This document shows, piece by piece, positions 1 through 64,000 of a DNA stretch of 64,000 nucleotides. A program made the position numbers and the translations under genes. The notes beneath the pieces are model-generated. The model was not told the origin of the DNA. It searched no databases and saw only the letters and a program-made list of their open reading frames with translations. Each line of letters starts with the position of its first letter. The stretch's first letter is position 1. The DNA lies in the NCBI RefSeq assembly GCF_001282685.1, contig NZ_LN875035.1:1158250-1222249 (forward strand), written 5' to 3'. This stretch comes from Niameybacter massiliensis. GTDB lineage: Bacteria; Bacillota; Clostridia; Lachnospirales; Cellulosilyticaceae.

Positions 1-1013
1 GTATAGACTGCTCCTTCTGCTCTTTCTTTAATCATATCTAGGAGTTCATGCATGTGCTGTTCTTCTAAGTTTTGTTCTACAAAACGTCCTGAAGATTTAT
101 AGTGTTCATACTCTGGATGCGCATCTTGTATCCATCTATTAATCTCAAGTACGCTCATTGTTTGAACTAAAACTTGCAATGTATGTCCTAACTGAATAAA
201 TGGTGCCACAAGGTGATGTGCTTCTTCTCTTGTACCGTAATAGATACCAATGAGGAGAATGCCATCGCCTTTTTCTTTTGAATTATAAAAACTCAGTTTA
301 AAATTCGCTTCTGGACATAAGTCTCCTATTGTTTCTTGCCATAATTTAAAGACTTCAATTTGACCTTTTCTTGTGACATGATGAGATTCTATTCGAATCA
401 GAGTTGCTTCTTCTCTCTTCTTAGGTAACTTAAAAGTCATTTTGACCACTACGCCAAATTGACCTCCGCCACTCCCTTTAAGAGCCCAGAATAAATCTGC
501 ATTTTGCTCTTTACTTGCAACCACTACTTCTCCTTCTGCATTGATAAGCTCAATTTGTGTAATAGCATCACAACCTAGCCCTAGCAATCTAGCAGAATAT
601 CCCCATCCCCCGCCAAGGGCAAAACCTACTACACCTACTGTTGGGCAACCACCACCTGGAAATGGATAGCCTTTACTACAAACCGCTTCGTAAAGTTCCC
701 TATTTCTGACACCACCTTCTATAGTCACTTCTCCTCTTGCTTCATCAAGGTGAATTTGATTCATCTCGCTTACATCAATCACTAATACATCATTCCCTGT
801 TGAGTAGCCTTCATAATGATGTCTCCCTGATCTTATACGTACAGGCACTCCTTGTGCTTTTGCCCATTTAATACTTTTAGCCACATCTTCTGATGATTTA
901 CAAAATGCAATAGCTAATGGGTATTTTTCTATAGCTCTATTCCACATAGTTCTAGCTTCTTCATATACTAAATTTTCTCGTGTTACTACACGTCCTGATA
1001 TTTCTAATGTCAT
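1..1013 (-). CDS. FAD-linked oxidase, berberine-bridge-enzyme type (3' end outside window)
   Basis: The reading frame starts at the ATG at 1013 behind a GAGG ribosome site and stays open to the window edge, giving 337 residues of an incomplete protein. Residues about 30-200 are an FAD-binding type 4 (PCMH) domain. The segment RIRSGRHHYEG places a His near residue 65 where this family links FAD covalently. GGCPTVGV places a Cys near residue 123 at the second (6-S-cysteinyl) attachment site, so bicovalent FAD is likely. These enzymes oxidise sugars or alcohols using oxygen or other acceptors; the substrate cannot be read from the sequence. The C-terminal BBE domain would lie beyond position 1. 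Confidence 0.85.
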   Translation of the reverse strand, partial: MTLEISGRVVTRENLVYEEARTMWNRAIEKYPLAIAFCKSSEDVAKSIKWAKAQGVPVRIRSGRHHYEGYSTGNDVLVIDVSEMNQIHLDEARGEVTIEGGVRNRELYEAVCSKGYPFPGGGCPTVGVVGFALGGGWGYSARLLGLGCDAITQIELINAEGEVVVASKEQNADLFWALKGSGGGQFGVVVKMTFKLPKKREEATLIRIESHHVTRKGQIEVFKLWQETIGDLCPEANFKLSFYNSKEKGDGILLIGIYYGTREEAHHLVAPFIQLGHTLQVLVQTMSVLEINRWIQDAHPEYEHYKSSGRFVEQNLEEQHMHELLDMIKERAEGAVY

Positions 1014-1097
1014 CTTTCTACCTCATCTATTCTAAATGCTTCTTCTATTTTTATTAACTTAGTATGAAATAAATCCTCATAAAATATTATAACTAAT

Positions 1098-1135
1098 TAT
1101 AGGAGCTATTGCACCTAAGTACAATAACTCCTATA
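1098..1135 (-). terminator. Hairpin downstream of the CmpB-like gene, possible terminator
   Basis: TATAGGAG and TATTG pair with CAATA and CTCCTATA around a 10-nt loop with one internal mismatch. The T-tract on the minus strand is poor, so termination is only plausible. Confidence 0.4.
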
Positions 1136-1183
1136 TATGTAACACTTATCAAATACTTATGTATAGCTTTTAATATTTTATAA

Positions 1184-1876
1184 CTATGGATTAAAATTCA
1201 TATTTGGATAAATTGCTTTCATCTTACTATCTGGATAATGGTTATCAAAATAGGACCAATACTGTTCTAACCTTATATTGCCCTCTCTTCTTTGAGTCCA
1301 TCTCTCTACTGCTAATCCCGACATCATTGTATTAAAAATCATAAATACAAATAATATCCACGTAAGTACCTTTCCAAAACGATTTGGAATTTTAATAATC
1401 CAAGTAATACACAACGGATATATTTTCTGTATCCATATCAGCCCCAAAATACCCCAAAAAATAGAATAAACCAAATTAATTCTTCCATGTAAATTAAGTG
1501 GTAAATGGGAGTAATCCCATGATATAGTTCCAAACATAACCTCTTGTATAAAAGAACATAAATACTCTATCAATGAGCCTATGAGCATACTCTCTAGAAA
1601 AATTCTCACATTACTCTTATTCCGCATCCAATAAAGACCTATTGTTAATGCTAGTGCTCCACATCCATATACCAAGTTAAAAGGCCCATATATAAGTCCT
1701 ACTCTACTCTCATAATGAAAACGTGTGCAAATGCACCATATGGTTTCTATTACCACACCTAAAAAACAGCCTATAAAAAAGATCCAAAATAGCTTATAAA
1801 AGTTAATACCTTTTGCAAAATGGTTGGTTTCTTGCTCACATCGTTCCATCTGCTCGATATTAGGTATTCTATACAT
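1184..1876 (-). CDS. Putative ABC-transporter type IV (CmpB-like) membrane protein
   Basis: This 230-residue protein has about five hydrophobic segments (roughly residues 27-50, 63-84, 92-113, 131-150 and 165-185) and a soluble, charged C-terminal tail. The order of segments and the motif GRINLVYSIFWGILGLIWI match the family called putative ABC-transporter type IV (CmpB, PF06541), which is common in clostridia and of unknown function. The start at 1876 follows an AAGGGGA sequence. It appears monocistronic, between a weak hairpin and the terminator of the helicase gene. Confidence 0.7.
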   Translation of the reverse strand: MYRIPNIEQMERCEQETNHFAKGINFYKLFWIFFIGCFLGVVIETIWCICTRFHYESRVGLIYGPFNLVYGCGALALTIGLYWMRNKSNVRIFLESMLIGSLIEYLCSFIQEVMFGTISWDYSHLPLNLHGRINLVYSIFWGILGLIWIQKIYPLCITWIIKIPNRFGKVLTWILFVFMIFNTMMSGLAVERWTQRREGNIRLEQYWSYFDNHYPDSKMKAIYPNMNFNP

Positions 1877-1909
1877 GCCCCATCCCCTTTCTTATTTCAC
1901 CTATTCCAA

Positions 1910-1950
1910 TAAAAAAACTCCTTAAACATTCTATGCATCGTTTAAGGAGT
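1910..1950 (-). terminator. Rho-independent terminator of the helicase gene
   Basis: ACTCCTTAAAC (1917-1927) pairs perfectly with GTTTAAGGAGT (1940-1950). On the minus strand it is followed by a run of seven T. Plus-strand T residues also follow, so it may work in both directions. Confidence 0.85.
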
Positions 1951-1977
1951 TTTTGTCACAAAGTATTCATCTTCTAT

Positions 1978-4900
1978 CTACATTTTTTCTTGAATTTGTT
2001 CTATAAGTTCATTCATAGCCTGCGCTGGGTCTTGATAATAATAAGATGCACTGATATATACCATTTCCCACCCTATACGTTCAAGTACGGCAAGGGTATT
2101 AATCTCCCCCTCTAGTTCGGAGCTTTCTTGATACTTCTCACTTTCGCATACAAGACGAATTTCTTTTGTATCTCCTTCTATAACAAGACCTGTTAAGGTT
2201 GCTCCTGAAGGTGTATGACTTCTTACTTTATATCCTCTATTTTCAAGTTCATTCTTGATCTCTTGTTCAAAAGGTACTAAAGGTTCTTCATAATGAATGG
2301 TATCTACTGCAATATCTTTACCACAGTTGTAACAATACTCAAAGAGCCCTCTTCTAATATCTTCTTCTTTTAAGTCTGTCTCAGGATCAAAGGAATGCAT
2401 AATAAACACTTGATCACGACCACGACTCATGGCAACATTGTAACGCTTTTTATATAAATTATCTGTTCCATAAGTCATCAGGCGAAGAGTATCTTTATCT
2501 CCTTTTGCATCTACCATAGAAATGAAGATAATATCTCTTTCATCCCCTTGGAATTGAGCTGGGCCACCACATAAAATGTTGCGCTTTGCATAAGCACGTG
2601 CTGTCATTTCCTTTTGTAATAAACTATCGATATAAGCCGCTTGTTTATCTCCTTTTAAGCTAATAACCCCAAAGGTTTTACCATTATACCTATCATCTGC
2701 TGCGCACTCTATAATCTTAGCAACAACTGCCTCAGCCTCTACTTGGTTCACTTGTCCTTCCTCTTTAGCATCTTGAATATAACAAGTTACAAGACTCGGC
2801 TTAAAGACTTTAGAGTTCTCGCGTAACGGTTCAATTTGGCCTTTATATGCTAGCTCATTGCTATATCCAATGATTTCTGGGACACATCTGAAGTGCTCCT
2901 TAAGCCTAACTGGCTGATAACCTGAAAGTTGAGCTAAGTCATAAATAGAAAAACGTCCAGAATACAGATAATGATTTGGTATATCTTCTAAATAAGTCTT
3001 AATCAAACGGCTAATCTCTTCTGTATTTTCTCCTACAGCAAGCGGACTTACTTGTTCATCATCTCCTACAATAAGGACTTGTTTCCCTAAGTAAAGTGCA
3101 ATAAGCGCTGTCACATCTGCTTGACTCGCTTCATCAATAATTACCACATCAAATTGATTTTCTCTTGGGTCAAAGTGCTCTGCTACTTTATCAAGTGGCA
3201 TAATCCATACTGGTACTGCCTTTTGACATTTTGGCATCAGCTTTCTAGCTTCTTGTTTAAGGAGCTCACGGTTTCTACCTTTACCTGCTCCCATCTTAAG
3301 AATCAACTGTTTCCACCCTTCTATAGCTTGAACTTCACTACGGTTGGCATCAAAGTCTACAAGTTTATGTAACCATGCCTTATCACATACAAGTTGTTTA
3401 GTATGATAACTTAAACGTCTTTCTACTTCTTTCATCTCTTCTTTGATGACACTGGCTGTACGCTCATGACGTTTTGCTAAAATATCTACCAATTGACGCC
3501 ATAGCCATGCTTCTTCTACCCCTGTTGGAATCACAACTTCTTCGCCTTCTTCTTTGAAAGCTTCTAAGTAGCTTGCCCAACCTGGTGCTGCAAAAGCAAG
3601 TTTATCTAAAAGTTCTGCTTTACGTTTTACTTGTGGTTTCTTATCTCTCGCTTCTAAAAAGGCTTCGTAATGCTTTGTGTAGTTCTCCAAGTCTTTTGTC
3701 TTAAGTGCTACTTTAAGCCCTGTAAGTATTGGACTTTCTTTTGTACATTCTAAACTTTGTAACCATTTTTCAAAAGCTTCTTTTTCTTTGGCTGCCTTTG
3801 TTTTTTCACATCTTGCAACTTGATATTCTAATACTTCTATCATTTCTTTAAGTACAGTATGGTAAAGGTAATGTATATGACCATGCTCAGACTTGGTATA
3901 GTCTTGTTGCTCCATAATACCATCTATATCCACGCCATAAGCCTCAAGCTGTTTTGCAATAGGCATCCACTTTTTCTTATACCAATCTAAATATTTTAAA
4001 ATCGCTTCACCGTACTTTTGACAAGTCATTTCAAATGGTGCTTCCATTTTATCTGTAGATTGTGCCCCAAGAGGTACCATCTGTCTTTCCCATCTTCCTT
4101 TAAGCGCTTCACGCTTTTCTTTCAGTACCATATAGTGAATAAGCACTTCAAAATCCTGCATCGTTTCTGGCTGCTTACCATTTACACGACTAGCTGCTAT
4201 AATCGTCTTCATTTGAGGGTTAAGGAGCAATGTCATTTTAGATAGTTTACCAGAGTTTTGAAGTTTTTGATTGATTTGACTATAAAGGTCTAGTGGTTTT
4301 AGCTTATCATCAATTGGTGAAATTTGTGGTTCTTGTGCCATCATTTCATCTGCATAAGTTAAGCTCAGCTGATAAAGCTCTTTAATTTGAACAGCTAACG
4401 TTTGCCACTGTTCTTTTGCCTTATCTTCTCTACCTGCTTCAAGTACTGCCATACACCAAGGATCCTCTAAATGGACTTGCTCCTCTATCAATTTAATATT
4501 TCCAATTAAATCTTTTAAAGTTTCTACTTCGTAAGTATGCTCATCTTCTTTAAAATAATTTAACCATTTAGGCGTTTTATACTTTTTGAAGTTTTTCTCT
4601 GCTTCAATACATTCTTTAAAGCCTTCTGGTGTAAACATACCTGTTGTATTAAGTTCTAAGCTACAGATTAAAGCATCTTCTTTTGTTAAGTTGTCTTTAA
4701 TACGATAGAGCTCTTGAACTTTATCTTCTCCAAGTGGCAGGATTGAACCATGTCGTACAGGTCCCATAAGCCACTCACAAGTTTCACGCTTTTCATCTAT
4801 GTATTTAGCTGCTTCTAAAGGCTTGTAAGTCTTTCCAGCTACTTTAATCGGTGTATACTCAATTAATTTATGATTTTTCAGTTCACCAATTAATTTATCT

Positions 4901-6105
4901 AATGTTCTAATACACGCCTCGCGATTTTTCTCATGCATGGCAACACGTCTAGAAAGTTCACTACGTTCTAATGTGGCACGAATTTGATGAATACCTTCTA
5001 ATGTATCTTCTAGTTCTTTTCTACTTTCTGCATCTTGCATTAAACTAATACAAAGTGTCTGTAATTCTGGAATAACATGATCTTTAACAACAGCTAGTGC
5101 CTTTTCGCTATAGCTTGTAACAAGAATACGTTTGCCTTCTGCTAAAAGGTGACCAATCATATTGGCTATCGTATGTGTTTTTCCTGTACCTGGAGGCCCT
5201 TGTACTAATACTGCTTCATTTCTTTCTAAGTGTTTAGCCACAAGAAGCTGTTCTTTATTGGCAGGTTTTGTAAAAAGGATTTTTTGGTCAATACCATTTA
5301 CATCTAAAGCTAACTTTTTCATTGTCTCTTTAGAATTTTGATTTTTACGTACCACATCTCCTTCACCTACAATATCCGCTATAAAAGGTGGAATTTGTTT
5401 GCGCTTTTCTAAGTCTTCTAATATACCATCTAATGCAACTTGGAAGCCTAATTGTTTTTTTCTAAGGAATAACGTTGGATAATTAGAGATAATCTCTACT
5501 CCAGTATCCCCAAAAAGTCTATTTCGTACTTCCGTACAAAAACCTTCTACTCCTTTAATATCTAAGGGACTAATAGGCTCCCCTTGATAAAGCTTAATAA
5601 GCTCCACAATACTATCTTCTTCTAAACCTTCTACTAGCCCTAAAAGACCTTGATAAAGTTCTGGCCCCTTATCTTCTAAAAAGAGTGCGAAAGTTTCTGT
5701 TTCTATATCAAATGTTACATAAACTGTTTGTAGAATCAGAGGATGATTAACCTCTTCCATTCCCTCCATTCGTACTTGTCCATCTCCATAGACAAGTTCT
5801 AAAAGTTCTGGTTCCTTCTTAAGCCTGCTATAGACATTATAGAAGCTATTGTAGACTTCTTCTACTTCCTTAGCTTTTTCTTCATCTGCTAGCATCTGTT
5901 CATTCGGCTTACGAATGATACAAATAGGCTGGTCTAAAACTTGCTGTTGCCATCTTTCTTCTACACAAGCATGTTTTGGCCATCCCCCAAGTTGTTCTAC
6001 CCATTCCCTGTCTTCTTCATTGGCAACCACAGGACTTTTCATACTGTGATAAGCTTTTAAGAAAGTATAGAGATTGGTTACTTTATCAATCTTATTGTTT
6101 GCCAT
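1978..6105 (-). CDS. Large SF1 helicase with C-terminal Vsr/MTES_1575-like nuclease domain
   Basis: This 1375-residue protein has an uncharacterised N-terminal region (1-270) and a split superfamily 1 helicase core. Walker A is VQGPPGTGKT at 301-310. A long, partly coiled-coil insertion (about 370-960) follows. The core resumes with the DEASQ box near 988, motif III GDDEQVSP, the EHFRC segment, and motif VI YNVAMSRGRDQ near 1222. The last 110 residues (FEQEIKNELENRGYKV...RLVCESEKY) look like the small restriction-endonuclease-like domain found at the end of many such helicases. Proteins with this architecture occur in anti-phage islands and as solitary genes. Here it is alone, with its own terminator, so a defence role is only a possibility. 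An RBS (AGAGGG) precedes the ATG. Confidence 0.8.
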   Translation of the reverse strand: MANNKIDKVTNLYTFLKAYHSMKSPVVANEEDREWVEQLGGWPKHACVEERWQQQVLDQPICIIRKPNEQMLADEEKAKEVEEVYNSFYNVYSRLKKEPELLELVYGDGQVRMEGMEEVNHPLILQTVYVTFDIETETFALFLEDKGPELYQGLLGLVEGLEEDSIVELIKLYQGEPISPLDIKGVEGFCTEVRNRLFGDTGVEIISNYPTLFLRKKQLGFQVALDGILEDLEKRKQIPPFIADIVGEGDVVRKNQNSKETMKKLALDVNGIDQKILFTKPANKEQLLVAKHLERNEAVLVQGPPGTGKTHTIANMIGHLLAEGKRILVTSYSEKALAVVKDHVIPELQTLCISLMQDAESRKELEDTLEGIHQIRATLERSELSRRVAMHEKNREACIRTLDKLIGELKNHKLIEYTPIKVAGKTYKPLEAAKYIDEKRETCEWLMGPVRHGSILPLGEDKVQELYRIKDNLTKEDALICSLELNTTGMFTPEGFKECIEAEKNFKKYKTPKWLNYFKEDEHTYEVETLKDLIGNIKLIEEQVHLEDPWCMAVLEAGREDKAKEQWQTLAVQIKELYQLSLTYADEMMAQEPQISPIDDKLKPLDLYSQINQKLQNSGKLSKMTLLLNPQMKTIIAASRVNGKQPETMQDFEVLIHYMVLKEKREALKGRWERQMVPLGAQSTDKMEAPFEMTCQKYGEAILKYLDWYKKKWMPIAKQLEAYGVDIDGIMEQQDYTKSEHGHIHYLYHTVLKEMIEVLEYQVARCEKTKAAKEKEAFEKWLQSLECTKESPILTGLKVALKTKDLENYTKHYEAFLEARDKKPQVKRKAELLDKLAFAAPGWASYLEAFKEEGEEVVIPTGVEEAWLWRQLVDILAKRHERTASVIKEEMKEVERRLSYHTKQLVCDKAWLHKLVDFDANRSEVQAIEGWKQLILKMGAGKGRNRELLKQEARKLMPKCQKAVPVWIMPLDKVAEHFDPRENQFDVVIIDEASQADVTALIALYLGKQVLIVGDDEQVSPLAVGENTEEISRLIKTYLEDIPNHYLYSGRFSIYDLAQLSGYQPVRLKEHFRCVPEIIGYSNELAYKGQIEPLRENSKVFKPSLVTCYIQDAKEEGQVNQVEAEAVVAKIIECAADDRYNGKTFGVISLKGDKQAAYIDSLLQKEMTARAYAKRNILCGGPAQFQGDERDIIFISMVDAKGDKDTLRLMTYGTDNLYKKRYNVAMSRGRDQVFIMHSFDPETDLKEEDIRRGLFEYCYNCGKDIAVDTIHYEEPLVPFEQEIKNELENRGYKVRSHTPSGATLTGLVIEGDTKEIRLVCESEKYQESSELEGEINTLAVLERIGWEMVYISASYYYQDPAQAMNELIEQIQEKM

Positions 6106-6250
6106 GTTGCCCTCTTTCCGTTGTACTCTTTATTTTAACTTTTATAGTAATATTTAAAATTCACCCATCAATCAATTAGGTAAGATATGGTGCTACAACC
6201 TCTTCAGTTTAACATATATTTCGACATAAGAAAAAGGACTTTTCATGACT

Positions 6251-7090
6251 TTAGTCAGTTTTACCTAAATTTTTAATCAACTCTGTACCATCATATAAAT
6301 TTGTGATTTCATGTTCACGATACATCCATTCCATACAAAGGTTAAAGTCCTCTAATCGAATAGGCGCTTGTGGCTCAAAGCTAAAATTCTTCATCCGTTT
6401 TGCAAAAGCTTCCTCATAGCCTAGTTCTTCATGACATAACTGAATCTTCTGAGCTTCACTTAAATGGTTAAAATAGTTTCCTGCTTCTTCTAATGCTTCA
6501 TGGAAAGTACGCACACTCTCTGTATGTGCTTCATAAAATTCCTGATCAAATGCCCACATTACAAGATTTTTATCACTATTTCTTGTACTCCAAATAATCT
6601 GATGCCCTTTATCTGTTAAGTCAGTTACAAAAGGCTCAATGGCTACAAGTGCATCAATCTCTCCATGATCTAAAGCTTGCATACGTTCATAAGAATTGTT
6701 AATCCATACAATTTCTGCTTCTGGTACTAAATCTTTTAAATCATTTTCCAAGTACAATCTAAATAATCCTTTTCGATTAACCCCTGCTCGTATGCCTTCA
6801 TAAGGTGGTTTAAGGCCTTTACGTCCTACAAGATGAATAGTACGGGTTAAATTTGAAGTAAGTACTGCCTTTTTACCCTGTTCTAACATATAAAAGAAAA
6901 AGGTTAAATCCCCCATCATCACATCGGATTTACCGTCTCTAAAAGGACTATTCCCATCAAAGGTAAAATCCTCTGCTAAATCTAAACAAACGTCTAAGCC
7001 TCGCTTAGCAAAAAAGCCCTTCTGATGGGCAATTAACGTTGGAATAATAAGTGGATTCTTTTTAGTATGGTGTAAATGAATTGGGTGCAT
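6251..7090 (-). CDS. NMT1/THI5-like (SsuA family) substrate-binding protein without signal peptide
   Basis: This 279-residue protein has the periplasmic-binding type 2 fold of the NMT1/THI5/SsuA family. It begins with the typical LIIPTLIAHQKGFFAKRGLDV stretch and later shows GEIDALVAIEPFV. It has neither a signal peptide nor a lipobox. The ATG at 7090 lies behind a perfect AAGGAGG at the right distance, so the missing leader is not a start-site error. It may be a cytosolic ligand-binding protein or enzyme (yeast THI5 is a cytosolic precedent) rather than a transporter subunit. The gene lies downstream of the ABC/prenyltransferase operon but is separated from it by a 700-bp repeat element. Confidence 0.65.
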   Translation of the reverse strand: MHPIHLHHTKKNPLIIPTLIAHQKGFFAKRGLDVCLDLAEDFTFDGNSPFRDGKSDVMMGDLTFFFYMLEQGKKAVLTSNLTRTIHLVGRKGLKPPYEGIRAGVNRKGLFRLYLENDLKDLVPEAEIVWINNSYERMQALDHGEIDALVAIEPFVTDLTDKGHQIIWSTRNSDKNLVMWAFDQEFYEAHTESVRTFHEALEEAGNYFNHLSEAQKIQLCHEELGYEEAFAKRMKNFSFEPQAPIRLEDFNLCMEWMYREHEITNLYDGTELIKNLGKTD

Positions 7091-7122
7091 ATGCTGCCTC
7101 CTTAGAAATTTTATAGTTAATA

Positions 7123-7822
7123 AAATAAATATTTTATGGAGTGAAAACTTAGTAGTTGAGGTAGACCGGTCCGCACTACGTATGTGCTCTCCCTTTCGCT
7201 TTTGCTCAAATGGACTAAGAATGTATAAACGCCTATTCAGTTAGAACGTGCGAAAACTTGCTAACGCTCAGACACTCGCACAAAAGCCTTCCTTCATATT
7301 CGTTAACACATTCTAAGCCCATTCTCAATAAAAGCTACATGGAGGTCACCCACGCATCACCGCCCTTTTCTACTCAGTTAGGTAAATTTTCACTTCCAGT
7401 GGACACACGGGAGAGGCGAAAGAAGAGCAAACGTCTCTTCTTTGGAGATAGAACTTTCAAGTGTTTGATAAGACTTCTTTGTAGTTTACTTTTAACCTTA
7501 GAATAATTAGGTGGCTTTTATATAAAGAGTGTTTAGATAATAAAGCCATGTAGTCTAGCTAGCCTCAGACGGAAAGGTTATCATGTGATGGGCTGTAAGG
7601 TGAGTTATTGTATGGAAACTTTCTCCACAGACTTTTTAGAGAGGCTTAGAGAATGGAATCAAACTGGTTTTAGGGAAATGTCTGAAGAAAAGTGAACTTC
7701 TTTTCTGAGTTTTGACCGTTAGTTTGATGGAATGAACCTAGCCTCTCTTAAAAGTCGAGGACTAGAAGTTGGAATACAATAAGCTTGCCTACATGTCCTC
7801 ACACTTAACCAAATATTTATTT
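7123..7822 (+). repeat. Structured dispersed element, copy A
   Basis: This 700-bp non-coding element is bounded by AAATAAATATTT (7123-7134) and AAATATTTATTT (7811-7822), which are inverted copies. The left half is shared with the copy at 45639. It contains the hairpin GTGCGA/TCGCAC (7248-7281) and a strongly conserved block at about 7334-7400. The right domain (7547-7795) is shared by all four copies. Relative to the copies at 22735 and 45639 it lacks about 125 bp in the middle. No continuous conserved protein is present. The element fills the gap between a prenyltransferase stop (7825) and a downstream gene (7090). Confidence 0.85.
7547..7795 (+). ncRNA. Candidate structured RNA domain in element copy A
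   Basis: Five nested pairings can be drawn: 7547-7553 with 7789-7795 (CATGTAG/CTACATG), 7605-7613 with 7774-7782 (TTATTGTAT/ATACAATAA), 7630-7646 with 7740-7756 (17 bp, one mismatch), 7658-7665 with 7721-7728 (ATCAAACT/AGTTTGAT), and the hairpin 7686-7692/7700-7706. The same architecture is present in the other three copies. Expression and transcribed strand are unknown; the helices would form on either strand apart from G-U pairs. Confidence 0.5.
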
Positions 7823-7824
7823 GA

Positions 7825-8754
7825 TTAGCGACCTACCATACGCATGATTAAAAACTCTATACCAAGAATTAAGTTAAAGCTATAGATGAGTAAAAGTGGT
7901 CTTGGTCCCCACTCTCTTCCCATAGTTGGGTAGACCTCTTGTATTTTGTAATAATCTTTGTACCAACGTCTATATCCATATTCATAGAAGATGACAAGAC
8001 CTGTCAACATCATCCACCATGTGATCCCTCCTAGAAGATATAAGCTGATCCAACATACAACCATAACTATACCTTCTGGAATGAGAATCTTAATAGAATT
8101 TCTAAATCCGATAACATGTGGTAGTGTCACCCTTGAACCTTTGTCTTTTTCATAATCTGAAGTATTGTTTGTAGACATAAGGAATACAGTCATAATCATT
8201 GGAATAACTGCATAAAGTGTGCCTTCTGTTGTAATATGTCCTACTTGTAAGTAGGTTGAAATCCAGCTGCTTACACCACCTACCAAAAAACCCGATACTG
8301 CTTCTCCTATTGGATAAACAATATAGGGTTTTGGTCCTAAAGAATAGGTTACTGCTGCTAATGCTCCAATAACTCCCATCATAAGTACTAACAAACTTCT
8401 TGTGAGAAGGACAACCATAAGCCCACTTCCACTTGCTAGCAAGAAAAATCCAGCTAGTACAATCCAAGCATCTTTTAAAGTTGCCTCTCCTCGTACTAGT
8501 CCTTCACTACCCTTGTGATATGTAAAGGTTGACTCATCTTCCTCTGCCTTTAAATACCCCCTAATTTCATTAGCTACGTTTGCCACAATATTAAAACTAA
8601 AACCGCTAATGAAGAAGAAAAGTAACGGTAACAACTTCAAGTTGCCACTTAAGTAAGCACCAAAAAGGCCTCCACTTAATATAGGCAACCCTGTTGCAAA
8701 ACCTGTTCTTACTTCCATAACGGTATATGCACGTCTAAAAAATGCTTTCATCAT
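7825..8754 (-). CDS. UbiA-family prenyltransferase (MenA-like)
   Basis: This 309-residue protein is almost entirely hydrophobic, with about eight or nine membrane segments. Two polar motifs face the first and fifth helices: NEIRGYLKAEED, a degenerate first Asp-rich motif, and NNTSDYEKDKGSR, a good match to the second (MenA-type) motif. UbiA enzymes attach a polyprenyl diphosphate to an aromatic or other acceptor in the membrane. The first Asp of motif 1 is replaced by Glu, so the substrate is uncertain. Its start overlaps the stop of the ABC permease by four bases, so it belongs to the importer operon. Its stop lies three bases from a mobile-looking repeat. Confidence 0.75.
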   Translation of the reverse strand: MMKAFFRRAYTVMEVRTGFATGLPILSGGLFGAYLSGNLKLLPLLFFFISGFSFNIVANVANEIRGYLKAEEDESTFTYHKGSEGLVRGEATLKDAWIVLAGFFLLASGSGLMVVLLTRSLLVLMMGVIGALAAVTYSLGPKPYIVYPIGEAVSGFLVGGVSSWISTYLQVGHITTEGTLYAVIPMIMTVFLMSTNNTSDYEKDKGSRVTLPHVIGFRNSIKILIPEGIVMVVCWISLYLLGGITWWMMLTGLVIFYEYGYRRWYKDYYKIQEVYPTMGREWGPRPLLLIYSFNLILGIEFLIMRMVGR

Positions 8755-9578
8755 CTAATACTCCCTGCTGTTATGCCTTGATAAATATATTTTTGTAGCG
8801 CAAAAAATAATATTAGCATTGGAATCATACTTATAATAATTGCTGCACTAATCACATGCCAGTCTGTTTGATTAGGTCCTACAAATCTATGAATTGTCGT
8901 AGAAACTGTATTTAATTTTTCTCCTGGCATATAGAGATAAGGAATGTAAAAGTCGTTGTAAATAGCTATCATCTTTAAAAGAGCTACTGTTGCTGTTGCT
9001 GGTTTCAAAAGTGGGAAGATCACCTTTCTATAAATCTGGAAGTATGAAGCTCCCTCTAATAAAGCCGCCTTATCAATTTCTTTGGGCACCTTACTTAAAG
9101 CTTGCAGATAAATATAAACCATTAATACATCTGCTCCTAAATACAATACAATAGGTCCTAGTAAATTGTTATATAATCCTAACTTATGCATCAACTTAAA
9201 TGTCCCCACCTGAGAAATTTCTAAAGGTACTATTGAGACTAATAAATAAGCAAATAATATAGTCTTCTTAAACTTAAAGTCAAAACGATTAATGACATAG
9301 GCTACCATAGAACCTATAATAATACTTCCCCCTACGCCAAATAAAATAAGAATAAACGTATTGGTAAATCCCATAAGCATTTTCCCTTCTATAAAGGCAC
9401 GCTTATAGTTATCAAAGTTTAGAAAACTCTCTGGGGGGATTAATCCAGATGTATTTGTAAACTCATTATACGTTTTGAAGCTTCCAAAAAATAACGTAAT
9501 AAGAGGGAAGAATATAATAAAGCTCCATAGAAGCAAACTACCATATTTTATAATATTGACTGCTATCTTCTTAATCAT
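8751..9578 (-). CDS. Carbohydrate-type ABC transporter permease (MalG-like)
   Basis: This 275-residue permease has six predicted membrane helices and the cytoplasmic EAA loop EIDKAALLEGASYFQIYRKVIFPLL (about residues 163-187), which contacts the ATPase. Family: binding-protein-dependent permease, subfamily CUT1. It overlaps the preceding permease by eight bases and the following prenyltransferase by four, which implies translational coupling. Confidence 0.85.
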   Translation of the reverse strand: MIKKIAVNIIKYGSLLLWSFIIFFPLITLFFGSFKTYNEFTNTSGLIPPESFLNFDNYKRAFIEGKMLMGFTNTFILILFGVGGSIIIGSMVAYVINRFDFKFKKTILFAYLLVSIVPLEISQVGTFKLMHKLGLYNNLLGPIVLYLGADVLMVYIYLQALSKVPKEIDKAALLEGASYFQIYRKVIFPLLKPATATVALLKMIAIYNDFYIPYLYMPGEKLNTVSTTIHRFVGPNQTDWHVISAAIIISMIPMLILFFALQKYIYQGITAGSIR

Positions 9579-10446
9579 TTTCTTCCCCTTTATATAATTT
9601 ATTTTGTATCATTGTAATAACTAAGATAACTAGACTTACAATAACTGCCATACTTGCAGCAAGACCAAACATCTTCTTCTCAAAAGCAGTCTTCATAGTT
9701 TGTAGTAAAAAAGTCATGGTGCCATTTGACCCATTGGTTAAAATGAGTGGCAATTCAAAAGCTGAAATAGCACCTATAGTCAGAAGGATAAAATTGATTT
9801 TGAGCACAATTTGTATCCCTGGTAAGATGACTATTCGTACCTTTTGCCAACCGGATGCCCCTTCTATTTCTGCTAATCTATAATGTTCTAAAGGTATACA
9901 TTGTACTGCTCCAAAATAGAGAATAAAACTTTTACCCGTGTGCCTCCATATAGATATTGCACCTAATGTATAATTAACCATTTTAGGATCACCAAGCCAA
10001 TATCTTGTATGCTCACCAAGACCTAGAACAGTTAATAGACTATCAAAACTTCCTCCTGGACTAAAGAAAAGGCGAAAGAGCATGGCTACTGCCATTCCAC
10101 TAATGAGAGAAGGAAAAACAAATGATGCTTTAAAGAAGTTTTTCCCTTTTACCTTAGTAGAAAGTAAAATTGCAAAATAAAGCGCTATCACAATTTGAAT
10201 AAGACCTGAAACGAAATATACCATGCAATTCAAAAAGACCCTAATATAACTAGGATCTGAGAGGATTTTGATATAATTTGAAAATCCTACAAAGGTCTTA
10301 GTAGGAGAAAGCCCATTCCATGAAGTAAAGCTATACTCGATAAGAGCAAAAATAGGATATATGCCAAATGTCAAAAGTAAAAGTAAAGGACAAAAAAGAA
10401 AGCAGCCAATAAGACGGCTTTCTTTTTTAGTTTGGTTACTTAGCAT
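9571..10446 (-). CDS. Carbohydrate-type ABC transporter permease (MalF-like)
   Basis: This 291-residue inner-membrane permease has six helices and an EAA-like loop (LAEIEGASGWQKVRIVILPG, about residues 186-205). It pairs with the permease downstream to form the transmembrane channel. Its ATG lies inside the end of the binding-protein gene, overlapping by 11 bases, so the two are probably translated together. Confidence 0.85.
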   Translation of the reverse strand: MLSNQTKKESRLIGCFLFCPLLLLLTFGIYPIFALIEYSFTSWNGLSPTKTFVGFSNYIKILSDPSYIRVFLNCMVYFVSGLIQIVIALYFAILLSTKVKGKNFFKASFVFPSLISGMAVAMLFRLFFSPGGSFDSLLTVLGLGEHTRYWLGDPKMVNYTLGAISIWRHTGKSFILYFGAVQCIPLEHYRLAEIEGASGWQKVRIVILPGIQIVLKINFILLTIGAISAFELPLILTNGSNGTMTFLLQTMKTAFEKKMFGLAASMAVIVSLVILVITMIQNKLYKGEEND

Positions 10447-11731
10447 ATTCGCTTACAGCTTTAGCCCAACTTGCTTCAAGTTCTGCAACATATGCTTCAT
10501 ATGTGCCATATTGATCTGGGTAAAGTCCCATATTGATAACATGTTGTAATACATCTGTTAATCTTGCTACACCTACTTCATTAGCAATGCTTGTATAAAG
10601 TGATTCTACTTCAGGTGTAACTGGTGGTGCTGTTAATACAATATTATTTGTTGCAAAAAGTGCCTGTTCTTCATCTGTAAAATCAGCAATTGATGGAGAC
10701 ATTCCACCTAAATCATCTGCATAATCACTTTCTTCAGAAATAAGGAAATTAAGGAAAGCACGTGCAGTTACTTTATTTGTACTGTTTACATTGATTCCTA
10801 CAACTTCAGGTGCACCAAATGCAAGACTTGTTTTACCATTTAATTGAACTGGGATTGGTGCGATTTCAATATCATTACCTTCTGAAAGTTCCTCAATGGC
10901 TTTCACATCTTGTGAACCTTTCATCATCATTGCAATTTTTCCATCTGCAATCATTTGTTTACCCTGTGCAAAATCAAGTGTTACTGGATCTGGCTCTGTA
11001 AATCCATTTGCTGTAAGTGCATAGAAAAGATCCATTACTTGTCTAATAGGTTGCCCTTCTGCAAAAGCTGTACCTTTATCTAATGTATCTGCTTTAAAAT
11101 TTTCCCCACCAAATGATGAAAGGGTTCCACCCCAAGTACCAAGCCCTTTTTCATAATTTGTAAAGAAAGGAATCGCATCTGTATTATCTTTAATCTTTTG
11201 ACATGCATCAAGAAGTTCATCCATGGTTGTTGGGAAAGTTTCAACGCCTGCTGCTTGAAGTACTTGTTCATTATAAATAATTCCTAATGAGTTGATTGCC
11301 GTTGGAAGACCATATACAATCCCATCATAGTCAGCTTCTGTTACATCAATATACATTTTTCCAAGTTCATCTACTTTACCCAGTGGTTCAAAATAGTTTG
11401 GGTACATTTCAGGTTCACCTGACATGCTAAATGGAACGAAAAGGACATCGCCATAATCTGTTGTATTCATACGAGTCGTAATATAGTTATTGTAGTCTGC
11501 TGAAGACTCCCAAATAATATCTGTTACATTTGGATAAAGTGCTTTAAACTCTTCTTCAATATCTGCAAAAAGAATATCTGCATCTGTACGAGATGTTACA
11601 ACAGTGATTGTTCCACCAATTTCATCTACTACTGTTTCACCATTTGTACCTGGTCCTTCATTTGGTGTATTCCCTGCACATCCTGTAAATACCATCGGAA
11701 TAAGTGGTAATATTGCCATCCATTTTTTCAT
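10436..11731 (-). CDS. Extracellular solute-binding lipoprotein (family 1, sugar type)
   Basis: This 431-residue protein starts with a lipoprotein signal (MKKWMAILPLIPMVFTGCAG, lipid-modified Cys at residue 18) and a Gly/Asn/Glu-rich linker. The family 1 solute-binding fold follows, with TVVTSRTDADILFADIEEEF at the N-lobe and the VVGINVNS segment near residue 310. It should deliver ligand, probably a sugar or a polyol/polyamine-like solute, to the two permeases. A GGAGG site two to ten bases upstream overlaps the end of the ATPase gene. Confidence 0.85.
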   Translation of the reverse strand: MKKWMAILPLIPMVFTGCAGNTPNEGPGTNGETVVDEIGGTITVVTSRTDADILFADIEEEFKALYPNVTDIIWESSADYNNYITTRMNTTDYGDVLFVPFSMSGEPEMYPNYFEPLGKVDELGKMYIDVTEADYDGIVYGLPTAINSLGIIYNEQVLQAAGVETFPTTMDELLDACQKIKDNTDAIPFFTNYEKGLGTWGGTLSSFGGENFKADTLDKGTAFAEGQPIRQVMDLFYALTANGFTEPDPVTLDFAQGKQMIADGKIAMMMKGSQDVKAIEELSEGNDIEIAPIPVQLNGKTSLAFGAPEVVGINVNSTNKVTARAFLNFLISEESDYADDLGGMSPSIADFTDEEQALFATNNIVLTAPPVTPEVESLYTSIANEVGVARLTDVLQHVINMGLYPDQYGTYEAYVAELEASWAKAVSEYAK

Positions 11732-11733
11732 AT

Positions 11734-12804
11734 TTAATCCTCCATTATCCTTTGTTGTGTTACTCTATCAAAATAATGTGCCTTTGCCACATTCAATTTG
11801 ACTCTAACTTGTTCACCAATCTCAAAATTTCTATCACTATAGTCTTTTACTGTAAATTTACAGTTTTTATATTGTAGATGAAGCAAAGATTCACTTCCTA
11901 AATACTCTATTTTTATAAGAGTAGCTTCTAAATGCTCCCCTTCAGTCACACAGTCTATGTGTTCACTTCTTATACCCAATAAATAAGTTTGTCCTGCATA
12001 CAGATTGGTTACATCTGCCAAAATCGAAATCTCATTTTCTAATGTAATGCCCTCTGTAGTCTTTTGACATGTAAAAATATTTAGTGCAGGTCTTCCTATA
12101 AATTGAGCTACAAAAAGATTATTAGGATTTTGATAGACTTCTTTTGGTGTTCCAACTTGTTGTATACTTCCTTCGTTAAGAATAACAATGCGATCTGCTA
12201 TTGTCATTGCTTCTACTTGATCATGGGTAACGTACAGCATCGTTACACCTAATGTATCATGTAAGGCCTTTATTTCTTGTACCATTGTGTCTCTTAACTT
12301 AGCATCTAAGTTAGAAAGTGGTTCATCCATTAGAAAAAGCTTAGGTTCTCTTACCATTGCCCGTGCTAATGCAACTCTTTGCCTTTGTCCTCCTGATAAT
12401 TTCTTAGGTTTTACTTTCAAGTAAGGTGTAAGCTCTAAAAGTTCTGCTGCCCACTCTACTTTTTCTTTAGTCTTTTCTTTGGATTCTTTACGAATACGCA
12501 TACCAAAAGCAATGTTATCGTACACATTCAAATGAGGTAGTAAAGCATAGTTTTGAAAAACCATTGCCACATTACGATCTTTAGGAAGCTTATCCTTAAT
12601 AGATTGACCTTCTATCAAAATATCCCCCTGCGTCAAATCCTCAAATCCGCAAATAAGTTCTAGTAAAGTAGACTTACCACTTCCACTTGGTCCAACAATA
12701 ACAATAAGTTCACCATTATTCACTTGTAAAGTAAAATCTTTTAAAGCATATTCATTATGTTGATCATATTGCTTTGAAACATTTTGGAATAAAACGTCTT
12801 CCAT
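11734..12804 (-). CDS. ABC transporter ATPase (MsmX/UgpC/PotA type)
   Basis: This 356-residue ATPase has Walker A GPSGSGKST (about residues 38-46), signature LSGGQRQRVALARAM, Walker B LFLMDEPLSNLDAKLR, the switch His in THDQ, and a C-terminal TOBE-like domain. The ATG at 12804 (MEDVLFQNV) follows GGTGAGG at proper spacing. An upstream in-frame ATG at 12837 has no ribosome site and sits in a palindrome, so I prefer 12804. It is the first gene of the operon ATPase - binding protein - two permeases - UbiA enzyme, driven by the promoter at 12860-12888. Confidence 0.9.
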   Translation of the reverse strand: MEDVLFQNVSKQYDQHNEYALKDFTLQVNNGELIVIVGPSGSGKSTLLELICGFEDLTQGDILIEGQSIKDKLPKDRNVAMVFQNYALLPHLNVYDNIAFGMRIRKESKEKTKEKVEWAAELLELTPYLKVKPKKLSGGQRQRVALARAMVREPKLFLMDEPLSNLDAKLRDTMVQEIKALHDTLGVTMLYVTHDQVEAMTIADRIVILNEGSIQQVGTPKEVYQNPNNLFVAQFIGRPALNIFTCQKTTEGITLENEISILADVTNLYAGQTYLLGIRSEHIDCVTEGEHLEATLIKIEYLGSESLLHLQYKNCKFTVKDYSDRNFEIGEQVRVKLNVAKAHYFDRVTQQRIMED

Positions 12805-12859
12805 TCGCCTCACCCCCGTCATTTCTGTAAATAACATATGTTATTTTTATAACTAACTC

Positions 12860-12888
12860 ATTATATATAGTTTGAGAAACGTTGTCAA
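12860..12888 (-). promoter_or_regulatory. Consensus sigma-A promoter with LacI-like palindrome for the ABC operon
   Basis: On the minus strand TTGACA (12888-12883) and TATAAT (12865-12860) are separated by exactly 17 bases, a perfect housekeeping promoter. The 17-mer at 12872-12888 (TTGACAACGTTTCTCAA) is an imperfect palindrome around a central CG, like a LacI/CcpA-type operator, and overlaps the -35 box. Confidence 0.75.
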
Positions 12889-12914
12889 TTTAAGGGAATT
12901 TTCTTAAGTTAGTA

Positions 12915-12937
12915 TATACTTTTATACTAAAAGTATA
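12915..12937. promoter_or_regulatory. Perfect 9-bp inverted repeat upstream of the ABC operon promoter
   Basis: TATACTTTT (12915-12923) and AAAAGTATA (12929-12937) flank ATACT. It lies about 27 bases upstream of the -35 box and could bind a dimeric regulator. No local regulator gene is present. Confidence 0.4.
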
Positions 12938-12961
12938 CATGTAAGAAAACAAAACACAGAT

Positions 12962-13018
12962 AAACAAAGGTCAGCCTTTGAGTTTTATCTATCAGATAGT
13001 CTCTCAAGGCTGACCTTC
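12962..13018 (-). terminator. Terminator of the queuosine salvage operon
   Basis: AAGGTCAGCCT (12967-12977) pairs with AGGCTGACCTT (13007-13017). The minus-strand product ends in TTTGTTT. It lies directly after the queL stop. Confidence 0.8.
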
Positions 13019-13046
13019 TATATCTCTATTTAAAAATAAGTTTGCT

Positions 13047-13736
13047 TCAGTCCCCTACCCCAAAGTCTGTATTATTATACAGTACTTCGAATCTTGGGTC
13101 TTTGTCTAAGTAAGCATACTTTTCTACAAACCATGTTACAAGTTCTTCATCTCGTTTGATGGCTGTTGTATTGTTCACATATACGTTAACGGTCGCATGG
13201 TCAAAGTTTGCTTCAACTATTGCCATATCACGTTCTATCATTTCTTTGGCTTGTCCCTTAATGCCTACCATCATACAAGGTGAGTCAAAATATTGCTTGA
13301 GTTCTTTATAATCTTGGAATTTGGCATTTTTATTTAGAAATTCGTTTCTAAAAGTATAATCAAATGTTTCAACCCCTATTTTGAAGATAATAGGAATGCC
13401 AAAGAAATCTCTCATTTCTTGTAATCTATTTTTATAACACCAATGACTTTCTAAAAAAAGCTTTTCAATACCTTTTTCCTTAATAATCTCACGGATACGC
13501 CAAAGTGTTGCTTTGGGAAGTTCAAAACAACTTCCTGAGTTAATCACTTCTAACACTTTGTATTTTCCTGTAATGTTGGCAAGGACTTGTTCATTAAGAC
13601 GATTCATCTCATCTTCTTGTGTCCCATTATCTTCTATGTAATCACAAAAACTACATTTGCCCCATACACAAGGAAATCCTTTTAAAAGTACAATCTCTCT
13701 TTGATTTTTGTTGGTTATTTCACTATAACGATCCAT
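13047..13736 (-). CDS. queL: Queuine lyase-like radical SAM protein
   Basis: This 229-residue protein carries an N-terminal cluster motif CVWGKCSFCDY (about residues 23-33, CX4CX2C), close to the radical SAM 4Fe-4S motif. In the Clostridioides difficile pathway QueL cleaves queuine to preQ1 so that host or dietary queuine can enter the bacterial preQ1 route. The call rests mainly on context: it follows an ECF S-component and a nucleoside hydrolase under a preQ1 riboswitch, the known queL-qrtT-queK combination. An AAGGAG site lies five bases before the ATG. It is the last gene of the operon, just before a terminator. Confidence 0.75.
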   Translation of the reverse strand: MDRYSEITNKNQREIVLLKGFPCVWGKCSFCDYIEDNGTQEDEMNRLNEQVLANITGKYKVLEVINSGSCFELPKATLWRIREIIKEKGIEKLFLESHWCYKNRLQEMRDFFGIPIIFKIGVETFDYTFRNEFLNKNAKFQDYKELKQYFDSPCMMVGIKGQAKEMIERDMAIVEANFDHATVNVYVNNTTAIKRDEELVTWFVEKYAYLDKDPRFEVLYNNTDFGVGD

Positions 13737-13746
13737 ACGGTCTCCT

Positions 13747-14334
13747 TTATAAGCCTTCGTCGTGCGATTCTTGCTGTCCTATATTTGCTAGCTTTTTTAA
13801 TGAACTTGGTAACACCCTTACTGTAGCAAGTACTAATAATACACCAACGTATTTATCAATGTAATCTGTAATAACCTGAACAATAAATACACTTACTACG
13901 GTTGGTACACCAATTACACCTAACACTTGTACAATATAAGATGATCCTGAAGACGTAACGCCTCCAAATACTGCAGCTGCAATCATAGCACTAATAATAG
14001 AAGTTGGTAAGGTAAAAATAAGTACACCAAGTGGTGTTTTATTCCCTTTTAAGTAACCTTTCTGGAACATCCACCCTGCAATAAGCCCTGTTGAAATCTG
14101 TACAGGTGCAAAATATAAAGAATAGATATCGAAAGTTACACCACTTACAATACTTCCTCCAAGTCCTGTTAATATGGCATATTTAGGTCCAAGTAAGCAG
14201 GCTACCATAATGGTACCAATGGAATCCATATAAATAGGCAATCTTAATGTAAGTGCTACAAAAGCCCCCACAATATTTAGTGCTATCCCAAATCCAACTA
14301 AAGTTATTTTTCTCACATCAACTTTTTGCTTCAT
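13747..14334 (-). CDS. qrtT: ECF transporter S-component for queuosine/queuine-type substrates
   Basis: This 195-residue integral membrane protein has six hydrophobic segments and the small-residue-rich helices typical of ECF S-components (for example LGPKYAILTGLGGSIVSG). It would bind the substrate and recruit the shared EcfAAT module, which is not encoded here. Its ribosome site (AGGAGG) lies inside the last codons of the nucleoside hydrolase gene, one base away, so translation is coupled. Substrate assignment to queuosine/queuine comes from the operon partners and riboswitch. Confidence 0.75.
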   Translation of the reverse strand: MKQKVDVRKITLVGFGIALNIVGAFVALTLRLPIYMDSIGTIMVACLLGPKYAILTGLGGSIVSGVTFDIYSLYFAPVQISTGLIAGWMFQKGYLKGNKTPLGVLIFTLPTSIISAMIAAAVFGGVTSSGSSYIVQVLGVIGVPTVVSVFIVQVITDYIDKYVGVLLVLATVRVLPSSLKKLANIGQQESHDEGL

Positions 14335-14335
14335 C

Positions 14336-15304
14336 TTATAGTCCTCCTACCATAGAGTCTATAAGGCCTTCATAACCTACAAAAAGTTTTTTTAGAAATA
14401 GACTCATAAATTGTTTTTCATCTACGCTTACATTAATGATGGCATTAGGTTGCCTTTTATAGAAGTTTTCACTATCTACAATAGATTGCCCTACAGCAAT
14501 GCCCTCCGTTACAACTTCTACTGAGCTTTCAAAACCTTGGCACAAGTTTCTATCTATAAAATAGGCCACGGCTAATGGGTCATTGATAACACATCCAATG
14601 ATACCTTCTTGTTGCCAATGAAAATCAATGTAGAATCTTGTAATCTCAGTAATAAAGGTTGCAAGTTTTTCATCTAAACGATTTATGAATTCTATTAAGT
14701 TTGGTGTTAAAACAATTTTTCTTGTCACATCTAACCCAATCATATGGATTTTACGTGGTAAATGTTGATAAGTATAATCTGCTGCATGCGGGTCTACCCA
14801 GTAATTAAACTCTGCGACAGGTGAACAATTTCCATGAATCCTATAGGCACCTCCCATTGAAATAAATTCATCCAAATACCCAAAGGCTTCTTCATCTTGC
14901 ATTAATGCCTTTGCAATATTTGTAAGTGGACCTAGTGCAATAATAGATACCTTCTCTTCTTTTCTTAGCGTATCTAAAATAAACTGCACACCATCTTCAT
15001 GAATAAATGATTCCTCTACACCCTTGTAGAACATCTCACCTAGTCCATCTTCTCCATGTGTATCTTGCGCTGTTACCAGTTCCCTTTCTAGAGGAACCTC
15101 TTCCCCTACATACACAGGAACCTGTGTCTTTTCACAAAGTTCTAAAACTTTAAGGGCATTTTTTGCTCCCATCCTTGCAGGCACGTTGCCACTGCACACC
15201 GTGATACCTACTACATCCAGTTCTTCTGACTTTAATGCCAGCATCAGTGCTAATGCATCATCAATTCCTGGATCACAATCAATAATTACCTTTCTTCTTT
15301 CCAT
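14336..15304 (-). CDS. queK: Queuosine hydrolase-like inosine/uridine-preferring nucleoside hydrolase
   Basis: This 322-residue nucleoside hydrolase starts with the calcium-binding Asp cluster VIIDCDPGIDDALALM. It also has the internal NPLA/NDPLAVAY segment (VINDPLAVAYF) and an ALGPLTNIA strand of the family. QueK enzymes split queuosine into queuine and ribose, and the neighbours support that reading over general purine salvage. An in-frame ATG lies 48 bases upstream at 15352. The ATG at 15304 is preferred because AAGGAGG precedes it at nine bases and the family motif begins six residues later. Confidence 0.8.
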   Translation of the reverse strand: MERRKVIIDCDPGIDDALALMLALKSEELDVVGITVCSGNVPARMGAKNALKVLELCEKTQVPVYVGEEVPLERELVTAQDTHGEDGLGEMFYKGVEESFIHEDGVQFILDTLRKEEKVSIIALGPLTNIAKALMQDEEAFGYLDEFISMGGAYRIHGNCSPVAEFNYWVDPHAADYTYQHLPRKIHMIGLDVTRKIVLTPNLIEFINRLDEKLATFITEITRFYIDFHWQQEGIIGCVINDPLAVAYFIDRNLCQGFESSVEVVTEGIAVGQSIVDSENFYKRQPNAIINVSVDEKQFMSLFLKKLFVGYEGLIDSMVGGL

Positions 15305-15380
15305 AACTTTCTTCCTCCTTAAGTTTATTAAATAGTTTAAGGAGAACCACATAAAAATTTTGAGTATTCTAAATCAAATA

Positions 15381-15417
15381 AGCCCCTTTAATGATAAATG
15401 TTTCATCAAAAGGGGCT
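15381..15417 (-). terminator. Terminator hairpin of the preQ1 riboswitch expression platform
   Basis: On the minus strand AGCCCCTTT pairs with AAAGGGGCT, followed by TATTTGATTT. It sits between the preQ1 aptamer and queK, about 58 bases downstream of the aptamer, where a transcription attenuator is expected. Confidence 0.7.
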
Positions 15418-15474
15418 CAATTACTCTCAATATTCTTATGCTAAGGGTCTAACAATATACTGCCACTATATGTT

Positions 15475-15512
15475 TACCTTAGTTTTTTATACTGGGAGGT
15501 TCTCGAACCAGT
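15475..15512 (-). promoter_or_regulatory. preQ1 class I riboswitch aptamer
   Basis: The minus strand reads ACTGG, a loop TTCGAGAACCTC, CCAGT, then ATAAAAAACTAAGG. This is the preQ1-I layout: a five-base P1 stem, an A-rich tail, and pairing of AAGGT in the tail with ACC in the loop to close the pseudoknot. It controls the queK-qrtT-queL operon and fits the salvage product preQ1. Confidence 0.88.
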
Positions 15513-15542
15513 CCTAGAGATTTATTCTAGATTTACCTTGCT

Positions 15543-15571
15543 ATAGTAGCATGTTTAAAACTATATTTCAA
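15543..15571 (-). promoter_or_regulatory. Promoter of the queuosine salvage operon
   Basis: TTGAAA (15571-15566) and TACTAT (15548-15543) are 17 bases apart on the minus strand. Transcription would start just upstream of the riboswitch. Confidence 0.7.
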
Positions 15572-15614
15572 CTTTCTCTTAAAAAGCTCTTTCTAAAAAT
15601 AAATTGTTTCTACG

Positions 15615-15663
15615 TAAAAAAATCCTGTCTAACTAGATTTAAGTCTCTAACTAAACAGGATTT
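15615..15663 (-). terminator. Terminator of the Imm5-like gene
   Basis: AATCCTGT and the following AGTTAGA pair with complementary sequence ending ACAGGATT. A run of T follows on the minus strand. It starts within ten bases of the stop codon. Confidence 0.8.
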
Positions 15664-15670
15664 CTATTAA

Positions 15671-16198
15671 TTAACAATTCCAGTTAATCTTGGCTGGATT
15701 TTTTTCGTCTTTTGCGGCAATCTCACATAGAGCTGCTTCCATTTTAGCACATTCATTTGCTGCAAGCTGATCATAAGTGTCTGCTGACTCATTTATTCCA
15801 ACTTCATTATAGGCAATAGCTGCCGAACCATAAAATGCAACCGCTAATGAATGAGTTGGTGTATAAATAATCCCTGCTGCTGCACCAACAGCTCTAGCGG
15901 CCGCTTGAGATGCTGGACTTGCTTCTGCTTCTTTTGCCGCAACTTGCACTTCTTTGATTATTTTCTTAGCAATATGTAATTTGATCTTGCCATCAAGATA
16001 GTCCTGAGCCGCATTAAATGCATTTGCTAGGCGATTATCATTAGGATAATCCTTTTTATAAATAGGAAGTATATGGGCCTTGGCATAGTCCATTCCCCAA
16101 GTTGCAAGGGTTACTGTACTTTGTGTTTCAATTAATCTCATAAGAGATACTATATAGGGTGAATCCGCACTTCCAAGCATTTTTCTTAGTTTTGCCAT
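15671..16198 (-). CDS. Imm5-like putative immunity protein
   Basis: This 175-residue helical protein has the segment TLATWGMDYAKAHILPIYKKDYPNDNRLANAF. Such a segment is typical of a widespread protein group annotated as putative immunity (Imm5-like). Conserved Ala-rich helices and YGSAAIAYNEVG follow. No toxin gene is adjacent, so an immunity role is not supported by context. It is followed by its own terminator and is probably monocistronic. Confidence 0.6.
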   Translation of the reverse strand: MAKLRKMLGSADSPYIVSLMRLIETQSTVTLATWGMDYAKAHILPIYKKDYPNDNRLANAFNAAQDYLDGKIKLHIAKKIIKEVQVAAKEAEASPASQAAARAVGAAAGIIYTPTHSLAVAFYGSAAIAYNEVGINESADTYDQLAANECAKMEAALCEIAAKDEKNPAKINWNC

Positions 16199-16269
16199 CT
16201 CAATACGCCCTCTCTCTTGTATTTATAACTTTTCTTAGCTATCTCCTTACTTCTTAAATAGTGTTTACC

Positions 16270-17325
16270 CTACTCAAGAGGCTTTAAATTCTCTGTTCCA
16301 TCTAAACTTAAAATCATTTGTACTAATAATTCAATCTCTGTTTCAATATCTTTTAGACTTGCAACTTCACATGGTGCATGCATATATCTAAGTGGAAGTG
16401 ATACAAGTGCCACCGGCACACCTTTTCCAGTTAATCTAATACGGTCTGCATCAGTACCTGTTGAGCCTGGAGTAAGCTCATATTGAATAGGTAGTTCATT
16501 GACTTTAGCTACTTTTTCAAGTAACCCATTAATCTTCTTACTAATTGGTGCACCTTTTGAAAGAATAGGCCCTTTGCCAAGTGCTATCTCGCCACTCTCT
16601 TTAGGACTCATATCTGGATGATCTGTTGCAAATGATACATCACAAGCAATCGCCATCGTTGGATTGATATGGCTTGCTGCAAAGTACGCACCACCCATAT
16701 TGGTTTCTTCATTAACTGTACTTACCGCATAAACAGCAACTTTAGGATCTTTATCTGCAATTCTCCTTAAAACTTCCGCTACAATAAAAGCACCTGTTCT
16801 ATTATCTAAACCACGTCCTACAATCTTGTCATTTAATAAATACTCATAGTTTGTATCGTAAATAACATAATCACCAATCATTACAAACTTTTCTACTTCT
16901 TCTTTCGTATTGGCACCACAATCTATGTATAAGTCACTTACCTCAATCTTATCTTTAGGTCCACCTTTATGTTGAGGCTTCACCCCTACGATTCCTTTAA
17001 GTGTCCCCTCATGCCCTAATACTTTTACAGTCATCCCTAATGCTACTTTAGGATTAATGCCACCTGCTTTAGTTACATAAATATAACCATTTGAATCAAT
17101 ATAACTTACCATAAAGGCAATCTCGTCACAGTGACCAGCTAACATTATCTTAAAAGGGTTATCTGGATTTACAGATGCCATCACATTACCTATCATATCT
17201 GTTTCTATTTGATGTGCAAAACCTTTTACATAGTCCATCCATACTCTTTGAACGGCTACTTCATCTCCTGATGGAGAAGGTGTTGTAATTAATTGTTCTA
17301 AAAATGCTTTTGATGTTGCTTCCAT
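16270..17325 (-). CDS. M42 family metallo-aminopeptidase
   Basis: This 351-residue protein is full length for M42 (TET-type) aminopeptidases. The expected metal and catalytic residues are visible: His65 in AGHCDEI, Asp174 in GRGLDNRTG, the Glu206-Glu207 pair in VNEETN, Asp229 in IACDVSFATD, and His316 in YMHAPCE. These cytosolic dodecamers trim peptides from the N-terminus using zinc or cobalt. Some homologues were once misnamed endoglucanases. Confidence 0.9.
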   Translation of the reverse strand: MEATSKAFLEQLITTPSPSGDEVAVQRVWMDYVKGFAHQIETDMIGNVMASVNPDNPFKIMLAGHCDEIAFMVSYIDSNGYIYVTKAGGINPKVALGMTVKVLGHEGTLKGIVGVKPQHKGGPKDKIEVSDLYIDCGANTKEEVEKFVMIGDYVIYDTNYEYLLNDKIVGRGLDNRTGAFIVAEVLRRIADKDPKVAVYAVSTVNEETNMGGAYFAASHINPTMAIACDVSFATDHPDMSPKESGEIALGKGPILSKGAPISKKINGLLEKVAKVNELPIQYELTPGSTGTDADRIRLTGKGVPVALVSLPLRYMHAPCEVASLKDIETEIELLVQMILSLDGTENLKPLE

Positions 17326-17395
17326 ATTATGCCCCCTGCTATCTCTTATTTAAATTTATATATTTTGCTATGCTTTAAACTTACTACGCTTTCTT

Positions 17396-17932
17396 CTATA
17401 TCGTTTTATCCATTCTATGAACAGCTGTATGCTTATTTACACCCATTACTACAAGTGGAATAAATACGAGTTGAATGAGAATACCTGGTATACCTGTTAC
17501 AACAGCGCCTTTTATGAAAAGGAAAGGACTAGGTAATCCAACCATAAAGAATGTGGCAAGAATCCATACCATCATTCCTGATGCTATACGGCCACAAATC
17601 ATTGCACCTATTAAAGAAACATATACATTTAACTTATACTTTCTAGAGAGTAAACTTGTAACCACTCCATATATTGCAAGCTCCACTAGCATATAAGGTA
17701 ATACCGGAAACATAGGTGGCATACCTGTGAGTAGTGCACTTAATATAGGCGTTACAATTCCTACGAGTAAAGCATAGGGAGCACTTAGAAAGAACCCTGC
17801 CATAATAACTGGTATATGCATAGGTAAGAATACCGGTCCTGCTCCTCCCATCCCATGAAACACCATAGGCAATATAAGACCAATCGCTACAAATATTCCT
17901 GATGTCACTAATTGTTTTGTTGAATTTTTCAT
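17396..17932 (-). CDS. ECF transporter S-component, substrate unknown
   Basis: This is a 178-residue membrane protein with five or six helices. The sequence FHGMGGAGPVFLPMHIPVIMAGF near the N-terminus is characteristic of a broad ECF S-component family (PF12822-like). The start at 17932 (MKNSTKQL) is chosen because AAGGAG precedes it by ten bases. A longer frame from 17953 would place its ATG on top of that ribosome site. No riboswitch is seen upstream, so the vitamin or precursor transported is unknown. The energising module is not in the window. Confidence 0.75.
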   Translation of the reverse strand: MKNSTKQLVTSGIFVAIGLILPMVFHGMGGAGPVFLPMHIPVIMAGFFLSAPYALLVGIVTPILSALLTGMPPMFPVLPYMLVELAIYGVVTSLLSRKYKLNVYVSLIGAMICGRIASGMMVWILATFFMVGLPSPFLFIKGAVVTGIPGILIQLVFIPLVVMGVNKHTAVHRMDKTI

Positions 17933-18057
17933 TTGTATATTACTCCTTATCATACTCTACACTTTTATCTAACTCATTACTTCCACTAAGTTAAATTCTA
18001 ATGTGTGTATTTTTTACTTAAGTATATATTATCATGAAAAATATAATAGCAAAACCT

Positions 18058-18092
18058 AAATAAAATAGGACTAGCATATTTACACTAGTCCA
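18058..18092 (-). terminator. Terminator of the cyclophilin gene
   Basis: GGACTAG (18068-18074) pairs with CTAGTCC (18085-18091). The minus-strand tail is TATTTTATTT. Confidence 0.75.
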
Positions 18093-18103
18093 CTCTTATC
18101 TTC

Positions 18104-18748
18104 CTATTCTCCTACTTTTACAACAGCAGGCACTTCTTCACCATTTGTATCTACAGTAATACTTTCAATCACTACTGGTTCCACTGGTTTATCATTTGAA
18201 TCTGTTTGTACTTTTTCTAATGCTTCAATCACTTCAATTCCTGAAGTTACTTCTCCAAATGCTGCATATTGCCCATCTAAACCTGCATTGTCAGCTGACA
18301 TAATAAAGAACTGGCTCCCTGCTGAATCAGGTTGCATACTTCTTGCCATAGAAATAACACCCTTTGTATGTTGAAGATCATTTCCCTCATGTCCATTTCC
18401 TGAGAATTCTCCCGGAATACTATATCCTGGTCCACCTGTTCCTACACCTTGTGGATCTCCACCTTGAATCATAAACCCTTCAATAATACGGTGGAAAGTA
18501 AGTCCATCATAAAAGCCGCTGTTTGCTAAAGTTACAAAGTTGTTAACTGTATTAGGTGCTTTTTCTGGATAGAGTTCTAATGTTACCGTACCATAATCTT
18601 TAACTGTCATTGTAACAATAGGGTTACTTTTCATTGCTTGCACCTGTCCTGTTGGTGCTTTGCTTGATGCAGGGCTTCCACACCCTACAAGTAATGTACT
18701 CATACATAAAATCATTGTTGTAAGTAGTTTTCTTTTGTGTCTCATCAT
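18104..18748 (-). CDS. Cyclophilin-type peptidyl-prolyl isomerase lipoprotein
   Basis: This 214-residue protein has a lipoprotein signal peptide (lipobox LLVGC, Cys at about residue 23) and a short linker. A compact bacterial cyclophilin domain follows: TFHRIIEGFMIQGGDPQGVGTGGPGY and SQFFIMSADNAGLDGQYAAFGEV. The catalytic Arg is in FHRI. It should act on the outer face of the membrane, catalysing proline isomerisation during folding of exported proteins. Two tandem ATG codons follow a GAGGAAA site; either may be the start. Confidence 0.9.
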   Translation of the reverse strand: MMRHKRKLLTTMILCMSTLLVGCGSPASSKAPTGQVQAMKSNPIVTMTVKDYGTVTLELYPEKAPNTVNNFVTLANSGFYDGLTFHRIIEGFMIQGGDPQGVGTGGPGYSIPGEFSGNGHEGNDLQHTKGVISMARSMQPDSAGSQFFIMSADNAGLDGQYAAFGEVTSGIEVIEALEKVQTDSNDKPVEPVVIESITVDTNGEEVPAVVKVGE

Positions 18749-18844
18749 TTTCCTCTTCTTTCTTCTTTGACTCCCCTTATTATTATTGTCATTATATCCT
18801 ATTTTTATATAATTTAAAATATGTAGTCACTTGCTATACGCTTC

Positions 18845-18880
18845 CCCATATAAAAGAGGCTACTTATAGCAGCCTCTTTA
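18845..18880 (-). terminator. Terminator of the acetyltransferase gene
   Basis: AAAGAGGCT pairs with AGCCTCTTT around a short A/T loop. The hairpin overlaps the stop codon region, and T residues follow on the minus strand. Confidence 0.75.
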
Positions 18881-19342
18881 CTAAATTTCTTCTTTATAAT
18901 TTATAACCATGACCTTCTCTTGGTTAATATCCAATTCCCCATTAAAATAAAATCCAAGTTTTTGATATAAATCAATGGCACCTTTATTGGTATCGTAAAC
19001 ACTTAAATAAATTTCATCATATTCATACTTTTTATAGAGATGATGTAATAATAATTTTACGCTTGCTTCCCCATATCCTCTTCTTTGGTAATCGCCTGAG
19101 ATTAAAAATCTATCTAGCCATACTCTGCCCCATTTGCCTTCTTGCAAAAATAATCCATACATTGCAAACCCAATAGGCACATCTCCATCATATATCCCAA
19201 CTGGTTCCCATCTAGAATCTTCACTGGCTTCTTTAAGACATTCTTTGGTTGTTTCAATAAAACTTTCTTGTCCTTTTGCTACTCTTAACTCTAAAATTTC
19301 TTCGTAGTTACTACTATCAACTTTTCTAATTGCTAGACTCAT
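18881..19342 (-). CDS. GNAT family N-acetyltransferase (spermidine/PaiA-like)
   Basis: This 153-residue single-domain acetyltransferase contains the acetyl-CoA loop QRRGYGEASVKLLL (motif A) and the motif B region AIDLYQKLGFYFNGE. Overall similarity is to diamine or spermidine acetyltransferases of the BltD/SpeG group, but the amine substrate is not proven. The ATG at 19342 is preferred over the in-frame GTG nine bases upstream because AAGGAG lies at proper distance. Confidence 0.8.
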   Translation of the reverse strand: MSLAIRKVDSSNYEEILELRVAKGQESFIETTKECLKEASEDSRWEPVGIYDGDVPIGFAMYGLFLQEGKWGRVWLDRFLISGDYQRRGYGEASVKLLLHHLYKKYEYDEIYLSVYDTNKGAIDLYQKLGFYFNGELDINQEKVMVINYKEEI

Positions 19343-19394
19343 AGTTCTCACTCCTTATCACCAGGATAAACCCTCGAGTCACTCCAACGTCAAG

Positions 19395-21692
19395 TTATTT
19401 TGCAAAAGATTCAAAGATAATCTCATCTGGTTTAATCGCACAAGATGCATTTTGTTTCCAGTGCATCTGGGCCTTTACTTTAATCATACCTGGTTTTGTA
19501 GTTGAACGTACAAACACCCCAGCAATTCCCCCTTCTGGACGAATAGGATTTGCACCTATTGTATCATCTCCTACAATTTCACCTTCTCCTTCTACAGTGA
19601 AACGGATAGGATATTGGTCTGCTGTCATTGGTACTACGTTACCTGCATCATCCACTACTTTACAATATACCATAACAAGGTCAGAGCCATCTGCACGAAG
19701 TGGAATATCCATAAAGTCCGCTTCTAATTGTAATTTTCTTTGAACCCCTGGAGATTTTCTTGTGGCAGTTGCTACAACTTCTCCATCCACTAATGCTTCA
19801 ACACGGATTGTAGAACGTTCACGTTGTTTATAGCAATTTCTCACGTTTTTGAAAGTAAATGGTGGATGTTTTACTGCTACTTCATCTGGACCAATTTCTT
19901 CTACTAATTCATCATTATGGTATAAGCGTACACGTTCAGCATTAGAGTATACTGTTACATCGTTAGAACTAATCTCTGACCAATAATTTGCAATAAAGAG
20001 TACTACACCTGCTTCTTCAATATCTTGTTGACTTTGGTAGAAGTAATAGGTAAACTTCGGTACACGGTATAAATCAAGTGTTCCACCCCAGCAAGGTGTA
20101 ACTTGGTAGCCACGATTATGCTCTATACCTGGCCACACACCATATCCACAAATTTTATCATCATTGACCATATTCACGTAGTTTTGTCTACGACATTGAG
20201 GATCTAGCCCTATAGAACGATCAACTGCTCTTAGCATGCCTTCTTCTCCCCATCCTCTTGGTGTACGCCATGCACAACTTTGATTATCCCAATCATCTGG
20301 TCTATCATTATACTCTCTTACCCATACTGGTACATGTTCCTTATTGCTTAACTCATATTCATCCCCTTCAGGATCTAACATATTTTCATCAAACTCTTTG
20401 TATTGAATATCTGTTGGACCATTATCAGATGCTGTATAACAATCCTCATATGGATATTCTTCATGCACAATATGTTGAAGTGCCTGCTTAAAATCTTCTG
20501 ACATAAAACTTTCATTCAACATTGGCTCCCAAATAATAATACATGGATTATTACGTTGCCATCTAATCATATCCCGCACATTGGCTTGTGCACGTTGTGC
20601 AAAGATTCCTTCTTTGAACCATTGCCACCCTGGTGCACTTACAATAAGTGTAAGACCATATTCATTACATGCATCAACAAATGCTGGTGTCAAAGGATAA
20701 TGTGAACGAATATTTTTAAATCCAGCTTGACGTAACTTTAAAGCATCACGTCGAAGTACACTCTCTGGAAGTGCATTTCCAATATAAACATGTGTATGAT
20801 GATAGTTAGCTCCTGAGATTCTCCTTGAAACTCCATTAAAAATAATACCTTGATCATATGTAAATTTAAATGTTCTAATCCCAATCTTAGTAGTTATTTC
20901 ATCATATACTACACCCTCACAACGTACTGTAGTTACAAGCTCATATAAATAGGGTGTCTCTGGGCTCCAAAGCTCGGGATGTTCTACTTTTAATTCTTGT
21001 TCAAAGTGCTGTGCTTTATCATTTTTTAAAGTCACACAAGATTTAGTACTAGAAATGCATGTACCTCTTATATCAATAATCTGTTGCTCTATTTCAAAGT
21101 TTTTTTCTTCTTGTGTTTCATTCTGTACATGTGTTTTTACATTTACAAGAGCACTTTCATGTGTTACATCTTTGTAAGATACAAAGATTCCACCCCCTGC
21201 CACTTCATTTGCAAGTAATGCATGAGTAATGTGTAATGGCTCTACAAAGTAAAGTCTTGCTTCTCTATATAATCCACCATCATAAGTAAAATCTAATGTA
21301 CCTTGTGGTCTACCTGGTGGTACATCTTCATTATCTGAATTATCCAGTTCAACTTTGATTTCGTTGATTTCTCCCCACTTAATATATGCTGTAATATTTT
21401 GAACAAGTGGTGTATAACCACAGTAATGTGTTTTAACAAGTTCTCCATTAATATAGAGTTTACTTACACCCATTGCCCCATCAAATTCAATAATCACTTT
21501 TTTATACTGAAGCTCAAGTGGCATCATCATTTCTTTATAGTAAGTACATAAACCTTGATAATTAATACAACCGCTTGAAATAGCAGGTGTAAGTTCTACT
21601 GTATGAGGTAAATGCACTTTTTTTGTTTGTCTCTCTTCACTCCCAAGTTGGAATGACCAATCATTATTTAAGTTTTGAATTATTCTTGTCAT
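19395..21692 (-). CDS. Glycoside hydrolase family 2 (beta-galactosidase/glucuronidase type)
   Basis: This 765-residue cytosolic enzyme has the GH2 layout. A jelly-roll sugar-binding domain (1-160) and an immunoglobulin-like domain (about 165-280) precede the TIM barrel (about 285-560), and C-terminal beta domains follow. The acid/base is Glu394 in EPMLNESF and the probable nucleophile is Glu460 in VREYND. The nucleophile context differs from the usual EYG of LacZ, so the linkage specificity is open. There is no signal peptide. It is divergent from an AraC regulator that probably controls it. Confidence 0.85.
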   Translation of the reverse strand: MTRIIQNLNNDWSFQLGSEERQTKKVHLPHTVELTPAISSGCINYQGLCTYYKEMMMPLELQYKKVIIEFDGAMGVSKLYINGELVKTHYCGYTPLVQNITAYIKWGEINEIKVELDNSDNEDVPPGRPQGTLDFTYDGGLYREARLYFVEPLHITHALLANEVAGGGIFVSYKDVTHESALVNVKTHVQNETQEEKNFEIEQQIIDIRGTCISSTKSCVTLKNDKAQHFEQELKVEHPELWSPETPYLYELVTTVRCEGVVYDEITTKIGIRTFKFTYDQGIIFNGVSRRISGANYHHTHVYIGNALPESVLRRDALKLRQAGFKNIRSHYPLTPAFVDACNEYGLTLIVSAPGWQWFKEGIFAQRAQANVRDMIRWQRNNPCIIIWEPMLNESFMSEDFKQALQHIVHEEYPYEDCYTASDNGPTDIQYKEFDENMLDPEGDEYELSNKEHVPVWVREYNDRPDDWDNQSCAWRTPRGWGEEGMLRAVDRSIGLDPQCRRQNYVNMVNDDKICGYGVWPGIEHNRGYQVTPCWGGTLDLYRVPKFTYYFYQSQQDIEEAGVVLFIANYWSEISSNDVTVYSNAERVRLYHNDELVEEIGPDEVAVKHPPFTFKNVRNCYKQRERSTIRVEALVDGEVVATATRKSPGVQRKLQLEADFMDIPLRADGSDLVMVYCKVVDDAGNVVPMTADQYPIRFTVEGEGEIVGDDTIGANPIRPEGGIAGVFVRSTTKPGMIKVKAQMHWKQNASCAIKPDEIIFESFAK

Positions 21693-21848
21693 GTTTTTAT
21701 ACTCCTATTTTTTTACTTCTCTCTCCCTTATCTTAATCTATCTCTTACTAGGAGCACATTTCTTTTTGTAGCCTTCCTATATACATTTGTATTATTTTGC
21801 AGAATCCTTTATCATACTATTAATAGATTGATTAAGGACGGACATAAA

Positions 21849-22715
21849 ATGAGTACCAATAAAATAGACTTTTTAAATAAAAAACGTTATAACATTGATT
21901 TAAATCTTTATACCTGTGGCCATGAAAAATGTCCACCTTCTATGCGCATTGGTCCTATACCACGCTATCACTATATTATCCACTATGTCGTTAGTGGAAA
22001 AGGCACTTTTGAGATTAACAATCAAATCTATTGTGTAGGCCCTGGTCAAGGTTTTCTCATAGAACCTGATATTCTTACTACTTATGAATCAGATTCCGAA
22101 GAACCTTGGGAATATATGTGGATTGGTTTTGTAGGGAGTAAGGCTAAGGAATATCTAGACCGTGCAAATCTTTCTTCTCATTCACCTATTTTTACTTATC
22201 ATAAAGGAGATGCGCTAGAACGTTGTCTTAGTCAAACAGTCAAAAATCTAACTCTTGGACGTAATAATGACATCCTTCTTAACTCTAACCTTTATGAATT
22301 TATGTACTTATTAGTTGATAATAATGACACTACACCGCCTATACCTACCCTAGGCAAGGCCCAACAAGCATATATCGAACAAGCTATGCTCTTTTGTGAG
22401 AATAACTTCCATACTGCTATAACTGTTCAGGATGTCGCAGATCATATTAAAATCAATCGTACTTACCTTAATAAACTTTTTCACGAATATATCGGGAAAT
22501 CCCCGAAGCAATTTCTTATGGAATTACGTATGAATAAAGCCTGTAAGCTGTTACTTGAAACAGGGCTAGATGTCTATACTATTGCCACCGAAGTAGGCTA
22601 TCACAACCAATTTCAATTCTCTAAAATCTTTAAAAAATATAAAAGCGTCTCTCCTTCTGAGTATAGACGCCAAGTACCTACGGAATGGTTTTTGATTGAT
22701 CCTTCTGAACGTTAG
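21849..22715 (+). CDS. AraC family transcriptional regulator
   Basis: This 288-residue protein has an N-terminal cupin sensing domain (about 20-110, including YHYIIHYVVSGKGTFEINNQIY). A C-terminal double helix-turn-helix follows (about 190-285, with DVADHIKINRTYLNKLF and IATEVGYHNQFQFSKIFKKY). The frame is open 174 bases further upstream, but that extension is a hydrophobic antisense shadow. The ATG at 21849 with GGACGG upstream gives the normal family length. It is transcribed away from the GH2 gene, the usual arrangement for a sugar-responsive activator of a glycosidase. No terminator precedes the repeat that starts 20 bases after its stop. Confidence 0.85.
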   Translation: MSTNKIDFLNKKRYNIDLNLYTCGHEKCPPSMRIGPIPRYHYIIHYVVSGKGTFEINNQIYCVGPGQGFLIEPDILTTYESDSEEPWEYMWIGFVGSKAKEYLDRANLSSHSPIFTYHKGDALERCLSQTVKNLTLGRNNDILLNSNLYEFMYLLVDNNDTTPPIPTLGKAQQAYIEQAMLFCENNFHTAITVQDVADHIKINRTYLNKLFHEYIGKSPKQFLMELRMNKACKLLLETGLDVYTIATEVGYHNQFQFSKIFKKYKSVSPSEYRRQVPTEWFLIDPSER

Positions 22716-22750
22716 TAAGGGCAGTTAGTGCTACAAATAAATATTTGTTT

Positions 22751-23010
22751 AAGTGAGGGGGTGCTTATATTTAGTCTACTTACGTGAGTTGGCTAGGTGG
22801 ATTCTCCTCCACCTGCTACACTCCGCTTTCAGAGAAATGTAATTCATTCAAAAATAATAACGGTGTGAACTCGCTACGCTCAAACAGCACACCTAAAATC
22901 ATTATTTTTTTATTTCGAACATTTCTTATCTGAAAGCTACGTAGGCAGGTTCCGAAGAACGCACCTAGCCAGCTCACTGAATCAAGTTTACGAATATGCC
23001 TCCCTCACTT
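22751..23010. repeat. 260-bp imperfect palindrome inside copy B
   Basis: AAGTGAGGG (22751-22759) pairs with CCCTCACTT (23002-23010). GTGAGTTGGCTAGGTG (22784-22799) pairs with 22962-22977 over 16 bases with one G-U. CTTTCAG plus AGAAATGT pair with ACATTTCT plus CTGAAAG. The centre is closed by GGTGTG/CACACC (22862-22867/22888-22893). The arms would fold into one long cruciform or RNA hairpin. Confidence 0.85.
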
Positions 23011-23414
23011 TGTGGACTGCGCCGGCAGAGAGATTACTAAACTGCATGTAGCTTATATTCTAAATCCATCCTCGAAAAAAGCTCCATGGAGGTCACCCAC
23101 GCATCACCGCCCTCTTCTACTCAGTTAGGTAAGTTTTCACTTCTAGTGACACGCCCTGGAGAGGAAAGAAGAGAAAACATCTCTTCTTTGGAAAGAAAAC
23201 TTCCAAGTATTTGATAAGGTTTCTTTCTAGTTTGTTTCTGAGCTCAACCTATCCTAAAAGGTGAGCGTTAGCAAAGCTACTGTGAAGCCTTGCATGTCTC
23301 AATGTCTTTTGTTACTGAGTTAAGTAAGATACACTTTGTAGAATTAATAGTACTTTTGATCTAAACTCGGAAATGATTAGGCACTTTCACATGAAGGATG
23401 TTTAGAAAATGGAT

Positions 23415-23665
23415 CATGTAGTTTAGCTGTCTCTCTACCGGAAGGGTCTATAATGTGATGGGCTGTAAGGTCAGTTATTGTATGGAAACTTTCTCCGCAG
23501 ACTTTTTAGAGAGGCTTAGTGAGTAGAATCAAACTGGTTTTAGGGAAATGTTTGAAGAAAAGTGCACTTCTTTTCTGAGTTTTGACCGTTAGTTTGATGA
23601 AATGAACTTAGCCTCTCTTAAAAGGCGAGGACTAGAAGTTGGAATACAATAAGCTTGCCTACATG
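23415..23665 (+). ncRNA. Candidate structured RNA domain in element copy B
   Basis: The same nested helices as in copy A are present, closed by CATGTAG (23415-23421) and CTACATG (23659-23665). The apical hairpin AGAAAAG/CTTTTCT has a changed loop only. The outer part of the 17-bp helix carries one extra mismatch here. Confidence 0.5.
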
Positions 23666-23686
23666 CCCTCACACCTAACCAAATAT

Positions 23687-24193
23687 TTATTTCGCTAATA
23701 CGACTTGTGCAATATTAATAGCATGGTCTGAAATACGTTCCATATTACTAATGGTATCTATAAATACAATACCTGCTGTAGGATCACATGTATTCTGAAC
23801 TAAGCGTTTGATATGGGTAGAACGCATAGTTTTTTCCATATCATCTACTTGATCTTCTAATCCTAATGCTTTTTCCGCTAAACCAGAATCTCCTGATGCA
23901 TATGCTTTGATAGCAGATTCTAAACACTTCAATCCTGTCTGGGTAATCATGATAAGTTCTTTTTTTGCATCTTCTGTAAACGTAGAATCACTATCTATTA
24001 AATCTTGAGCAAGCTCTGCAATATTATCCGCATGATCTCCCACTCTTTCAATATCACTTATAATATGAAAAAGATTTGTAACACTTAAAGATTCCTCTTC
24101 TGAAAGGGAAACGTTACTTAGTTTAACTAAATATTGATTAATTCCTTTTTGTAATTCATTAATTTCTCTTTCTTTAGCAAAAACTTGTTCCAT
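23687..24193 (-). pseudogene. PhoU-domain C-terminal part of a frameshifted Na/Pi symporter
   Basis: These 168 residues form a PhoU-like helical bundle (for example FHIISDIERVGDHADNIAELAQDLI and ISNMERISDHAINIAQVVL) with the usual E/DxxxD metal-binding pattern. In NptA-type symporters this domain follows the transporter in a single protein. Here it is in the -1 frame relative to the upstream part. The junction is a run of six A on the coding strand (24204-24209), where seven would restore EKNADKMEQVFAKE. The ATG at 24193 has no good ribosome site, so it is probably not an independent gene. Its stop codon lies within the repeat end. Confidence 0.75.
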
Positions 24194-25329
24194 CTTATCA
24201 GCATTTTTTCAAATAAGGCTTGAATAGCTATTTTCACATTGTGTTGTGCAAGTTCACCCATATGCACAACTTCCTTAATGGCATTTTCTAAGGCAAATGC
24301 AGGAGTTTCAAACATACGTTCATCTAAATGTTGTAATTCTCCTGGCTTAGCTTCTCCTTTTCCTTTAACAAGATGTTCTGCAAGATATACAAGTGTACCT
24401 GCAAATGGGAAAAGTACAATAGTATTTACTACGTTAAAGATAGTATGAACAACACTGATTTCTGTTACCGTAATAATACGGTTCCCAAGACCTGGAACAA
24501 CAAATTTAAATAGTACAACAGCAATAATACCAAAGATAACAGAGCCTAAAAAATTGAAAATAAAGTGGATAGCTGCTGCTCTTTTTGCATTTAAGGTTGC
24601 ACCTATACTAGATAAAATAGCTGTAATACATGTTCCTATATTTTGACCAAGTATAATATAAATAGCTGAACTCCAAGGTACAAGACCTGCTAAAGCCAAT
24701 GCCTGTAAAATACCTACTGAAGCTGATGAACTTTGAATAATTGCTGTAACACCAGCACCTACTAAAATACCTAAAATAGGGTTATGTCCAATGACAACAA
24801 ACATGTTCTTGACTTCTTCTAGCTCACGAAGTGGTTTAGCCGCAGCACTCATAGAATCTAAACCTAAAAATAGTGCCCCAAAACCAAATAGTATTTCTCC
24901 TATATGTTTAATTTTATCTTCTCTTGCAAACATCAGAAGTCCTACACCTATAGCAATGCATAGTGGTGCAATTACCGATGGTTTTAAGAACTTTGTCCAT
25001 TCTCCTAATGAAACGATCCATGCTGTAATTGTTGTTCCTATATTCGCTCCCATAATAACGCCTACAGCTTGTTTTAGAGACATAAGACCTGCATTAACAA
25101 ATCCAACAACCATAACTGTTGTAGCTGATGAACTTTGAATTAGTGCTGTTACTCCAGCGCCTACTAATACGCCTAAGAAGCGGTTACTTGTTAAAATACT
25201 TAATAACTTTTTCATTTTAGGCCCAGCAGCTTTTTGTAACCCCTCTCCCATATACTCCATACCAAAGAGAAATAGGCCCAAACCGCCTATAAAGGTCAAT
25301 CCCACATCTAGCCAATCAACTTGATTCAT
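24127..25329 (-). CDS. Na/Pi cotransporter family protein, frameshifted before its PhoU domain
   Basis: The 400-residue product carries two inverted Na/Pi symporter repeats with the QSSSATT and QSSSAS motifs (GVTALIQSSSATTVMVVGF; GVTAIIQSSSASVGILQAL) and about nine membrane helices. Homologues continue into a cytosolic PhoU domain. Here the frame shifts at the A6 run near 24204-24209, and the last 25 or so residues are out-of-frame sequence. The result could be a real pseudogene, a sequencing error, or slippage at the A-tract. If repaired, the gene would run from 25329 to 23687 (about 550 residues) and import phosphate with sodium. Confidence 0.85.
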   Translation of the reverse strand: MNQVDWLDVGLTFIGGLGLFLFGMEYMGEGLQKAAGPKMKKLLSILTSNRFLGVLVGAGVTALIQSSSATTVMVVGFVNAGLMSLKQAVGVIMGANIGTTITAWIVSLGEWTKFLKPSVIAPLCIAIGVGLLMFAREDKIKHIGEILFGFGALFLGLDSMSAAAKPLRELEEVKNMFVVIGHNPILGILVGAGVTAIIQSSSASVGILQALALAGLVPWSSAIYIILGQNIGTCITAILSSIGATLNAKRAAAIHFIFNFLGSVIFGIIAVVLFKFVVPGLGNRIITVTEISVVHTIFNVVNTIVLFPFAGTLVYLAEHLVKGKGEAKPGELQHLDERMFETPAFALENAIKEVVHMGELAQHNVKIAIQALFEKMLIRWNKFLLKKEKLMNYKKELINI

Positions 25330-25423
25330 ACATTTTACTCCTTACCTTTATCATATGTTACAATCAATTTCTACTTAATATGTCCACATTCAAGGTAAAA
25401 TATCTCATTTTTGTTCTCTAAAA

Positions 25424-25463
25424 CAAAAAATCGTAGTTATCTATCTGATAACCACGATTTTTC
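25424..25463 (-). terminator. Terminator of the DedA gene
   Basis: AAAAATCGTGGTTATC pairs with GATAACTACGATTTTT with one mismatch. A long T-tract follows on the minus strand. Confidence 0.85.
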
Positions 25464-25492
25464 TCTATCTATGCTCTTTGTGAAACTACTAC

Positions 25493-25954
25493 TTAGCTCA
25501 TAACAGTTAGGATATATCCAGCTAATACAAGTACCCCATTCCATAAAATAATACCTAATGTTGAATAGCATACAAACGCTGCAAAGTTAACTCTAAATGT
25601 ACCCGCCATTAATGAAATAACAGTTCTTGCACCTGGAATAACTCTCCCTATGCAGCATGCCCTATTTCCATATTGAGAGACTAATACATTGGCTTTATCC
25701 AATGACTTCCTAAGTCCCTTAAACTTTTTATAAAGTACATCATATATCTTAGGTCCAATCATAATTACCACTAAATAATATGTAATGTTTCCTAGAATAC
25801 TTCCTAGAATAGTAATGAACAATATACTTATAAGCTTTATATTTCCTTCTGCTGCCATAATTCCTACCGTAGGGAGTATAACTATTGCCGGAATCCCTGT
25901 TAAATTTAATCCTTCTAAAATCATAATAAAGAAAATTATCATCTGAATAGTCAT
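25493..25954 (-). CDS. DedA family membrane protein
   Basis: This 153-residue protein has four or five membrane segments and the DedA/SNARE-associated core. The core shows GSILGNITYYLVV, the conserved basic-Pro motif CCIGRVIPGARTVISLMAG, and a C-terminal helix pair. DedA proteins affect lipid (undecaprenyl-phosphate or phosphatidylethanolamine) flipping and envelope homeostasis. It is shorter than most (about 200 residues) but keeps the core. The start is placed at 25954 because a GAGG site precedes it. An ATG 21 bases upstream has none. Confidence 0.75.
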   Translation of the reverse strand: MTIQMIIFFIMILEGLNLTGIPAIVILPTVGIMAAEGNIKLISILFITILGSILGNITYYLVVIMIGPKIYDVLYKKFKGLRKSLDKANVLVSQYGNRACCIGRVIPGARTVISLMAGTFRVNFAAFVCYSTLGIILWNGVLVLAGYILTVMS

Positions 25955-26057
25955 CTTACTAACCTCTTCTACCATTCTTTATGAATTTAGCATACCATTG
26001 CCTACGTAATATTTCCAACACTTTTTCACATCCTCACTTTAATCTACATGACTAAAC

Positions 26058-26100
26058 AAATAAATCTTGGTTGATAAACTGCTCAACCAAGATTTATTTA
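26058..26100 (-). terminator. Terminator after the small zinc-ribbon gene
   Basis: AAATAAATCTTGGTTGA pairs perfectly with TCAACCAAGATTTATTT (17 bp). Confidence 0.8.
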
Positions 26101-26122
26101 AAAGGGATATGAATACTTATAC

Positions 26123-26362
26123 CTATATAATTTTCCTTACATCTTCAAGCTTACATGGCTTAATATAACGATCTTTGCTACTTGTAATCACTAATTCTAA
26201 AACATCATTTTTAATTCTATACACTTTACCTTTTAATTTTGTACCTATCACATTTACAGGTGTCCCCAGTTTCACTTGTTTAATGTCATTGGCCTCACAT
26301 GTGCAAGCATTTTCTTCATGAAAAACTTTTCTACATACGTTACAAAAATACACTTTCTTCAT
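26123..26362 (-). CDS. Small zinc-ribbon-like protein, function unknown
   Basis: This 79-residue protein opens with CNVCRKVF and continues with CTCEAND. Four Cys in the first 22 residues could bind one metal ion. The remainder (VNVIGTKLKGKVYRIKNDVLELVI) looks like a small beta barrel. I do not recognise the family. A ribosome site (AGGGGG) precedes the ATG and a strong terminator follows, so it is likely a real single gene. Confidence 0.6.
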   Translation of the reverse strand: MKKVYFCNVCRKVFHEENACTCEANDIKQVKLGTPVNVIGTKLKGKVYRIKNDVLELVITSSKDRYIKPCKLEDVRKII

Positions 26363-26456
26363 TTTCTTTTCCCCCTAGAATGTTTTTTTAAGGCTTGTAT
26401 AAAAAATCTAGTTATTCTATTTATAATAAGGAAATTGAAAATGTATGCCTATTTTT

Positions 26457-28091
26457 TTATTCCCATAAATGTGATGGAATAAAACCAAATAATACTGGAG
26501 CAGCAGACCCATTGGGAAGCATATAGGTCCATTCAACAGATTTATTAGCTTTAGCCTTGCCAATTAATGCTGCTACTTTTTTACTATTTAATACCTCTTC
26601 ATTGGGTACATCAAAAATAGTCTCTGTATTCCACTTAATACTTCCTAAATACCCCCCACCTCTTGCATTTAGGATAATCCCCATATCCTCTGACGAGGTT
26701 AACTGAATTTTAATTGGTAAGCCATAATTTCCACGATTAAGGGTCGTTTCTCCTGTTAAGGCATCGTATCCAGCTAGCCACTCATCAGCTTGTCCTCCTA
26801 GAACAATTTTTCCATAGGTATCTAGGTCTTTTATATTTACAGTATAATTTCTCTCAATTACATCAAAAGTACCTCTAATATGGCCATCTCGTTCTAAAGG
26901 TTTTAGCATAGAAACATATTCTATAGGCGTTGCTACGTCTACCGTATATACTGTCCAAACCACTTCCTCGTCACTCTCAAAGTCAAAGGTTCCGGATATA
27001 ACTTCATCCTTTTCCCATCCTTTAATGGTGGAGCTATCATAAATACAAGTTAGTTCTCCTGGCTTAACTGTATAAACTTCTTCTTTGTTCCCTACAAAGA
27101 ATTGTTTCACTGCTTCTTGTCCCATCTTCAATATATTTTTATGAGGTTGTTGAATAGCGTAGTCTTTCACTTTTACTTCAACAGGTTGATCCCCATTTGT
27201 TGTTGCAACTACGATTAACTTTTTGGTTACAGATGTATTATTTAAGTGGTGAACCACTAAACGTCCAATACCTTTACTTACATCTTGGTAAAGGATACCG
27301 CTACTAGATACCACCTCAGGGGAATTACTTACAATTAAAGTCCCAGGTACGTCTTGAACCTCTATATCTTCTAACACGTCAAAGGTATTATAGTCTTTGT
27401 CTATATAATCTTCGATAAGGTCTCCTGGCTTCCCTCTATTAAAGAGGTAACTTCCGTTTCGTTTAATCATTTCATTACTTACTTCTACTGTACAACTAGC
27501 TTTATTGGACCAATTTCCCCATTCATCTTGAATTTCTAAGCTTATTTCATAAGTTCCTGCCTTATTAAAATATCTAGGTTTACTCATTACAAGGCTTCCA
27601 CCTGTAGTTACGTTTTTATAACGCCATCTTTGACTTTTAATGGTTAAATCATTAGGATTATTCAGTTCAAATACAAAATTTAACTTTTCACCAATATCAT
27701 AAAGGGTTTGTTCCAGTTTAAAATCCGTAATTTCTAATACTTGTGTTTCTTTAACTTCAATTTTGCGGCTTATCCATTCACTCCAAGTTCCTTCAGCGTC
27801 CTTTGCTCGAAGAAAGACTTCTATGATTCCTGGTTGAACATTCTTTAATAATGTTGAAATATTATTTGCTTTTTTATATTCTCCATCTACAATCCGTTTC
27901 CACTCTTTTTGTGTAATCTTCAGTCCTTTTGGACTGTAGCTCCCTTCTTTTACTTTAATCGGTTCATCAACTTGATATGATTCTTTTTCAAAGCTAAATA
28001 ATGCCACTGGTTTCTCTTCATTTGCATATAAAGCTATCGGTAGCATCAAGCATACAAGTACTACCACAATCATTGTCTTTAGTTTATTCAT
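26457..28091 (-). CDS. Secreted multidomain protein with PKD-like repeats, function unknown
   Basis: This 544-residue protein has a clear signal peptide (MNKLKTMIVVVLVCLMLPIALYA). Two tandem beta-sandwich repeats follow at about 28-113 and 118-205. Each starts with an F-x-x-x-x-x-YxxGE/DEP type strand and ends in WSxW or WGNWS followed by a beta strand. They resemble PKD/triple-tyrosine-like domains of clostridial surface proteins. The C-terminal part (about 215-544) is all-beta without recognised motifs. No sortase motif or SLH repeat is seen, so it may be released or loosely wall-associated. Confidence 0.6.
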   Translation of the reverse strand: MNKLKTMIVVVLVCLMLPIALYANEEKPVALFSFEKESYQVDEPIKVKEGSYSPKGLKITQKEWKRIVDGEYKKANNISTLLKNVQPGIIEVFLRAKDAEGTWSEWISRKIEVKETQVLEITDFKLEQTLYDIGEKLNFVFELNNPNDLTIKSQRWRYKNVTTGGSLVMSKPRYFNKAGTYEISLEIQDEWGNWSNKASCTVEVSNEMIKRNGSYLFNRGKPGDLIEDYIDKDYNTFDVLEDIEVQDVPGTLIVSNSPEVVSSSGILYQDVSKGIGRLVVHHLNNTSVTKKLIVVATTNGDQPVEVKVKDYAIQQPHKNILKMGQEAVKQFFVGNKEEVYTVKPGELTCIYDSSTIKGWEKDEVISGTFDFESDEEVVWTVYTVDVATPIEYVSMLKPLERDGHIRGTFDVIERNYTVNIKDLDTYGKIVLGGQADEWLAGYDALTGETTLNRGNYGLPIKIQLTSSEDMGIILNARGGGYLGSIKWNTETIFDVPNEEVLNSKKVAALIGKAKANKSVEWTYMLPNGSAAPVLFGFIPSHLWE

Positions 28092-28140
28092 CAGGGCCCC
28101 CTACTCTCTTATTTCTTTTATTATATCCAACTCTTACCAT

Positions 28141-28199
28141 AAAATAAATAACCTAATCTCTTTATCCAACATAAGTTGACATTTTAAGAGATTAGGTTA
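28141..28199 (-). terminator. Terminator of the small membrane protein gene
   Basis: AACCTAATCTCTT pairs with AAGAGATTAGGTT. The minus-strand tail is ATTTATTTTAT. Confidence 0.75.
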
Positions 28200-28279
28200 A
28201 TCTTATAACAACCAAATTATTAAGCTATAATATTATATTGACCCTTTTTAATGCTTTTTATTTGTATATTATAGCAATT

Positions 28280-28600
28280 TTAAAAGAAAAATAATTTTAG
28301 TAATCCTAAAATTACAGATACTGTAACAAGATATTTAGCTATTTTATCTTTTTGTGGACTTTTCACTTTTAAAATAATCCCAGCAACAGCTAAAATTCCA
28401 AATACCCAACTTATAATAATCTCTATAGTATAATTACTTGGTAAGCTAGTTGCACTAATAAAAGCAATAAACATACCCAATACTGCTACAATATAGAAAA
28501 AGATATTTTGTACTTTTGTTTTTTTTGAAAGAAATAAAAAAGTAATACATAAACCTGATACAACAGCTAATGCTGTAAACATAATAAGTAATAATTCCAT
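28280..28600 (-). CDS. Small four-helix membrane protein, function unknown
   Basis: This 106-residue protein is made of four hydrophobic segments separated by short Lys-rich loops (SKKTK, KVKSPQKDK). The ATG at 28600 follows AGGAG at eight bases. An in-frame GTG nine bases upstream overlaps the ribosome site and is less likely. The gene lies just downstream of a two-component system on the same strand and could be its target or accessory. Nothing in the sequence shows this directly. Confidence 0.55.
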   Translation of the reverse strand: MELLLIMFTALAVVSGLCITFLFLSKKTKVQNIFFYIVAVLGMFIAFISATSLPSNYTIEIIISWVFGILAVAGIILKVKSPQKDKIAKYLVTVSVILGLLKLFFF

Positions 28601-28691
28601 AATAATCACTCCTAATCTTTATTAATGATGGATTCATTATAGGAAAAACTTCTGTATTTTTCCCCTATCTAATTCTGAAGAATTCTGAAGA

Positions 28692-29735
28692 CTACAGGTG
28701 TAATGCTATGGCTATTTCATAAATACCCTCTTCTTCTACAATACTCACTGTTCCTCTATACTTCTTAGCCAACTGTTTTATATTTCTAAGGCCTATTCCA
28801 TGACTTTCTATAGTCTTATTCGGATCAATGCGTATCGTATTTTTCTCTATTAACTCTAAGATATCATTCTTCCTTCTCACAACTAACTCTATTGACTTGG
28901 TCGATTCAGCGTATTTTATAATGTTCGAACTTAAATTATCAAATATCCGTACCATATCTTGTGGATGAAGCCTAGTCTTAAATTCACCTAATGACTCGAG
29001 CATCACTTCCACTTTGAATCCCTCATCTTCTAAAATATCTTCATATTCTTGTATAAGTTGTTCTACTAATAGATGTCCATCGAAAACTTCCTCTGTAACT
29101 AATACACCTGTAGACCTATCTGTATCAAATAATAACTCAATCAGTTCCTTTATTTGAAACGCCTTACTTTGAATAATCCCTATATAATCTTCTAGTTTTT
29201 CTGTGCTATCATATCTTTTATGTTGAATAAAATCAGAATATGAAATAATTGCAGTAAGTGGTGTTCTTATATCATGAGAAAGTGACTGTATCAACTCTAT
29301 CCTTTCCTTTTTCAACTCTTCTTCTTTTTGCATATAACTCTCTAATGTCTGTGCTAAATGATTAAGACTATTGGCAAGATCTGATATTTCATCCTCTCCT
29401 GTTACATCTATTCTGTAAGATAAATCTCCACCTTCTAGCTTTTGTATAGCTGTATTAATTTCTAAAATATAAGCAAATCTTTGTCCTATCAAAAATAGGA
29501 CAATACCAAGAAATACTATAATTGCTCCTATAAAACTTACACCATCTATGACACTCAAAATATTATCATTAACCTCAATTTGCTCCCCATAAAATCCATA
29601 AAGCTGTATCTTTGTAACGATTGAATAAGACATATTGTACAAAAATCCAAAAGAAAAAAGAGCAATGATTAAGGACAATACTATATGACCTACAAACATT
29701 AACGATAGCTTTGGTATTTTATATTTTTTAATCAA
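28692..29735 (-). CDS. HAMP-domain sensor histidine kinase
   Basis: This 347-residue kinase has two membrane helices (about 11-33 and 66-88) enclosing a short extracellular loop. A HAMP linker (about 90-140), the HisKA dimerisation helix with His154 in SLSHDIRTPLTAI, and a HATPase domain with N box DNLSSNIIKYAE and G box ESHGIGLRNIK follow. The external loop of about 32 residues suggests sensing in or near the membrane, as in cell-envelope stress kinases. It overlaps the response regulator gene by eight bases. Confidence 0.88.
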   Translation of the reverse strand: MIKKYKIPKLSLMFVGHIVLSLIIALFSFGFLYNMSYSIVTKIQLYGFYGEQIEVNDNILSVIDGVSFIGAIIVFLGIVLFLIGQRFAYILEINTAIQKLEGGDLSYRIDVTGEDEISDLANSLNHLAQTLESYMQKEEELKKERIELIQSLSHDIRTPLTAIISYSDFIQHKRYDSTEKLEDYIGIIQSKAFQIKELIELLFDTDRSTGVLVTEEVFDGHLLVEQLIQEYEDILEDEGFKVEVMLESLGEFKTRLHPQDMVRIFDNLSSNIIKYAESTKSIELVVRRKNDILELIEKNTIRIDPNKTIESHGIGLRNIKQLAKKYRGTVSIVEEEGIYEIAIALHL

Positions 29736-30417
29736 TATAATACCCCTTTCCCCATGCTGTTTTAATATATCTTGGATTTCTATTATCCTTTTCTATTTTC
29801 TTCCTTAAATTTTTAATATGAACCATCACAGCATTATCTCCTACTGCATCTTCCCCCCATACACTTGCAAAAATATTATCTATCGAGAAGATTTTTTTAC
29901 GATGGGTAATAAGTAGTTCTAGAATTTTATATTCTGTATGGGTCAGTATAATAGGTTGTCCACTTATCAAAACAGATTCTGTATCCACATTAACTTCTAA
30001 ATCCTCTATTTGAATCTGAGAATGATTCATTTCAACTTGTGGTTGGTAAATATAATAACGTCTGAGTAATGCTTTTACTCTTAAGAGTAGTTCCGAATTA
30101 GAAAATGGCTTCGTGATATAATCATCACCGCCTGCTGAAAACCCCATTGTTTTATCTGATTCTTGGGAGTGGGCTGTTAAGAATAAGATAGGTGCAAACG
30201 TTTTTTTACGTATTTCTGAAGCTGCAATAAATCCTGATTTACGTGGCATACTTACATCTAAAATAATGAGATTAATATTTTTATCTGCCTTTTCCACTGC
30301 CTCTATGCCATCACATGCTACGATGACATCGAATCCCTCACCCGCTAATAGTATATTAAGAATTTCTCTAATTTCCTGATCATCATCTGCTACTAGTATA
30401 GTATTATTCTTGTTCAT
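29728..30417 (-). CDS. OmpR/PhoB-type response regulator
   Basis: This 229-residue protein has a receiver domain (about 1-120) with phospho-acceptor Asp54 in IILDVSMPRKSG, acidic residues DDD at 11-13 and the switch Lys in ITKPF. A winged-helix DNA-binding domain (about 130-229) ends in the typical VHIKNLRKKIEKD..RYIKTAWGKGYYI. Closest in style to VanR-like regulators. It is cotranscribed with the downstream kinase. Targets are unknown. Confidence 0.9.
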   Translation of the reverse strand: MNKNNTILVADDDQEIREILNILLAGEGFDVIVACDGIEAVEKADKNINLIILDVSMPRKSGFIAASEIRKKTFAPILFLTAHSQESDKTMGFSAGGDDYITKPFSNSELLLRVKALLRRYYIYQPQVEMNHSQIQIEDLEVNVDTESVLISGQPIILTHTEYKILELLITHRKKIFSIDNIFASVWGEDAVGDNAVMVHIKNLRKKIEKDNRNPRYIKTAWGKGYYID

Positions 30418-30547
30418 ATATTTTCCTTTCTACACAAGAGTTCTACTTGTTCTCTTAGTCTGAGTATACACATCCTTTGTTTTCTTAGCAACGTTCACCC
30501 GCCTACTCATACTTAGATATTATAGCAGCATCAACCTTCTATAATAT

Positions 30548-30603
30548 AAGAAAGTCCTATGAGCAAATATACCAACAAAGTATTTACTTCATAGGACTTT
30601 CTT
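30548..30603 (-). terminator. Terminator of the ParA gene cluster
   Basis: AAGAAAGTCCTATGA (30548-30562) pairs perfectly with TCATAGGACTTTCTT (30589-30603). Confidence 0.8.
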
Positions 30604-30664
30604 ACTTTTCTTTACTTAAATATACTTAGAAGCTTAATTTTCAGCTTCTTCCACACTTCTAGAT

Positions 30665-31072
30665 TTATTTTCCTTTATTGCCTAGTACTTGTATTTTCAG
30701 CTTATTTCCTACTACTTCTTCAACTATCTTATATATAATTTTCTCTTTAGTATCTCGACTTTGTATGTAAATACTCCATGCATTTCCTAAATCTTTGAGT
30801 TGCTGTTTATTAAACTTTAAACTTTGCAAGTACTCAATTGCTTCTTCATAAGAATCCATTATCTTTAGTTTTTGCTCGTAAGATTTATACGTTTCTTGCC
30901 AAATAATTTCTTTTTTATTTTCTTTTTTTACCTTTTTAGCTGATAAGCTCGGTTGTAATGTAAGTATATACTCTCCTGCTAACCACCTTTTGAAAGTAGT
31001 CTCATCTAAGCCTTCTATAAATTCAAGTGCCATTCGACACCCTTGTAGTGTCTCTTGATGACTTATTGACAT
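30665..31072 (-). CDS. Small helical protein coupled to ParA, function unknown
   Basis: This 135-residue basic protein overlaps the ParA gene by ten bases and has its own GGGGG site inside it, so the two are made together. The C-terminal 40 residues (LKDLGNAWSIYIQSRDTKEKIIYKIVEEVVGNKL) have a pattern K..II..IV...VG.KL seen at the ends of many unrelated accessory proteins. The middle is Lys-rich and could bind nucleic acid. It may be the partner or adaptor of this ParA, the position ParB-like proteins usually hold. It shows no ParB, CopG or AT-hook signature. Confidence 0.55.
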   Translation of the reverse strand: MSISHQETLQGCRMALEFIEGLDETTFKRWLAGEYILTLQPSLSAKKVKKENKKEIIWQETYKSYEQKLKIMDSYEEAIEYLQSLKFNKQQLKDLGNAWSIYIQSRDTKEKIIYKIVEEVVGNKLKIQVLGNKGK

Positions 31073-31986
31073 GATAGATCCCCCATACGTTCAATTACTT
31101 CGTTAACTAAATCCTTAAACTCATCAGCAAGTTTCTTTTCTACAGACATTGTTTTTTCTCTTAGAATAACAGGAATTTTACTCTCTTGCCCCATAACCGT
31201 TTGGTTAAAACGTATACGTGTCTTAAAATACTTTAATCCTTGTTCCTTAATACTCTTTTCATACTGTCTATTCACAGTAATTAACTCATCCCCATTACTT
31301 TGTACCATTGTTGCTACCGTCCCCATCAACAGAGTCTTAACTGGATGATATGGTAAATTAAAGTAAGCAATATTCTTATTGGACTCTTTTATTAATTCTT
31401 CTATATGCCCTTTTAATGTAAGTCCTCCCAAACTAGACAAATGATCTAGCCTAGTTGGTACTAAATAATAATCACTTGCCACAATAGCACTTTGAGTAAT
31501 AATTCCAAAACTAGGCTGACAGTCAATAAGAATAATATCAAATTCTTTCTTCAGCGATTCCAACCCATCATCTAGCAAATATAATGTTGCAAGCTTATTA
31601 CCAGCTTCTTTCCTTCTATTTCTACCTAACAGCCCTTGTGCTAGTTCAATTTCTACCTTAAATAAATCTGTATGTGAAGAAACAATCGTTACCGGTACTT
31701 TTAAGTACTTATTTACTTCCAAATCTCTTATAAAAAGATTTTTAAAAGACATATATTTGCTATTCAAATAATTATCATACCAATTCTTAATTGTACGCTG
31801 CTCCTTATACTTATTAGCCCATTCAGATACCGAAACAAATGAAAATGTAAGGCTAGCTTGTGGATCCAAATCTATTACTAACACCCTATAGCCTTTCATA
31901 GCTAATCCTACAGTAAGATTAGCTACAACACTTGTTTTTCCCACACCACCTTTATAATTAACAACTGAAATAACTTCCAATAACAT
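31063..31986 (-). CDS. ParA family ATPase (AAA_31)
   Basis: This 307-residue ATPase shows the deviant Walker A NYKGGVGKTSVVANL (signature Lys at about residue 12), Walker A-prime LVIDLDPQASLTF, and Walker B FDIILIDCQPSFG. An insertion of about 50 residues (75-125) between A-prime and B is larger than in chromosomal Soj. Such proteins position plasmids, integrative elements or protein cargo. The first ATG lies one base from the GGGGG ribosome site, so the TTG two codons later may be the true start. Neighbours on both sides are small genes of unknown function. Confidence 0.85.
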   Translation of the reverse strand: MLLEVISVVNYKGGVGKTSVVANLTVGLAMKGYRVLVIDLDPQASLTFSFVSVSEWANKYKEQRTIKNWYDNYLNSKYMSFKNLFIRDLEVNKYLKVPVTIVSSHTDLFKVEIELAQGLLGRNRRKEAGNKLATLYLLDDGLESLKKEFDIILIDCQPSFGIITQSAIVASDYYLVPTRLDHLSSLGGLTLKGHIEELIKESNKNIAYFNLPYHPVKTLLMGTVATMVQSNGDELITVNRQYEKSIKEQGLKYFKTRIRFNQTVMGQESKIPVILREKTMSVEKKLADEFKDLVNEVIERMGDLSCQ

Positions 31987-32054
31987 TCCCCCTTTAATTT
32001 GCCTCTCTTCTTCTATATATATATGGCTACATAAAAGGGAAATATGTGTAACCT

Positions 32055-32306
32055 TTAAGTTCTATAAAATTGTTGGTGATTATAGTCTTTCATAAGTTCT
32101 GTGTATTCACCTAATATCTTTTGATATTTCATATAATCTTTTTCTTTTAGATTACCTTTTTTATAATGTTCTTCTATCAGGCTAATTGCCTCTTTTCTTG
32201 CTTCAATGGCTAAATCTTTATAATTATTTTCTAAGTAAAGCTTTAAGTCATTTATTTGTGTTTCAATTTGAATTTTAATTTGTCTTTTTATTTTATTTCC
32301 AAACAT
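32055..32306 (-). CDS. Small coiled-coil protein upstream of parA, function unknown
   Basis: This 83-residue, mostly helical, charged protein contains a likely coiled coil over residues 8-70. It is the first gene of the ParA group, 68 bases upstream of parA. No known domain is recognised. The ribosome site (AGAGAG) is weak. Confidence 0.5.
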   Translation of the reverse strand: MFGNKIKRQIKIQIETQINDLKLYLENNYKDLAIEARKEAISLIEEHYKKGNLKEKDYMKYQKILGEYTELMKDYNHQQFYRT

Positions 32307-32365
32307 ATCGCTATCTCTCTACCTTACTATTTATTATTTAAAATTCTATACGTCCAAAGGATTTT

Positions 32366-33352
32366 TCACAATATAGTAATAACTTTGTTGGTTGCATCCA
32401 ATTCAATTTCACAGCCAATAGGGAGTGTATACATAGGATGTGTATGGCTACAATCAAATTCTGCTAAGAAAGGTATCTGCCTACCATTTAATACTTCTAA
32501 TAGCACATCATAAGGTTTACGTCCTGTATTTCCATCTTTAAAAAGTTCATGTTTACCTAATATAATTCCAGATACTCTATCTAGCACTCCAGATACTTTC
32601 AAGAGTGAAAAACTTCGCTCAATAGTTGCAATATCTTTTAAGGAATCTTCTATAAAAAGTATATCTCCTTCCTTTATCTCAGGCATATACTCACTTCCCC
32701 AAATACCTTCCATAGTATTTAGATTTCCCCCTATTAGCCTTCCTTGTGCTACACCCTCATATACCGTAACTAATTGATTTATATACTGAACTTTCTTTCT
32801 AGTTTGCTCTTCCCAGTTAATCATTTCATCGGTCCAAAATTCTGGTGGATTAAGTTTATACGGGAACACTGTATTCTCTATAAGTACCTCCTTAAAATAA
32901 TCATATGTCATTGATACAAATGGATCAAGTTCACCAAATGAAGCTACTAATGCTGGCCCATAAAAAGTATTGATTCCTGTTTTGCTATAAATAGCAAGCA
33001 ATATTGCTGTAACATCTGAATAACCTATAATTATTTTAGGATTTTGTTTAAAAGCTTCATAATCTATATATGGCAAAATAGAGTTCGAATTCATTCCACC
33101 TATAGTAGACATGATACACTTAATTTCAGGATTTCTAATAAGCTCATTCAGTTCCTCTGCTCGTTCTTGTATTGTCCCTGATCTATAAAAATCTGTTTTT
33201 CCTGTTAAACTCCCTTTTACGATATGAAAACCTTTAGCTTCTAAAAATTCAATAGCACGTTGAAATCGAACAGGACAATGATATGTTATGGGAGAAGATG
33301 GCGAAAATATCCCAACACCGTCTCCTGGCTGTAGCTTTAATAAGTTTTTCAT
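32366..33352 (-). CDS. S66 peptidase, LD-carboxypeptidase/MccF-like
   Basis: This 328-residue cytosolic serine peptidase has the S66 triad: Ser112 in IGYSDVTAI, Glu235 in LFIEDS, and His305 in CSHTHPM. The long middle with GGNLNTMEGIWGSEYMP resembles the MccF branch, which cleaves microcin C-like aminoacyl-nucleotides, as much as the murein LD-carboxypeptidases (LdcA). No antibiotic biosynthesis gene is nearby. It could serve in peptidoglycan recycling or in detoxifying acyl-sulfamoyl compounds. It diverges from a GH20 gene. Confidence 0.8.
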   Translation of the reverse strand: MKNLLKLQPGDGVGIFSPSSPITYHCPVRFQRAIEFLEAKGFHIVKGSLTGKTDFYRSGTIQERAEELNELIRNPEIKCIMSTIGGMNSNSILPYIDYEAFKQNPKIIIGYSDVTAILLAIYSKTGINTFYGPALVASFGELDPFVSMTYDYFKEVLIENTVFPYKLNPPEFWTDEMINWEEQTRKKVQYINQLVTVYEGVAQGRLIGGNLNTMEGIWGSEYMPEIKEGDILFIEDSLKDIATIERSFSLLKVSGVLDRVSGIILGKHELFKDGNTGRKPYDVLLEVLNGRQIPFLAEFDCSHTHPMYTLPIGCEIELDATNKVITIL

Positions 33353-33540
33353 AAATGAATTACTCCTTATAACTTGTAGATTTTATCTTAATATATTGTT
33401 TTTTATTATATATTAATAGGCTTATTTATGAAACCGAAAATAATTTTACTATAATTTTAGTGTATTTTTAATGAATTTATTAATGTTTTCTTATATACTA
33501 AATAAGTACTTACTTTATCACATAATTCAAGGAGATTTTT

Positions 33541-35379
33541 ATGAACTATAATATTATTCCTGAACTCAAAAAAGTATCACTTACTAATCAGTCTATAACT
33601 TTAAACGACTACATACTTACAGACGAACTTAAAACCTTTATTCCTGTCTGTGAAGAAGTGCTTCAAGCAGGTTCTTATACCGGTACAGGTACTAAACCTA
33701 TTGTCTACAAAATAGTAACTTACGCTCATGAAGAAGGTTATATTTTAACACTTACTGAAGAAAGCATTACAATTGAAGCCTCTTCTTTTAGCGGTGTATT
33801 TTATGGTCTAATGACATTATCTGAACTAGATCGTCTAAATCATGGGGCACTTACATCCGGAGTGATCGAAGATTATCCAGATATGGATTATCGCTCTCTC
33901 TCTGATGATATTTCTCGTGGTCAAGTTTCTACTTTTGAACATTTCAAAACCATTATCAGACGCTTAGCACGTTACAAATATAATGTGTATATGCCATATA
34001 TTGAAGATGTTTTCAAGCTTAAATGCTGCCCTGACTGGGGTAAATACTCTGACGGCTTAACAGGTGATGAATGGTATGCAATATCTCAATATGCTAAAAC
34101 GTATAATATCAGTGTACGCCCAATTATTAATTTACTTGGTCACTTTGATAAAAATGCTGCCATTGCGTCACTTCAACCGATTACTATTCACAACGAAAAA
34201 GATATGCCAACCAGCGTTATTGATCCATTAAATCCAGATGTTAAACCACTTATTCAAAATATTTTAGACGAAGTCATTGAAGCTTTTGGTCCTGGTGTAA
34301 TCCACGTAGGTGGTGATGAGCCTTGTGCTATTACTGAAGTTTATGGCAAAGAAAGAGGTGGACAACTTTTCATTGACCACTTTACATGGATTCATGATGA
34401 GCTTAAAAAGCGTGGCTGCTCTATGATGATGTATGCTGACTTCTTTGCGCCACCATGGGGTGACTATGCAGTAGGGCTTGATCGTGCTCTTGAACTTCCA
34501 AAAGGGATTAACTTTGTATTCTGGGATTATGCACCACGTACAAGCTACCCTTATGTAGAAAAATTACATGAAATTGGTCTTACAGTAAGTGTGTCTCCTG
34601 GTACTTGGTCATGGAATCGCTTTGCTTGTGATATGAAAGTATGTTGGGACAATACTGCAGGACTTCTTCGTGCCGCTAACGGTAACTCTACACATATGAT
34701 TATGTCTTGTTGGGGAGATGGTGGAGACTGTTCTCGCGAACTGAACTGGCCAGGATTACTTATTGGCGCAAACTGTTCTTGGGCTACCCAAACGAACTAT
34801 ACTTTTGAACAATTTTATGATATCTATCATGCTGTATTCTTAGGATTAAATCGCGAAGAAGCTGCAGCTTTATATTCTGTATATCACTATGATCGTGTAT
34901 TAGGCTTAGAAGATAACTTTATTTTCAAAAATGAAATGTATAAATGTGCTTTACAACCAATTACTTTCCAAGCTCGTGAAAAAGCACACCTCCTGATTCC
35001 AGAAATGGAAAAAGCTTTAGCAGCTATTAAAGTTTTCAAAACAAAAGTAGAAGAAAAAACAGTAATAGATGCTCTATACTTAAGTGCAAAACGTATTCTC
35101 TTTACAGCAAAAAAAATTACTATGCTTCCTTGGCAACAACCTAAAAATCGTGAAGAAGCAAAAGCTTATATCACAGATATCTTAGAACTTGCTGCAGAAC
35201 TTGAAACAGTACATCAATATCATGAAAAAGTTTGGTTTGATACAAATCGCTTGTCTGACTGGAACTATGTAGATATGCTTTATCTTGATTTAAAAGATGA
35301 GCTTACTCGTCTTGCTAGACATATGGCAAATGATAAAGATTTTAATAAAAACTTAGCCCATCACGTTTTCCAAGGCTAA
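33541..35379 (+). CDS. GH20 beta-N-acetylhexosaminidase (cytosolic)
   Basis: This 612-residue enzyme has a short GH20b-like N-terminal domain (about 1-110), a TIM barrel with the catalytic pair Asp259-Glu260 in VIHVGGDEPC, and a helical C-terminal region (about 480-612). GH20 enzymes remove terminal GlcNAc or GalNAc by substrate-assisted catalysis. There is no signal peptide, so it acts on imported oligosaccharides. AAGGAG precedes the ATG, and a strong hairpin follows the stop. Confidence 0.88.
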   Translation: MNYNIIPELKKVSLTNQSITLNDYILTDELKTFIPVCEEVLQAGSYTGTGTKPIVYKIVTYAHEEGYILTLTEESITIEASSFSGVFYGLMTLSELDRLNHGALTSGVIEDYPDMDYRSLSDDISRGQVSTFEHFKTIIRRLARYKYNVYMPYIEDVFKLKCCPDWGKYSDGLTGDEWYAISQYAKTYNISVRPIINLLGHFDKNAAIASLQPITIHNEKDMPTSVIDPLNPDVKPLIQNILDEVIEAFGPGVIHVGGDEPCAITEVYGKERGGQLFIDHFTWIHDELKKRGCSMMMYADFFAPPWGDYAVGLDRALELPKGINFVFWDYAPRTSYPYVEKLHEIGLTVSVSPGTWSWNRFACDMKVCWDNTAGLLRAANGNSTHMIMSCWGDGGDCSRELNWPGLLIGANCSWATQTNYTFEQFYDIYHAVFLGLNREEAAALYSVYHYDRVLGLEDNFIFKNEMYKCALQPITFQAREKAHLLIPEMEKALAAIKVFKTKVEEKTVIDALYLSAKRILFTAKKITMLPWQQPKNREEAKAYITDILELAAELETVHQYHEKVWFDTNRLSDWNYVDMLYLDLKDELTRLARHMANDKDFNKNLAHHVFQG

Positions 35380-35420
35380 AATAAAATGTCCTCTAAGCTT
35401 TACTTAGAGGACATTTTATT
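35380..35420 (+). terminator. Terminator of the GH20 gene
   Basis: AATAAAATGTCCTCTAAG pairs with the complementary sequence after a six-base loop. The stem is perfect over about 17 bp and followed by T/A-rich sequence. Confidence 0.9.
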
Positions 35421-35491
35421 ATATATTGTATACTCTACTCCATTTTTATATATACTAATATGAAGTAGAAGTTTCATTTAGAAAGGACAAC

Positions 35492-36700
35492 ATGGTAATG
35501 ACATTAAATTTTGATCTTTACGAAACAATGGCCTTGGTTTCTCTTATATTTTATCTCGGTAAATATCTCCGAAATAAAATTTCTATTTTAACAAAGTATT
35601 GTATTCCCCCTTCAGTTGTAGGTGGTTTTATTTTTGCCTTGTTAATTCTTTTCTTTAATCTTACAGGTATTGCTACAATTAATCTTGATACAACACTTCA
35701 AAATATTTTTATGACTGCTTTCTTTACAAGTATAGGATTCACTGCTAGCTTGAAAATACTTAAACAAGGTGGAATAAAGGTTGCAACTTTATTAATTCTT
35801 GCTACCTCTCTTGTTATTCTCCAAAATATCGTGGGGGTTACACTCGCTACTCTCTTTAGACTTACCCCTCTCCTTGGTCTTTGTACTGGCTCTATTCCAA
35901 TGGTTGGTGGCCACGGTACAGCAGGCTCCTTTGGACCAATTTTAGAAGATATGGGTATTTCTGGTGCCACTACAATTTCTGTAGCTTCTGCTACTTTTGG
36001 GCTTATTATGGGCAGTATTATTGGAGGCCTTGTTGCACGTAATCTCATTTTAGGCCATAAGCTTAAGACACCCCATGATGAAAACTCTACTATCCCCCCA
36101 GAAGAAGTTGGGGATTATAATGAAGAAAACCACAATATCCTTTCCTTTAAACGCCTCATGTCAGGGGCATGCCTTTTATTTATTGCAATGGGAATTGGTT
36201 CTGTAGTTTCTAAACTTATTCAAAATCTTGGCTTAGCTTTTCCTTCTTATATAGGTGCTATGCTTGTTGCAGCTGTTATTAGAAATATTTATGATTTTAC
36301 TCATAAAGAGTTAGTAGAAAAAGAGATTGAGACATTAGGTGGCTTAAGTCTATCATTTTTCTTAACAATGGCCTTAATGGGATTAAAACTTTGGGAACTT
36401 TTTGATTTGGCATTACCACTTATTATTATGCTTATTGCTCAAGTACTTCTAGTTGGACTTTTTGCTTATATAATCACCTATCGTGTAATGGGCAAAAATT
36501 ATGAAGCTGCTGTATTTGCGTCTGCAATGTGTGGTTTTGGTATGGGTGCTACCCCAAATGCTATTGCCAATATGGACGAGCTCACTAATCGCTACGGTTT
36601 TGTTCCTACACCTTACTTCGTTGTTCCTATTGTAGGTTGTCTCTTTATAGATTTTGTTAACTCTGCTGTGATCACTATTTTCATTAACATCATCGCTTAA
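35492..36700 (+). CDS. gltS: Sodium/glutamate symporter
   Basis: This 402-residue permease has two homologous five-helix halves. Gly-rich re-entrant loops are visible as GSIPMVGGHGTAGSFGPIL and CGFGMGATPNAIANM, which are hallmarks of GltS. It should take up glutamate with sodium. AAAGGA lies four bases before the first ATG (35492) and ten before the second (35498), so the start is uncertain by two codons. No terminator is seen before the repeat element that follows. Confidence 0.9.
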   Translation: MVMTLNFDLYETMALVSLIFYLGKYLRNKISILTKYCIPPSVVGGFIFALLILFFNLTGIATINLDTTLQNIFMTAFFTSIGFTASLKILKQGGIKVATLLILATSLVILQNIVGVTLATLFRLTPLLGLCTGSIPMVGGHGTAGSFGPILEDMGISGATTISVASATFGLIMGSIIGGLVARNLILGHKLKTPHDENSTIPPEEVGDYNEENHNILSFKRLMSGACLLFIAMGIGSVVSKLIQNLGLAFPSYIGAMLVAAVIRNIYDFTHKELVEKEIETLGGLSLSFFLTMALMGLKLWELFDLALPLIIMLIAQVLLVGLFAYIITYRVMGKNYEAAVFASAMCGFGMGATPNAIANMDELTNRYGFVPTPYFVVPIVGCLFIDFVNSAVITIFINIIA

Positions 36701-36715
36701 TAAGTCCTTTTTGTT

Positions 36716-37045
36716 GTGTAATCCTAAGCTTAGAAATGATGAGGTAGATTTTAGATTATCAATCCATGTAGTCTAGCTCTCTTTCTCTCCACTGAAAAGG
36801 TCTATAATGTGATGGGCTGTAAGGTGAGTTATTGTATGGAAACTTTCTCCACAGACTTTTTAGAGAGGCTTAGTGAGTAGAATCAAACTGGTTTTAGGAA
36901 AATGTTTGAAGAAAAGTGAACTTCTTTTCTGAGTTTTGACCGTTAGTTTGATGAAGTGAACTTAGCCTCTCTTAAAAGACGAGGACTAGAAGTTGGAATA
37001 CAATAAGCTTGCCTACATGCCCTCACACCTAAACAAATATTTATT
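36716..37045 (+). repeat. Structured dispersed element, copy C (left-truncated)
   Basis: Only about 330 bp are present: a poorly matching stretch from about 36716, then the complete right domain and the AT-rich right end AAATATTTATT (37035-37045). The left half and left AT-rich end are missing, and the left boundary is approximate. It lies between the gltS stop and the sulfatase terminator. Confidence 0.8.
36765..37019 (+). ncRNA. Candidate structured RNA domain in element copy C
   Basis: It is closed by CATGTAG (36765-36771) and CTACATG (37013-37019). The TTATTGTAT/ATACAATAA, 17-bp, ATCAAACT/AGTTTGAT and AGAAAAG/CTTTTCT pairings are all kept, although the rest of the element is lost. Confidence 0.5.
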
Positions 37046-37057
37046 CTTTAAACAACA

Positions 37058-37104
37058 AAAACCATGTAAGAACTAGCCCCTGACGTCAGTTCTTACATGG
37101 TTTT
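37058..37104 (-). terminator. Terminator of the sulfatase gene
   Basis: AAAACCATGTAAGAACT (37058-37074) pairs perfectly with AGTTCTTACATGGTTTT (37088-37104). T-rich sequence follows on the minus strand, and the repeat element begins right after it. Confidence 0.88.
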
Positions 37105-37110
37105 CTCTAT

Positions 37111-38637
37111 TTATTTACCTCTTACAGCCTGAGCCATTTCTAATCCAGTCATATAATCTAACTGTCTTGGCTCATACTCTTCATTTTCTTTTTGCCTTGT
37201 CATACCTGTATAGTCCCAAGTTGGCTCAGTTGCATCTTCTCTCCAACTTCTATTTTCCCAGTAATAGCCACGGAATGGGTCTCGTGAACGATTCATCTCA
37301 TCTAATAATGCATTATGTAGTTTATTACGAATTTCTTTGTATGCTTCATCTTCTATTAAGTTGTTTATTTCACTAGGATCTTTTTCTAAATCATATAGCT
37401 CATCTGATGTAAGTAAGTTAAGCACTAACTTATGGCGTCCATCAAAAATTGCTCGAATAAGTTGCATACCTCCAAAGCCATCATGATCCACTTCATATCT
37501 ACCAAATTCCATGAAAACATAATCTTTCACACGTTTTTTAGTAAGAATTTGATCCTTAATACTTGATCCCATAAACATTTTCGGAATAGGTACACCCATA
37601 AATTCAAAGATAGTAGGTGCTAAATCAATATGTGAGACAGGATTGTTGTCCACAATGCCCTTTTCTTCCCATTGCTTACAGCTCATAATCAATGGAATAT
37701 TTGTAATCTCATCATACATTGCTGGCCCTTTACACCAAAGTCCGTGTTCTCCAAAGAATATACCATGATCGCTTGTATAGATAATTAAAGCATCTGGCGC
37801 ATGTTTTTTAACTGCATCAACAACTCTGCCAATTTGAGCATCTGCAAAACTATTACATCCAAAGTAAATAGGATCTCTTCCTAGTTTACCACTTTTTGTC
37901 TGATTAGTTATTGCTTCTTCACTACGCCTTGCTTGATCTTTTTTCAAACCTGCCCATACTTTATGATGTTGTGGCTTATTTTCTAAAGTATCATAGTGTC
38001 CTTCGGTAATAGGTATAAAGTAATCATTATAGCTCTCGGCATAATGTGTTGGTGCTAAAAATGGTTGATGTGGCTCATCATAAGAAACAACTAAGAAGAA
38101 ATCTTCGTCATGATGTTTTTCTAAAAAGTCAACAGCTCTATTACTACATCTATGTCCATAAGTAAATGCCTCTTCTACACCTTGTTTAAAAATAATGTTT
38201 TGGTCTCTTGATAAAACCCTTTCTTCTGGGGTAAGCTCTTCTAAATAATTTCTCATATCATACCAGTATTCTTTATCCCAGCCTTCTGGGCATCTGCCCA
38301 TCCCGAAGTAATCTCCCCCATCTAAATGCCACTTTCCAATAAAAGCTGTATGTATGCCATGATCATTTAATCTTTGTCCAATATGTTGCACATCTTGCCC
38401 GATCCCCATTGAATTTGTCCATCCACCTGTAGAACGTGGATATTGACCTGTAAATAACCCTGCCCTTGCTGGCTGACAAACAGGTTGTGCTGTATAAGCC
38501 TTTTCAAATCGGATCCCCTCTTCTGCTAGCCTATCAATATTAGGGGTACGCATATGAGGATTACCATAGCATCCTACCATATCTTTGCGTTGACTATCTG
38601 TCATTATAAATACAACTTTTCTAATATTACCTTCCAT
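37111..38637 (-). CDS. Sulfatase (formylglycine type)
   Basis: This 508-residue enzyme has the sulfatase signature PVCQPARAG with Cys54 and Arg58 (C-x-P-x-R). The Cys must be converted to formylglycine by an anaerobic or aerobic maturase, not in this window. Metal ligands are in FIMTDSQRKD near the start and in YTSDHGIFFGEHG. A C-terminal subdomain (about 370-508) contains YDLEKDPSEINNL. No signal peptide is seen, so it would desulfate imported sugars. Its nearest neighbours are a second sulfatase-like hydrolase and two GH20 enzymes. Confidence 0.88.
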   Translation of the reverse strand: MEGNIRKVVFIMTDSQRKDMVGCYGNPHMRTPNIDRLAEEGIRFEKAYTAQPVCQPARAGLFTGQYPRSTGGWTNSMGIGQDVQHIGQRLNDHGIHTAFIGKWHLDGGDYFGMGRCPEGWDKEYWYDMRNYLEELTPEERVLSRDQNIIFKQGVEEAFTYGHRCSNRAVDFLEKHHDEDFFLVVSYDEPHQPFLAPTHYAESYNDYFIPITEGHYDTLENKPQHHKVWAGLKKDQARRSEEAITNQTKSGKLGRDPIYFGCNSFADAQIGRVVDAVKKHAPDALIIYTSDHGIFFGEHGLWCKGPAMYDEITNIPLIMSCKQWEEKGIVDNNPVSHIDLAPTIFEFMGVPIPKMFMGSSIKDQILTKKRVKDYVFMEFGRYEVDHDGFGGMQLIRAIFDGRHKLVLNLLTSDELYDLEKDPSEINNLIEDEAYKEIRNKLHNALLDEMNRSRDPFRGYYWENRSWREDATEPTWDYTGMTRQKENEEYEPRQLDYMTGLEMAQAVRGK

Positions 38638-38758
38638 TTTCCACCTCTATTTACTATATAAAATAACCTTCTTCTCTTGATGTATTTAATTATGTTCACA
38701 GATTATTATCTCATAAATTTATAATATAGTAAATGTTTGTTGACTTTTTAGTAAATTT

Positions 38759-40078
38759 TTATTTTTTCTTAGATAAATCTAATGAAGCACCATTCATGCT
38801 TTGAGGTTTAAGCTGCCCACGTAATTGTTTTGCACTTGCTAAATAGTAGTGTCTAGCATTGGCACTAGTCTGTATCCTTGCAAGTACAACAAGTCCCTGT
38901 GCTTTAAGTTCTTTGGCAATTTCAACTTCTTCTCCAGCAGCTAGTAAAATATCACAAAGCTCTACTGCCCATTGTTCCTCTTCTTGTTTCAATGCCTCTT
39001 CAATTTCTTCTATTACCTTTTTTGCTCCACCCATTAATTTTAATGTTTTTTGTGCATTTTTCATTTTTTGCATAGAACCTAAATGAGTTGGATTCCCATC
39101 AAACCATCCCAAATAGCCTGTAAAGATGCTTCTTACTGTCCACTCTACTGTGCCATAGTATTCTTGCAAATATGGAAGTTTTTCAAGTTCCTGCGGTAAT
39201 TTGATCTGTTCAACTAATTCATCAATCGTCATACCTTCATTCATTCCTTTTAGTGTTTCTACTAATACATACTCGATTGCATCACGATAATTTGTTAGGC
39301 TCTGTTTAATCTTCTCTTTCCCTACAACAGCTCTTGTATGTCCTGGTAATAAATATTCTGCTTCATAGCTAATCATATGAGTTAAAGCATCTACCCAGCT
39401 ACTTACATCACGATATTGTCCTCCTCTTATGGCATAAAGATTTGGCCATGATTCATAATAATTATCCCCACAGCATAGAACTTTTTCTTGTGGTAACCAT
39501 GCAAAAATCTGATCATCTGTTTCTCCAGGGGCTGCAACTAACTCTAACTCAATACCATCTATAGTTAATACTAACTTTTCTTCACTAAAAAGTTTATTAG
39601 GTGATAAATTACTTTTTTCTCCGTTGTTATCATTAATTGGTGCAATGCCTAATGATAATATTTCTTCATTTGAAAGACCCGTACCAAATTGCATAGCTGT
39701 ACGTTTTGCAAAAATATCCTTTAACAAATGACTCTTTCCATACTGAGGATAGGCAGGTATACGTCCTATAATTTCACAATCTTCATCTGCAAAAACACCT
39801 GCTCCACATGTATGGTCAAAATGATGATAATGTGTATAGATAATAGTTTTAATCGGCTTATTAGTTATCTTCTTAAACGCTTCTAATACTTCCTTCGCCA
39901 CTGTAGTTCCATTTAAAGTATCAATGAGTATACATGTACTTTCACCTTCGATTAAAGTTGCTGTACTTGCACCATATCCCAACGCAAAATAAACACGTTC
40001 CGTAATTTTTGTAATACCTTTAGGAAATCCTATCTGTGCTTGCTTAATAAGTTTTTCTTCCCCTCTGAATCTTGTCAT
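38759..40078 (-). CDS. MBL-fold hydrolase, alkylsulfatase (SdsA1)-like without SCP2 domain
   Basis: The 439-residue protein has a metallo-beta-lactamase domain with THYHHFDHTCGA as metal motif, CCGDNYY, and LLPGHTRAVVG. A helical dimerisation region (about 260-400) with EYYGTVEWTVRSIFTGYLGWFDG is diagnostic of class III alkylsulfatases. Those enzymes normally end in an SCP2-like lipid-binding domain, which is missing here, so the protein is about 200 residues short. A hydrophobic sulfate ester substrate is plausible but not certain. There is no signal peptide. A perfect inverted repeat lies in its leader. Confidence 0.78.
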   Translation of the reverse strand: MTRFRGEEKLIKQAQIGFPKGITKITERVYFALGYGASTATLIEGESTCILIDTLNGTTVAKEVLEAFKKITNKPIKTIIYTHYHHFDHTCGAGVFADEDCEIIGRIPAYPQYGKSHLLKDIFAKRTAMQFGTGLSNEEILSLGIAPINDNNGEKSNLSPNKLFSEEKLVLTIDGIELELVAAPGETDDQIFAWLPQEKVLCCGDNYYESWPNLYAIRGGQYRDVSSWVDALTHMISYEAEYLLPGHTRAVVGKEKIKQSLTNYRDAIEYVLVETLKGMNEGMTIDELVEQIKLPQELEKLPYLQEYYGTVEWTVRSIFTGYLGWFDGNPTHLGSMQKMKNAQKTLKLMGGAKKVIEEIEEALKQEEEQWAVELCDILLAAGEEVEIAKELKAQGLVVLARIQTSANARHYYLASAKQLRGQLKPQSMNGASLDLSKKK

Positions 40079-40109
40079 TGTATACCTCTTTCTTAATTTT
40101 AATAAAATA

Positions 40110-40154
40110 CTTGGATATCAAATCATTCTCCTCCATTATACTTTGATATCCAAG
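40110..40154 (-). promoter_or_regulatory. Perfect 13-bp inverted repeat in the leader of the alkylsulfatase-like gene
   Basis: CTTGGATATCAAA (40110-40122) pairs with TTTGATATCCAAG (40142-40154) around a 19-base loop. On the minus strand TATTTTATT follows and the gene starts 32 bases later. It could be an attenuator, an operator or a remnant terminator. Confidence 0.5.
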
Positions 40155-40288
40155 CAGCTGCAACCCCTCCCTCAATGTATTATTTTTTATTTATTCTCTC
40201 GTTTAAAAAGTTTGAACCAATATAGGTAGTATATTATAGATACATCTTATAACTGAAAATATTACTTTACTTTCTATAACTTATATGT

Positions 40289-40315
40289 AAAAAAGGAGTG
40301 CTATTACGCACTCCC
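40289..40315 (-). terminator. Terminator of the Ntn hydrolase gene
   Basis: GGGAGTGCGTAATAGCACTCC followed by TTTTTT on the minus strand is a canonical terminator five bases after the stop. Confidence 0.9.
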
Positions 40316-40319
40316 TTAC

Positions 40320-41393
40320 TTATTTATCTATTTTGTAATAATATGTTCTCGCTTGATCTCTACCCGTACAAATCTGTAAAGTTAAATCATCTAAATTATA
40401 AACACATGACCATTGTGTATCTGATGGTATCGTTTCATTTAGCCCCTCAATCACACGTGTGCCTTGTGATGGAACGCTAAGTAATAATTCCATAGCTTCC
40501 TCTTCATTCATAATGCCACCTGTTTCTTCTTGCTTCGCTTTAATAACCTCATAACGATCTTGGCCACTTCCTTCGTTCATATCATTATAAAGCACAAAGT
40601 TTGTTGCAGCTGTGTAGCCTTCTTCTTTGGTTAGCACATGCATTTCATCATCTATGTATTCAATAATTGCAGTATCTCCTGTTGCATCAGCAATTTGGAA
40701 ATGGTATCCTGTATCCCCACTTGAGTTCATATCATATTGTTCAAGTAAAGCTATAGCTTCCTTTACTGTTGCTGCTTTGTCTAAGATCATACGAATAGCT
40801 GACGTTGTTGTAATAGGTACTTTGCCTGTTGATTGATGAACAATCCCTTTATTAATAACAAGTACACCTATCGCTAGTCCTTTTTCATTAATCCCATCTA
40901 ATGGTGCATAAGGTGCTGCTAAAGTAATCACACGATTTAAAAGATTTTTATCTGGCATATTCTCTGCACTTAATCCTAAATGATTTAAGTTAACAACAGA
41001 TATAGACTCATAACCATCTGTAGGTGTCGTACGTACAATCATTCCTATAGAAGGTACATAATCAAAGTTTCTACCAAATAAATTGTCCCCTTCTGGTGAT
41101 GTTGCTATAAATGTACTGCATGCACCATCTGGATTGACTTCAAACGGTATGCCTTTTAATATTTTTTGAGTCACAAAGCCTACAAGCTCATTATCTGTTG
41201 CTGCACCCTTTTCTAAAAATTCATCTAGTCCATAATCTGCATGGTAAGTCATTTCATAAAATGGATGTCCATTTAATTCTTTAAAGCTAAGTAATGTACG
41301 AATTTCTCCAAAGAATAAAGTTCCTACTCCTATTACCACTAGAAGAAGTACACTGACAATACTTATGCCCGTAATTTTTAATGCTTTTTTCAT
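40320..41393 (-). CDS. Membrane-anchored Ntn amidohydrolase (choloylglycine hydrolase/C45-like)
   Basis: This 357-residue protein has an N-terminal membrane anchor (about 7-28) and an Ntn-hydrolase domain starting after residue 90. The nucleophile is probably Cys92 in PDGACSTFIA, followed by GDNLFGRNFDY, a pattern shared by choloylglycine hydrolases and acyl-CoA:6-APA/C45 acyltransferases. GINEKGLAIGVLVINKG and ATNFVLYND fit the same fold. These enzymes cut linear amide bonds. Because the Cys is internal, autoproteolysis or propeptide removal would be needed. The anchor suggests action outside the cell. Confidence 0.75.
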   Translation of the reverse strand: MKKALKITGISIVSVLLLVVIGVGTLFFGEIRTLLSFKELNGHPFYEMTYHADYGLDEFLEKGAATDNELVGFVTQKILKGIPFEVNPDGACSTFIATSPEGDNLFGRNFDYVPSIGMIVRTTPTDGYESISVVNLNHLGLSAENMPDKNLLNRVITLAAPYAPLDGINEKGLAIGVLVINKGIVHQSTGKVPITTTSAIRMILDKAATVKEAIALLEQYDMNSSGDTGYHFQIADATGDTAIIEYIDDEMHVLTKEEGYTAATNFVLYNDMNEGSGQDRYEVIKAKQEETGGIMNEEEAMELLLSVPSQGTRVIEGLNETIPSDTQWSCVYNLDDLTLQICTGRDQARTYYYKIDK

Positions 41394-41427
41394 AACTGAT
41401 CTCCCTGTATTTATTATTTATGAACTT

Positions 41428-41456
41428 ATTATAAAACAGATTATCTTGATAATCAA
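41428..41456 (-). promoter_or_regulatory. Promoter with embedded palindrome for the Ntn hydrolase gene
   Basis: On the minus strand TTGATT (41456-41451) and TATAAT (41433-41428) are 17 bases apart. GATTATC and GATAATC form an inverted repeat within the -35 box and spacer, a likely operator. The rest of the 309-base gap 41394-41702 is AT-rich and holds only the upstream region and AAAGGAG site of the divergent esterase gene. Confidence 0.7.
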
Positions 41457-41702
41457 ATTATTTTTATTTCAAACTATTTTAACTTAAAATTATTTCATCA
41501 TCAAACTATCTCTTTATACTTTTACTTATTTAATAATCAATAAGTTTCTGTATATTCTACACTCAAATTCAAATATACTTGAACAACACAGAATTACATG
41601 TTAAATTTACTTATATATCAGTAATTTTTCACTACAATTTTTACCTTTTACCTCATTATTTATAGCTTTTATTATCAACTTATATCCTAAAGGAGTTTAC
41701 TT

Positions 41703-42518
41703 ATGCTACATCAAATAATAGAAATTGATTCAAGAGAATGTGAAAAGGCACAACTCTATACTTATTTTTTAGATAACTATCAAGAAATTGACCTTGCAAG
41801 AAAAAGGCCTGTTGTCATCATCTGCCCTGGTGGTGCCTATGGATATACTTCTGAACGTGAAGCTGAGGCTATTGCTATTCAATATAATGCCCGTGGCCTT
41901 CACGCTTGTGTACTTAAATATCATTGTGCACCAGCAGAGTACCCAACTGCCTTACTAGAACTTGCAAAGACTGTGTCACATCTGCGTCAAAATGCAGAAC
42001 AATATCACATTGACCCAGATAAAATTATTATTTCCGGTTTTTCTGCAGGCGGGCACTTAGCTGGAAGCCTTGGTGTATTTTGGCATCAAGATTGGTTGCA
42101 AACTTTAATGCAGGAACCTATGTCAAACTATAAGCCTAATGGCCTACTCTTATGCTATCCTGTTCTCACATCAGGTGAAAAAGGACATCAAGGAAGCTTT
42201 ACAAACCTCCTTGGTTCTTCTTATACAGAAGAACTTAAAGCCATGCTTAGCTTAGAAACTCAAGTAACTGAGTATGTTCCTCCTACTTTCATTTGGCATA
42301 CCCAAACAGATAATGCCGTACCTGTAGAAGGAACACTAATGTTTGCGACTGCCTTACAAAAAGTAAATGTTTCATACGAACTCCATATCTATCCAGTTGG
42401 AGGGCATGGTCTAGCTTTAGCCTCCCAAGAAACAATGGCTAACGGATATCCTGGTAGCATTCAAAAAGAATGTCAAAATTGGATTAGGCTTGCTTGTACT
42501 TGGGCTCATAATCTCTAA
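41703..42518 (+). CDS. Alpha/beta hydrolase, BD-FAE/acetyl xylan esterase-like
   Basis: This 271-residue esterase has the oxyanion segment CPGGAYGYTSEREAEAIA. The nucleophile elbow SGFSAGGHLAG holds Ser114, followed by a late acid and a His in YPVGGHGLALAS. It resembles small intracellular acetyl- or feruloyl-esterases that act on sugar esters from plant polysaccharides. No signal peptide is present. A bidirectional terminator follows. Confidence 0.82.
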   Translation: MLHQIIEIDSRECEKAQLYTYFLDNYQEIDLARKRPVVIICPGGAYGYTSEREAEAIAIQYNARGLHACVLKYHCAPAEYPTALLELAKTVSHLRQNAEQYHIDPDKIIISGFSAGGHLAGSLGVFWHQDWLQTLMQEPMSNYKPNGLLLCYPVLTSGEKGHQGSFTNLLGSSYTEELKAMLSLETQVTEYVPPTFIWHTQTDNAVPVEGTLMFATALQKVNVSYELHIYPVGGHGLALASQETMANGYPGSIQKECQNWIRLACTWAHNL

Positions 42519-42540
42519 ATAACATCTTTCTAAAATATAA

Positions 42541-42583
42541 TAAAAGCAGGTATTACATTATTTCTATGTAATACCTGCTTTTA
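42541..42583. terminator. Bidirectional terminator between esterase and M29 peptidase genes
   Basis: TAAAAGCAGGTATTACAT and its complement form a perfect 18-bp stem with a seven-base loop and A/T-rich flanks on both sides. It can end both converging transcripts. Confidence 0.88.
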
Positions 42584-42636
42584 TTATATTTATAAAGTCT
42601 TCTTTGTACACCAATAGTACTGATGGCTCTATCAAA

Positions 42637-43743
42637 TTACTCCATACTTAAAGCTTTTTTCAATGCCTCTTTATTAAGATGTAATAATTCTTCAACTACA
42701 AACTCTCCATCTTTTCTAATGAGCACACCATCAAACCAAATCTCCCCTCCACCATCTTGTGGTTTATGAGATTGAATAAGGTCCCAGTGAATTGCCGAAT
42801 TATGTCCTGGTGTAAAATGCATTGTACCAATCATTTTCTCATCAAAAAGTGTATTATAAATGGGTTGTTCCATAAATGGATTTGTTCCAAGAGAGAATTC
42901 ACAAATATAGCGTGCTCCCTCATCTGTATCTAAAATAGCATTAAGCTTTTCTGTTTCATTAGCTGTTGCCTCAACAATCTTACCATCTTTAAACTTAAAT
43001 TTAACATCTGTAAAAATAGTTCCTTGATAGTTAGATGGTACGTTATAAGCAATAGTTCCATTTACTGAATCCATTACAACACCGGCCATCCCTACTTCTC
43101 CATCTGGAATATTCCATCTTCCACTACATATACTTGTCCAACAATCTTTAATAGAAAATGTTAAATCCGTTCCAGGTGCTATAATATGCACCTTATCTGT
43201 TTTATCCATAAGATCATGTAAAGGTTTCATAAGTTCATGGAACTTGGCATAGTCTAATGCACATACATTGAAGTAATAATCTTCAAAAGCCTGTGTACTC
43301 ATATGCGCTGTTTGTGCAAAGCTATTGGTTGGATAACCTAAGATACACCATTTAGTATTTTGACAGCGTTCCTTAGCATGAAGTGGCCCACTATACTCTG
43401 TATAAATCTTCATCTTATCTGATGGGACATCTGACATTTGATAGAGATTATCTACTTTTCTTACTCCTATATAGGCATCCATATCTTTCATACGCTCTAA
43501 ATCGTATTTAAGTTGATACTCATATTGCTCTTTTGTCGCTCCTAAAAGAAGTGCTTTACGAATCACTTCTGATTCAAGGTTAACAAAAGGAATACCTCCT
43601 ACACGATAGGCTTCTTCTACAAGTGCTGTAGCAATTTCTTCTCCTCCATTAGGAAGGTCGATTAAAAGTTTTTCCCCCGCTTGTAACTGTACGGAATACT
43701 GAATTAAGTTTTGTGCAAGTTTAGTTATTCTTGGATCTCTCAT
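42637..43743 (-). CDS. M29 family aminopeptidase (AmpS/PepS type)
   Basis: This 368-residue metalloaminopeptidase has the M29 hallmarks: NIPDGEVGM with the first metal Glu, EFSLGTNPF, GTMHFTPGHNSAIHWDLIQ with His and Asp ligands, and DGGGEIWFDGVLI near the C-terminus. It removes N-terminal residues from peptides in the cytosol. A GGAGG site precedes the ATG. Confidence 0.88.
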   Translation of the reverse strand: MRDPRITKLAQNLIQYSVQLQAGEKLLIDLPNGGEEIATALVEEAYRVGGIPFVNLESEVIRKALLLGATKEQYEYQLKYDLERMKDMDAYIGVRKVDNLYQMSDVPSDKMKIYTEYSGPLHAKERCQNTKWCILGYPTNSFAQTAHMSTQAFEDYYFNVCALDYAKFHELMKPLHDLMDKTDKVHIIAPGTDLTFSIKDCWTSICSGRWNIPDGEVGMAGVVMDSVNGTIAYNVPSNYQGTIFTDVKFKFKDGKIVEATANETEKLNAILDTDEGARYICEFSLGTNPFMEQPIYNTLFDEKMIGTMHFTPGHNSAIHWDLIQSHKPQDGGGEIWFDGVLIRKDGEFVVEELLHLNKEALKKALSME

Positions 43744-43795
43744 TGCTGCCTCCTAGTTTGTTCGTCTCTCTTACTATAACATATCATATTTATTA

Positions 43796-45505
43796 TTATA
43801 AGTTGCAATTATGTACTTCTTTACAGATTTTATCAAATATAATATAATCTCCTGAAAACTTATTATTCCATAGTTTTTGTGCTAATACTTGAATACCTTC
43901 TTTAGCTCTATCATAGATATCTTCTTCTGAAACAGGTACATTTATCATATCATTCCAAATAGAAAAAGCACCTCCTAATAGCTGAGGATGTCCTGCCGGG
44001 ATTGTATATGCCTCTCTGAACATATTTGGCTCCCATGTATTAAATAAATTTTCTTTATCTAAGTATTGTCTATAGTAATTTGCATGAGGTACAATATATA
44101 ACCTGGTATCATCAGAATTAATAATCTGATAGCCCGCTTCAATCATTTCTATAGCATCCACCCAGTCTAAGCTCCATATATTGATTGTAACACCTTCACT
44201 TATAATAGGTGTCTGTCCCTTGAAACTACTTAAATTCCCCCATAATCTTGGTGTCTTACCTTTTGCTTTAATCCATTTCAAATAGTAGTCTGTATAAGCT
44301 CTAAAATGTTCTAATACTTCATCACTTCCAAAATATTCATCTGCTCCAATATGTACTTCCTTACATCTAAAGACAGGCATATCTCCTTGTAAATATTCAT
44401 TCCATAGCTTATCTATAAATTCATACGCTTCTTCTTTCATAACATTAAGATGGTCTCTTCCCTTTCCAATTCCTAATGTTAAATCTTTATTATATTGAGT
44501 CAATGCTAAACAATGTGCAGGTGTATCGATCTCTGGCACTATATCTACACTATATTTATCTGCAAAATCTATTAATTCTCCAAATGCGCGCTTTGTATAA
44601 TGACCATCTTTCGCCGTTAATCCTTGATATGTATCACACTCTAGTCTAAATGCTGAATAAGCCTTCTCCCAGTTTACTTCATCGATATGAATCTCATTGT
44701 CATTTAAGTGAATATGAAAATCATTCATCTTATACCATGCCATAAGCTTTACATATGTTCTTAATGCATCCATAGAGGAAAATCTTCTACCTACATCCAA
44801 CATAAATCCTCTTTTTTTATATCTAGGATAATCTCTAATCATCCCCTGCTCTAATTTTCCTTTTTGACGTTTTAGCATTTGAAGAAGCGTTCTTGTTCCG
44901 TAAAATATTCCTCTTGTATGACAAGCACTTATCTTCACAAAGTTATTAATACATAAATTATATCCTTCATCTCCTATAATTTTATCTTCATTACTTAATA
45001 CAAGTAATATGTCACCTTCCTTAACTATACCACCTATTACTATTTCTAAATCCAAACCTATTTCTTCATTTAAATCCTGTTTTAATATCTGAGCACTTAC
45101 TATTAACTTCTCTTTAACATTTTCAGAAATTCTTATGATAGAATTCTTCGTAATTAAGTATTCCCCCTCTAAGCCTATCCATTCTTGTACCTCCGGAATA
45201 ACATAAGGCTTAGTATTTATAGCTAATGGTGTACCATATTTTCCTGGAACAACTACTTCTAAACCTTTGGTCCACATAACTTCCTGCCCATAAGACACTT
45301 TAAAATCTACAATAACCTTCATATCTATAAATGGTGCATAAATATTACCTACATCATCAATAATTTGCTTATAATCTGAACCTAAAAATTCTATCTCAAA
45401 TCCTTTTGGAACGTAGGGCATTAAAATTTTATGTTGGTTTGGACAAATCATTCTAACTTTTAAATTTTGCACTACTTCTTCAAGTTGTTTTTTTATAGTT
45501 ATCAT
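43796..45505 (-). CDS. GH20 beta-N-acetylhexosaminidase, second copy
   Basis: This 569-residue enzyme has a GH20b N-terminal domain (about 90-215) and a TIM barrel with KKRGFMLDVGRRF, NDFHIHLNDNE and the catalytic pair Asp389-Glu390 in VHIGADEYFG. It differs clearly from the GH20 at 33541, which has VGGDEPC and a helical tail, so the two are paralogues or separately acquired. No signal peptide is present. The repeat element starts about 130 bases upstream of its start codon. Confidence 0.88.
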   Translation of the reverse strand: MITIKKQLEEVVQNLKVRMICPNQHKILMPYVPKGFEIEFLGSDYKQIIDDVGNIYAPFIDMKVIVDFKVSYGQEVMWTKGLEVVVPGKYGTPLAINTKPYVIPEVQEWIGLEGEYLITKNSIIRISENVKEKLIVSAQILKQDLNEEIGLDLEIVIGGIVKEGDILLVLSNEDKIIGDEGYNLCINNFVKISACHTRGIFYGTRTLLQMLKRQKGKLEQGMIRDYPRYKKRGFMLDVGRRFSSMDALRTYVKLMAWYKMNDFHIHLNDNEIHIDEVNWEKAYSAFRLECDTYQGLTAKDGHYTKRAFGELIDFADKYSVDIVPEIDTPAHCLALTQYNKDLTLGIGKGRDHLNVMKEEAYEFIDKLWNEYLQGDMPVFRCKEVHIGADEYFGSDEVLEHFRAYTDYYLKWIKAKGKTPRLWGNLSSFKGQTPIISEGVTINIWSLDWVDAIEMIEAGYQIINSDDTRLYIVPHANYYRQYLDKENLFNTWEPNMFREAYTIPAGHPQLLGGAFSIWNDMINVPVSEEDIYDRAKEGIQVLAQKLWNNKFSGDYIIFDKICKEVHNCNL

Positions 45506-45638
45506 ATTTTCCCCTTATACAATATATTTCTATATTATTTTAACATATTAAAACTTTATCTTTTAACTCTCTATTTACTAAATAATTGTTTAATTTTTAT
45601 ATATTTTCACTAAGCTTTATCATTTCCATGTCTGACAT

Positions 45639-46459
45639 AATAAATATTTTATGGAGTGAAAACTTAGTAGTTGAGGTAGACCGGTCGGCACTACGTATGT
45701 GCTCTCCCTTTCGCTTTTGCTCAAATGGACTAAGAATGTGTAAACTCCTATTCAGTCAGAACGTGCGAAAACTCACTAATGCTCAGACACTCGCATAAAA
45801 GCCTTCCTTCATATTCGTTAACACATTCTAAGCCCATTCTCAATAAAAGCTACATGGAGGTCACCCACGCATCACCACCCTTTTCTACTCAGTTAGGTAA
45901 GTTTTCACTTCCAGTAGTTCACCGTGGTGAAGAGATAGGAGTAAATGTTTCTTCTTTCAGGGCAAAACCTTCAAGTGTTTGATAAGGCTCCTTCGTCGTT
46001 TATTCCTGATCTCAGCCTATCTTAAAAGGTGAGCGTTAGCAAAGCTACTGTGAAGCCTTTCAGGTTTCAATGTCTTTTGCTACTGAATTAAGTAAGATTC
46101 GCTTTGTAGAATTGATAGTACTTTTGATCTGAACTCGGAAATGATTAGGCATTTTCACATGAAAGATGTTTAGAAAATGGATCATGTAGTGTAGCTGTCT
46201 CTCTACTGGAAAGGCTATGATGTAATGGGCTGTAAGGTAAGTTATTGTATGGAAACTTTCTCCACAGACTTTTTAGAGAGGCTTAGAGAATGGAATCAAA
46301 CTGGTTTTAGGGAAATGTCTGAAGAAAAGTGAACTTTTTTCTGAGTTTTGACCGTTAGTTTGATGGAATGAACTTAGTCTCTCTTAAAAGTCGAGGACTA
46401 GAAGTTGGAATACAATAAGCTTGCCTACATGTCCTCACACTTAACCAAATATTTATTTA
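45639..46459 (+). repeat. Structured dispersed element, copy D
   Basis: This 821-bp copy is bounded by AATAAATATTTT (from 45639) and AAATATTTATTT (46448-46459). Its left half matches copy A, and its middle (about 45915-46180) matches copy B. GGAGTGAAAACTTA near the left end can pair with TAAGTTTTCACTTCC at about 45898-45912. The hairpin GTGCGA/TCGCAT (45763-45796) is present. The right end touches the terminator of the next gene. Confidence 0.85.
46183..46431 (+). ncRNA. Candidate structured RNA domain in element copy D
   Basis: The nested helices of copy A recur, closed by CATGTAG (46183-46189) and CTACATG (46425-46431). Two differences keep pairing: AGCCTCTCT becomes AGTCTCTCT (G-C to G-U in the long helix), and loss of one base in the apical hairpin still leaves AGAAAA/TTTTCT. 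Confidence 0.5.
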
Positions 46460-46464
46460 ATTAA

Positions 46465-46490
46465 AATGGGACCTCCACCGAGGTCCCATT
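46465..46490 (-). terminator. Terminator of the small gene at 46496-46843
   Basis: AATGGGACCTC pairs perfectly with GAGGTCCCATT around GGTG. The minus-strand T-tract TTAATT runs into the repeat end. Confidence 0.85.
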
Positions 46491-46495
46491 CTGTT

Positions 46496-46843
46496 TTATT
46501 GTCCAAATACTTCTACACGTTTTCTCTTACCTAAATAATTAATTGCACGCATTTTACATCTACCCATTTCGTTGTGAGCGCAGAAGTTACTAAGGTCCAT
46601 CAATAAAAATAATGTATCTGTCATAAGGTATTTAAGGTCCTTTAAATCATTTTCATGTTCACAATCTACTTGAACTTCTGCTGCATCATTTAATAATTTT
46701 TCAATTCCACCTTGAGTATCTTGGAAAATTTCCTGTAAGCTTTGTGCACTCATAGTCTCTTCTGTTTCTATATACTTCTCTAAAAAAGCTTCTAAAGTCT
46801 TATTTATATTTTTATATTGGTCATAAACTTCTACTAGTTCCAT
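46496..46843 (-). CDS. Small helical cytosolic protein, function unknown
   Basis: This 115-residue, mostly helical acidic protein (MELVEVYDQYKN...) is not a family I recognise. The frame is open 138 bases further upstream, but that stretch contains the terminator hairpin of the preceding ABC operon. An AGAGGA site lies directly before the ATG at 46843, so the short form is chosen. A Cys/His-containing segment (DLSNFCAHNEMGRCKMRAINYLGKRKR) near the end might bind metal or nucleic acid. Confidence 0.6.
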   Translation of the reverse strand: MELVEVYDQYKNINKTLEAFLEKYIETEETMSAQSLQEIFQDTQGGIEKLLNDAAEVQVDCEHENDLKDLKYLMTDTLFLLMDLSNFCAHNEMGRCKMRAINYLGKRKRVEVFGQ

Positions 46844-46921
46844 TTGATTTCCTCTTTTCTTAAGCTCATTGATTATTAACACTTTCACTATAACATGACT
46901 TCTTACTCTACAACAATAAGG

Positions 46922-46962
46922 GACTATTATGAAATCATTATAACTAGATTTCATAATAGTCT
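46922..46962 (-). terminator. Terminator of the cellobiose-type ABC operon
   Basis: GACTATTATGAAATC pairs perfectly with GATTTCATAATAGTC about 30 bases after the permease stop. Confidence 0.82.
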
Positions 46963-46989
46963 CTCTATCTATTCTATACACTATATTGT

Positions 46990-47856
46990 CTATTCTTTAA
47001 CCCCTCCAAGCGCCACGCCTCTTACAATAAATTTAGATAAACATAAATACATAATGACAACTGGCATAATCGCAATGGTAATAAGCATATAAACCTGGCC
47101 TAAATCAAATTTCAAGAAATCTGCACTACGTAGTTGAGCAATTAAAATAGGTAACGTCTTTTTGTTACTACTATCAATAATCAAAGCTGGTATAAAGTAA
47201 TTATTCCAACTGCCTACAAAAGTAAAAATAGCTTGAACTGCCATGGCAGGCTTTAAGATAGGTAATACTATTTTATTAAACGTATAAAATTCTCCTCCAC
47301 CATCTACACGTGCAGCTTCGATTAACTCTATGGGGAGATTACTTGCCATATACTGTCTCATAAAGAATACAACAACAGGCGCTGCAATAGCCGGTAATAT
47401 CAATGGCCAGAAAGTATCACGTAGCCCCATATCATTCACCAGCCTTACAAACCCTAGTGCTGATACCTGTGTAGGGATCATCATAATAAGTAATATAAAA
47501 GTAAATGCTTTATTACGACCTTTAAATTCATAAGCATGAATACCATATGCTGTCATCGCTGAAAAATAAATACTACATATAGCTGACACTGCCGATACAA
47601 ACAAACTATTAAATATACCAGATAAAACAGGTAGGTTCTGATTACCTAATACATTTCTTAAGTTTGCCATAAAAGAACCACCTGGCACAAAACTAAAACC
47701 TTGTTGAATAGAAGAATTTGACCTTGTGGCATTAATCACTAACATATAAAAGAAGAATAGAGAAAGGAAGGTCAACAGAGCAAGTACTATATAGCAAACC
47801 ATGCGGTAAAAATGAGTGGACATTTTTTCTTTAGATTGGTCTTTTTGACGGCTCAT
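46990..47856 (-). CDS. Sugar ABC transporter permease (MalG-like, CUT1)
   Basis: This 288-residue permease has six helices and the EAA loop ELIEAARVDGGGEFYTFNKIVLPILKP. It overlaps the upstream permease by four bases and is the last gene of the importer operon. No ATPase gene is present, so it probably uses a shared MsmX-type ATPase. The one encoded at 11734-12804 is a candidate. Confidence 0.87.
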   Translation of the reverse strand: MSRQKDQSKEKMSTHFYRMVCYIVLALLTFLSLFFFYMLVINATRSNSSIQQGFSFVPGGSFMANLRNVLGNQNLPVLSGIFNSLFVSAVSAICSIYFSAMTAYGIHAYEFKGRNKAFTFILLIMMIPTQVSALGFVRLVNDMGLRDTFWPLILPAIAAPVVVFFMRQYMASNLPIELIEAARVDGGGEFYTFNKIVLPILKPAMAVQAIFTFVGSWNNYFIPALIIDSSNKKTLPILIAQLRSADFLKFDLGQVYMLITIAIMPVVIMYLCLSKFIVRGVALGGVKE

Positions 47857-48830
47857 AGCTTTCCTCCCTCTCCCTTAATTTTTGTTCTTTTAGACTCTCT
47901 ATTTCCTGTAAGATAAAAAACAATTAAACTAAGTACAGCAGCAATAATGAATAAAATTACAGATAATGCCCCTGCCATACCATAGTTCTTACTATATAGA
48001 TGGTTATTTAAGAACATGATTAACGTTGTACTTGTATTATTGGGTGCCCCCGTTCCATTGGTTAATATTTGTGGTACATCAAACATTTGTAACCCACCAA
48101 TAAGAGAAGTTATAATGACATACACTAATATAGGACGTATTAAAGGAAGCGTAATCTTAAAAAATATTTGAGATCCCTTTGCTCCATCCATTTCAGCAGC
48201 CTCAAAAGTAGATGTATCAATTCCCATTATAGCGGCCATCAAAAGAATGGTTGTGTTACCAAACCACATCAAAAAGTTCATCAGAGCAATCAGTCCTCTA
48301 GTCCCCCAAGTACTTGCTAAAAACCTGATAGGCTCTTTGATGATTCCTGCAGACATAAGGCTACTATTGACAGGACCTATATCTGAAAACAAAGCAAAGA
48401 ATAACATTGCAAAAGCTGAAGCCATAATCAAGTTAGGCATATAAATTACTGTTTTAAAGAAGCCTGTTCCTCTAAGCTTCAATCTTAAATTAGTAAACCA
48501 TGCTGCAAGTAGTAATGAAATAACAATTTGAGGGATAAATCCAAGTAGCCACAAAATCATTGTATTCCCCAAATAGGTTATCAAATCTCCTGATGTAAAC
48601 AAGGTGATATAGTTTTGAAATCCTACAAAATTAGGCCCTATTATTTTCAGCCCACTTCGATAATTTTCAAAAAAACTATTGTAAAAAGTTGATACTAAAG
48701 GAACGAATGAAAAAATAAAAAAAGTAATAAAGAATGGTGCTAGAAAAAAGTATCCCCATTTAGAGTAACTCACACCTTTATTTTTTTTGGTTCTTTTTGT
48801 GGTCATTATCTCCCCTCGCTTTGTGATCAT
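47853..48830 (-). CDS. Sugar ABC transporter permease (MalF-like, CUT1)
   Basis: This 325-residue permease has six helices. It has an EAA loop (TFEAAEMDGAKGSQIFFKITLPLIRP) and a basic cytosolic N-terminus (TTKRTKKNKG). The start may be 48830 or the ATG eight codons later at 48806. Each has a G-rich ribosome site at a non-ideal distance. It pairs with the downstream MalG-like protein. Confidence 0.87.
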   Translation of the reverse strand: MITKRGEIMTTKRTKKNKGVSYSKWGYFFLAPFFITFFIFSFVPLVSTFYNSFFENYRSGLKIIGPNFVGFQNYITLFTSGDLITYLGNTMILWLLGFIPQIVISLLLAAWFTNLRLKLRGTGFFKTVIYMPNLIMASAFAMLFFALFSDIGPVNSSLMSAGIIKEPIRFLASTWGTRGLIALMNFLMWFGNTTILLMAAIMGIDTSTFEAAEMDGAKGSQIFFKITLPLIRPILVYVIITSLIGGLQMFDVPQILTNGTGAPNNTSTTLIMFLNNHLYSKNYGMAGALSVILFIIAAVLSLIVFYLTGNRESKRTKIKGEGGKL

Positions 48831-48891
48831 TGCTGCCCTACTCTCTCATAAGTGTAGGGCAACAATTTTTATAAACTTTCAACTTTATCTA

Positions 48892-50328
48892 TTATGGTCT
48901 CTTAAGTTCAGGATATTTAATAAGTGCATCTTTGTAGAAATTATCAAGCGCTTGGTCTTTTGTTACTGTGCCATTAAAGTAATCCATAAAGGCTTGTTGG
49001 AAAGATTCATTTAATCCTTGATCATAAGGAGAAATATTATCCATGCTAATGTTTTTTGCAGAAGCATTAAAGAGCTTAATATGATTTTGACCACCTAAGA
49101 ATGCAGATTGGAAATCACTTGATCCAATCTCTTCCATTGCAGCCTTATTATTAGTGTAGTCTTGTGTATCTAATGTAATTTGTTTCATTGTGTCACTATC
49201 ACAAGTAAGTGTAAGCATAACGTCTTTTATTGTGCCCAAGTTATCTGTACCCTTTGCTGCACAAATCCAAGTTCCACCCCAATAATAAGCTTGTGGTCCT
49301 TCACATACTGCATAGTCGCCAAATATCCCATTCCCTACTTCTTCTTTTCCACCTTCTGCTATTGGTGTTTCAAGAGAGTTACCTAACAATGTAAAGTTAA
49401 TACCCCATGTTGAATAAAAGAATCCAAATACATCACCACTTAGTCCTTGATCTTTTGCCCAACCATCGTTCCATAATGAGGTTTTGTTATTATAGCCCTT
49501 ATCTGTATAAGTCTTAGTTTGGTCTACCCACTTCATCAAATTATCATCTATATCGATAACATTATCGCTTCCTACCCAAGGTGTTGAAACATTATTTGAG
49601 AAAGTACGATAGCTATCATCAAATCCTGATAACATCTTATAACCTTTTGCTGCTGACTTTTCAGCTACAGCATCAAATTTCTCCCAATCAGATAAAGCAG
49701 CTTGAACTTCTACTGGATCATCTGTTCCTAATACATCTTTTGCAATGGAACGACGATATACGAAAAGTCCTGGTGTTGCTTGCCAAGATACACCCTTTAA
49801 TGCACCATTACTATCTGTTGTAATTTTTTGGGTATAGGTATATTGATCTACAAGATCAGCATCTGTTAAGCCAATATCCTTTTTAACATCTAAGGTATAC
49901 TCTGTATCTACATATTTAAGTGCGTAGTCGGCTTCTACTAAAAAGATATCAATTTTATCATCTTTGGCCGCGGCATCTTGTTTTAATAAATCTTCATCTA
50001 ACTTATTTTGGTACTGATTATTTTGATTTGGCGTGATAACCCATTTAACATTGATATCTGATGGCAGTTTACTTGCATAGTAATCATTGAAACGACTTTG
50101 GAATTCTTCATTCCATGCATAAATAACAAGTGTTTTTCCTTCCTCTGAATCTGTCGTATCTGGTTGTGTTGTCTCTGAAGTTGTAGTCTTAGTATCTGTA
50201 TTTGTAGATGTTTGCTCATCTGATGTTGAAGGAGTAGATGTTGAAGAATCTGCAGTTTGCCCTGAACAGGCTGTTAAAGTAGATAATAATAATACCTGTG
50301 CTAATAATAAAGACATATGTTTTTTCAT
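48892..50328 (-). CDS. Sugar-binding lipoprotein of ABC importer (probable cello-oligosaccharide)
   Basis: This 478-residue lipoprotein has a signal peptide with lipobox LTACS, a Ser/Thr/Asp-rich linker to about residue 65, and a family 1 solute-binding fold. The position between a LacI regulator and two permeases, divergent from cellobiose phosphorylase, makes cellobiose or short cellodextrins the likely ligands. GAGGAGG precedes the ATG. Confidence 0.85.
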   Translation of the reverse strand: MKKHMSLLLAQVLLLSTLTACSGQTADSSTSTPSTSDEQTSTNTDTKTTTSETTQPDTTDSEEGKTLVIYAWNEEFQSRFNDYYASKLPSDINVKWVITPNQNNQYQNKLDEDLLKQDAAAKDDKIDIFLVEADYALKYVDTEYTLDVKKDIGLTDADLVDQYTYTQKITTDSNGALKGVSWQATPGLFVYRRSIAKDVLGTDDPVEVQAALSDWEKFDAVAEKSAAKGYKMLSGFDDSYRTFSNNVSTPWVGSDNVIDIDDNLMKWVDQTKTYTDKGYNNKTSLWNDGWAKDQGLSGDVFGFFYSTWGINFTLLGNSLETPIAEGGKEEVGNGIFGDYAVCEGPQAYYWGGTWICAAKGTDNLGTIKDVMLTLTCDSDTMKQITLDTQDYTNNKAAMEEIGSSDFQSAFLGGQNHIKLFNASAKNISMDNISPYDQGLNESFQQAFMDYFNGTVTKDQALDNFYKDALIKYPELKRP

Positions 50329-50364
50329 TAAAATACCCTCCTCAATTTAACTTCCTTTTACTTG

Positions 50365-51372
50365 CTATAACTTTTTCACTGAGTTACCTAATAGCAACTC
50401 CCCTTTTACAATGACTTGTTGTGGGATTGCTGTCTTTGGTTTTTCGATCAGTTCAATTAATCTAAGTGCTGCTAGCCTTCCTAATTCATCTGTATTTTGT
50501 TTGAGGGTTGTAAGTGAAGGTTCTAATACTCTAGATAAGTAAATGCCATCATACCCTACAATACTTATATCATCTGGTATACGAAGTCCTGCATCCTTGA
50601 TCACATTGATACCACCAATGCTAGAAAAATCATCAGGAAAAATAATACAAGTAGGAGGTATCGCAAGTTCTAGAAGTTCTTTTGTCTTTATTGCTGTTGC
50701 CTTTGGATCATGATAAATCGCCTCACATACATATTCATCAGGTATCTTCATTTTTAGCTCTTCGCAAGTCTTATAAAAACTTGCTAACCTTTTTTGAGTA
50801 ACTGAAGTATCTTCTCCATGGATAAATGCAATTTTTCTATGTCCACACTTGTGTATATACTGTACAAGTTGTTTCATACCATCTACATTATCTGAAAGAA
50901 TAGCGGTTCTATCATTAAAAAGATGATCTATGGTTACAACAGGTATATTCCCTTCTATAAGCTCCATCACCTCTGGTGCCCTAAAGTCAACGCTTGCTAT
51001 AACAATGCCGTCATAGCCACGGTGCATGCAATGTTGATAATAGCTCATTGGTTTGCCTCCAATGTTTTGGCTAATAAAAGTAATAGCATATCCATGCTTT
51101 TCTGCTTCTACTCTAAAACTTTCAAGTACACAAGAGAAGTACTCATGAGTTAATCCTCTTTGTGTTTTGTCGGTAAATAATACACCTAGATTATACGTTC
51201 GGTTAGTTTTTAAACTTCTTGCTGCTGCATTAGGCATATATCCCATATCACGCGCTACTTGAATAATCTCTTCTTTCTTTTTCTCACTAATATCTTTGTG
51301 CCCATTTAGTGCCTTGCTCACTGAAGATGTGGAAACTCCGCATGCTTTTGCAATATCTTTAAGTGATACCAT
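50365..51372 (-). CDS. LacI family repressor of the cellobiose cluster
   Basis: This 335-residue regulator has an N-terminal LacI helix-turn-helix (LKDIAKACGVSTSSVSKALNGHKDIS) with the hinge helix AARSL. A periplasmic-binding-like sensor domain follows (from about residue 60). It heads the ABC operon and diverges from cellobiose phosphorylase. Two related operator-like sequences flank the intergenic region, one in its own leader, so it probably represses both sides until sugar is present. Confidence 0.88.
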   Translation of the reverse strand: MVSLKDIAKACGVSTSSVSKALNGHKDISEKKKEEIIQVARDMGYMPNAAARSLKTNRTYNLGVLFTDKTQRGLTHEYFSCVLESFRVEAEKHGYAITFISQNIGGKPMSYYQHCMHRGYDGIVIASVDFRAPEVMELIEGNIPVVTIDHLFNDRTAILSDNVDGMKQLVQYIHKCGHRKIAFIHGEDTSVTQKRLASFYKTCEELKMKIPDEYVCEAIYHDPKATAIKTKELLELAIPPTCIIFPDDFSSIGGINVIKDAGLRIPDDISIVGYDGIYLSRVLEPSLTTLKQNTDELGRLAALRLIELIEKPKTAIPQQVIVKGELLLGNSVKKL

Positions 51373-51399
51373 ACGCCTCCTCTCCTTGCTCCTTTCCTT

Positions 51400-51413
51400 A
51401 ATCGTTTGAGTAA
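51400..51413. promoter_or_regulatory. LacI-type operator-like site upstream of the lacI-family gene
   Basis: The minus strand reads TTACTCAAACGATT, matching the site in the divergent promoter (TTACGAAAACGATT) at 12 of 14 bases. It lies about 28 bases before the regulator's start codon and suggests autoregulation. Confidence 0.55.
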
Positions 51414-51553
51414 CTTTCTATACTCATAATTTATGCAGTATGCTTTTTTATAATGACAATTTTATGAACTTTAAATAATTTTTTATCTCTAATTTAATAT
51501 TTTTAGGTACTCATACACAGTTCTTCTTAATATATATACAAATATAATACGTT

Positions 51554-51582
51554 TGATTTTACTCAATCGTTTTCGTAAAATT
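51554..51582 (+). promoter_or_regulatory. Promoter with embedded operator for cellobiose phosphorylase
   Basis: TTGATT (51554-51559) and TAAAAT (51577-51582) are 17 bases apart. The spacer and -10 box contain TTACTCAATCGTTTTCGTAA, a near-palindrome with central CG and the second copy of the operator-like sequence. Binding would block the polymerase. Confidence 0.65.
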
Positions 51583-51605
51583 TATTATCGAATGGAGTGA
51601 CCGTT

Positions 51606-54026
51606 ATGAAATTTGGCTTTTTTGATGATGTCCGTAAAGAATATGTAATCACTACTCCCTATACCCCACTTCCTTGGATCAACTACTTAGGTAATGATGG
51701 ATTCTTTAGCTTAATCTCTAATACTTGTGGTGGCTATAGTTTCTATAAAGATGCCAAGCTACGCCGTATTACAAGATACCGCTATAATAATGTACCAAAA
51801 GATACCGATGGCAGACACTACTATATTAAAGAAAACGATGTGGTTTGGAGTCCTAGCTTTCTCCCTGCAAAGACACCTCTAGACGCCTATAGCTGTCGTC
51901 ATGGGCTTGGATACACAATCATAAGTGGGACAAAAAATGATCTCTTAGCTGAACTAACTTGTTTCGTACCTTTAGGCAAGACTTGCGAAATTAATCAACT
52001 CAAATTAATGAATCAAAGTGACACCCCTAAAACTTTCAAGCTCTTTAGTGGGATTGAGTGGTGCCTTTGGAATACTATTGATGATGCTCAAAACTTCCAA
52101 CGTAACTTGAATACTGGAGAGCTTGAAGTAGATGGCAGTACTATTTATCATAAAACAGAGTACAGAGAACGTAGAAATCACTATGCCTTTTATACTGTGA
52201 ATAGCCCTATTACTGGTTTTGATACTAATCGTGACTGTTTCTTAGGTTCTTTTAATAGTTGGGATACACCTGTAGCTCTTAATCAAGGATGTAGCAATAG
52301 CTTAGGAATAGGTTGGTCTCCTATGGCAAGTCATCAGATTGAAATAACTTTATCTCCTTATGAAAGTAAAAGCTTTATCTTTATGTTAGGTTATATTGAA
52401 AACGAAGAATTAAATAAATGGGAAAGTGATGGTATCATTAACAAAGTACCTGCAAAAGCTCTTATGAGCGCCTTCGAAACAGATGCTCAAGTAGATACTG
52501 CACTGCAAGAACTTGCCACTTACTGGGAAAATCTTCTTGCTAACTTCTCTATTCATAGCAGTGATGAAAAACTTAATCGTATGGTTAATATCTGGAACCA
52601 ATATCAATGCATGGTTACTTTTAATATGAGTCGTAGTGCAAGCTATTTTGAAAGTGGTACCGGGCGTGGTATGGGTTTTAGAGATAGTTGCCAAGACTTG
52701 TTAGGTTTCGTTCATCTTATCCCTTCTCGCGCAAGGGAAAGAATACTGGATATTGCTTCTATTCAATTTGAAGATGGCAGTACCTATCATCAATATCAAC
52801 CCCTTACTAAGCGTGGGAATAGTGATGTAGGAAGTAGTTTCAACGATGATCCCCTCTGGCTTGTTGCTTGTACCAGTGCCTATATCAAAGAAACAGGAGA
52901 CCAAACTATCTTAGATGAGCTGCTCCCTTTTAATAATGTTCCAGGTAGCGAACAAACGTTATTTACTCACCTTGAAAAAAGCATTTCCTATACCCTTACC
53001 CACTTAGGCCCACATGGACTTCCTCTCATTGGCAGAGCAGATTGGAATGACTGTCTTAACTTAAACTGTTTTTCTGAAGAACCTGGAGAAAGCTTCCAAA
53101 CTTGCTCCAACTTTGAAAGTGGTAAGGCAGAAAGTATCTTTATTGGAGCCATGTTCGTAAAATACGGCAAAGAATATGCTGAACTTTGTAAACGCTTTGG
53201 CAAACCTAATGATGTAGCCTATGTTCTTGATAGTGTGAGTCAAATGGAGCAAGCACTCTTAACCTATGGCTGGGATGGTGAGTGGTTCTTAAGAGCATAT
53301 GATGCTTTCCTTAATCCTGTTGGCAGTAACAGCTGTGATGAAGGCAAAATTTTCATTGAACCACAAGGTTTCTGTGTAATGGCAGGTGTAGGTTTAGAAA
53401 ATGGCTATGCAAAAAAGGCCCTCGAAAGTGTAGAAAAACATTTAGCTACGCCATATGGTATCGTACTCCTTACACCTTGCTACTCAAAGTATTACAAAGA
53501 ACTTGGGGAAATCTCAAGCTATCCACCAGGATACAAAGAAAACGGTTCTATCTTCTGCCATAACAATCCTTGGGTAAGTATCGCCCATACTTTAGTTGGT
53601 AATAATGAAGAAGCCTTTGATGCTTACAAGAGAATATGTCCCGCTTACCTAGAAGAAATAAGTGACATCCATGCTACAGAACCTTATGTGTATAGCCAAA
53701 CCATAGCGGGTATAGCTTCTTACGATTTAGGGCAGGCAAAAAATAGCTGGCTCACTGGTACTGCTGCTTGGACCTTTGTCAATGTCAGCCAATATATCCT
53801 TGGTATACGCCCAACCTTTGATGGCCTTCAAATTGCTCCTTGCCTCCCTCAATGTCTCAAAAGCTATATAGCTACCCGTCATTTCCAAGGTTGCACTTAT
53901 CAAATAGAAGTTCTTACTTCCCCAGTAGGTGAGTATAGTTTAACTGCTGATGGCAAAAAAATAGAGGGTAATATACTCCCTCTTCCACAAGGCAAAGAAC
54001 TTTGTCATGTTACTGTTATGGTTTAA
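51606..54026 (+). CDS. cbpA: Cellobiose phosphorylase (GH94)
   Basis: This 806-residue cytosolic enzyme splits cellobiose with phosphate into glucose-1-phosphate and glucose, which saves ATP. The N-terminal [27 protein letters not shown], the middle [20 protein letters not shown] and the C-terminal [13 protein letters not shown]-like segment closely follow characterised clostridial cellobiose phosphorylases of about 810 residues. The general acid is Asp482 in [12 protein letters not shown]. The ATG at 51606 has GGAGTG upstream. An in-frame GTG nine bases earlier overlaps that site. Confidence 0.92.
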
Positions 54027-54169
54027 TCTGATTACTACACATGAAAAGGTAGTAAAGGAGATGGTATTGACTCTAATAGGTGAATTATAATTAACAATGA
54101 TACAGTCATTTCTCTTACTAACCCAAAATCACAGTGACTAGTACTACCAATTAAATAGCTCAATAATAC

Positions 54170-54195
54170 AAAAACGGAGGTCCCATAGACCTCCA
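54170..54195 (-). terminator. Terminator of the membrane protein gene
   Basis: GGAGGTC pairs with GACCTCC around five bases. T-rich sequence follows on the minus strand. Confidence 0.78.
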
Positions 54196-54199
54196 TTTT

Positions 54200-55027
54200 T
54201 TAACTTATAACCTCTTTATTACGTTTGTATACTACAATACCAATAATCATGGTCGGAATGACACCTATTACTAAAGCAAGTGATGATTTAAAAGGTGAAT
54301 CTACTATATAATTATATACTGTTGGAAGAATCGCTAATACACTATAACAGATGATTAAATGAATCACCTTATTAAAAGTATTTTGATTTTGAACATACCA
54401 CTGTGTTGCAACAAAAGCTATTATCATAGCGATCCCCATAACTCCAAAAGCCATTTTATCTTCCATACCTGCCATAATATCTACTTTTAAAATAAGCGCT
54501 AATACAATGCCTGATAAAGAAAAGCCTATGCCTGTTATCATCATTGCTAGACAAGCTGTTTTATACTTATCTGACACGAAACTTTTCTTAGTAGCCTTTT
54601 GAGTTCTTGTAACAAAGTAAGAAAATAACAAAGTTTGTATGAGAATCTCTGGTGCTCCTTTTAAGTGGAATTCTAGAGGAAGTTGTGTGTAAATGATTCC
54701 TTCTATGGAACAAGGCGCAGGTCCAGGTGTATTAATAATACCTACAATAGCAAGGACTGCCCATAATTTTAAAGCACCATATTTCTTCCCTATAAAACTA
54801 TCTTTGACTAAAAGCAAAACACACCCAAACAAAGCTCCTCTCACTATCTGTACCAAAGGTCCTATAACTGCACCTATCCCATATGCTGGTCGCATAAAGT
54901 ACTTTGCATTACCTAATTCAAATAACCCTTCATAATTAAATATTGTAGAAAAAAACATTCCACACAAAATGTATGTGATCACATGTATCGCTGTTACTTT
55001 TCCAATAAACTTTAAATTTTGCTTCAT
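54200..55027 (-). CDS. Multi-pass membrane protein, function unknown
   Basis: This 275-residue protein has about seven membrane helices. A conserved-looking luminal or loop motif NTPGPAPCSIEGIIYTQLPLEFHLKGAPE (about residues 99-127) is rich in Pro and Gly and could line a substrate site. I do not recognise a named family. It is followed by a terminator and preceded by 110 bases without a gene, so it appears monocistronic. Confidence 0.6.
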   Translation of the reverse strand: MKQNLKFIGKVTAIHVITYILCGMFFSTIFNYEGLFELGNAKYFMRPAYGIGAVIGPLVQIVRGALFGCVLLLVKDSFIGKKYGALKLWAVLAIVGIINTPGPAPCSIEGIIYTQLPLEFHLKGAPEILIQTLLFSYFVTRTQKATKKSFVSDKYKTACLAMMITGIGFSLSGIVLALILKVDIMAGMEDKMAFGVMGIAMIIAFVATQWYVQNQNTFNKVIHLIICYSVLAILPTVYNYIVDSPFKSSLALVIGVIPTMIIGIVVYKRNKEVIS

Positions 55028-55137
55028 TCTGATCTCCCCTTAACTTCTATTTAAAATCAATTTATTTATAAGTTAAGTATAAAGAAATCAGCTTTCTTAT
55101 TTTAGTGTTAAAAGTCACCTTCTTCGTATGACTTTAG

Positions 55138-56904
55138 TCATATTCTTATATTTACTAGTAATTGATTAATTTTTTCACTAATTCGTCTACGCTCTTCGTA
55201 TACCCATTTTTCATCAAAATCTAGCTTAAAACTTTTTGAAAAGGAATAATAAAGATTTACTTTCTGATAATAAGTTTCTAAAGAATTAAGGCCTCTTTCG
55301 CCCTCTGATGGTTTTGTAAGTGATGTCTCCTTTCTAATAAAATACTCTTCTACAAAATCAAGGAAAGTATCACATAATGCTTCATTGCCCACATCAAAAG
55401 GTAATTTCATAAGCCGCCACTGTTTACGTTCACTAAGTTGATATTTTTTGACTAACTCTAATATAATCAAATAATCCCTTACATCCATCTTGCGATAAAG
55501 ATTTGACTTTTCCTCTCTCGTTGCCCATAGTGCTAACTTTTCCTTAAGTGGTAACTCTTCTATTTTAAGCAAAGCCTCACTCGGACCAATAACAGCCTCT
55601 CGTATTGGTTCATCTTCGCATTCTATTCTCTCCTTAACAAAAGCATTTCTACCACATGATGCACTGACATAACCTACTTCATAAATGCCTTTTCGCCCTG
55701 CTCTTCCTGCTATTTGTTTGACCTCCTGAGAAGTTAAATACCTAACTTCATCACCGTCAAACTTCTTAATATCCATAAATACAATGCGTCTAATAGGTAA
55801 ATTAACACCCATGCCTATAGCATCTGTTGAAACTAAGAGCTGATTTGTTTTGCTAATAAAGTCTTGATACTGAAGCTTCCTCACTTCTGGTGGCAAATCT
55901 CCATAAATGATACTGGTCTTGATTCCACGATCTTTATATCTTTTGGCAAGTTCTAATACACGTTTTTTAGAAAAAGTAATAAGGGCATCTCCTGGCATAA
56001 CCCCTTGCAAATCAAAATACTGTTCTTCCACTTCAAGGGGTACATTTCTTACATAAGTCTTAATTTCTATATCATCTAGACAATCTTCTAGTATTTTAAC
56101 AAGGATTGCTTCAGCATTTTTTGCACCACATACATGCAGTTCTTTACATTGTAATCCAAGTAACGCTCTTGTCCATGCTGCACCACGCTGAGCATCTCCT
56201 ATCATCTGAATCTCATCTATAACAGCTACATCATATCGTTCTTCTATATGCAGCTTTTCAATTGTTGAACTAATATGATTTGCACCTTCAACGTCAATCT
56301 CTTCTTCACCAGTAAGCAAATTGCACTTTACCCCCTCATCATTAAGGCGTTCATAAATCTCTAACGCTAATATACGAAGTGGTGCAAGATAAATACCTTT
56401 TTTACTTTCCATAAGCCTTTGTAGAGCATGATAAGTTTTACCTGTATTTGTCTCTCCTAAATGAAGATATACTTTTCTCTTAATGGTACGTGTCAGTACA
56501 TATTCATCCTTTGGATTGGCTGGAAAATGTGTTTCAAAAGCTTTTGCAACTTTTTTAGGAATATGGGTCTTCATCAGAATTGTAATAATGCCTGAATTCA
56601 AATACCCTTCCGGATTATCTGCTATGATTTCAGCAAGCTTATAATCTTGCTTATTTTTCACATTATAATCTTGTAGTAATCTTTCTGAAAGATCATCTAA
56701 AAGTTCTCTATAACCTTCATAAATATCATCAATTTCTTTTATACCACTGCCCCTCATCTGCCCTAGAACTTTTAATTTTTTACGGACTGCTGCTTCATGG
56801 CTCCAAAGCTGAGAAACTCTTGTATATGCCACAATTTCTTTAATTTGACCTAATTGTTGTTTTAGAATTTTAAATTCCTTGTCTGCCTGCTTGTTCTTTT
56901 TCAT
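55138..56904 (-). CDS. SUV3-like DExH-box RNA helicase
   Basis: This 588-residue helicase resembles mitochondrial SUV3. Walker A is LGETNTGKTYHAL (about residues 149-161), and the DExH box is AVIDEIQMIGDAQRG with Asp230-Glu231-Ile-Gln. Motif V is STDAIGMGVNLPIRR, and motif VI is QIAGRAGRKG. A C-terminal helical region with LYRKMDVRDYLIILELV follows. SUV3 homologues unwind RNA for degradation with an exonuclease. The family is common in clostridia but little studied there. No nuclease gene is adjacent. Confidence 0.85.
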   Translation of the reverse strand: MKKNKQADKEFKILKQQLGQIKEIVAYTRVSQLWSHEAAVRKKLKVLGQMRGSGIKEIDDIYEGYRELLDDLSERLLQDYNVKNKQDYKLAEIIADNPEGYLNSGIITILMKTHIPKKVAKAFETHFPANPKDEYVLTRTIKRKVYLHLGETNTGKTYHALQRLMESKKGIYLAPLRILALEIYERLNDEGVKCNLLTGEEEIDVEGANHISSTIEKLHIEERYDVAVIDEIQMIGDAQRGAAWTRALLGLQCKELHVCGAKNAEAILVKILEDCLDDIEIKTYVRNVPLEVEEQYFDLQGVMPGDALITFSKKRVLELAKRYKDRGIKTSIIYGDLPPEVRKLQYQDFISKTNQLLVSTDAIGMGVNLPIRRIVFMDIKKFDGDEVRYLTSQEVKQIAGRAGRKGIYEVGYVSASCGRNAFVKERIECEDEPIREAVIGPSEALLKIEELPLKEKLALWATREEKSNLYRKMDVRDYLIILELVKKYQLSERKQWRLMKLPFDVGNEALCDTFLDFVEEYFIRKETSLTKPSEGERGLNSLETYYQKVNLYYSFSKSFKLDFDEKWVYEERRRISEKINQLLVNIRI

Positions 56905-57051
56905 AAAAACAACCCCTGTTCATTGTCCTTATAAAGATTATTTTAAACTTATATATGCTTTTTATTTATAAATAGTTCTATCAATTAAACCCAATATTAA
57001 AAAAGTTGCTTGTCTTAAAACATATTCCTTAATTGACGTAGGTATTCCAAT

Positions 57052-57087
57052 AAAAAAAGAGATTACCTAAGTAATCTCCTTTTTTTA
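57052..57087. terminator. Bidirectional terminator after the BFD-type gene
   Basis: GAGATTAC and GTAATCTC form a stem with seven A on one side and seven T on the other. On the minus strand it ends the small [2Fe-2S] gene. Confidence 0.88.
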
Positions 57088-57102
57088 TTTTCATCTGATT
57101 TA

Positions 57103-57282
57103 TTATTTTTGTTTATGTTCTTCAATTAATCTTTCAATCGTTTGTTTACATCTTGCACCATGACAAACACCTGTACCAGCACCTGTTTTTTCACCTACTG
57201 CCTCAAAGGTTATAGCACCTTCTTTAATAGCTTTTATAATCGTTTCTTCTGAAACACCTTTACATAAACATACGTTAGCCAT
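57103..57282 (-). CDS. BFD-like [2Fe-2S]-binding protein, 59 residues
   Basis: The short frame MANVCLCKGVSEETIIKAIK... ends in VCHGARCKQTIERLIEEH. Four Cys in the pattern C-x-C near the start (residues 5 and 7) and C-x4-C near residue 40 match the bacterioferritin-associated ferredoxin-like (Fer2_BFD) fold, which holds one 2Fe-2S cluster. AGGAGG lies six bases before the ATG, and a strong terminator follows within 20 bases. It is monocistronic. In some relatives the domain is fused to oxidoreductases. Here it stands alone, so it may be an electron carrier or iron-release factor. Confidence 0.85.
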   Translation of the reverse strand: MANVCLCKGVSEETIIKAIKEGAITFEAVGEKTGAGTGVCHGARCKQTIERLIEEHKQK

Positions 57283-57458
57283 TTTAAACCTCCTATTAGT
57301 ATCTTATTTCTCCTTTATTTTATTACATATTTATTGTATTATACATTAAATATTTATTATTTACTAATTTTGATAGTATATCTCTTGACTATCTTTTATC
57401 TACATGTTATTATATTGCCCACTTTAAATTTGCCTTTACAAACTATCAGGAGAACTAA

Positions 57459-58619
57459 ATGATAAATAATGATTATATATTAGAAATACTACAAAAAACT
57501 ATCGATACACTTATGGAAAATAAAAATTCTATTCTTTCTATTTCAGAAACTTTAAAAACTGAATATGAACAAAAAAAACAAGAATTTACTACTCTACAAA
57601 AAGAACTCCCCTCCCTATTTCAATATACAAAAAAACTTAGACTTGCAGATCGACAATTACGCAACCAACTCTCTGTACTTTCTTCAGATTTTTCTATTGA
57701 AGGTCATAAAAAGTTACATGCTATTTTTCTACAAGCTAGTGAAATTCATGCTCAACTTCTAAAAGCTGAGGAATCCGAGTCCACTTTAGTAAGACGACGT
57801 GACTCCTTAGAATTAGATATTAAACGTAATCTCTCAACTATTGAAAATGCCGAAAATGTTGCAAGACAACTAATGGCTTCTCTATCTTATTTACAGACAA
57901 GCTTAATCACTATTAATGAAGAAAATAAGACTGATAATCAATATAGTATAGATGGATCTTTTAAGCAATATATCTCCTTTATTACTTGTATCGAAAACGA
58001 AAAACTTCGTATTGCAAGAGATTTACATGATGGACCCGCTCAACAAATTGCTAGTGCAAAAATGCACATAGATATATGTGAATCAGTAATAACCAAAGAT
58101 TTGCACCAAGGCCTAAAATTCCTTTCTAATTTAAAAAGAGATTTATCTCAAACACTTATAGAAGTACGCCAAATTCTTTTTGACTTAAATCCTGCCCCTC
58201 TAGAGAAGATGGATTTTAAAGATGCATTAGAAAATATGATTTATTCTATTTTAGATATTGAAACTATGAACATCAGTTTTTTCTATAATATTGACTCCAA
58301 TATGATTTCACTTAATATGCAAAAAACACTCTATCGCATAATGCAAGAACTGATTAATAATATAAAAAAATACTCCAAAGCTACACAAATCATACTTCGT
58401 ATTTATACTGCTAATGATTTTATTTATATTAACTTAATGGATAATGGAATTGGTTTTGCTGTCCCAGATAATCTAGATACTTTTCATATTGCCAACAAAT
58501 CTTATGGACTTAGTAATATCTCTACACGTATTGCAGAACTTGATGGAAAACTTATTATTAATAGTGATTCTACAAATGGTACTTCTTTCAAGATCCAAGT
58601 TCCCAATCATACTTTTTAG
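57459..58619 (+). CDS. DegS-like cytosolic sensor histidine kinase, orphan
   Basis: This 386-residue kinase lacks membrane helices. The N-terminal 150 residues are coiled coil, as in the DegS sensor domain. HisKA_3 follows with His190 in RIARDLHDGPAQQIASAKM. The HATPase has NNIKKYSKATQI (N box) and DNGIGFAV plus SYGLSNISTRIAELDG (G boxes). DegS phosphorylates DegU in Bacillus and clostridia. No LuxR-type regulator gene is adjacent, so the partner is elsewhere. AGGAGA precedes the ATG. Confidence 0.85.
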   Translation: MINNDYILEILQKTIDTLMENKNSILSISETLKTEYEQKKQEFTTLQKELPSLFQYTKKLRLADRQLRNQLSVLSSDFSIEGHKKLHAIFLQASEIHAQLLKAEESESTLVRRRDSLELDIKRNLSTIENAENVARQLMASLSYLQTSLITINEENKTDNQYSIDGSFKQYISFITCIENEKLRIARDLHDGPAQQIASAKMHIDICESVITKDLHQGLKFLSNLKRDLSQTLIEVRQILFDLNPAPLEKMDFKDALENMIYSILDIETMNISFFYNIDSNMISLNMQKTLYRIMQELINNIKKYSKATQIILRIYTANDFIYINLMDNGIGFAVPDNLDTFHIANKSYGLSNISTRIAELDGKLIINSDSTNGTSFKIQVPNHTF

Positions 58620-58626
58620 ACATTTT

Positions 58627-58670
58627 AAAAGGCAAGAAGCGTTTCTAATTAGAAACACATCTTGCCTTTT
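58627..58670. terminator. Bidirectional terminator between kinase and CehA genes
   Basis: AAAAGGCAAGA (58627-58637) pairs with TCTTGCCTTTT (58660-58670), and a GTTTCTAATTAGAAAC inner stem extends it. Confidence 0.9.
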
Positions 58671-58688
58671 TATTATGCTCAATATGTA

Positions 58689-60314
58689 TTAACCTTGTAC
58701 ATCAACAAAAATAGGATTACTGTAGAACCATAAATCTGAATAGTTATGGTCGTTGATAGAATCCGCAGATGGTCTTTCTTTTACTTCATCTCTTAATGGA
58801 TTCCCCATTTCATCAGTTTGGCCTTCTACATTTATGTCTAAATTGGTACCTCTTAATCTGTAATAACGATCTTTATCAGCTTTTACTGTAAATGTAAGCG
58901 TATTATATCCTTCTTCATCTGTAGTCCAATCTTCACTTGTAAATGTTTGAATGACTCTTGTAGTTTCATTGGTAGGATTTGTGTAGTCTTTGCTACTTTG
59001 ACTCACTTTCCCTGTTACTTCACCGGAAATGAGATCAATATGGTCTACAGCCACCTTATTGGTTGTTTCTGTATCTGTTCCAAAAATAGTTTGATAGTTG
59101 TTTACCTCTGGACTTTTGAAACGAACTGTAATAGTCACTTCTTCACCTTTTTGAACTTTTAAGGTACTACCCATCTCCACTTTTTCTGTTTTTCCCTTTG
59201 CAGTAAAGTCTAAAGTATCAATTAAGTCACCTGTGACTGCAAATGATTTACCTGAACGTAAAGCATCTGCAAGGTCGTTCATTCTATCACCTTCTACCCA
59301 TGTGTAGTTTCTTGAGTATTCGCCTGGCCAATATCCACTATATGATCCACCTGTAGGATCTTTTCTCACTTTAAAATGGAAATCTGAATTAGCAAAAGTG
59401 AAGAATCTTCTTCCTTCTCCAAGTAATGCATCCCACATACCACCTACTTCAGCTAACATACCATCTGCACCACCGTATACTTCTTTACTTTCACCTCTAC
59501 CATCATTAGACATTTGATTTCCTAAAATACCTTCAAAACCAAATACAATATTTGGCGCAATATCGTTCATTTTACGGATATACTCTATTTTAAGTTCTGC
59601 TTCTCCACCATCTTTACGTGCAGGGTGATTAATAAGTACATAGCTGTTTGGATAGTTATCTTTTAACCATTGTACTGCTCTAAATGTATTTTCTTTTGTA
59701 TTTTCATTATGGCGCTCACCATATTTTTCTACATCTTCACTTGTAAAATAAGTATCTTTTGTTTCTTTACTAAAGAAATATTCAAAGGCTTTAATCCCCT
59801 CTATCATTTCTTCTTCGTTCGCTGCAACAATCCCTACTGCAGCATGATCAAGTCCTAGCATATCCCACTCAAATCCTGTAAAGATTAATTTACCTTCATA
59901 TTTTCCTTCAGCTTGAAGTTCCTTGATCTTAGCAATCTGTTGTTGTAAACCTTGATAAAATGCAAGATCTTGCGCCATACCCTCTGGATTTCTAAAAGAT
60001 GGTCTTAAATGGTCTGCAAGTACTAAGTAATCAAAAGCTGCCCCCTCTGCATCTGTTGCTTGTGTTGGGAGTTCCCAAGCTGCTGCCTTGCTCCAACCTT
60101 CTGATTCAAGATTAATCTCCTTAAATGCTGCATCTAGTATATGTTCTGTTATTGTAACCTTCTCACCTGCGTCTTTGGATTGAGTTGTATGAAGATGATA
60201 TTCTCCACTCATCCATTGCCCATCTGTACTTTTTGCAAATAGGGGTACTGCACCTTGCATAATCATCATTGTTGCTAGTGACATTGCTACAACAAATTTT
60301 CTATTTTTAGTCAT
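58689..60314 (-). CDS. Secreted PHP-domain (CehA/McbA-type) metallohydrolase
   Basis: This 541-residue protein has a signal peptide (MTKNRKFVVAMSLATMMIMQGAVPLFA). A PHP-fold domain (about 35-370) shows metal motifs GEYHLHTT, VLADHLRPS, GFEWDM..DHAAVGI, LINHPARKD, and FANSDFHFK. Homologues named CehA/McbA include carbamate and phosphonate esterases, but most are uncharacterised phosphodiesterase-like enzymes. The C-terminal 170 residues are beta-rich. Export suggests scavenging of extracellular phosphate or ester compounds. Confidence 0.75.
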   Translation of the reverse strand: MTKNRKFVVAMSLATMMIMQGAVPLFAKSTDGQWMSGEYHLHTTQSKDAGEKVTITEHILDAAFKEINLESEGWSKAAAWELPTQATDAEGAAFDYLVLADHLRPSFRNPEGMAQDLAFYQGLQQQIAKIKELQAEGKYEGKLIFTGFEWDMLGLDHAAVGIVAANEEEMIEGIKAFEYFFSKETKDTYFTSEDVEKYGERHNENTKENTFRAVQWLKDNYPNSYVLINHPARKDGGEAELKIEYIRKMNDIAPNIVFGFEGILGNQMSNDGRGESKEVYGGADGMLAEVGGMWDALLGEGRRFFTFANSDFHFKVRKDPTGGSYSGYWPGEYSRNYTWVEGDRMNDLADALRSGKSFAVTGDLIDTLDFTAKGKTEKVEMGSTLKVQKGEEVTITVRFKSPEVNNYQTIFGTDTETTNKVAVDHIDLISGEVTGKVSQSSKDYTNPTNETTRVIQTFTSEDWTTDEEGYNTLTFTVKADKDRYYRLRGTNLDINVEGQTDEMGNPLRDEVKERPSADSINDHNYSDLWFYSNPIFVDVQG

Positions 60315-60428
60315 ATTAATTCCTCCAGTAAATCATTCTAGTCTTATTTTGCCTGGGTGTATAATATGATATCTAAGTTAAGAATTTATAGGGATTAGGT
60401 TAAACTTATGTTAAACACAAATTAAAGT

Positions 60429-61616
60429 TTAGTCATCTTCTTCATTATCATCGTCCTCGTCATCACCTTCTTCATTGCCATTATCTTTGTCCTTATCTTT
60501 ATCATTTCCCCCTATTTCATCATCTTCTTTATCTTTTATTTCATTTTCTTTATCATCATCTTCTTTGTCTTTATCTTTGTCTTTATCTTTTATTTCATCT
60601 TTCTTATCATCATCTTCTTTATCTTTGTCTTTTATTTCATCTTTCTTATCATCATCTTCTTTATCTTTGTCCTTTATTTCATCTTCCTTATCATCATCTT
60701 CTTTATCTTTATCTTTATCTTTATCTTTATCTTTATCCTTGTCTTTATCCTTGTCTTTATTCTGATTATTTATCTTATCTTTTATGTTCGTACTTGCTCC
60801 ATTACCTAAATGATTAAGATTATTCATTGCATCAACTACATCATCTTTTTCTATATCATCATCTTCTTCTACATCATCTCTCTCATCATCCCAGTCATCA
60901 GTCTGACTCTCCTCATCCATCTCTTCAATGTACTGGATTAGACTTGGTATATCCATATTTCTAAAATCAACATCTTCTGATTTTTCCTCTAACAAAATAC
61001 CTGCGCTATATCGCCCTAGACTTATTGCGTCCTTTTGTGAAAGTGTATACACTTGTTTATCACTAGGCAAGTAAACAATATGAGCATTTTTAAAGCTTTC
61101 TTCCATATAGATTGAAAGAAGTCCACCTAGATCAAGTGAGTTGCCTTTTAAGTCTGCATAGCTTACAAGAATAAAGTCTTCTACTGATTTAAACCCTTTA
61201 CGTTCCAACTCCTCACTTAATGTATTAAGTGCACGCTCTAAAGGCTGTCCCTTTAACCCTTTTAATTCTAACTCCATACTATCTTGATTTTTATCAATGA
61301 TTTTCTTAACTACTCCTTGTTTATTAATTAAAAGCTCAATACTTGGATTGATATCCAACGACACAACTGCAACTGGAACCTGAATGGTATAAAAAATAGG
61401 AAGGAGTACAAGAAGAAAAGCTGCTGCCAATGCGACTAATGTACTTGGCTTACAAATACGTGGAGATGTATAAGTAATAATATCTTCATCTATAAAAAAG
61501 ATTCTTTGTCCAACCTGCATATCTTCTTTTAATTGAATACGATGGAATTGCCCTCCCTTTTCCATAACAACCGCATAGGATGAGGAAATAGACATAATAA
61601 CACCTTTTTTTAACAT
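60429..61616 (-). CDS. rsgI: RsgI-type anti-sigma factor with long charged repeat tail
   Basis: This 395-residue membrane protein has an N-terminal RsgI domain that binds SigI (about 8-50) and one membrane helix (about 57-80). An extracellular domain begins VVSLDINPSIELLI, where RsgI proteins self-cleave between Asn90 and Pro91. From about residue 275 to the end the sequence is Lys/Asp/Glu repeats with no carbohydrate-binding module or glycosidase domain. It starts seven bases after sigI. The start may be the ATG at 61616 or that at 61595. Polysaccharide sensing by the acidic tail is unproven; it may be a wall-spanning spacer. Confidence 0.88.
   Translation of the reverse strand: MLKKGVIMSISSSYAVVMEKGGQFHRIQLKEDMQVGQRIFFIDEDIITYTSPRICKPSTLVALAAAFLLVLLPIFYTIQVPVAVVSLDINPSIELLINKQGVVKKIIDKNQDSMELELKGLKGQPLERALNTLSEELERKGFKSVEDFILVSYADLKGNSLDLGGLLSIYMEESFKNAHIVYLPSDKQVYTLSQKDAISLGRYSAGILLEEKSEDVDFRNMDIPSLIQYIEEMDEESQTDDWDDERDDVEEDDDIEKDDVVDAMNNLNHLGNGASTNIKDKINNQNKDKDKDKDKDKDKDKDKDKEDDDKEDEIKDKDKEDDDKKDEIKDKDKEDDDKKDEIKDKDKDKDKEDDDKENEIKDKEDDEIGGNDKDKDKDNGNEEGDDEDDDNEEDD
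60530..60760 (-). repeat. In-frame 42-bp tandem repeats in rsgI
   Basis: Units encode DKDKEDDDKKDEIK with small variations, plus extra DK dipeptides that lengthen individual units. The codon pattern (GAT AAA GAC) is nearly pure purine on the coding strand, so copy number is likely to vary by slippage. Confidence 0.85.
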
Positions 61617-61623
61617 AATACAC

Positions 61624-62292
61624 CTACTTTCTTATCCATAATTTTAGATTACGAAGATTTTTATCAAAAATAATAATCACCGTAATAATAAATTTTTTAC
61701 TTCCTTTAAGGATTTTCTGAGTAATATTGTATTTAAGAGAAATCCTTGTTATGGGTAGCCGTTTTTTTAGGTACATCAAATCCACAAGAGGTTGATCTTT
61801 ACTTACTTTTTCACTAATATCAATAGCATTCGTACGCGTCTTTTCATGCTTAGGTGCTTCTGTACATAATGAAACTAAATCAAACTTAAAATCTTGTAAA
61901 ACTGTTGTAAGCACCTGCACTTCTTCAGCTACTAGATCTACACCATCTAAAGTTGTCTCTAAATACTCTACTTTTAATTGTCCTATATTAATAGCTTGTT
62001 CTGTATCTAGTGAATCCAAAATTGCATGCTTCTTTTCGCTATTTAAGTAATTTAAAAGACGACTTCTAATAACCAATTGAGCAAATGGAAGAAAGTCTCC
62101 TTTATGAGCATCATATTTACAAATGGCCTCATAAAAAGAACTTAATCCAATACTAAATTCTTCATCATTTTCTATAGATACATAGCGATGTGTAATTGAG
62201 GATATAACCTTAACAATAAAGGGGATATAATCTTCAATCAAATCATCTGCATCAGTATAAATTTTATTATGTACACTAATATTGATCTGCAT
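61624..62292 (-). CDS. sigI: RNA polymerase sigma factor SigI
   Basis: This 222-residue protein has the SigI pattern: IEDYIPFIVKVISSITHRYVSIENDEEFSIGLSSFYEAICKYD (region 2) and FLPFAQLVIRSRLLNYL, followed by a diverged C-terminal DNA-binding region. Region 4 looks odd near the end (ITQKILKGSKKFIITVIIIF), where it becomes hydrophobic. SigI/RsgI pairs in cellulolytic clostridia control cellulase and hemicellulase genes. The ATG at 62292 has GAGG upstream; a GTG four codons earlier is the alternative. A possible promoter lies about 60 bases upstream on the minus strand. Confidence 0.87.
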   Translation of the reverse strand: MQINISVHNKIYTDADDLIEDYIPFIVKVISSITHRYVSIENDEEFSIGLSSFYEAICKYDAHKGDFLPFAQLVIRSRLLNYLNSEKKHAILDSLDTEQAINIGQLKVEYLETTLDGVDLVAEEVQVLTTVLQDFKFDLVSLCTEAPKHEKTRTNAIDISEKVSKDQPLVDLMYLKKRLPITRISLKYNITQKILKGSKKFIITVIIIFDKNLRNLKLWIRK

Positions 62293-62385
62293 AAACTTCC
62301 TCACTTCTTCAAGAATAAAATATCTCCCTTATACTATAAAATACATTTCATGTTTTGTCATTGGGTACTCTTTTTTCTTAAATAT

Positions 62386-62428
62386 ATAAAAAAGCCTGAA
62401 ATACCCTTCCATGAGTACTTCAGGCTTT
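62386..62428 (-). terminator. Terminator of the DUF5348-like gene
   Basis: AAAGCCTGAA pairs with TTCAGGCTTT around a 17-18 base loop. Six T follow on the minus strand. Confidence 0.85.
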
Positions 62429-62432
62429 CGCT

Positions 62433-62651
62433 CTATTTATCTGCTCGTGCTGGCAGACCTTCATATAGGTAGATAACTAAGAAACCATCTGTAAAATAGT
62501 ATTCTCCAAATTCATCTTCCTCAACTTTTCCTTCTAACCATTCTTGTTCATCTTCCTCAAAAATAGTAATATCTTCACCACCAACCCAATAAGTCTCTTG
62601 ATCTAACCCAAAGTACCCTTGATCATTTCTGAAAAGCATACCTTCTTTCAT
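62433..62651 (-). CDS. Small DUF5348-like protein
   Basis: This 72-residue acidic protein has paired strands around a G-x-D/E-I turn (YWVGGEDITIFEEDEQEWLEGKVEEDE) and ends in YYFTDGFLVIYLYEGLPARADK. The layout and the final EG-LPAR motif fit the small DUF5348 group. Its function is unknown. It has its own terminator and is probably monocistronic. Confidence 0.65.
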   Translation of the reverse strand: MKEGMLFRNDQGYFGLDQETYWVGGEDITIFEEDEQEWLEGKVEEDEFGEYYFTDGFLVIYLYEGLPARADK

Positions 62652-63109
62652 TTTGTCACCTCATTTATAGTATAAATAGCTAAAGCTATTATAATACTAG
62701 AGTGCCCTTTTGGCTATATCTAAATTTCTTAACTTATATAACAACTTATCTGAACTATTTTCACCAAGGTTTCTTAGCTCCTTGCCAAAGTCCTTTCACT
62801 AACTTCTTTCATTATCTATCTAAAAACAGTACGTCTAGTATTTTTCATATTTAAACAGAACTGCTTATTCACTTTAAAATAATTATATTTAACAAATCTC
62901 TCCTCTATGAATTCCTCTCACTTTTGTATATCTAACTATTAACTTGTATCTTTGCATTATATACTCTATAAATAATTTTTAAATTATTATAGCATAAAAA
63001 GCTCTATTATTATTGAAATAGCATGCTATTCTAAATTGAATGTGTAAACGCAAAAAGGGCAGTTGTGAACTAATCTATTGAGTTCGCTACACAACTGTCC
63101 TTTTTCTAT
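62652..63109. other. 458-bp intergenic region without a gene
   Basis: The stretch is AT-rich. It holds the upstream region of the DUF5348-like gene on the left and a terminator on the right. Short frames (at most 22 codons on the minus strand) have no conserved features. I see no RNA gene. Confidence 0.6.
63051..63106 (-). terminator. Terminator of the betaine/choline binding-protein gene
   Basis: AAAAAGG plus CAGTTGTG pair with CACAACTG plus CCTTTTT (one mismatch) directly after the stop codon. Confidence 0.88.
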
Positions 63110-64000
63110 CTATTTAATATATCCTCTTTCTACTAAAAAATCATGTGCAACCTTTTCTGGTGCCTTTCCTTGTACATCTACCCTATAGTTAAGCTGCATC
63201 ATATCCTGATCTGTAATTTGACCTGTTAAGGTCTCTAGGACTTTTTCAAGTTCAGGATATTTTATAAGTGTATCCTCTCTCACTAAAGGTACTGCATAAT
63301 ACGGAGCAAAAAAGTTTTTGTCATCTTCTAATACTACTAAATCAAACTCTTCAACTAGCCCATCCGTTTTAAAGACATCTATAACATCACTCTCTCCACT
63401 ATCAATAGCACTATATCTTAAAGCACCATCTACTGCTTTAACTTCTTTAAAATTTAAATCATAAACTTCTTGAACTCCTATTAAACCATCTATTCTATTT
63501 GCAAATTCAATAGTTGTTCCTGCTATTAACTCTTTCTCAATAGCTTTCAAATCTGATATAGTTTTTAAATTATATTTTTCCTTAGTATCTGGTCTAACTG
63601 CAAGTGCATAAGTATTATTAAATCCTAACGTTGGTAAAGTTTCTATTCCAAACTTCTCTCTATATTGTTCTTTAACTCTAGTATACATTTCTTCAGGTGT
63701 GTTATAAATATTTTCTTCACCTAATACATTAACTAGCATCGTCCCTGTATAATCTACATAGAGATCTATATCCCCCTTTTTTAGAGCTCCGAATGCTACC
63801 TGGGTACCTCCTAAATTTAATTTAGTCTCTACATTCAAATCCGTTTCTTCTTCAATCAGATAAGCTAACATAGAACCAACTATAAGTTGTTCCGTAAAGT
63901 TTTTAGAACCTATTACTATTGTATCTTTTCCTGTTGTTTTCACAAAATTTACCTTACCTAGTATTCCTACACTTAATCCTATAATTATTAATATTACTAT
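63110..64000 (-). CDS. OpuC-type glycine betaine/choline binding protein (start outside window)
   Basis: The frame is open to the window edge and 296 residues are visible. The last 275 or so form a quaternary-amine binding domain (VIGSKNFTEQLIVGSMLAYLIEEET, GDIDLYVDYTGTM, TLGFNNTYALAVRP, VREDTLIKYPELEKVL). A GTG at 63943 could start a leaderless protein. The frame continues upstream into a hydrophobic segment (IVILIIIGLSVGIL), so the gene very likely begins beyond 64000. It is either a permease-binding-protein fusion or an anchored protein. It would import osmoprotectants. Confidence 0.82.
   Translation of the reverse strand: MVILIIIGLSVGILGKVNFVKTTGKDTIVIGSKNFTEQLIVGSMLAYLIEEETDLNVETKLNLGGTQVAFGALKKGDIDLYVDYTGTMLVNVLGEENIYNTPEEMYTRVKEQYREKFGIETLPTLGFNNTYALAVRPDTKEKYNLKTISDLKAIEKELIAGTTIEFANRIDGLIGVQEVYDLNFKEVKAVDGALRYSAIDSGESDVIDVFKTDGLVEEFDLVVLEDDKNFFAPYYAVPLVREDTLIKYPELEKVLETLTGQITDQDMMQLNYRVDVQGKAPEKVAHDFLVERGYIK

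What the first reader, a model, noticed from the sequence alone, without database searches (positions are those of the whole stretch)
7547..7795. Right-hand 250-nt domain folds into nested long-range helices kept in all four copies, with pairing-neutral changes
Five nested pairings enclose each other (7-bp outer stem, 9-bp TTATTGTAT/ATACAATAA, a 17-bp helix with one mismatch, 8-bp ATCAAACT/AGTTTGAT and an apical hairpin). They recur at 23415-23665, 36765-37019 and 46183-46431. Copy D changes G-C to G-U in the 17-bp helix and shortens the hairpin without breaking it. Copy B alters only the hairpin loop. This pattern suggests selection on RNA structure rather than plain DNA repetition. Copies B and C do each have an extra mismatch near the outer end of the 17-bp helix.
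Basis: seen in the sequence. Interest (0 to 1): 0.82.

Follow-up and report, generated by a model that had tools for sequence, protein, structure and literature searches.

The report
Mobile element with paired structured hairpins

Summary
The nested helices exist in copies A-D, but the 7-bp outer stem is not the conserved one: CATGTAG is exact in 8 of 23 genomic copies, while a longer base helix is kept in 23 of 23. The domain is one ~215-nt hairpin of a larger, non-coding, 0.62-0.96 kb interspersed element with terminal inverted repeats; two pairs of near-identical copies share the element but not the flanks. The element's left part is the same hairpin inverted (18 of 23 copies). A covariance model found relatives that blastn missed: 10 of 24 genomes of the family (2 to 51 matches each) and, more weakly, 7 of 397 other genomes of the phylum. 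Across 55 hairpins, 57 of 61 pairs change on both sides and 94.3% of cells stay paired, against 40-49% for slid structures. Wobble tolerance suggests that the outward-reading strand of each hairpin is the folded one. No Rfam family fits. Structure is therefore selected, but within a mobile DNA element. Whether RNA or single-stranded DNA folds is unresolved; no transcript or mobilising enzyme is shown. I favour REPIN-like recognition of folded ends.

The parts
7124..7821 (+). Element copy A (type 1 left half), complete, AATAAATATTT...AAATATTTATT ends
   Evidence: ends located; inverted repeat I3; 44 matches in the genome with this query
7183..7351 (-). Left hairpin of copy A, inverted
   Evidence: model R2, 69.2 bits, E 3.6e-15
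7585..7802 (+).
   Evidence: model R2 core 7601-7786, E 3.4e-38; base helix
22736..23691 (+). Element copy B (type 2 left half), complete; right end overlaps the stop codon of the PhoU-like ORF 23687-24193(-)
22796..22966 (-). Left hairpin of copy B, inverted
   Evidence: model R2, 122.2 bits, E 2.5e-28
23455..23672 (+). Right hairpin of copy B
   Evidence: model R2 core 23471-23656, E 9e-39
36750..37045 (+). Element copy C, left part missing (approximate left limit)
   Evidence: blastn match starts near 36750; right end; no left hairpin found
36809..37026 (+). Right hairpin of copy C
   Evidence: model R2 core 36825-37010, E 2.8e-38
45639..46457 (+). Element copy D (type 1 left half), complete
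45698..45866 (-). Left hairpin of copy D, inverted
   Evidence: model R2, 70.5 bits, E 1.6e-15
46222..46438 (+). Right hairpin of copy D
   Evidence: model R2 core 46238-46422, E 5.4e-39

Best explanation
Shown: the domain is one of two inverted, ~215-nt, multi-bulged hairpins in a non-coding interspersed element (0.62-0.96 kb, AT-rich terminal inverted repeats) that has spread in this genome; the hairpin is an old family whose stems change letters while keeping pairing and whose internal-loop motifs (CUUAGNGAA.../...GAACUUAG; UUUUAG.../...CGUU; apical UGUYUGAGCGNAGCGAGUU in most members) are kept. Well supported: the strand held to its fold is, in each hairpin, the one that reads outward from the element. 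Inferred: the element is non-autonomous and is moved, or maintained, by a trans-acting protein that recognises the two folded ends in single-stranded form, in the manner of REPINs (inverted doublets of palindromes), and it settles at 3' ends of genes where it does little harm. Not shown: the protein, the transcript, the movement itself, and whether the folded strand is DNA or RNA (I lean slightly to DNA).
For: 44 blastn matches, which I merge into 29 places, in the genome; two pairs of 98-99% identical copies align over the element (within 7 nt of its ends) and no further; conserved ends with inverted repeats of 20-27 nt; inverted partner hairpin in 18 of 23 copies and the same minus-then-plus pairing in other genomes (G001; four pairs in G002; two in G420); 34 matches in G001, many at contig ends, as repeats that break assemblies do. 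Structure: 9 of 33 pairs of the type-1 left hairpin and 5 of 59 of the right one change on both sides within this genome, 0 of 500 shuffles as high; 57 of 61 across 55 hairpins; 54 of 59 in 20 hairpins from outside the family. Folded strand: pair types G.T 79 vs A.C 38 over five groups (p 2e-4), transitions at paired versus unpaired columns 111:77 vs 51:99 (p 6e-6); left and right hairpins, on opposite genomic strands, show the same polarity in their own direction. Stretches with the hairpins and ends diverge less (0.025-0.12 per site) than the spacer (0.17-0.35; its alignment is gappy). DNA lean: wobble excess is only about 2:1, lower than I would expect for an RNA (recalled), and the apex GCGNAGC is the GNA-loop minihairpin of DNA (recalled; only lists papers holding such terms).
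Against: No enzyme found: no reverse transcriptase domain in this genome; Y1 transposase domain absent from G001, the genome with the most near-identical copies, one in this genome, and no hairpin within the stretches held around the 13 Y1 matches except around one decayed IS200-like remnant in G016. No consistent target-site duplication. Five of 23 copies lack a recognisable left hairpin, and L026 keeps both ends without the right hairpin (by eye), so the pair is not strictly needed to persist. One pair is G.U in 55 of 55 and another U.G in 34 of 50 sequences, which favours RNA. The strand signal is uneven: in G002 and in G008/12/15 taken alone the paired/unpaired contrast is not significant (p 0.31, 0.53), and an alignment-free count of single mismatches in 42 individual folds is weak (G.T 34 vs A.C 27 on the + strand; 25 vs 29 on the - strand). 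On the right hairpin the number of further pair types is not above shuffles (80 of 500 as high).
Confidence: 0.5

Rival explanations
1. The hairpin works as RNA: outward transcription, or read-through from the gene on the far side, makes a structured RNA that binds a protein or acts at mRNA 3' ends; the element merely spreads it.
For: A pair that is G.U in 55 of 55 sequences and another U.G in 34 of 50; G.T over A.C on the outward strand; position just downstream of genes: left gene reads toward the element in 17 of 21 own insertions, between divergent genes in 0 of 21.
Against: The gene next to the hairpin's 3' side would transcribe the opposite strand in 26 of 36 hairpins and 10 of 16 of G002; no terminator run of T or constant promoter beside the hairpins was seen in the junction list (by eye); no expression data.
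Confidence: 0.33
2. A RAYT/TnpA-Y1 enzyme of the host moves the doublets, so the element is an oversized REPIN/BIME.
For: Inverted doublet, folded-strand signal, Y1 domain matches in 4 of 5 genomes tested.
Against: No Y1 domain match in G001; no hairpin beside the Y1 genes of G000, G002 and G008; foot UAGC/GCGG in many copies, not the GT[AG]G tag; several times the size of REPs.
Confidence: 0.12
3. An ordinary MITE moved by a DDE transposase through its terminal inverted repeats; the palindromes are incidental and kept matched by template switching during replication.
For: Terminal inverted repeats of 20-27 nt here, longer in G001 (by eye); quasi-palindrome correction can mimic two-sided changes (recalled).
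Against: Conserved unpaired loop motifs across genera, lower divergence of hairpin stretches than spacers, and one-strand wobble bias that follows hairpin orientation are not expected from template switching.
Confidence: 0.05

Closest known systems
REPINs / BIMEs (REP doublets; PMC3116915, abstract read)
   Same: Inverted doublets of palindromes in extragenic space, non-autonomous, predicted to fold in ssDNA or mRNA, many copies per genome
   Different: Each hairpin is ~215 nt with several conserved internal loops instead of a 20-40 bp palindrome (size from the abstract start of PMC3733652); foot UAGC...GCGG in many copies, not GT[AG]G; no RAYT gene found beside them
MITEs
   Same: Short, non-coding, terminal inverted repeats, interspersed
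   Different: No consistent target-site duplication; internal hairpins are covarying and strand-polar; no autonomous partner among the 22 end matches
IS200/IS605 ends and TnpA-Y1 elements (PMC6006769, abstract and passages read)
   Same: Recognition of subterminal hairpins in single-stranded DNA
   Different: IS200/IS605 lack terminal inverted repeats (recalled) and carry small hairpins; here both ends carry a large hairpin in inverted order
IS110 bridge RNA (PMC11208160, PMC11208158; listing and start of abstract only)
   Same: Structured non-coding sequence with loops, belonging to a mobile element
   Different: There the loops are the programmable part (PMC11208158, start of abstract); here loops are constant and stems vary; no recombinase found or searched for
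Rfam structured RNA families
   Same: A covarying, multi-loop fold that a covariance model can find
   Different: No match at gathering score in the window other than a PreQ1 riboswitch; in eight loci of relatives only weak hits of microRNA and other unrelated families (E 0.2 or more), apart from a cspA element outside the hairpins

Membership tests
REPIN/BIME | two palindromes in inverted order with a spacer | tested here: met
   18 of 23 own copies; pairs in G001, G002, G420
REPIN/BIME | REP unit of 20-40 bp with GT[AG]G tag at the foot | tested here: not met
   unit ~215 nt; feet of 42 hairpins listed; size (abstract start), tag from passages
REPIN/BIME | linked RAYT/TnpA-REP gene | tested here: inconclusive
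   Y1 domain matches in 4 of 5 genomes but none in G001; no hairpin near those 13 matches, apart from an IS200-like remnant in G016
MITE | no coding capacity | tested here: met
   no ORF of 100 aa inside A, B or D; the 27-codon frame of the core has TAG in B, C and L004 (read by eye)
MITE | terminal inverted repeats | tested here: met
   27 nt, 85% in B; 26 nt, 81% in A; 20 nt, 80% in D
MITE | target-site duplication | tested here: not met
   no consistent duplication among the 17 copies with both ends found, by eye; no empty site was available
MITE | autonomous element with the same ends | tested here: inconclusive
   22 matches to the right end with up to 3 mismatches in this genome, all placed in copies of this element; ends of the other genomes' elements were not searched
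Retroelement / group II intron | reverse transcriptase in the genome | tested here: not met
   PF00078, 0 matches in this assembly (98% complete)
Known structured RNA (Rfam 15) | score at or above a family's gathering threshold | tested here: not met
Structured RNA in general | transcribed | not testable with these tools
   no expression data

The most novel reading that the evidence does not exclude
A new class of mobile non-coding system: two outward-reading, ~215-nt folded nucleic acids, one at each end of a gene-free element, are the active part (a bound RNA or ssDNA that directs a host or element-borne enzyme to the ends, possibly using the flank it reads into), conserved by shape across families of Bacillota and present in up to about 50 matches per genome.
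Probability: 0.3. Interest if true: 0.88.

Novelty: new variant of a known kind. Interest (0 to 1): 0.74.

Why it matters
Here a large covarying structure that matched no Rfam family belongs to a mobile element, occurs in inverted pairs, and is found by shape where blastn sees nothing. Related genomes with near-identical copies (G001) and a complete genome with tens of matches (G002) make it testable: which strand folds, what binds it, and whether the fold is needed for movement. It also bears on why bacterial genomes keep structured repeats at the 3' ends of genes.

Tried and rejected
Protein coding of the conserved core (27-codon frame): stopped by TAG in B, C and L004 (by eye), rejected. 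Self-splicing intron or retro-movement, suggested by copies that lack their left part (C, L020, L046, L049): no Rfam intron match and no reverse transcriptase, and copies with only the left hairpin exist too (L024, L026, L070, L087), so dropped. A first strand test on whole elements gave no bias; it had read the left hairpin on the wrong strand, and read in its own orientation the left hairpin shows the same bias as the right. Y1/IS200 as mobiliser: a decayed IS200-like gene lies between two hairpins in G016, nothing similar at the other Y1 matches. Exact-pattern scans of genome contigs and viral contigs gave one hit each, both judged chance and protein-coding by eye; a second viral pattern gave none; plasmids and phages none. 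A search of papers with the apical motif (27 papers, 15 listed) showed only unrelated titles. The literature searches showed no description of this hairpin in titles or abstract starts; 'not in print' rests on nothing more. Rows dropped: L024, L026 and L028, and L024 and L026, because the right hairpin was missing or not recognised; L005 was left out of alignment A3 because of a 19-nt insertion, and L087 was not yet known; fragment L143:562-695 was dropped only; three pairs with 30% or more G.T were dropped; two of 19 G002 hairpins fell outside the main cluster, three G008 hairpins (h, l, m) and the left hairpin of L005 were left out beforehand.

Full report
What was checked. The 253-nt stretch folds better than all 200 shuffles on either strand, z -4.1 and -4.8. 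The outermost 7-bp stem is the weak point. Among 23 genomic copies CATGTAG is exact in 8, one mismatch off in 4 and absent in 11, whereas the 5' arm of a longer base helix, GTGATGGGC-TGTA-AGG, which pairs with CCTACATGCCCTCAC and so uses the same CTACATG, is kept (up to 3 edits) in 23 of 23. The conserved unit is therefore about 7585-7802 in copy A.

The surroundings. The domain is the right part of an interspersed element. A query with copy A gave 44 matches in this 4.57-Mb genome, which I merge into 29 places. The 17 copies with both ends found run from AATAAATATTT to AAATATTTATT, with variants, and are 619-956 bp; in the three complete window copies the ends form inverted repeats of 20-27 nt. 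In the window: A 7124-7821, B 22736-23691, C (left part missing) about 36750-37045, D 45639-46457. No ORF of 100 aa lies inside A, B or D. Two pairs of copies that are 98-99% identical align over the element, within 7 nt of its ends, and no further, so the element has been mobile. No consistent target duplication was seen. Of 21 insertions examined, with genes taken as mechanical ORFs, the gene on the left reads toward the element in 17, the gene on the right reads toward it in 14, and none lies between divergent genes. In seven the element's end overlaps the stop codon by 2-9 nt (L003, L004, L010, L013, L019, L023 and the fragment L046); L009 shows a larger, doubtful overlap.

Structure within this genome. 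An alignment of 23 right-hairpin cores has 98.5% of cells paired; 5 of 59 pairs change on both sides, in 7 cells, against a shuffled mean of 1.2, 0 of 500 as high, though the number of further pair types is not above shuffles (80 of 500). Ten type-1 left hairpins give 9 of 33 pairs and 10 cells, against 2.0, again 0 of 500. The clearest two-sided changes are in the diverged copies L027 and L028 (by eye). There are also losses: CCTCTCT has become CCTGTCT in 10 of 23 copies (counted), which puts G opposite G in the long helix.

Relatives by shape. A covariance model of the right hairpin (R1) was searched against 392 genomes of the order: 6 had matches, all of the same family, although blastn had found this genome alone among 96. 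With looser filters 7 of 10 chosen genomes had matches. The aligned relatives share internal-loop motifs while the stems differ almost completely. The search also showed that the left half of our elements is the same hairpin, inverted. With a second model (R2) the window holds seven hairpins, four on + and three on -, all at E below 1e-14, and one chance-level hit, E 0.38; 18 of 23 right hairpins in this genome have an inverted partner. R2 found matches in 10 of 24 genomes of the family: 51 here, 47 in G002, 47 in G008, 35 in G001, 27 in G015, 21 in G016, 14 in G012, 8 in G018, 3 in G021, 2 in G006. In a sample of 398 genomes of the phylum 8 had matches, this one included; the seven others scored E 3e-11 to 1e-4 at best, five of them with two or more matches, and G420 has the inverted pair too.

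Covariation across the family. In 55 aligned hairpins 57 of 61 pairs change on both sides, 949 cells against 261 +/- 15 in shuffles, and 94.3% of cells pair against 40-49% when the partner is slid by 1-3 columns. The 20 matches from outside the family give 54 of 59 pairs, 404 cells against 127, and 90.3% against 37-44%. Both alignments were fitted to the models' structure and lean towards it; the slid controls and the range of pair types (up to six per pair) still make it very hard to doubt that the fold is kept.

Which strand folds. If one strand is folded, G.T in that strand is tolerated and A.C less so; the reverse holds for its complement. With Watson-Crick-only consensus structures, the five groups tested gave G.T: A.C pair types of 14:8 (G002), 13:8 (G008/G012/G015), 24:11 (own right), 8:3 (own left type 2) and 20:8 (own left type 1), each read in the hairpin's own direction; together 79:38, p 1.9e-4. 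The transitions that make G.T outnumber the others 111:77 at paired columns and are outnumbered 51:99 at unpaired ones, p 6e-6. By group the contrast has p 8e-5, 0.04 and 0.01 for the three own sets, but 0.31 and 0.53 for G002 and G008/12/15. In the 55-hairpin alignment G.T stands at 109 cells against 51 A.C over 58 pairs (sign test by pair p 0.014), while an alignment-free count of single mismatches in 42 individual folds is weak, 34 against 27 on the + strand and 25 against 29 on the - strand. Because left and right hairpins lie on opposite genomic strands and show the same polarity in their own direction, a strand bias of mutation does not explain it. These are counts of types, not of independent events.

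RNA or DNA. The folded strand reads outward from the element at both ends. At the hairpin's 3' side the nearest gene transcribes the other strand in 26 of 36 hairpins (32 of relatives, 4 distant own copies; 8 of 8 of G016) and in 10 of 16 further ones of G002. Outward RNA would need a promoter in the spacer, or read-through from the gene on the far side. The wobble excess is only about 2:1, and the apex GCGNAGC is a known very stable DNA minihairpin (recalled); both point mildly to single-stranded DNA. Against that, one pair is G.U in 55 of 55 sequences. I leave it open, with a slight lean to DNA.

Mobiliser. No reverse transcriptase domain was found in this genome. Y1 transposase domains occur in 4 of 5 genomes tested but not in G001, whose copies are the most alike, and no hairpin was found in the stretches around the 13 Y1 matches except around a decayed IS200-like gene in G016. 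DDE transposases were not searched for. The enzyme is unknown.

Comparison with what is known. By plan it resembles REPINs: inverted doublets of palindromes thought to be moved as single strands (PMC3116915, abstract). It fails two defining features of REPs, the size (abstract start of PMC3733652) and the GT[AG]G tag (PMC6006769, abstract and passages). By its ends it resembles a MITE, without a visible target duplication. It fits no Rfam family. The papers found do not describe it as far as titles and abstract starts show.

Host. G002 is complete, 4,714,237 bp, and starts with an ORF that reads like dnaA (by eye); from memory this is the size of Cellulosilyticum lentocellum DSM 5427, which I could not check (one search shows passages of PMC3416734 without a size). 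The window would then come from that family of Clostridia.

Noticed in passing
window 15473-15517 (-): PreQ1 riboswitch aptamer, 51.6 bits, the only Rfam hit at gathering score in the window.
   Followed up: no
window 60427-60794: Dense array of repeats in steps of 12-30 nt, overlapping the ORF 60429-61616(-).
   Followed up: no
window 1978-6105 (-): 1375-aa ORF with AAA/helicase domains and a C-terminal REase_MTES_1575 domain, possibly a defence protein.
   Followed up: no
window 24682-24784 and 25084-25186: 103-nt direct repeat, 73% identical, inside the Na/Pi symporter ORF 24127-25329(-).
   Followed up: no
G000 C10:400160, 184440, 331673, 443403 (L122, L123, L124, L126): Four distant copies of the hairpin in this genome; the one at 331673 lies behind a tandem array of roughly 0.2-kb units.
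   Followed up: partly
G002:C1: The 30 listed hairpins (of 47) all lie at 0.23-0.75 or 3.19-4.49 Mb of a genome that starts at a dnaA-like gene, none in the half around the presumed terminus; chance about 3e-10 if placed evenly and independently, with limits chosen after the fact and some hairpins paired.
   Followed up: partly
G008 and G015/G012 loci L171/L197 and L176/L200: Two hairpins sit at corresponding places in two species, flanks 80-86% identical: insertions can persist through speciation.
   Followed up: partly
L211 2284-4231 (G016:C16): A decayed IS200-like transposase lies between a minus and a plus hairpin.
   Followed up: partly
L005 left hairpin: 19-nt insertion in the apical loop of one type-1 left hairpin; in G008 and G015 the apical loop is extended by varied stems in some copies.
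   Followed up: no
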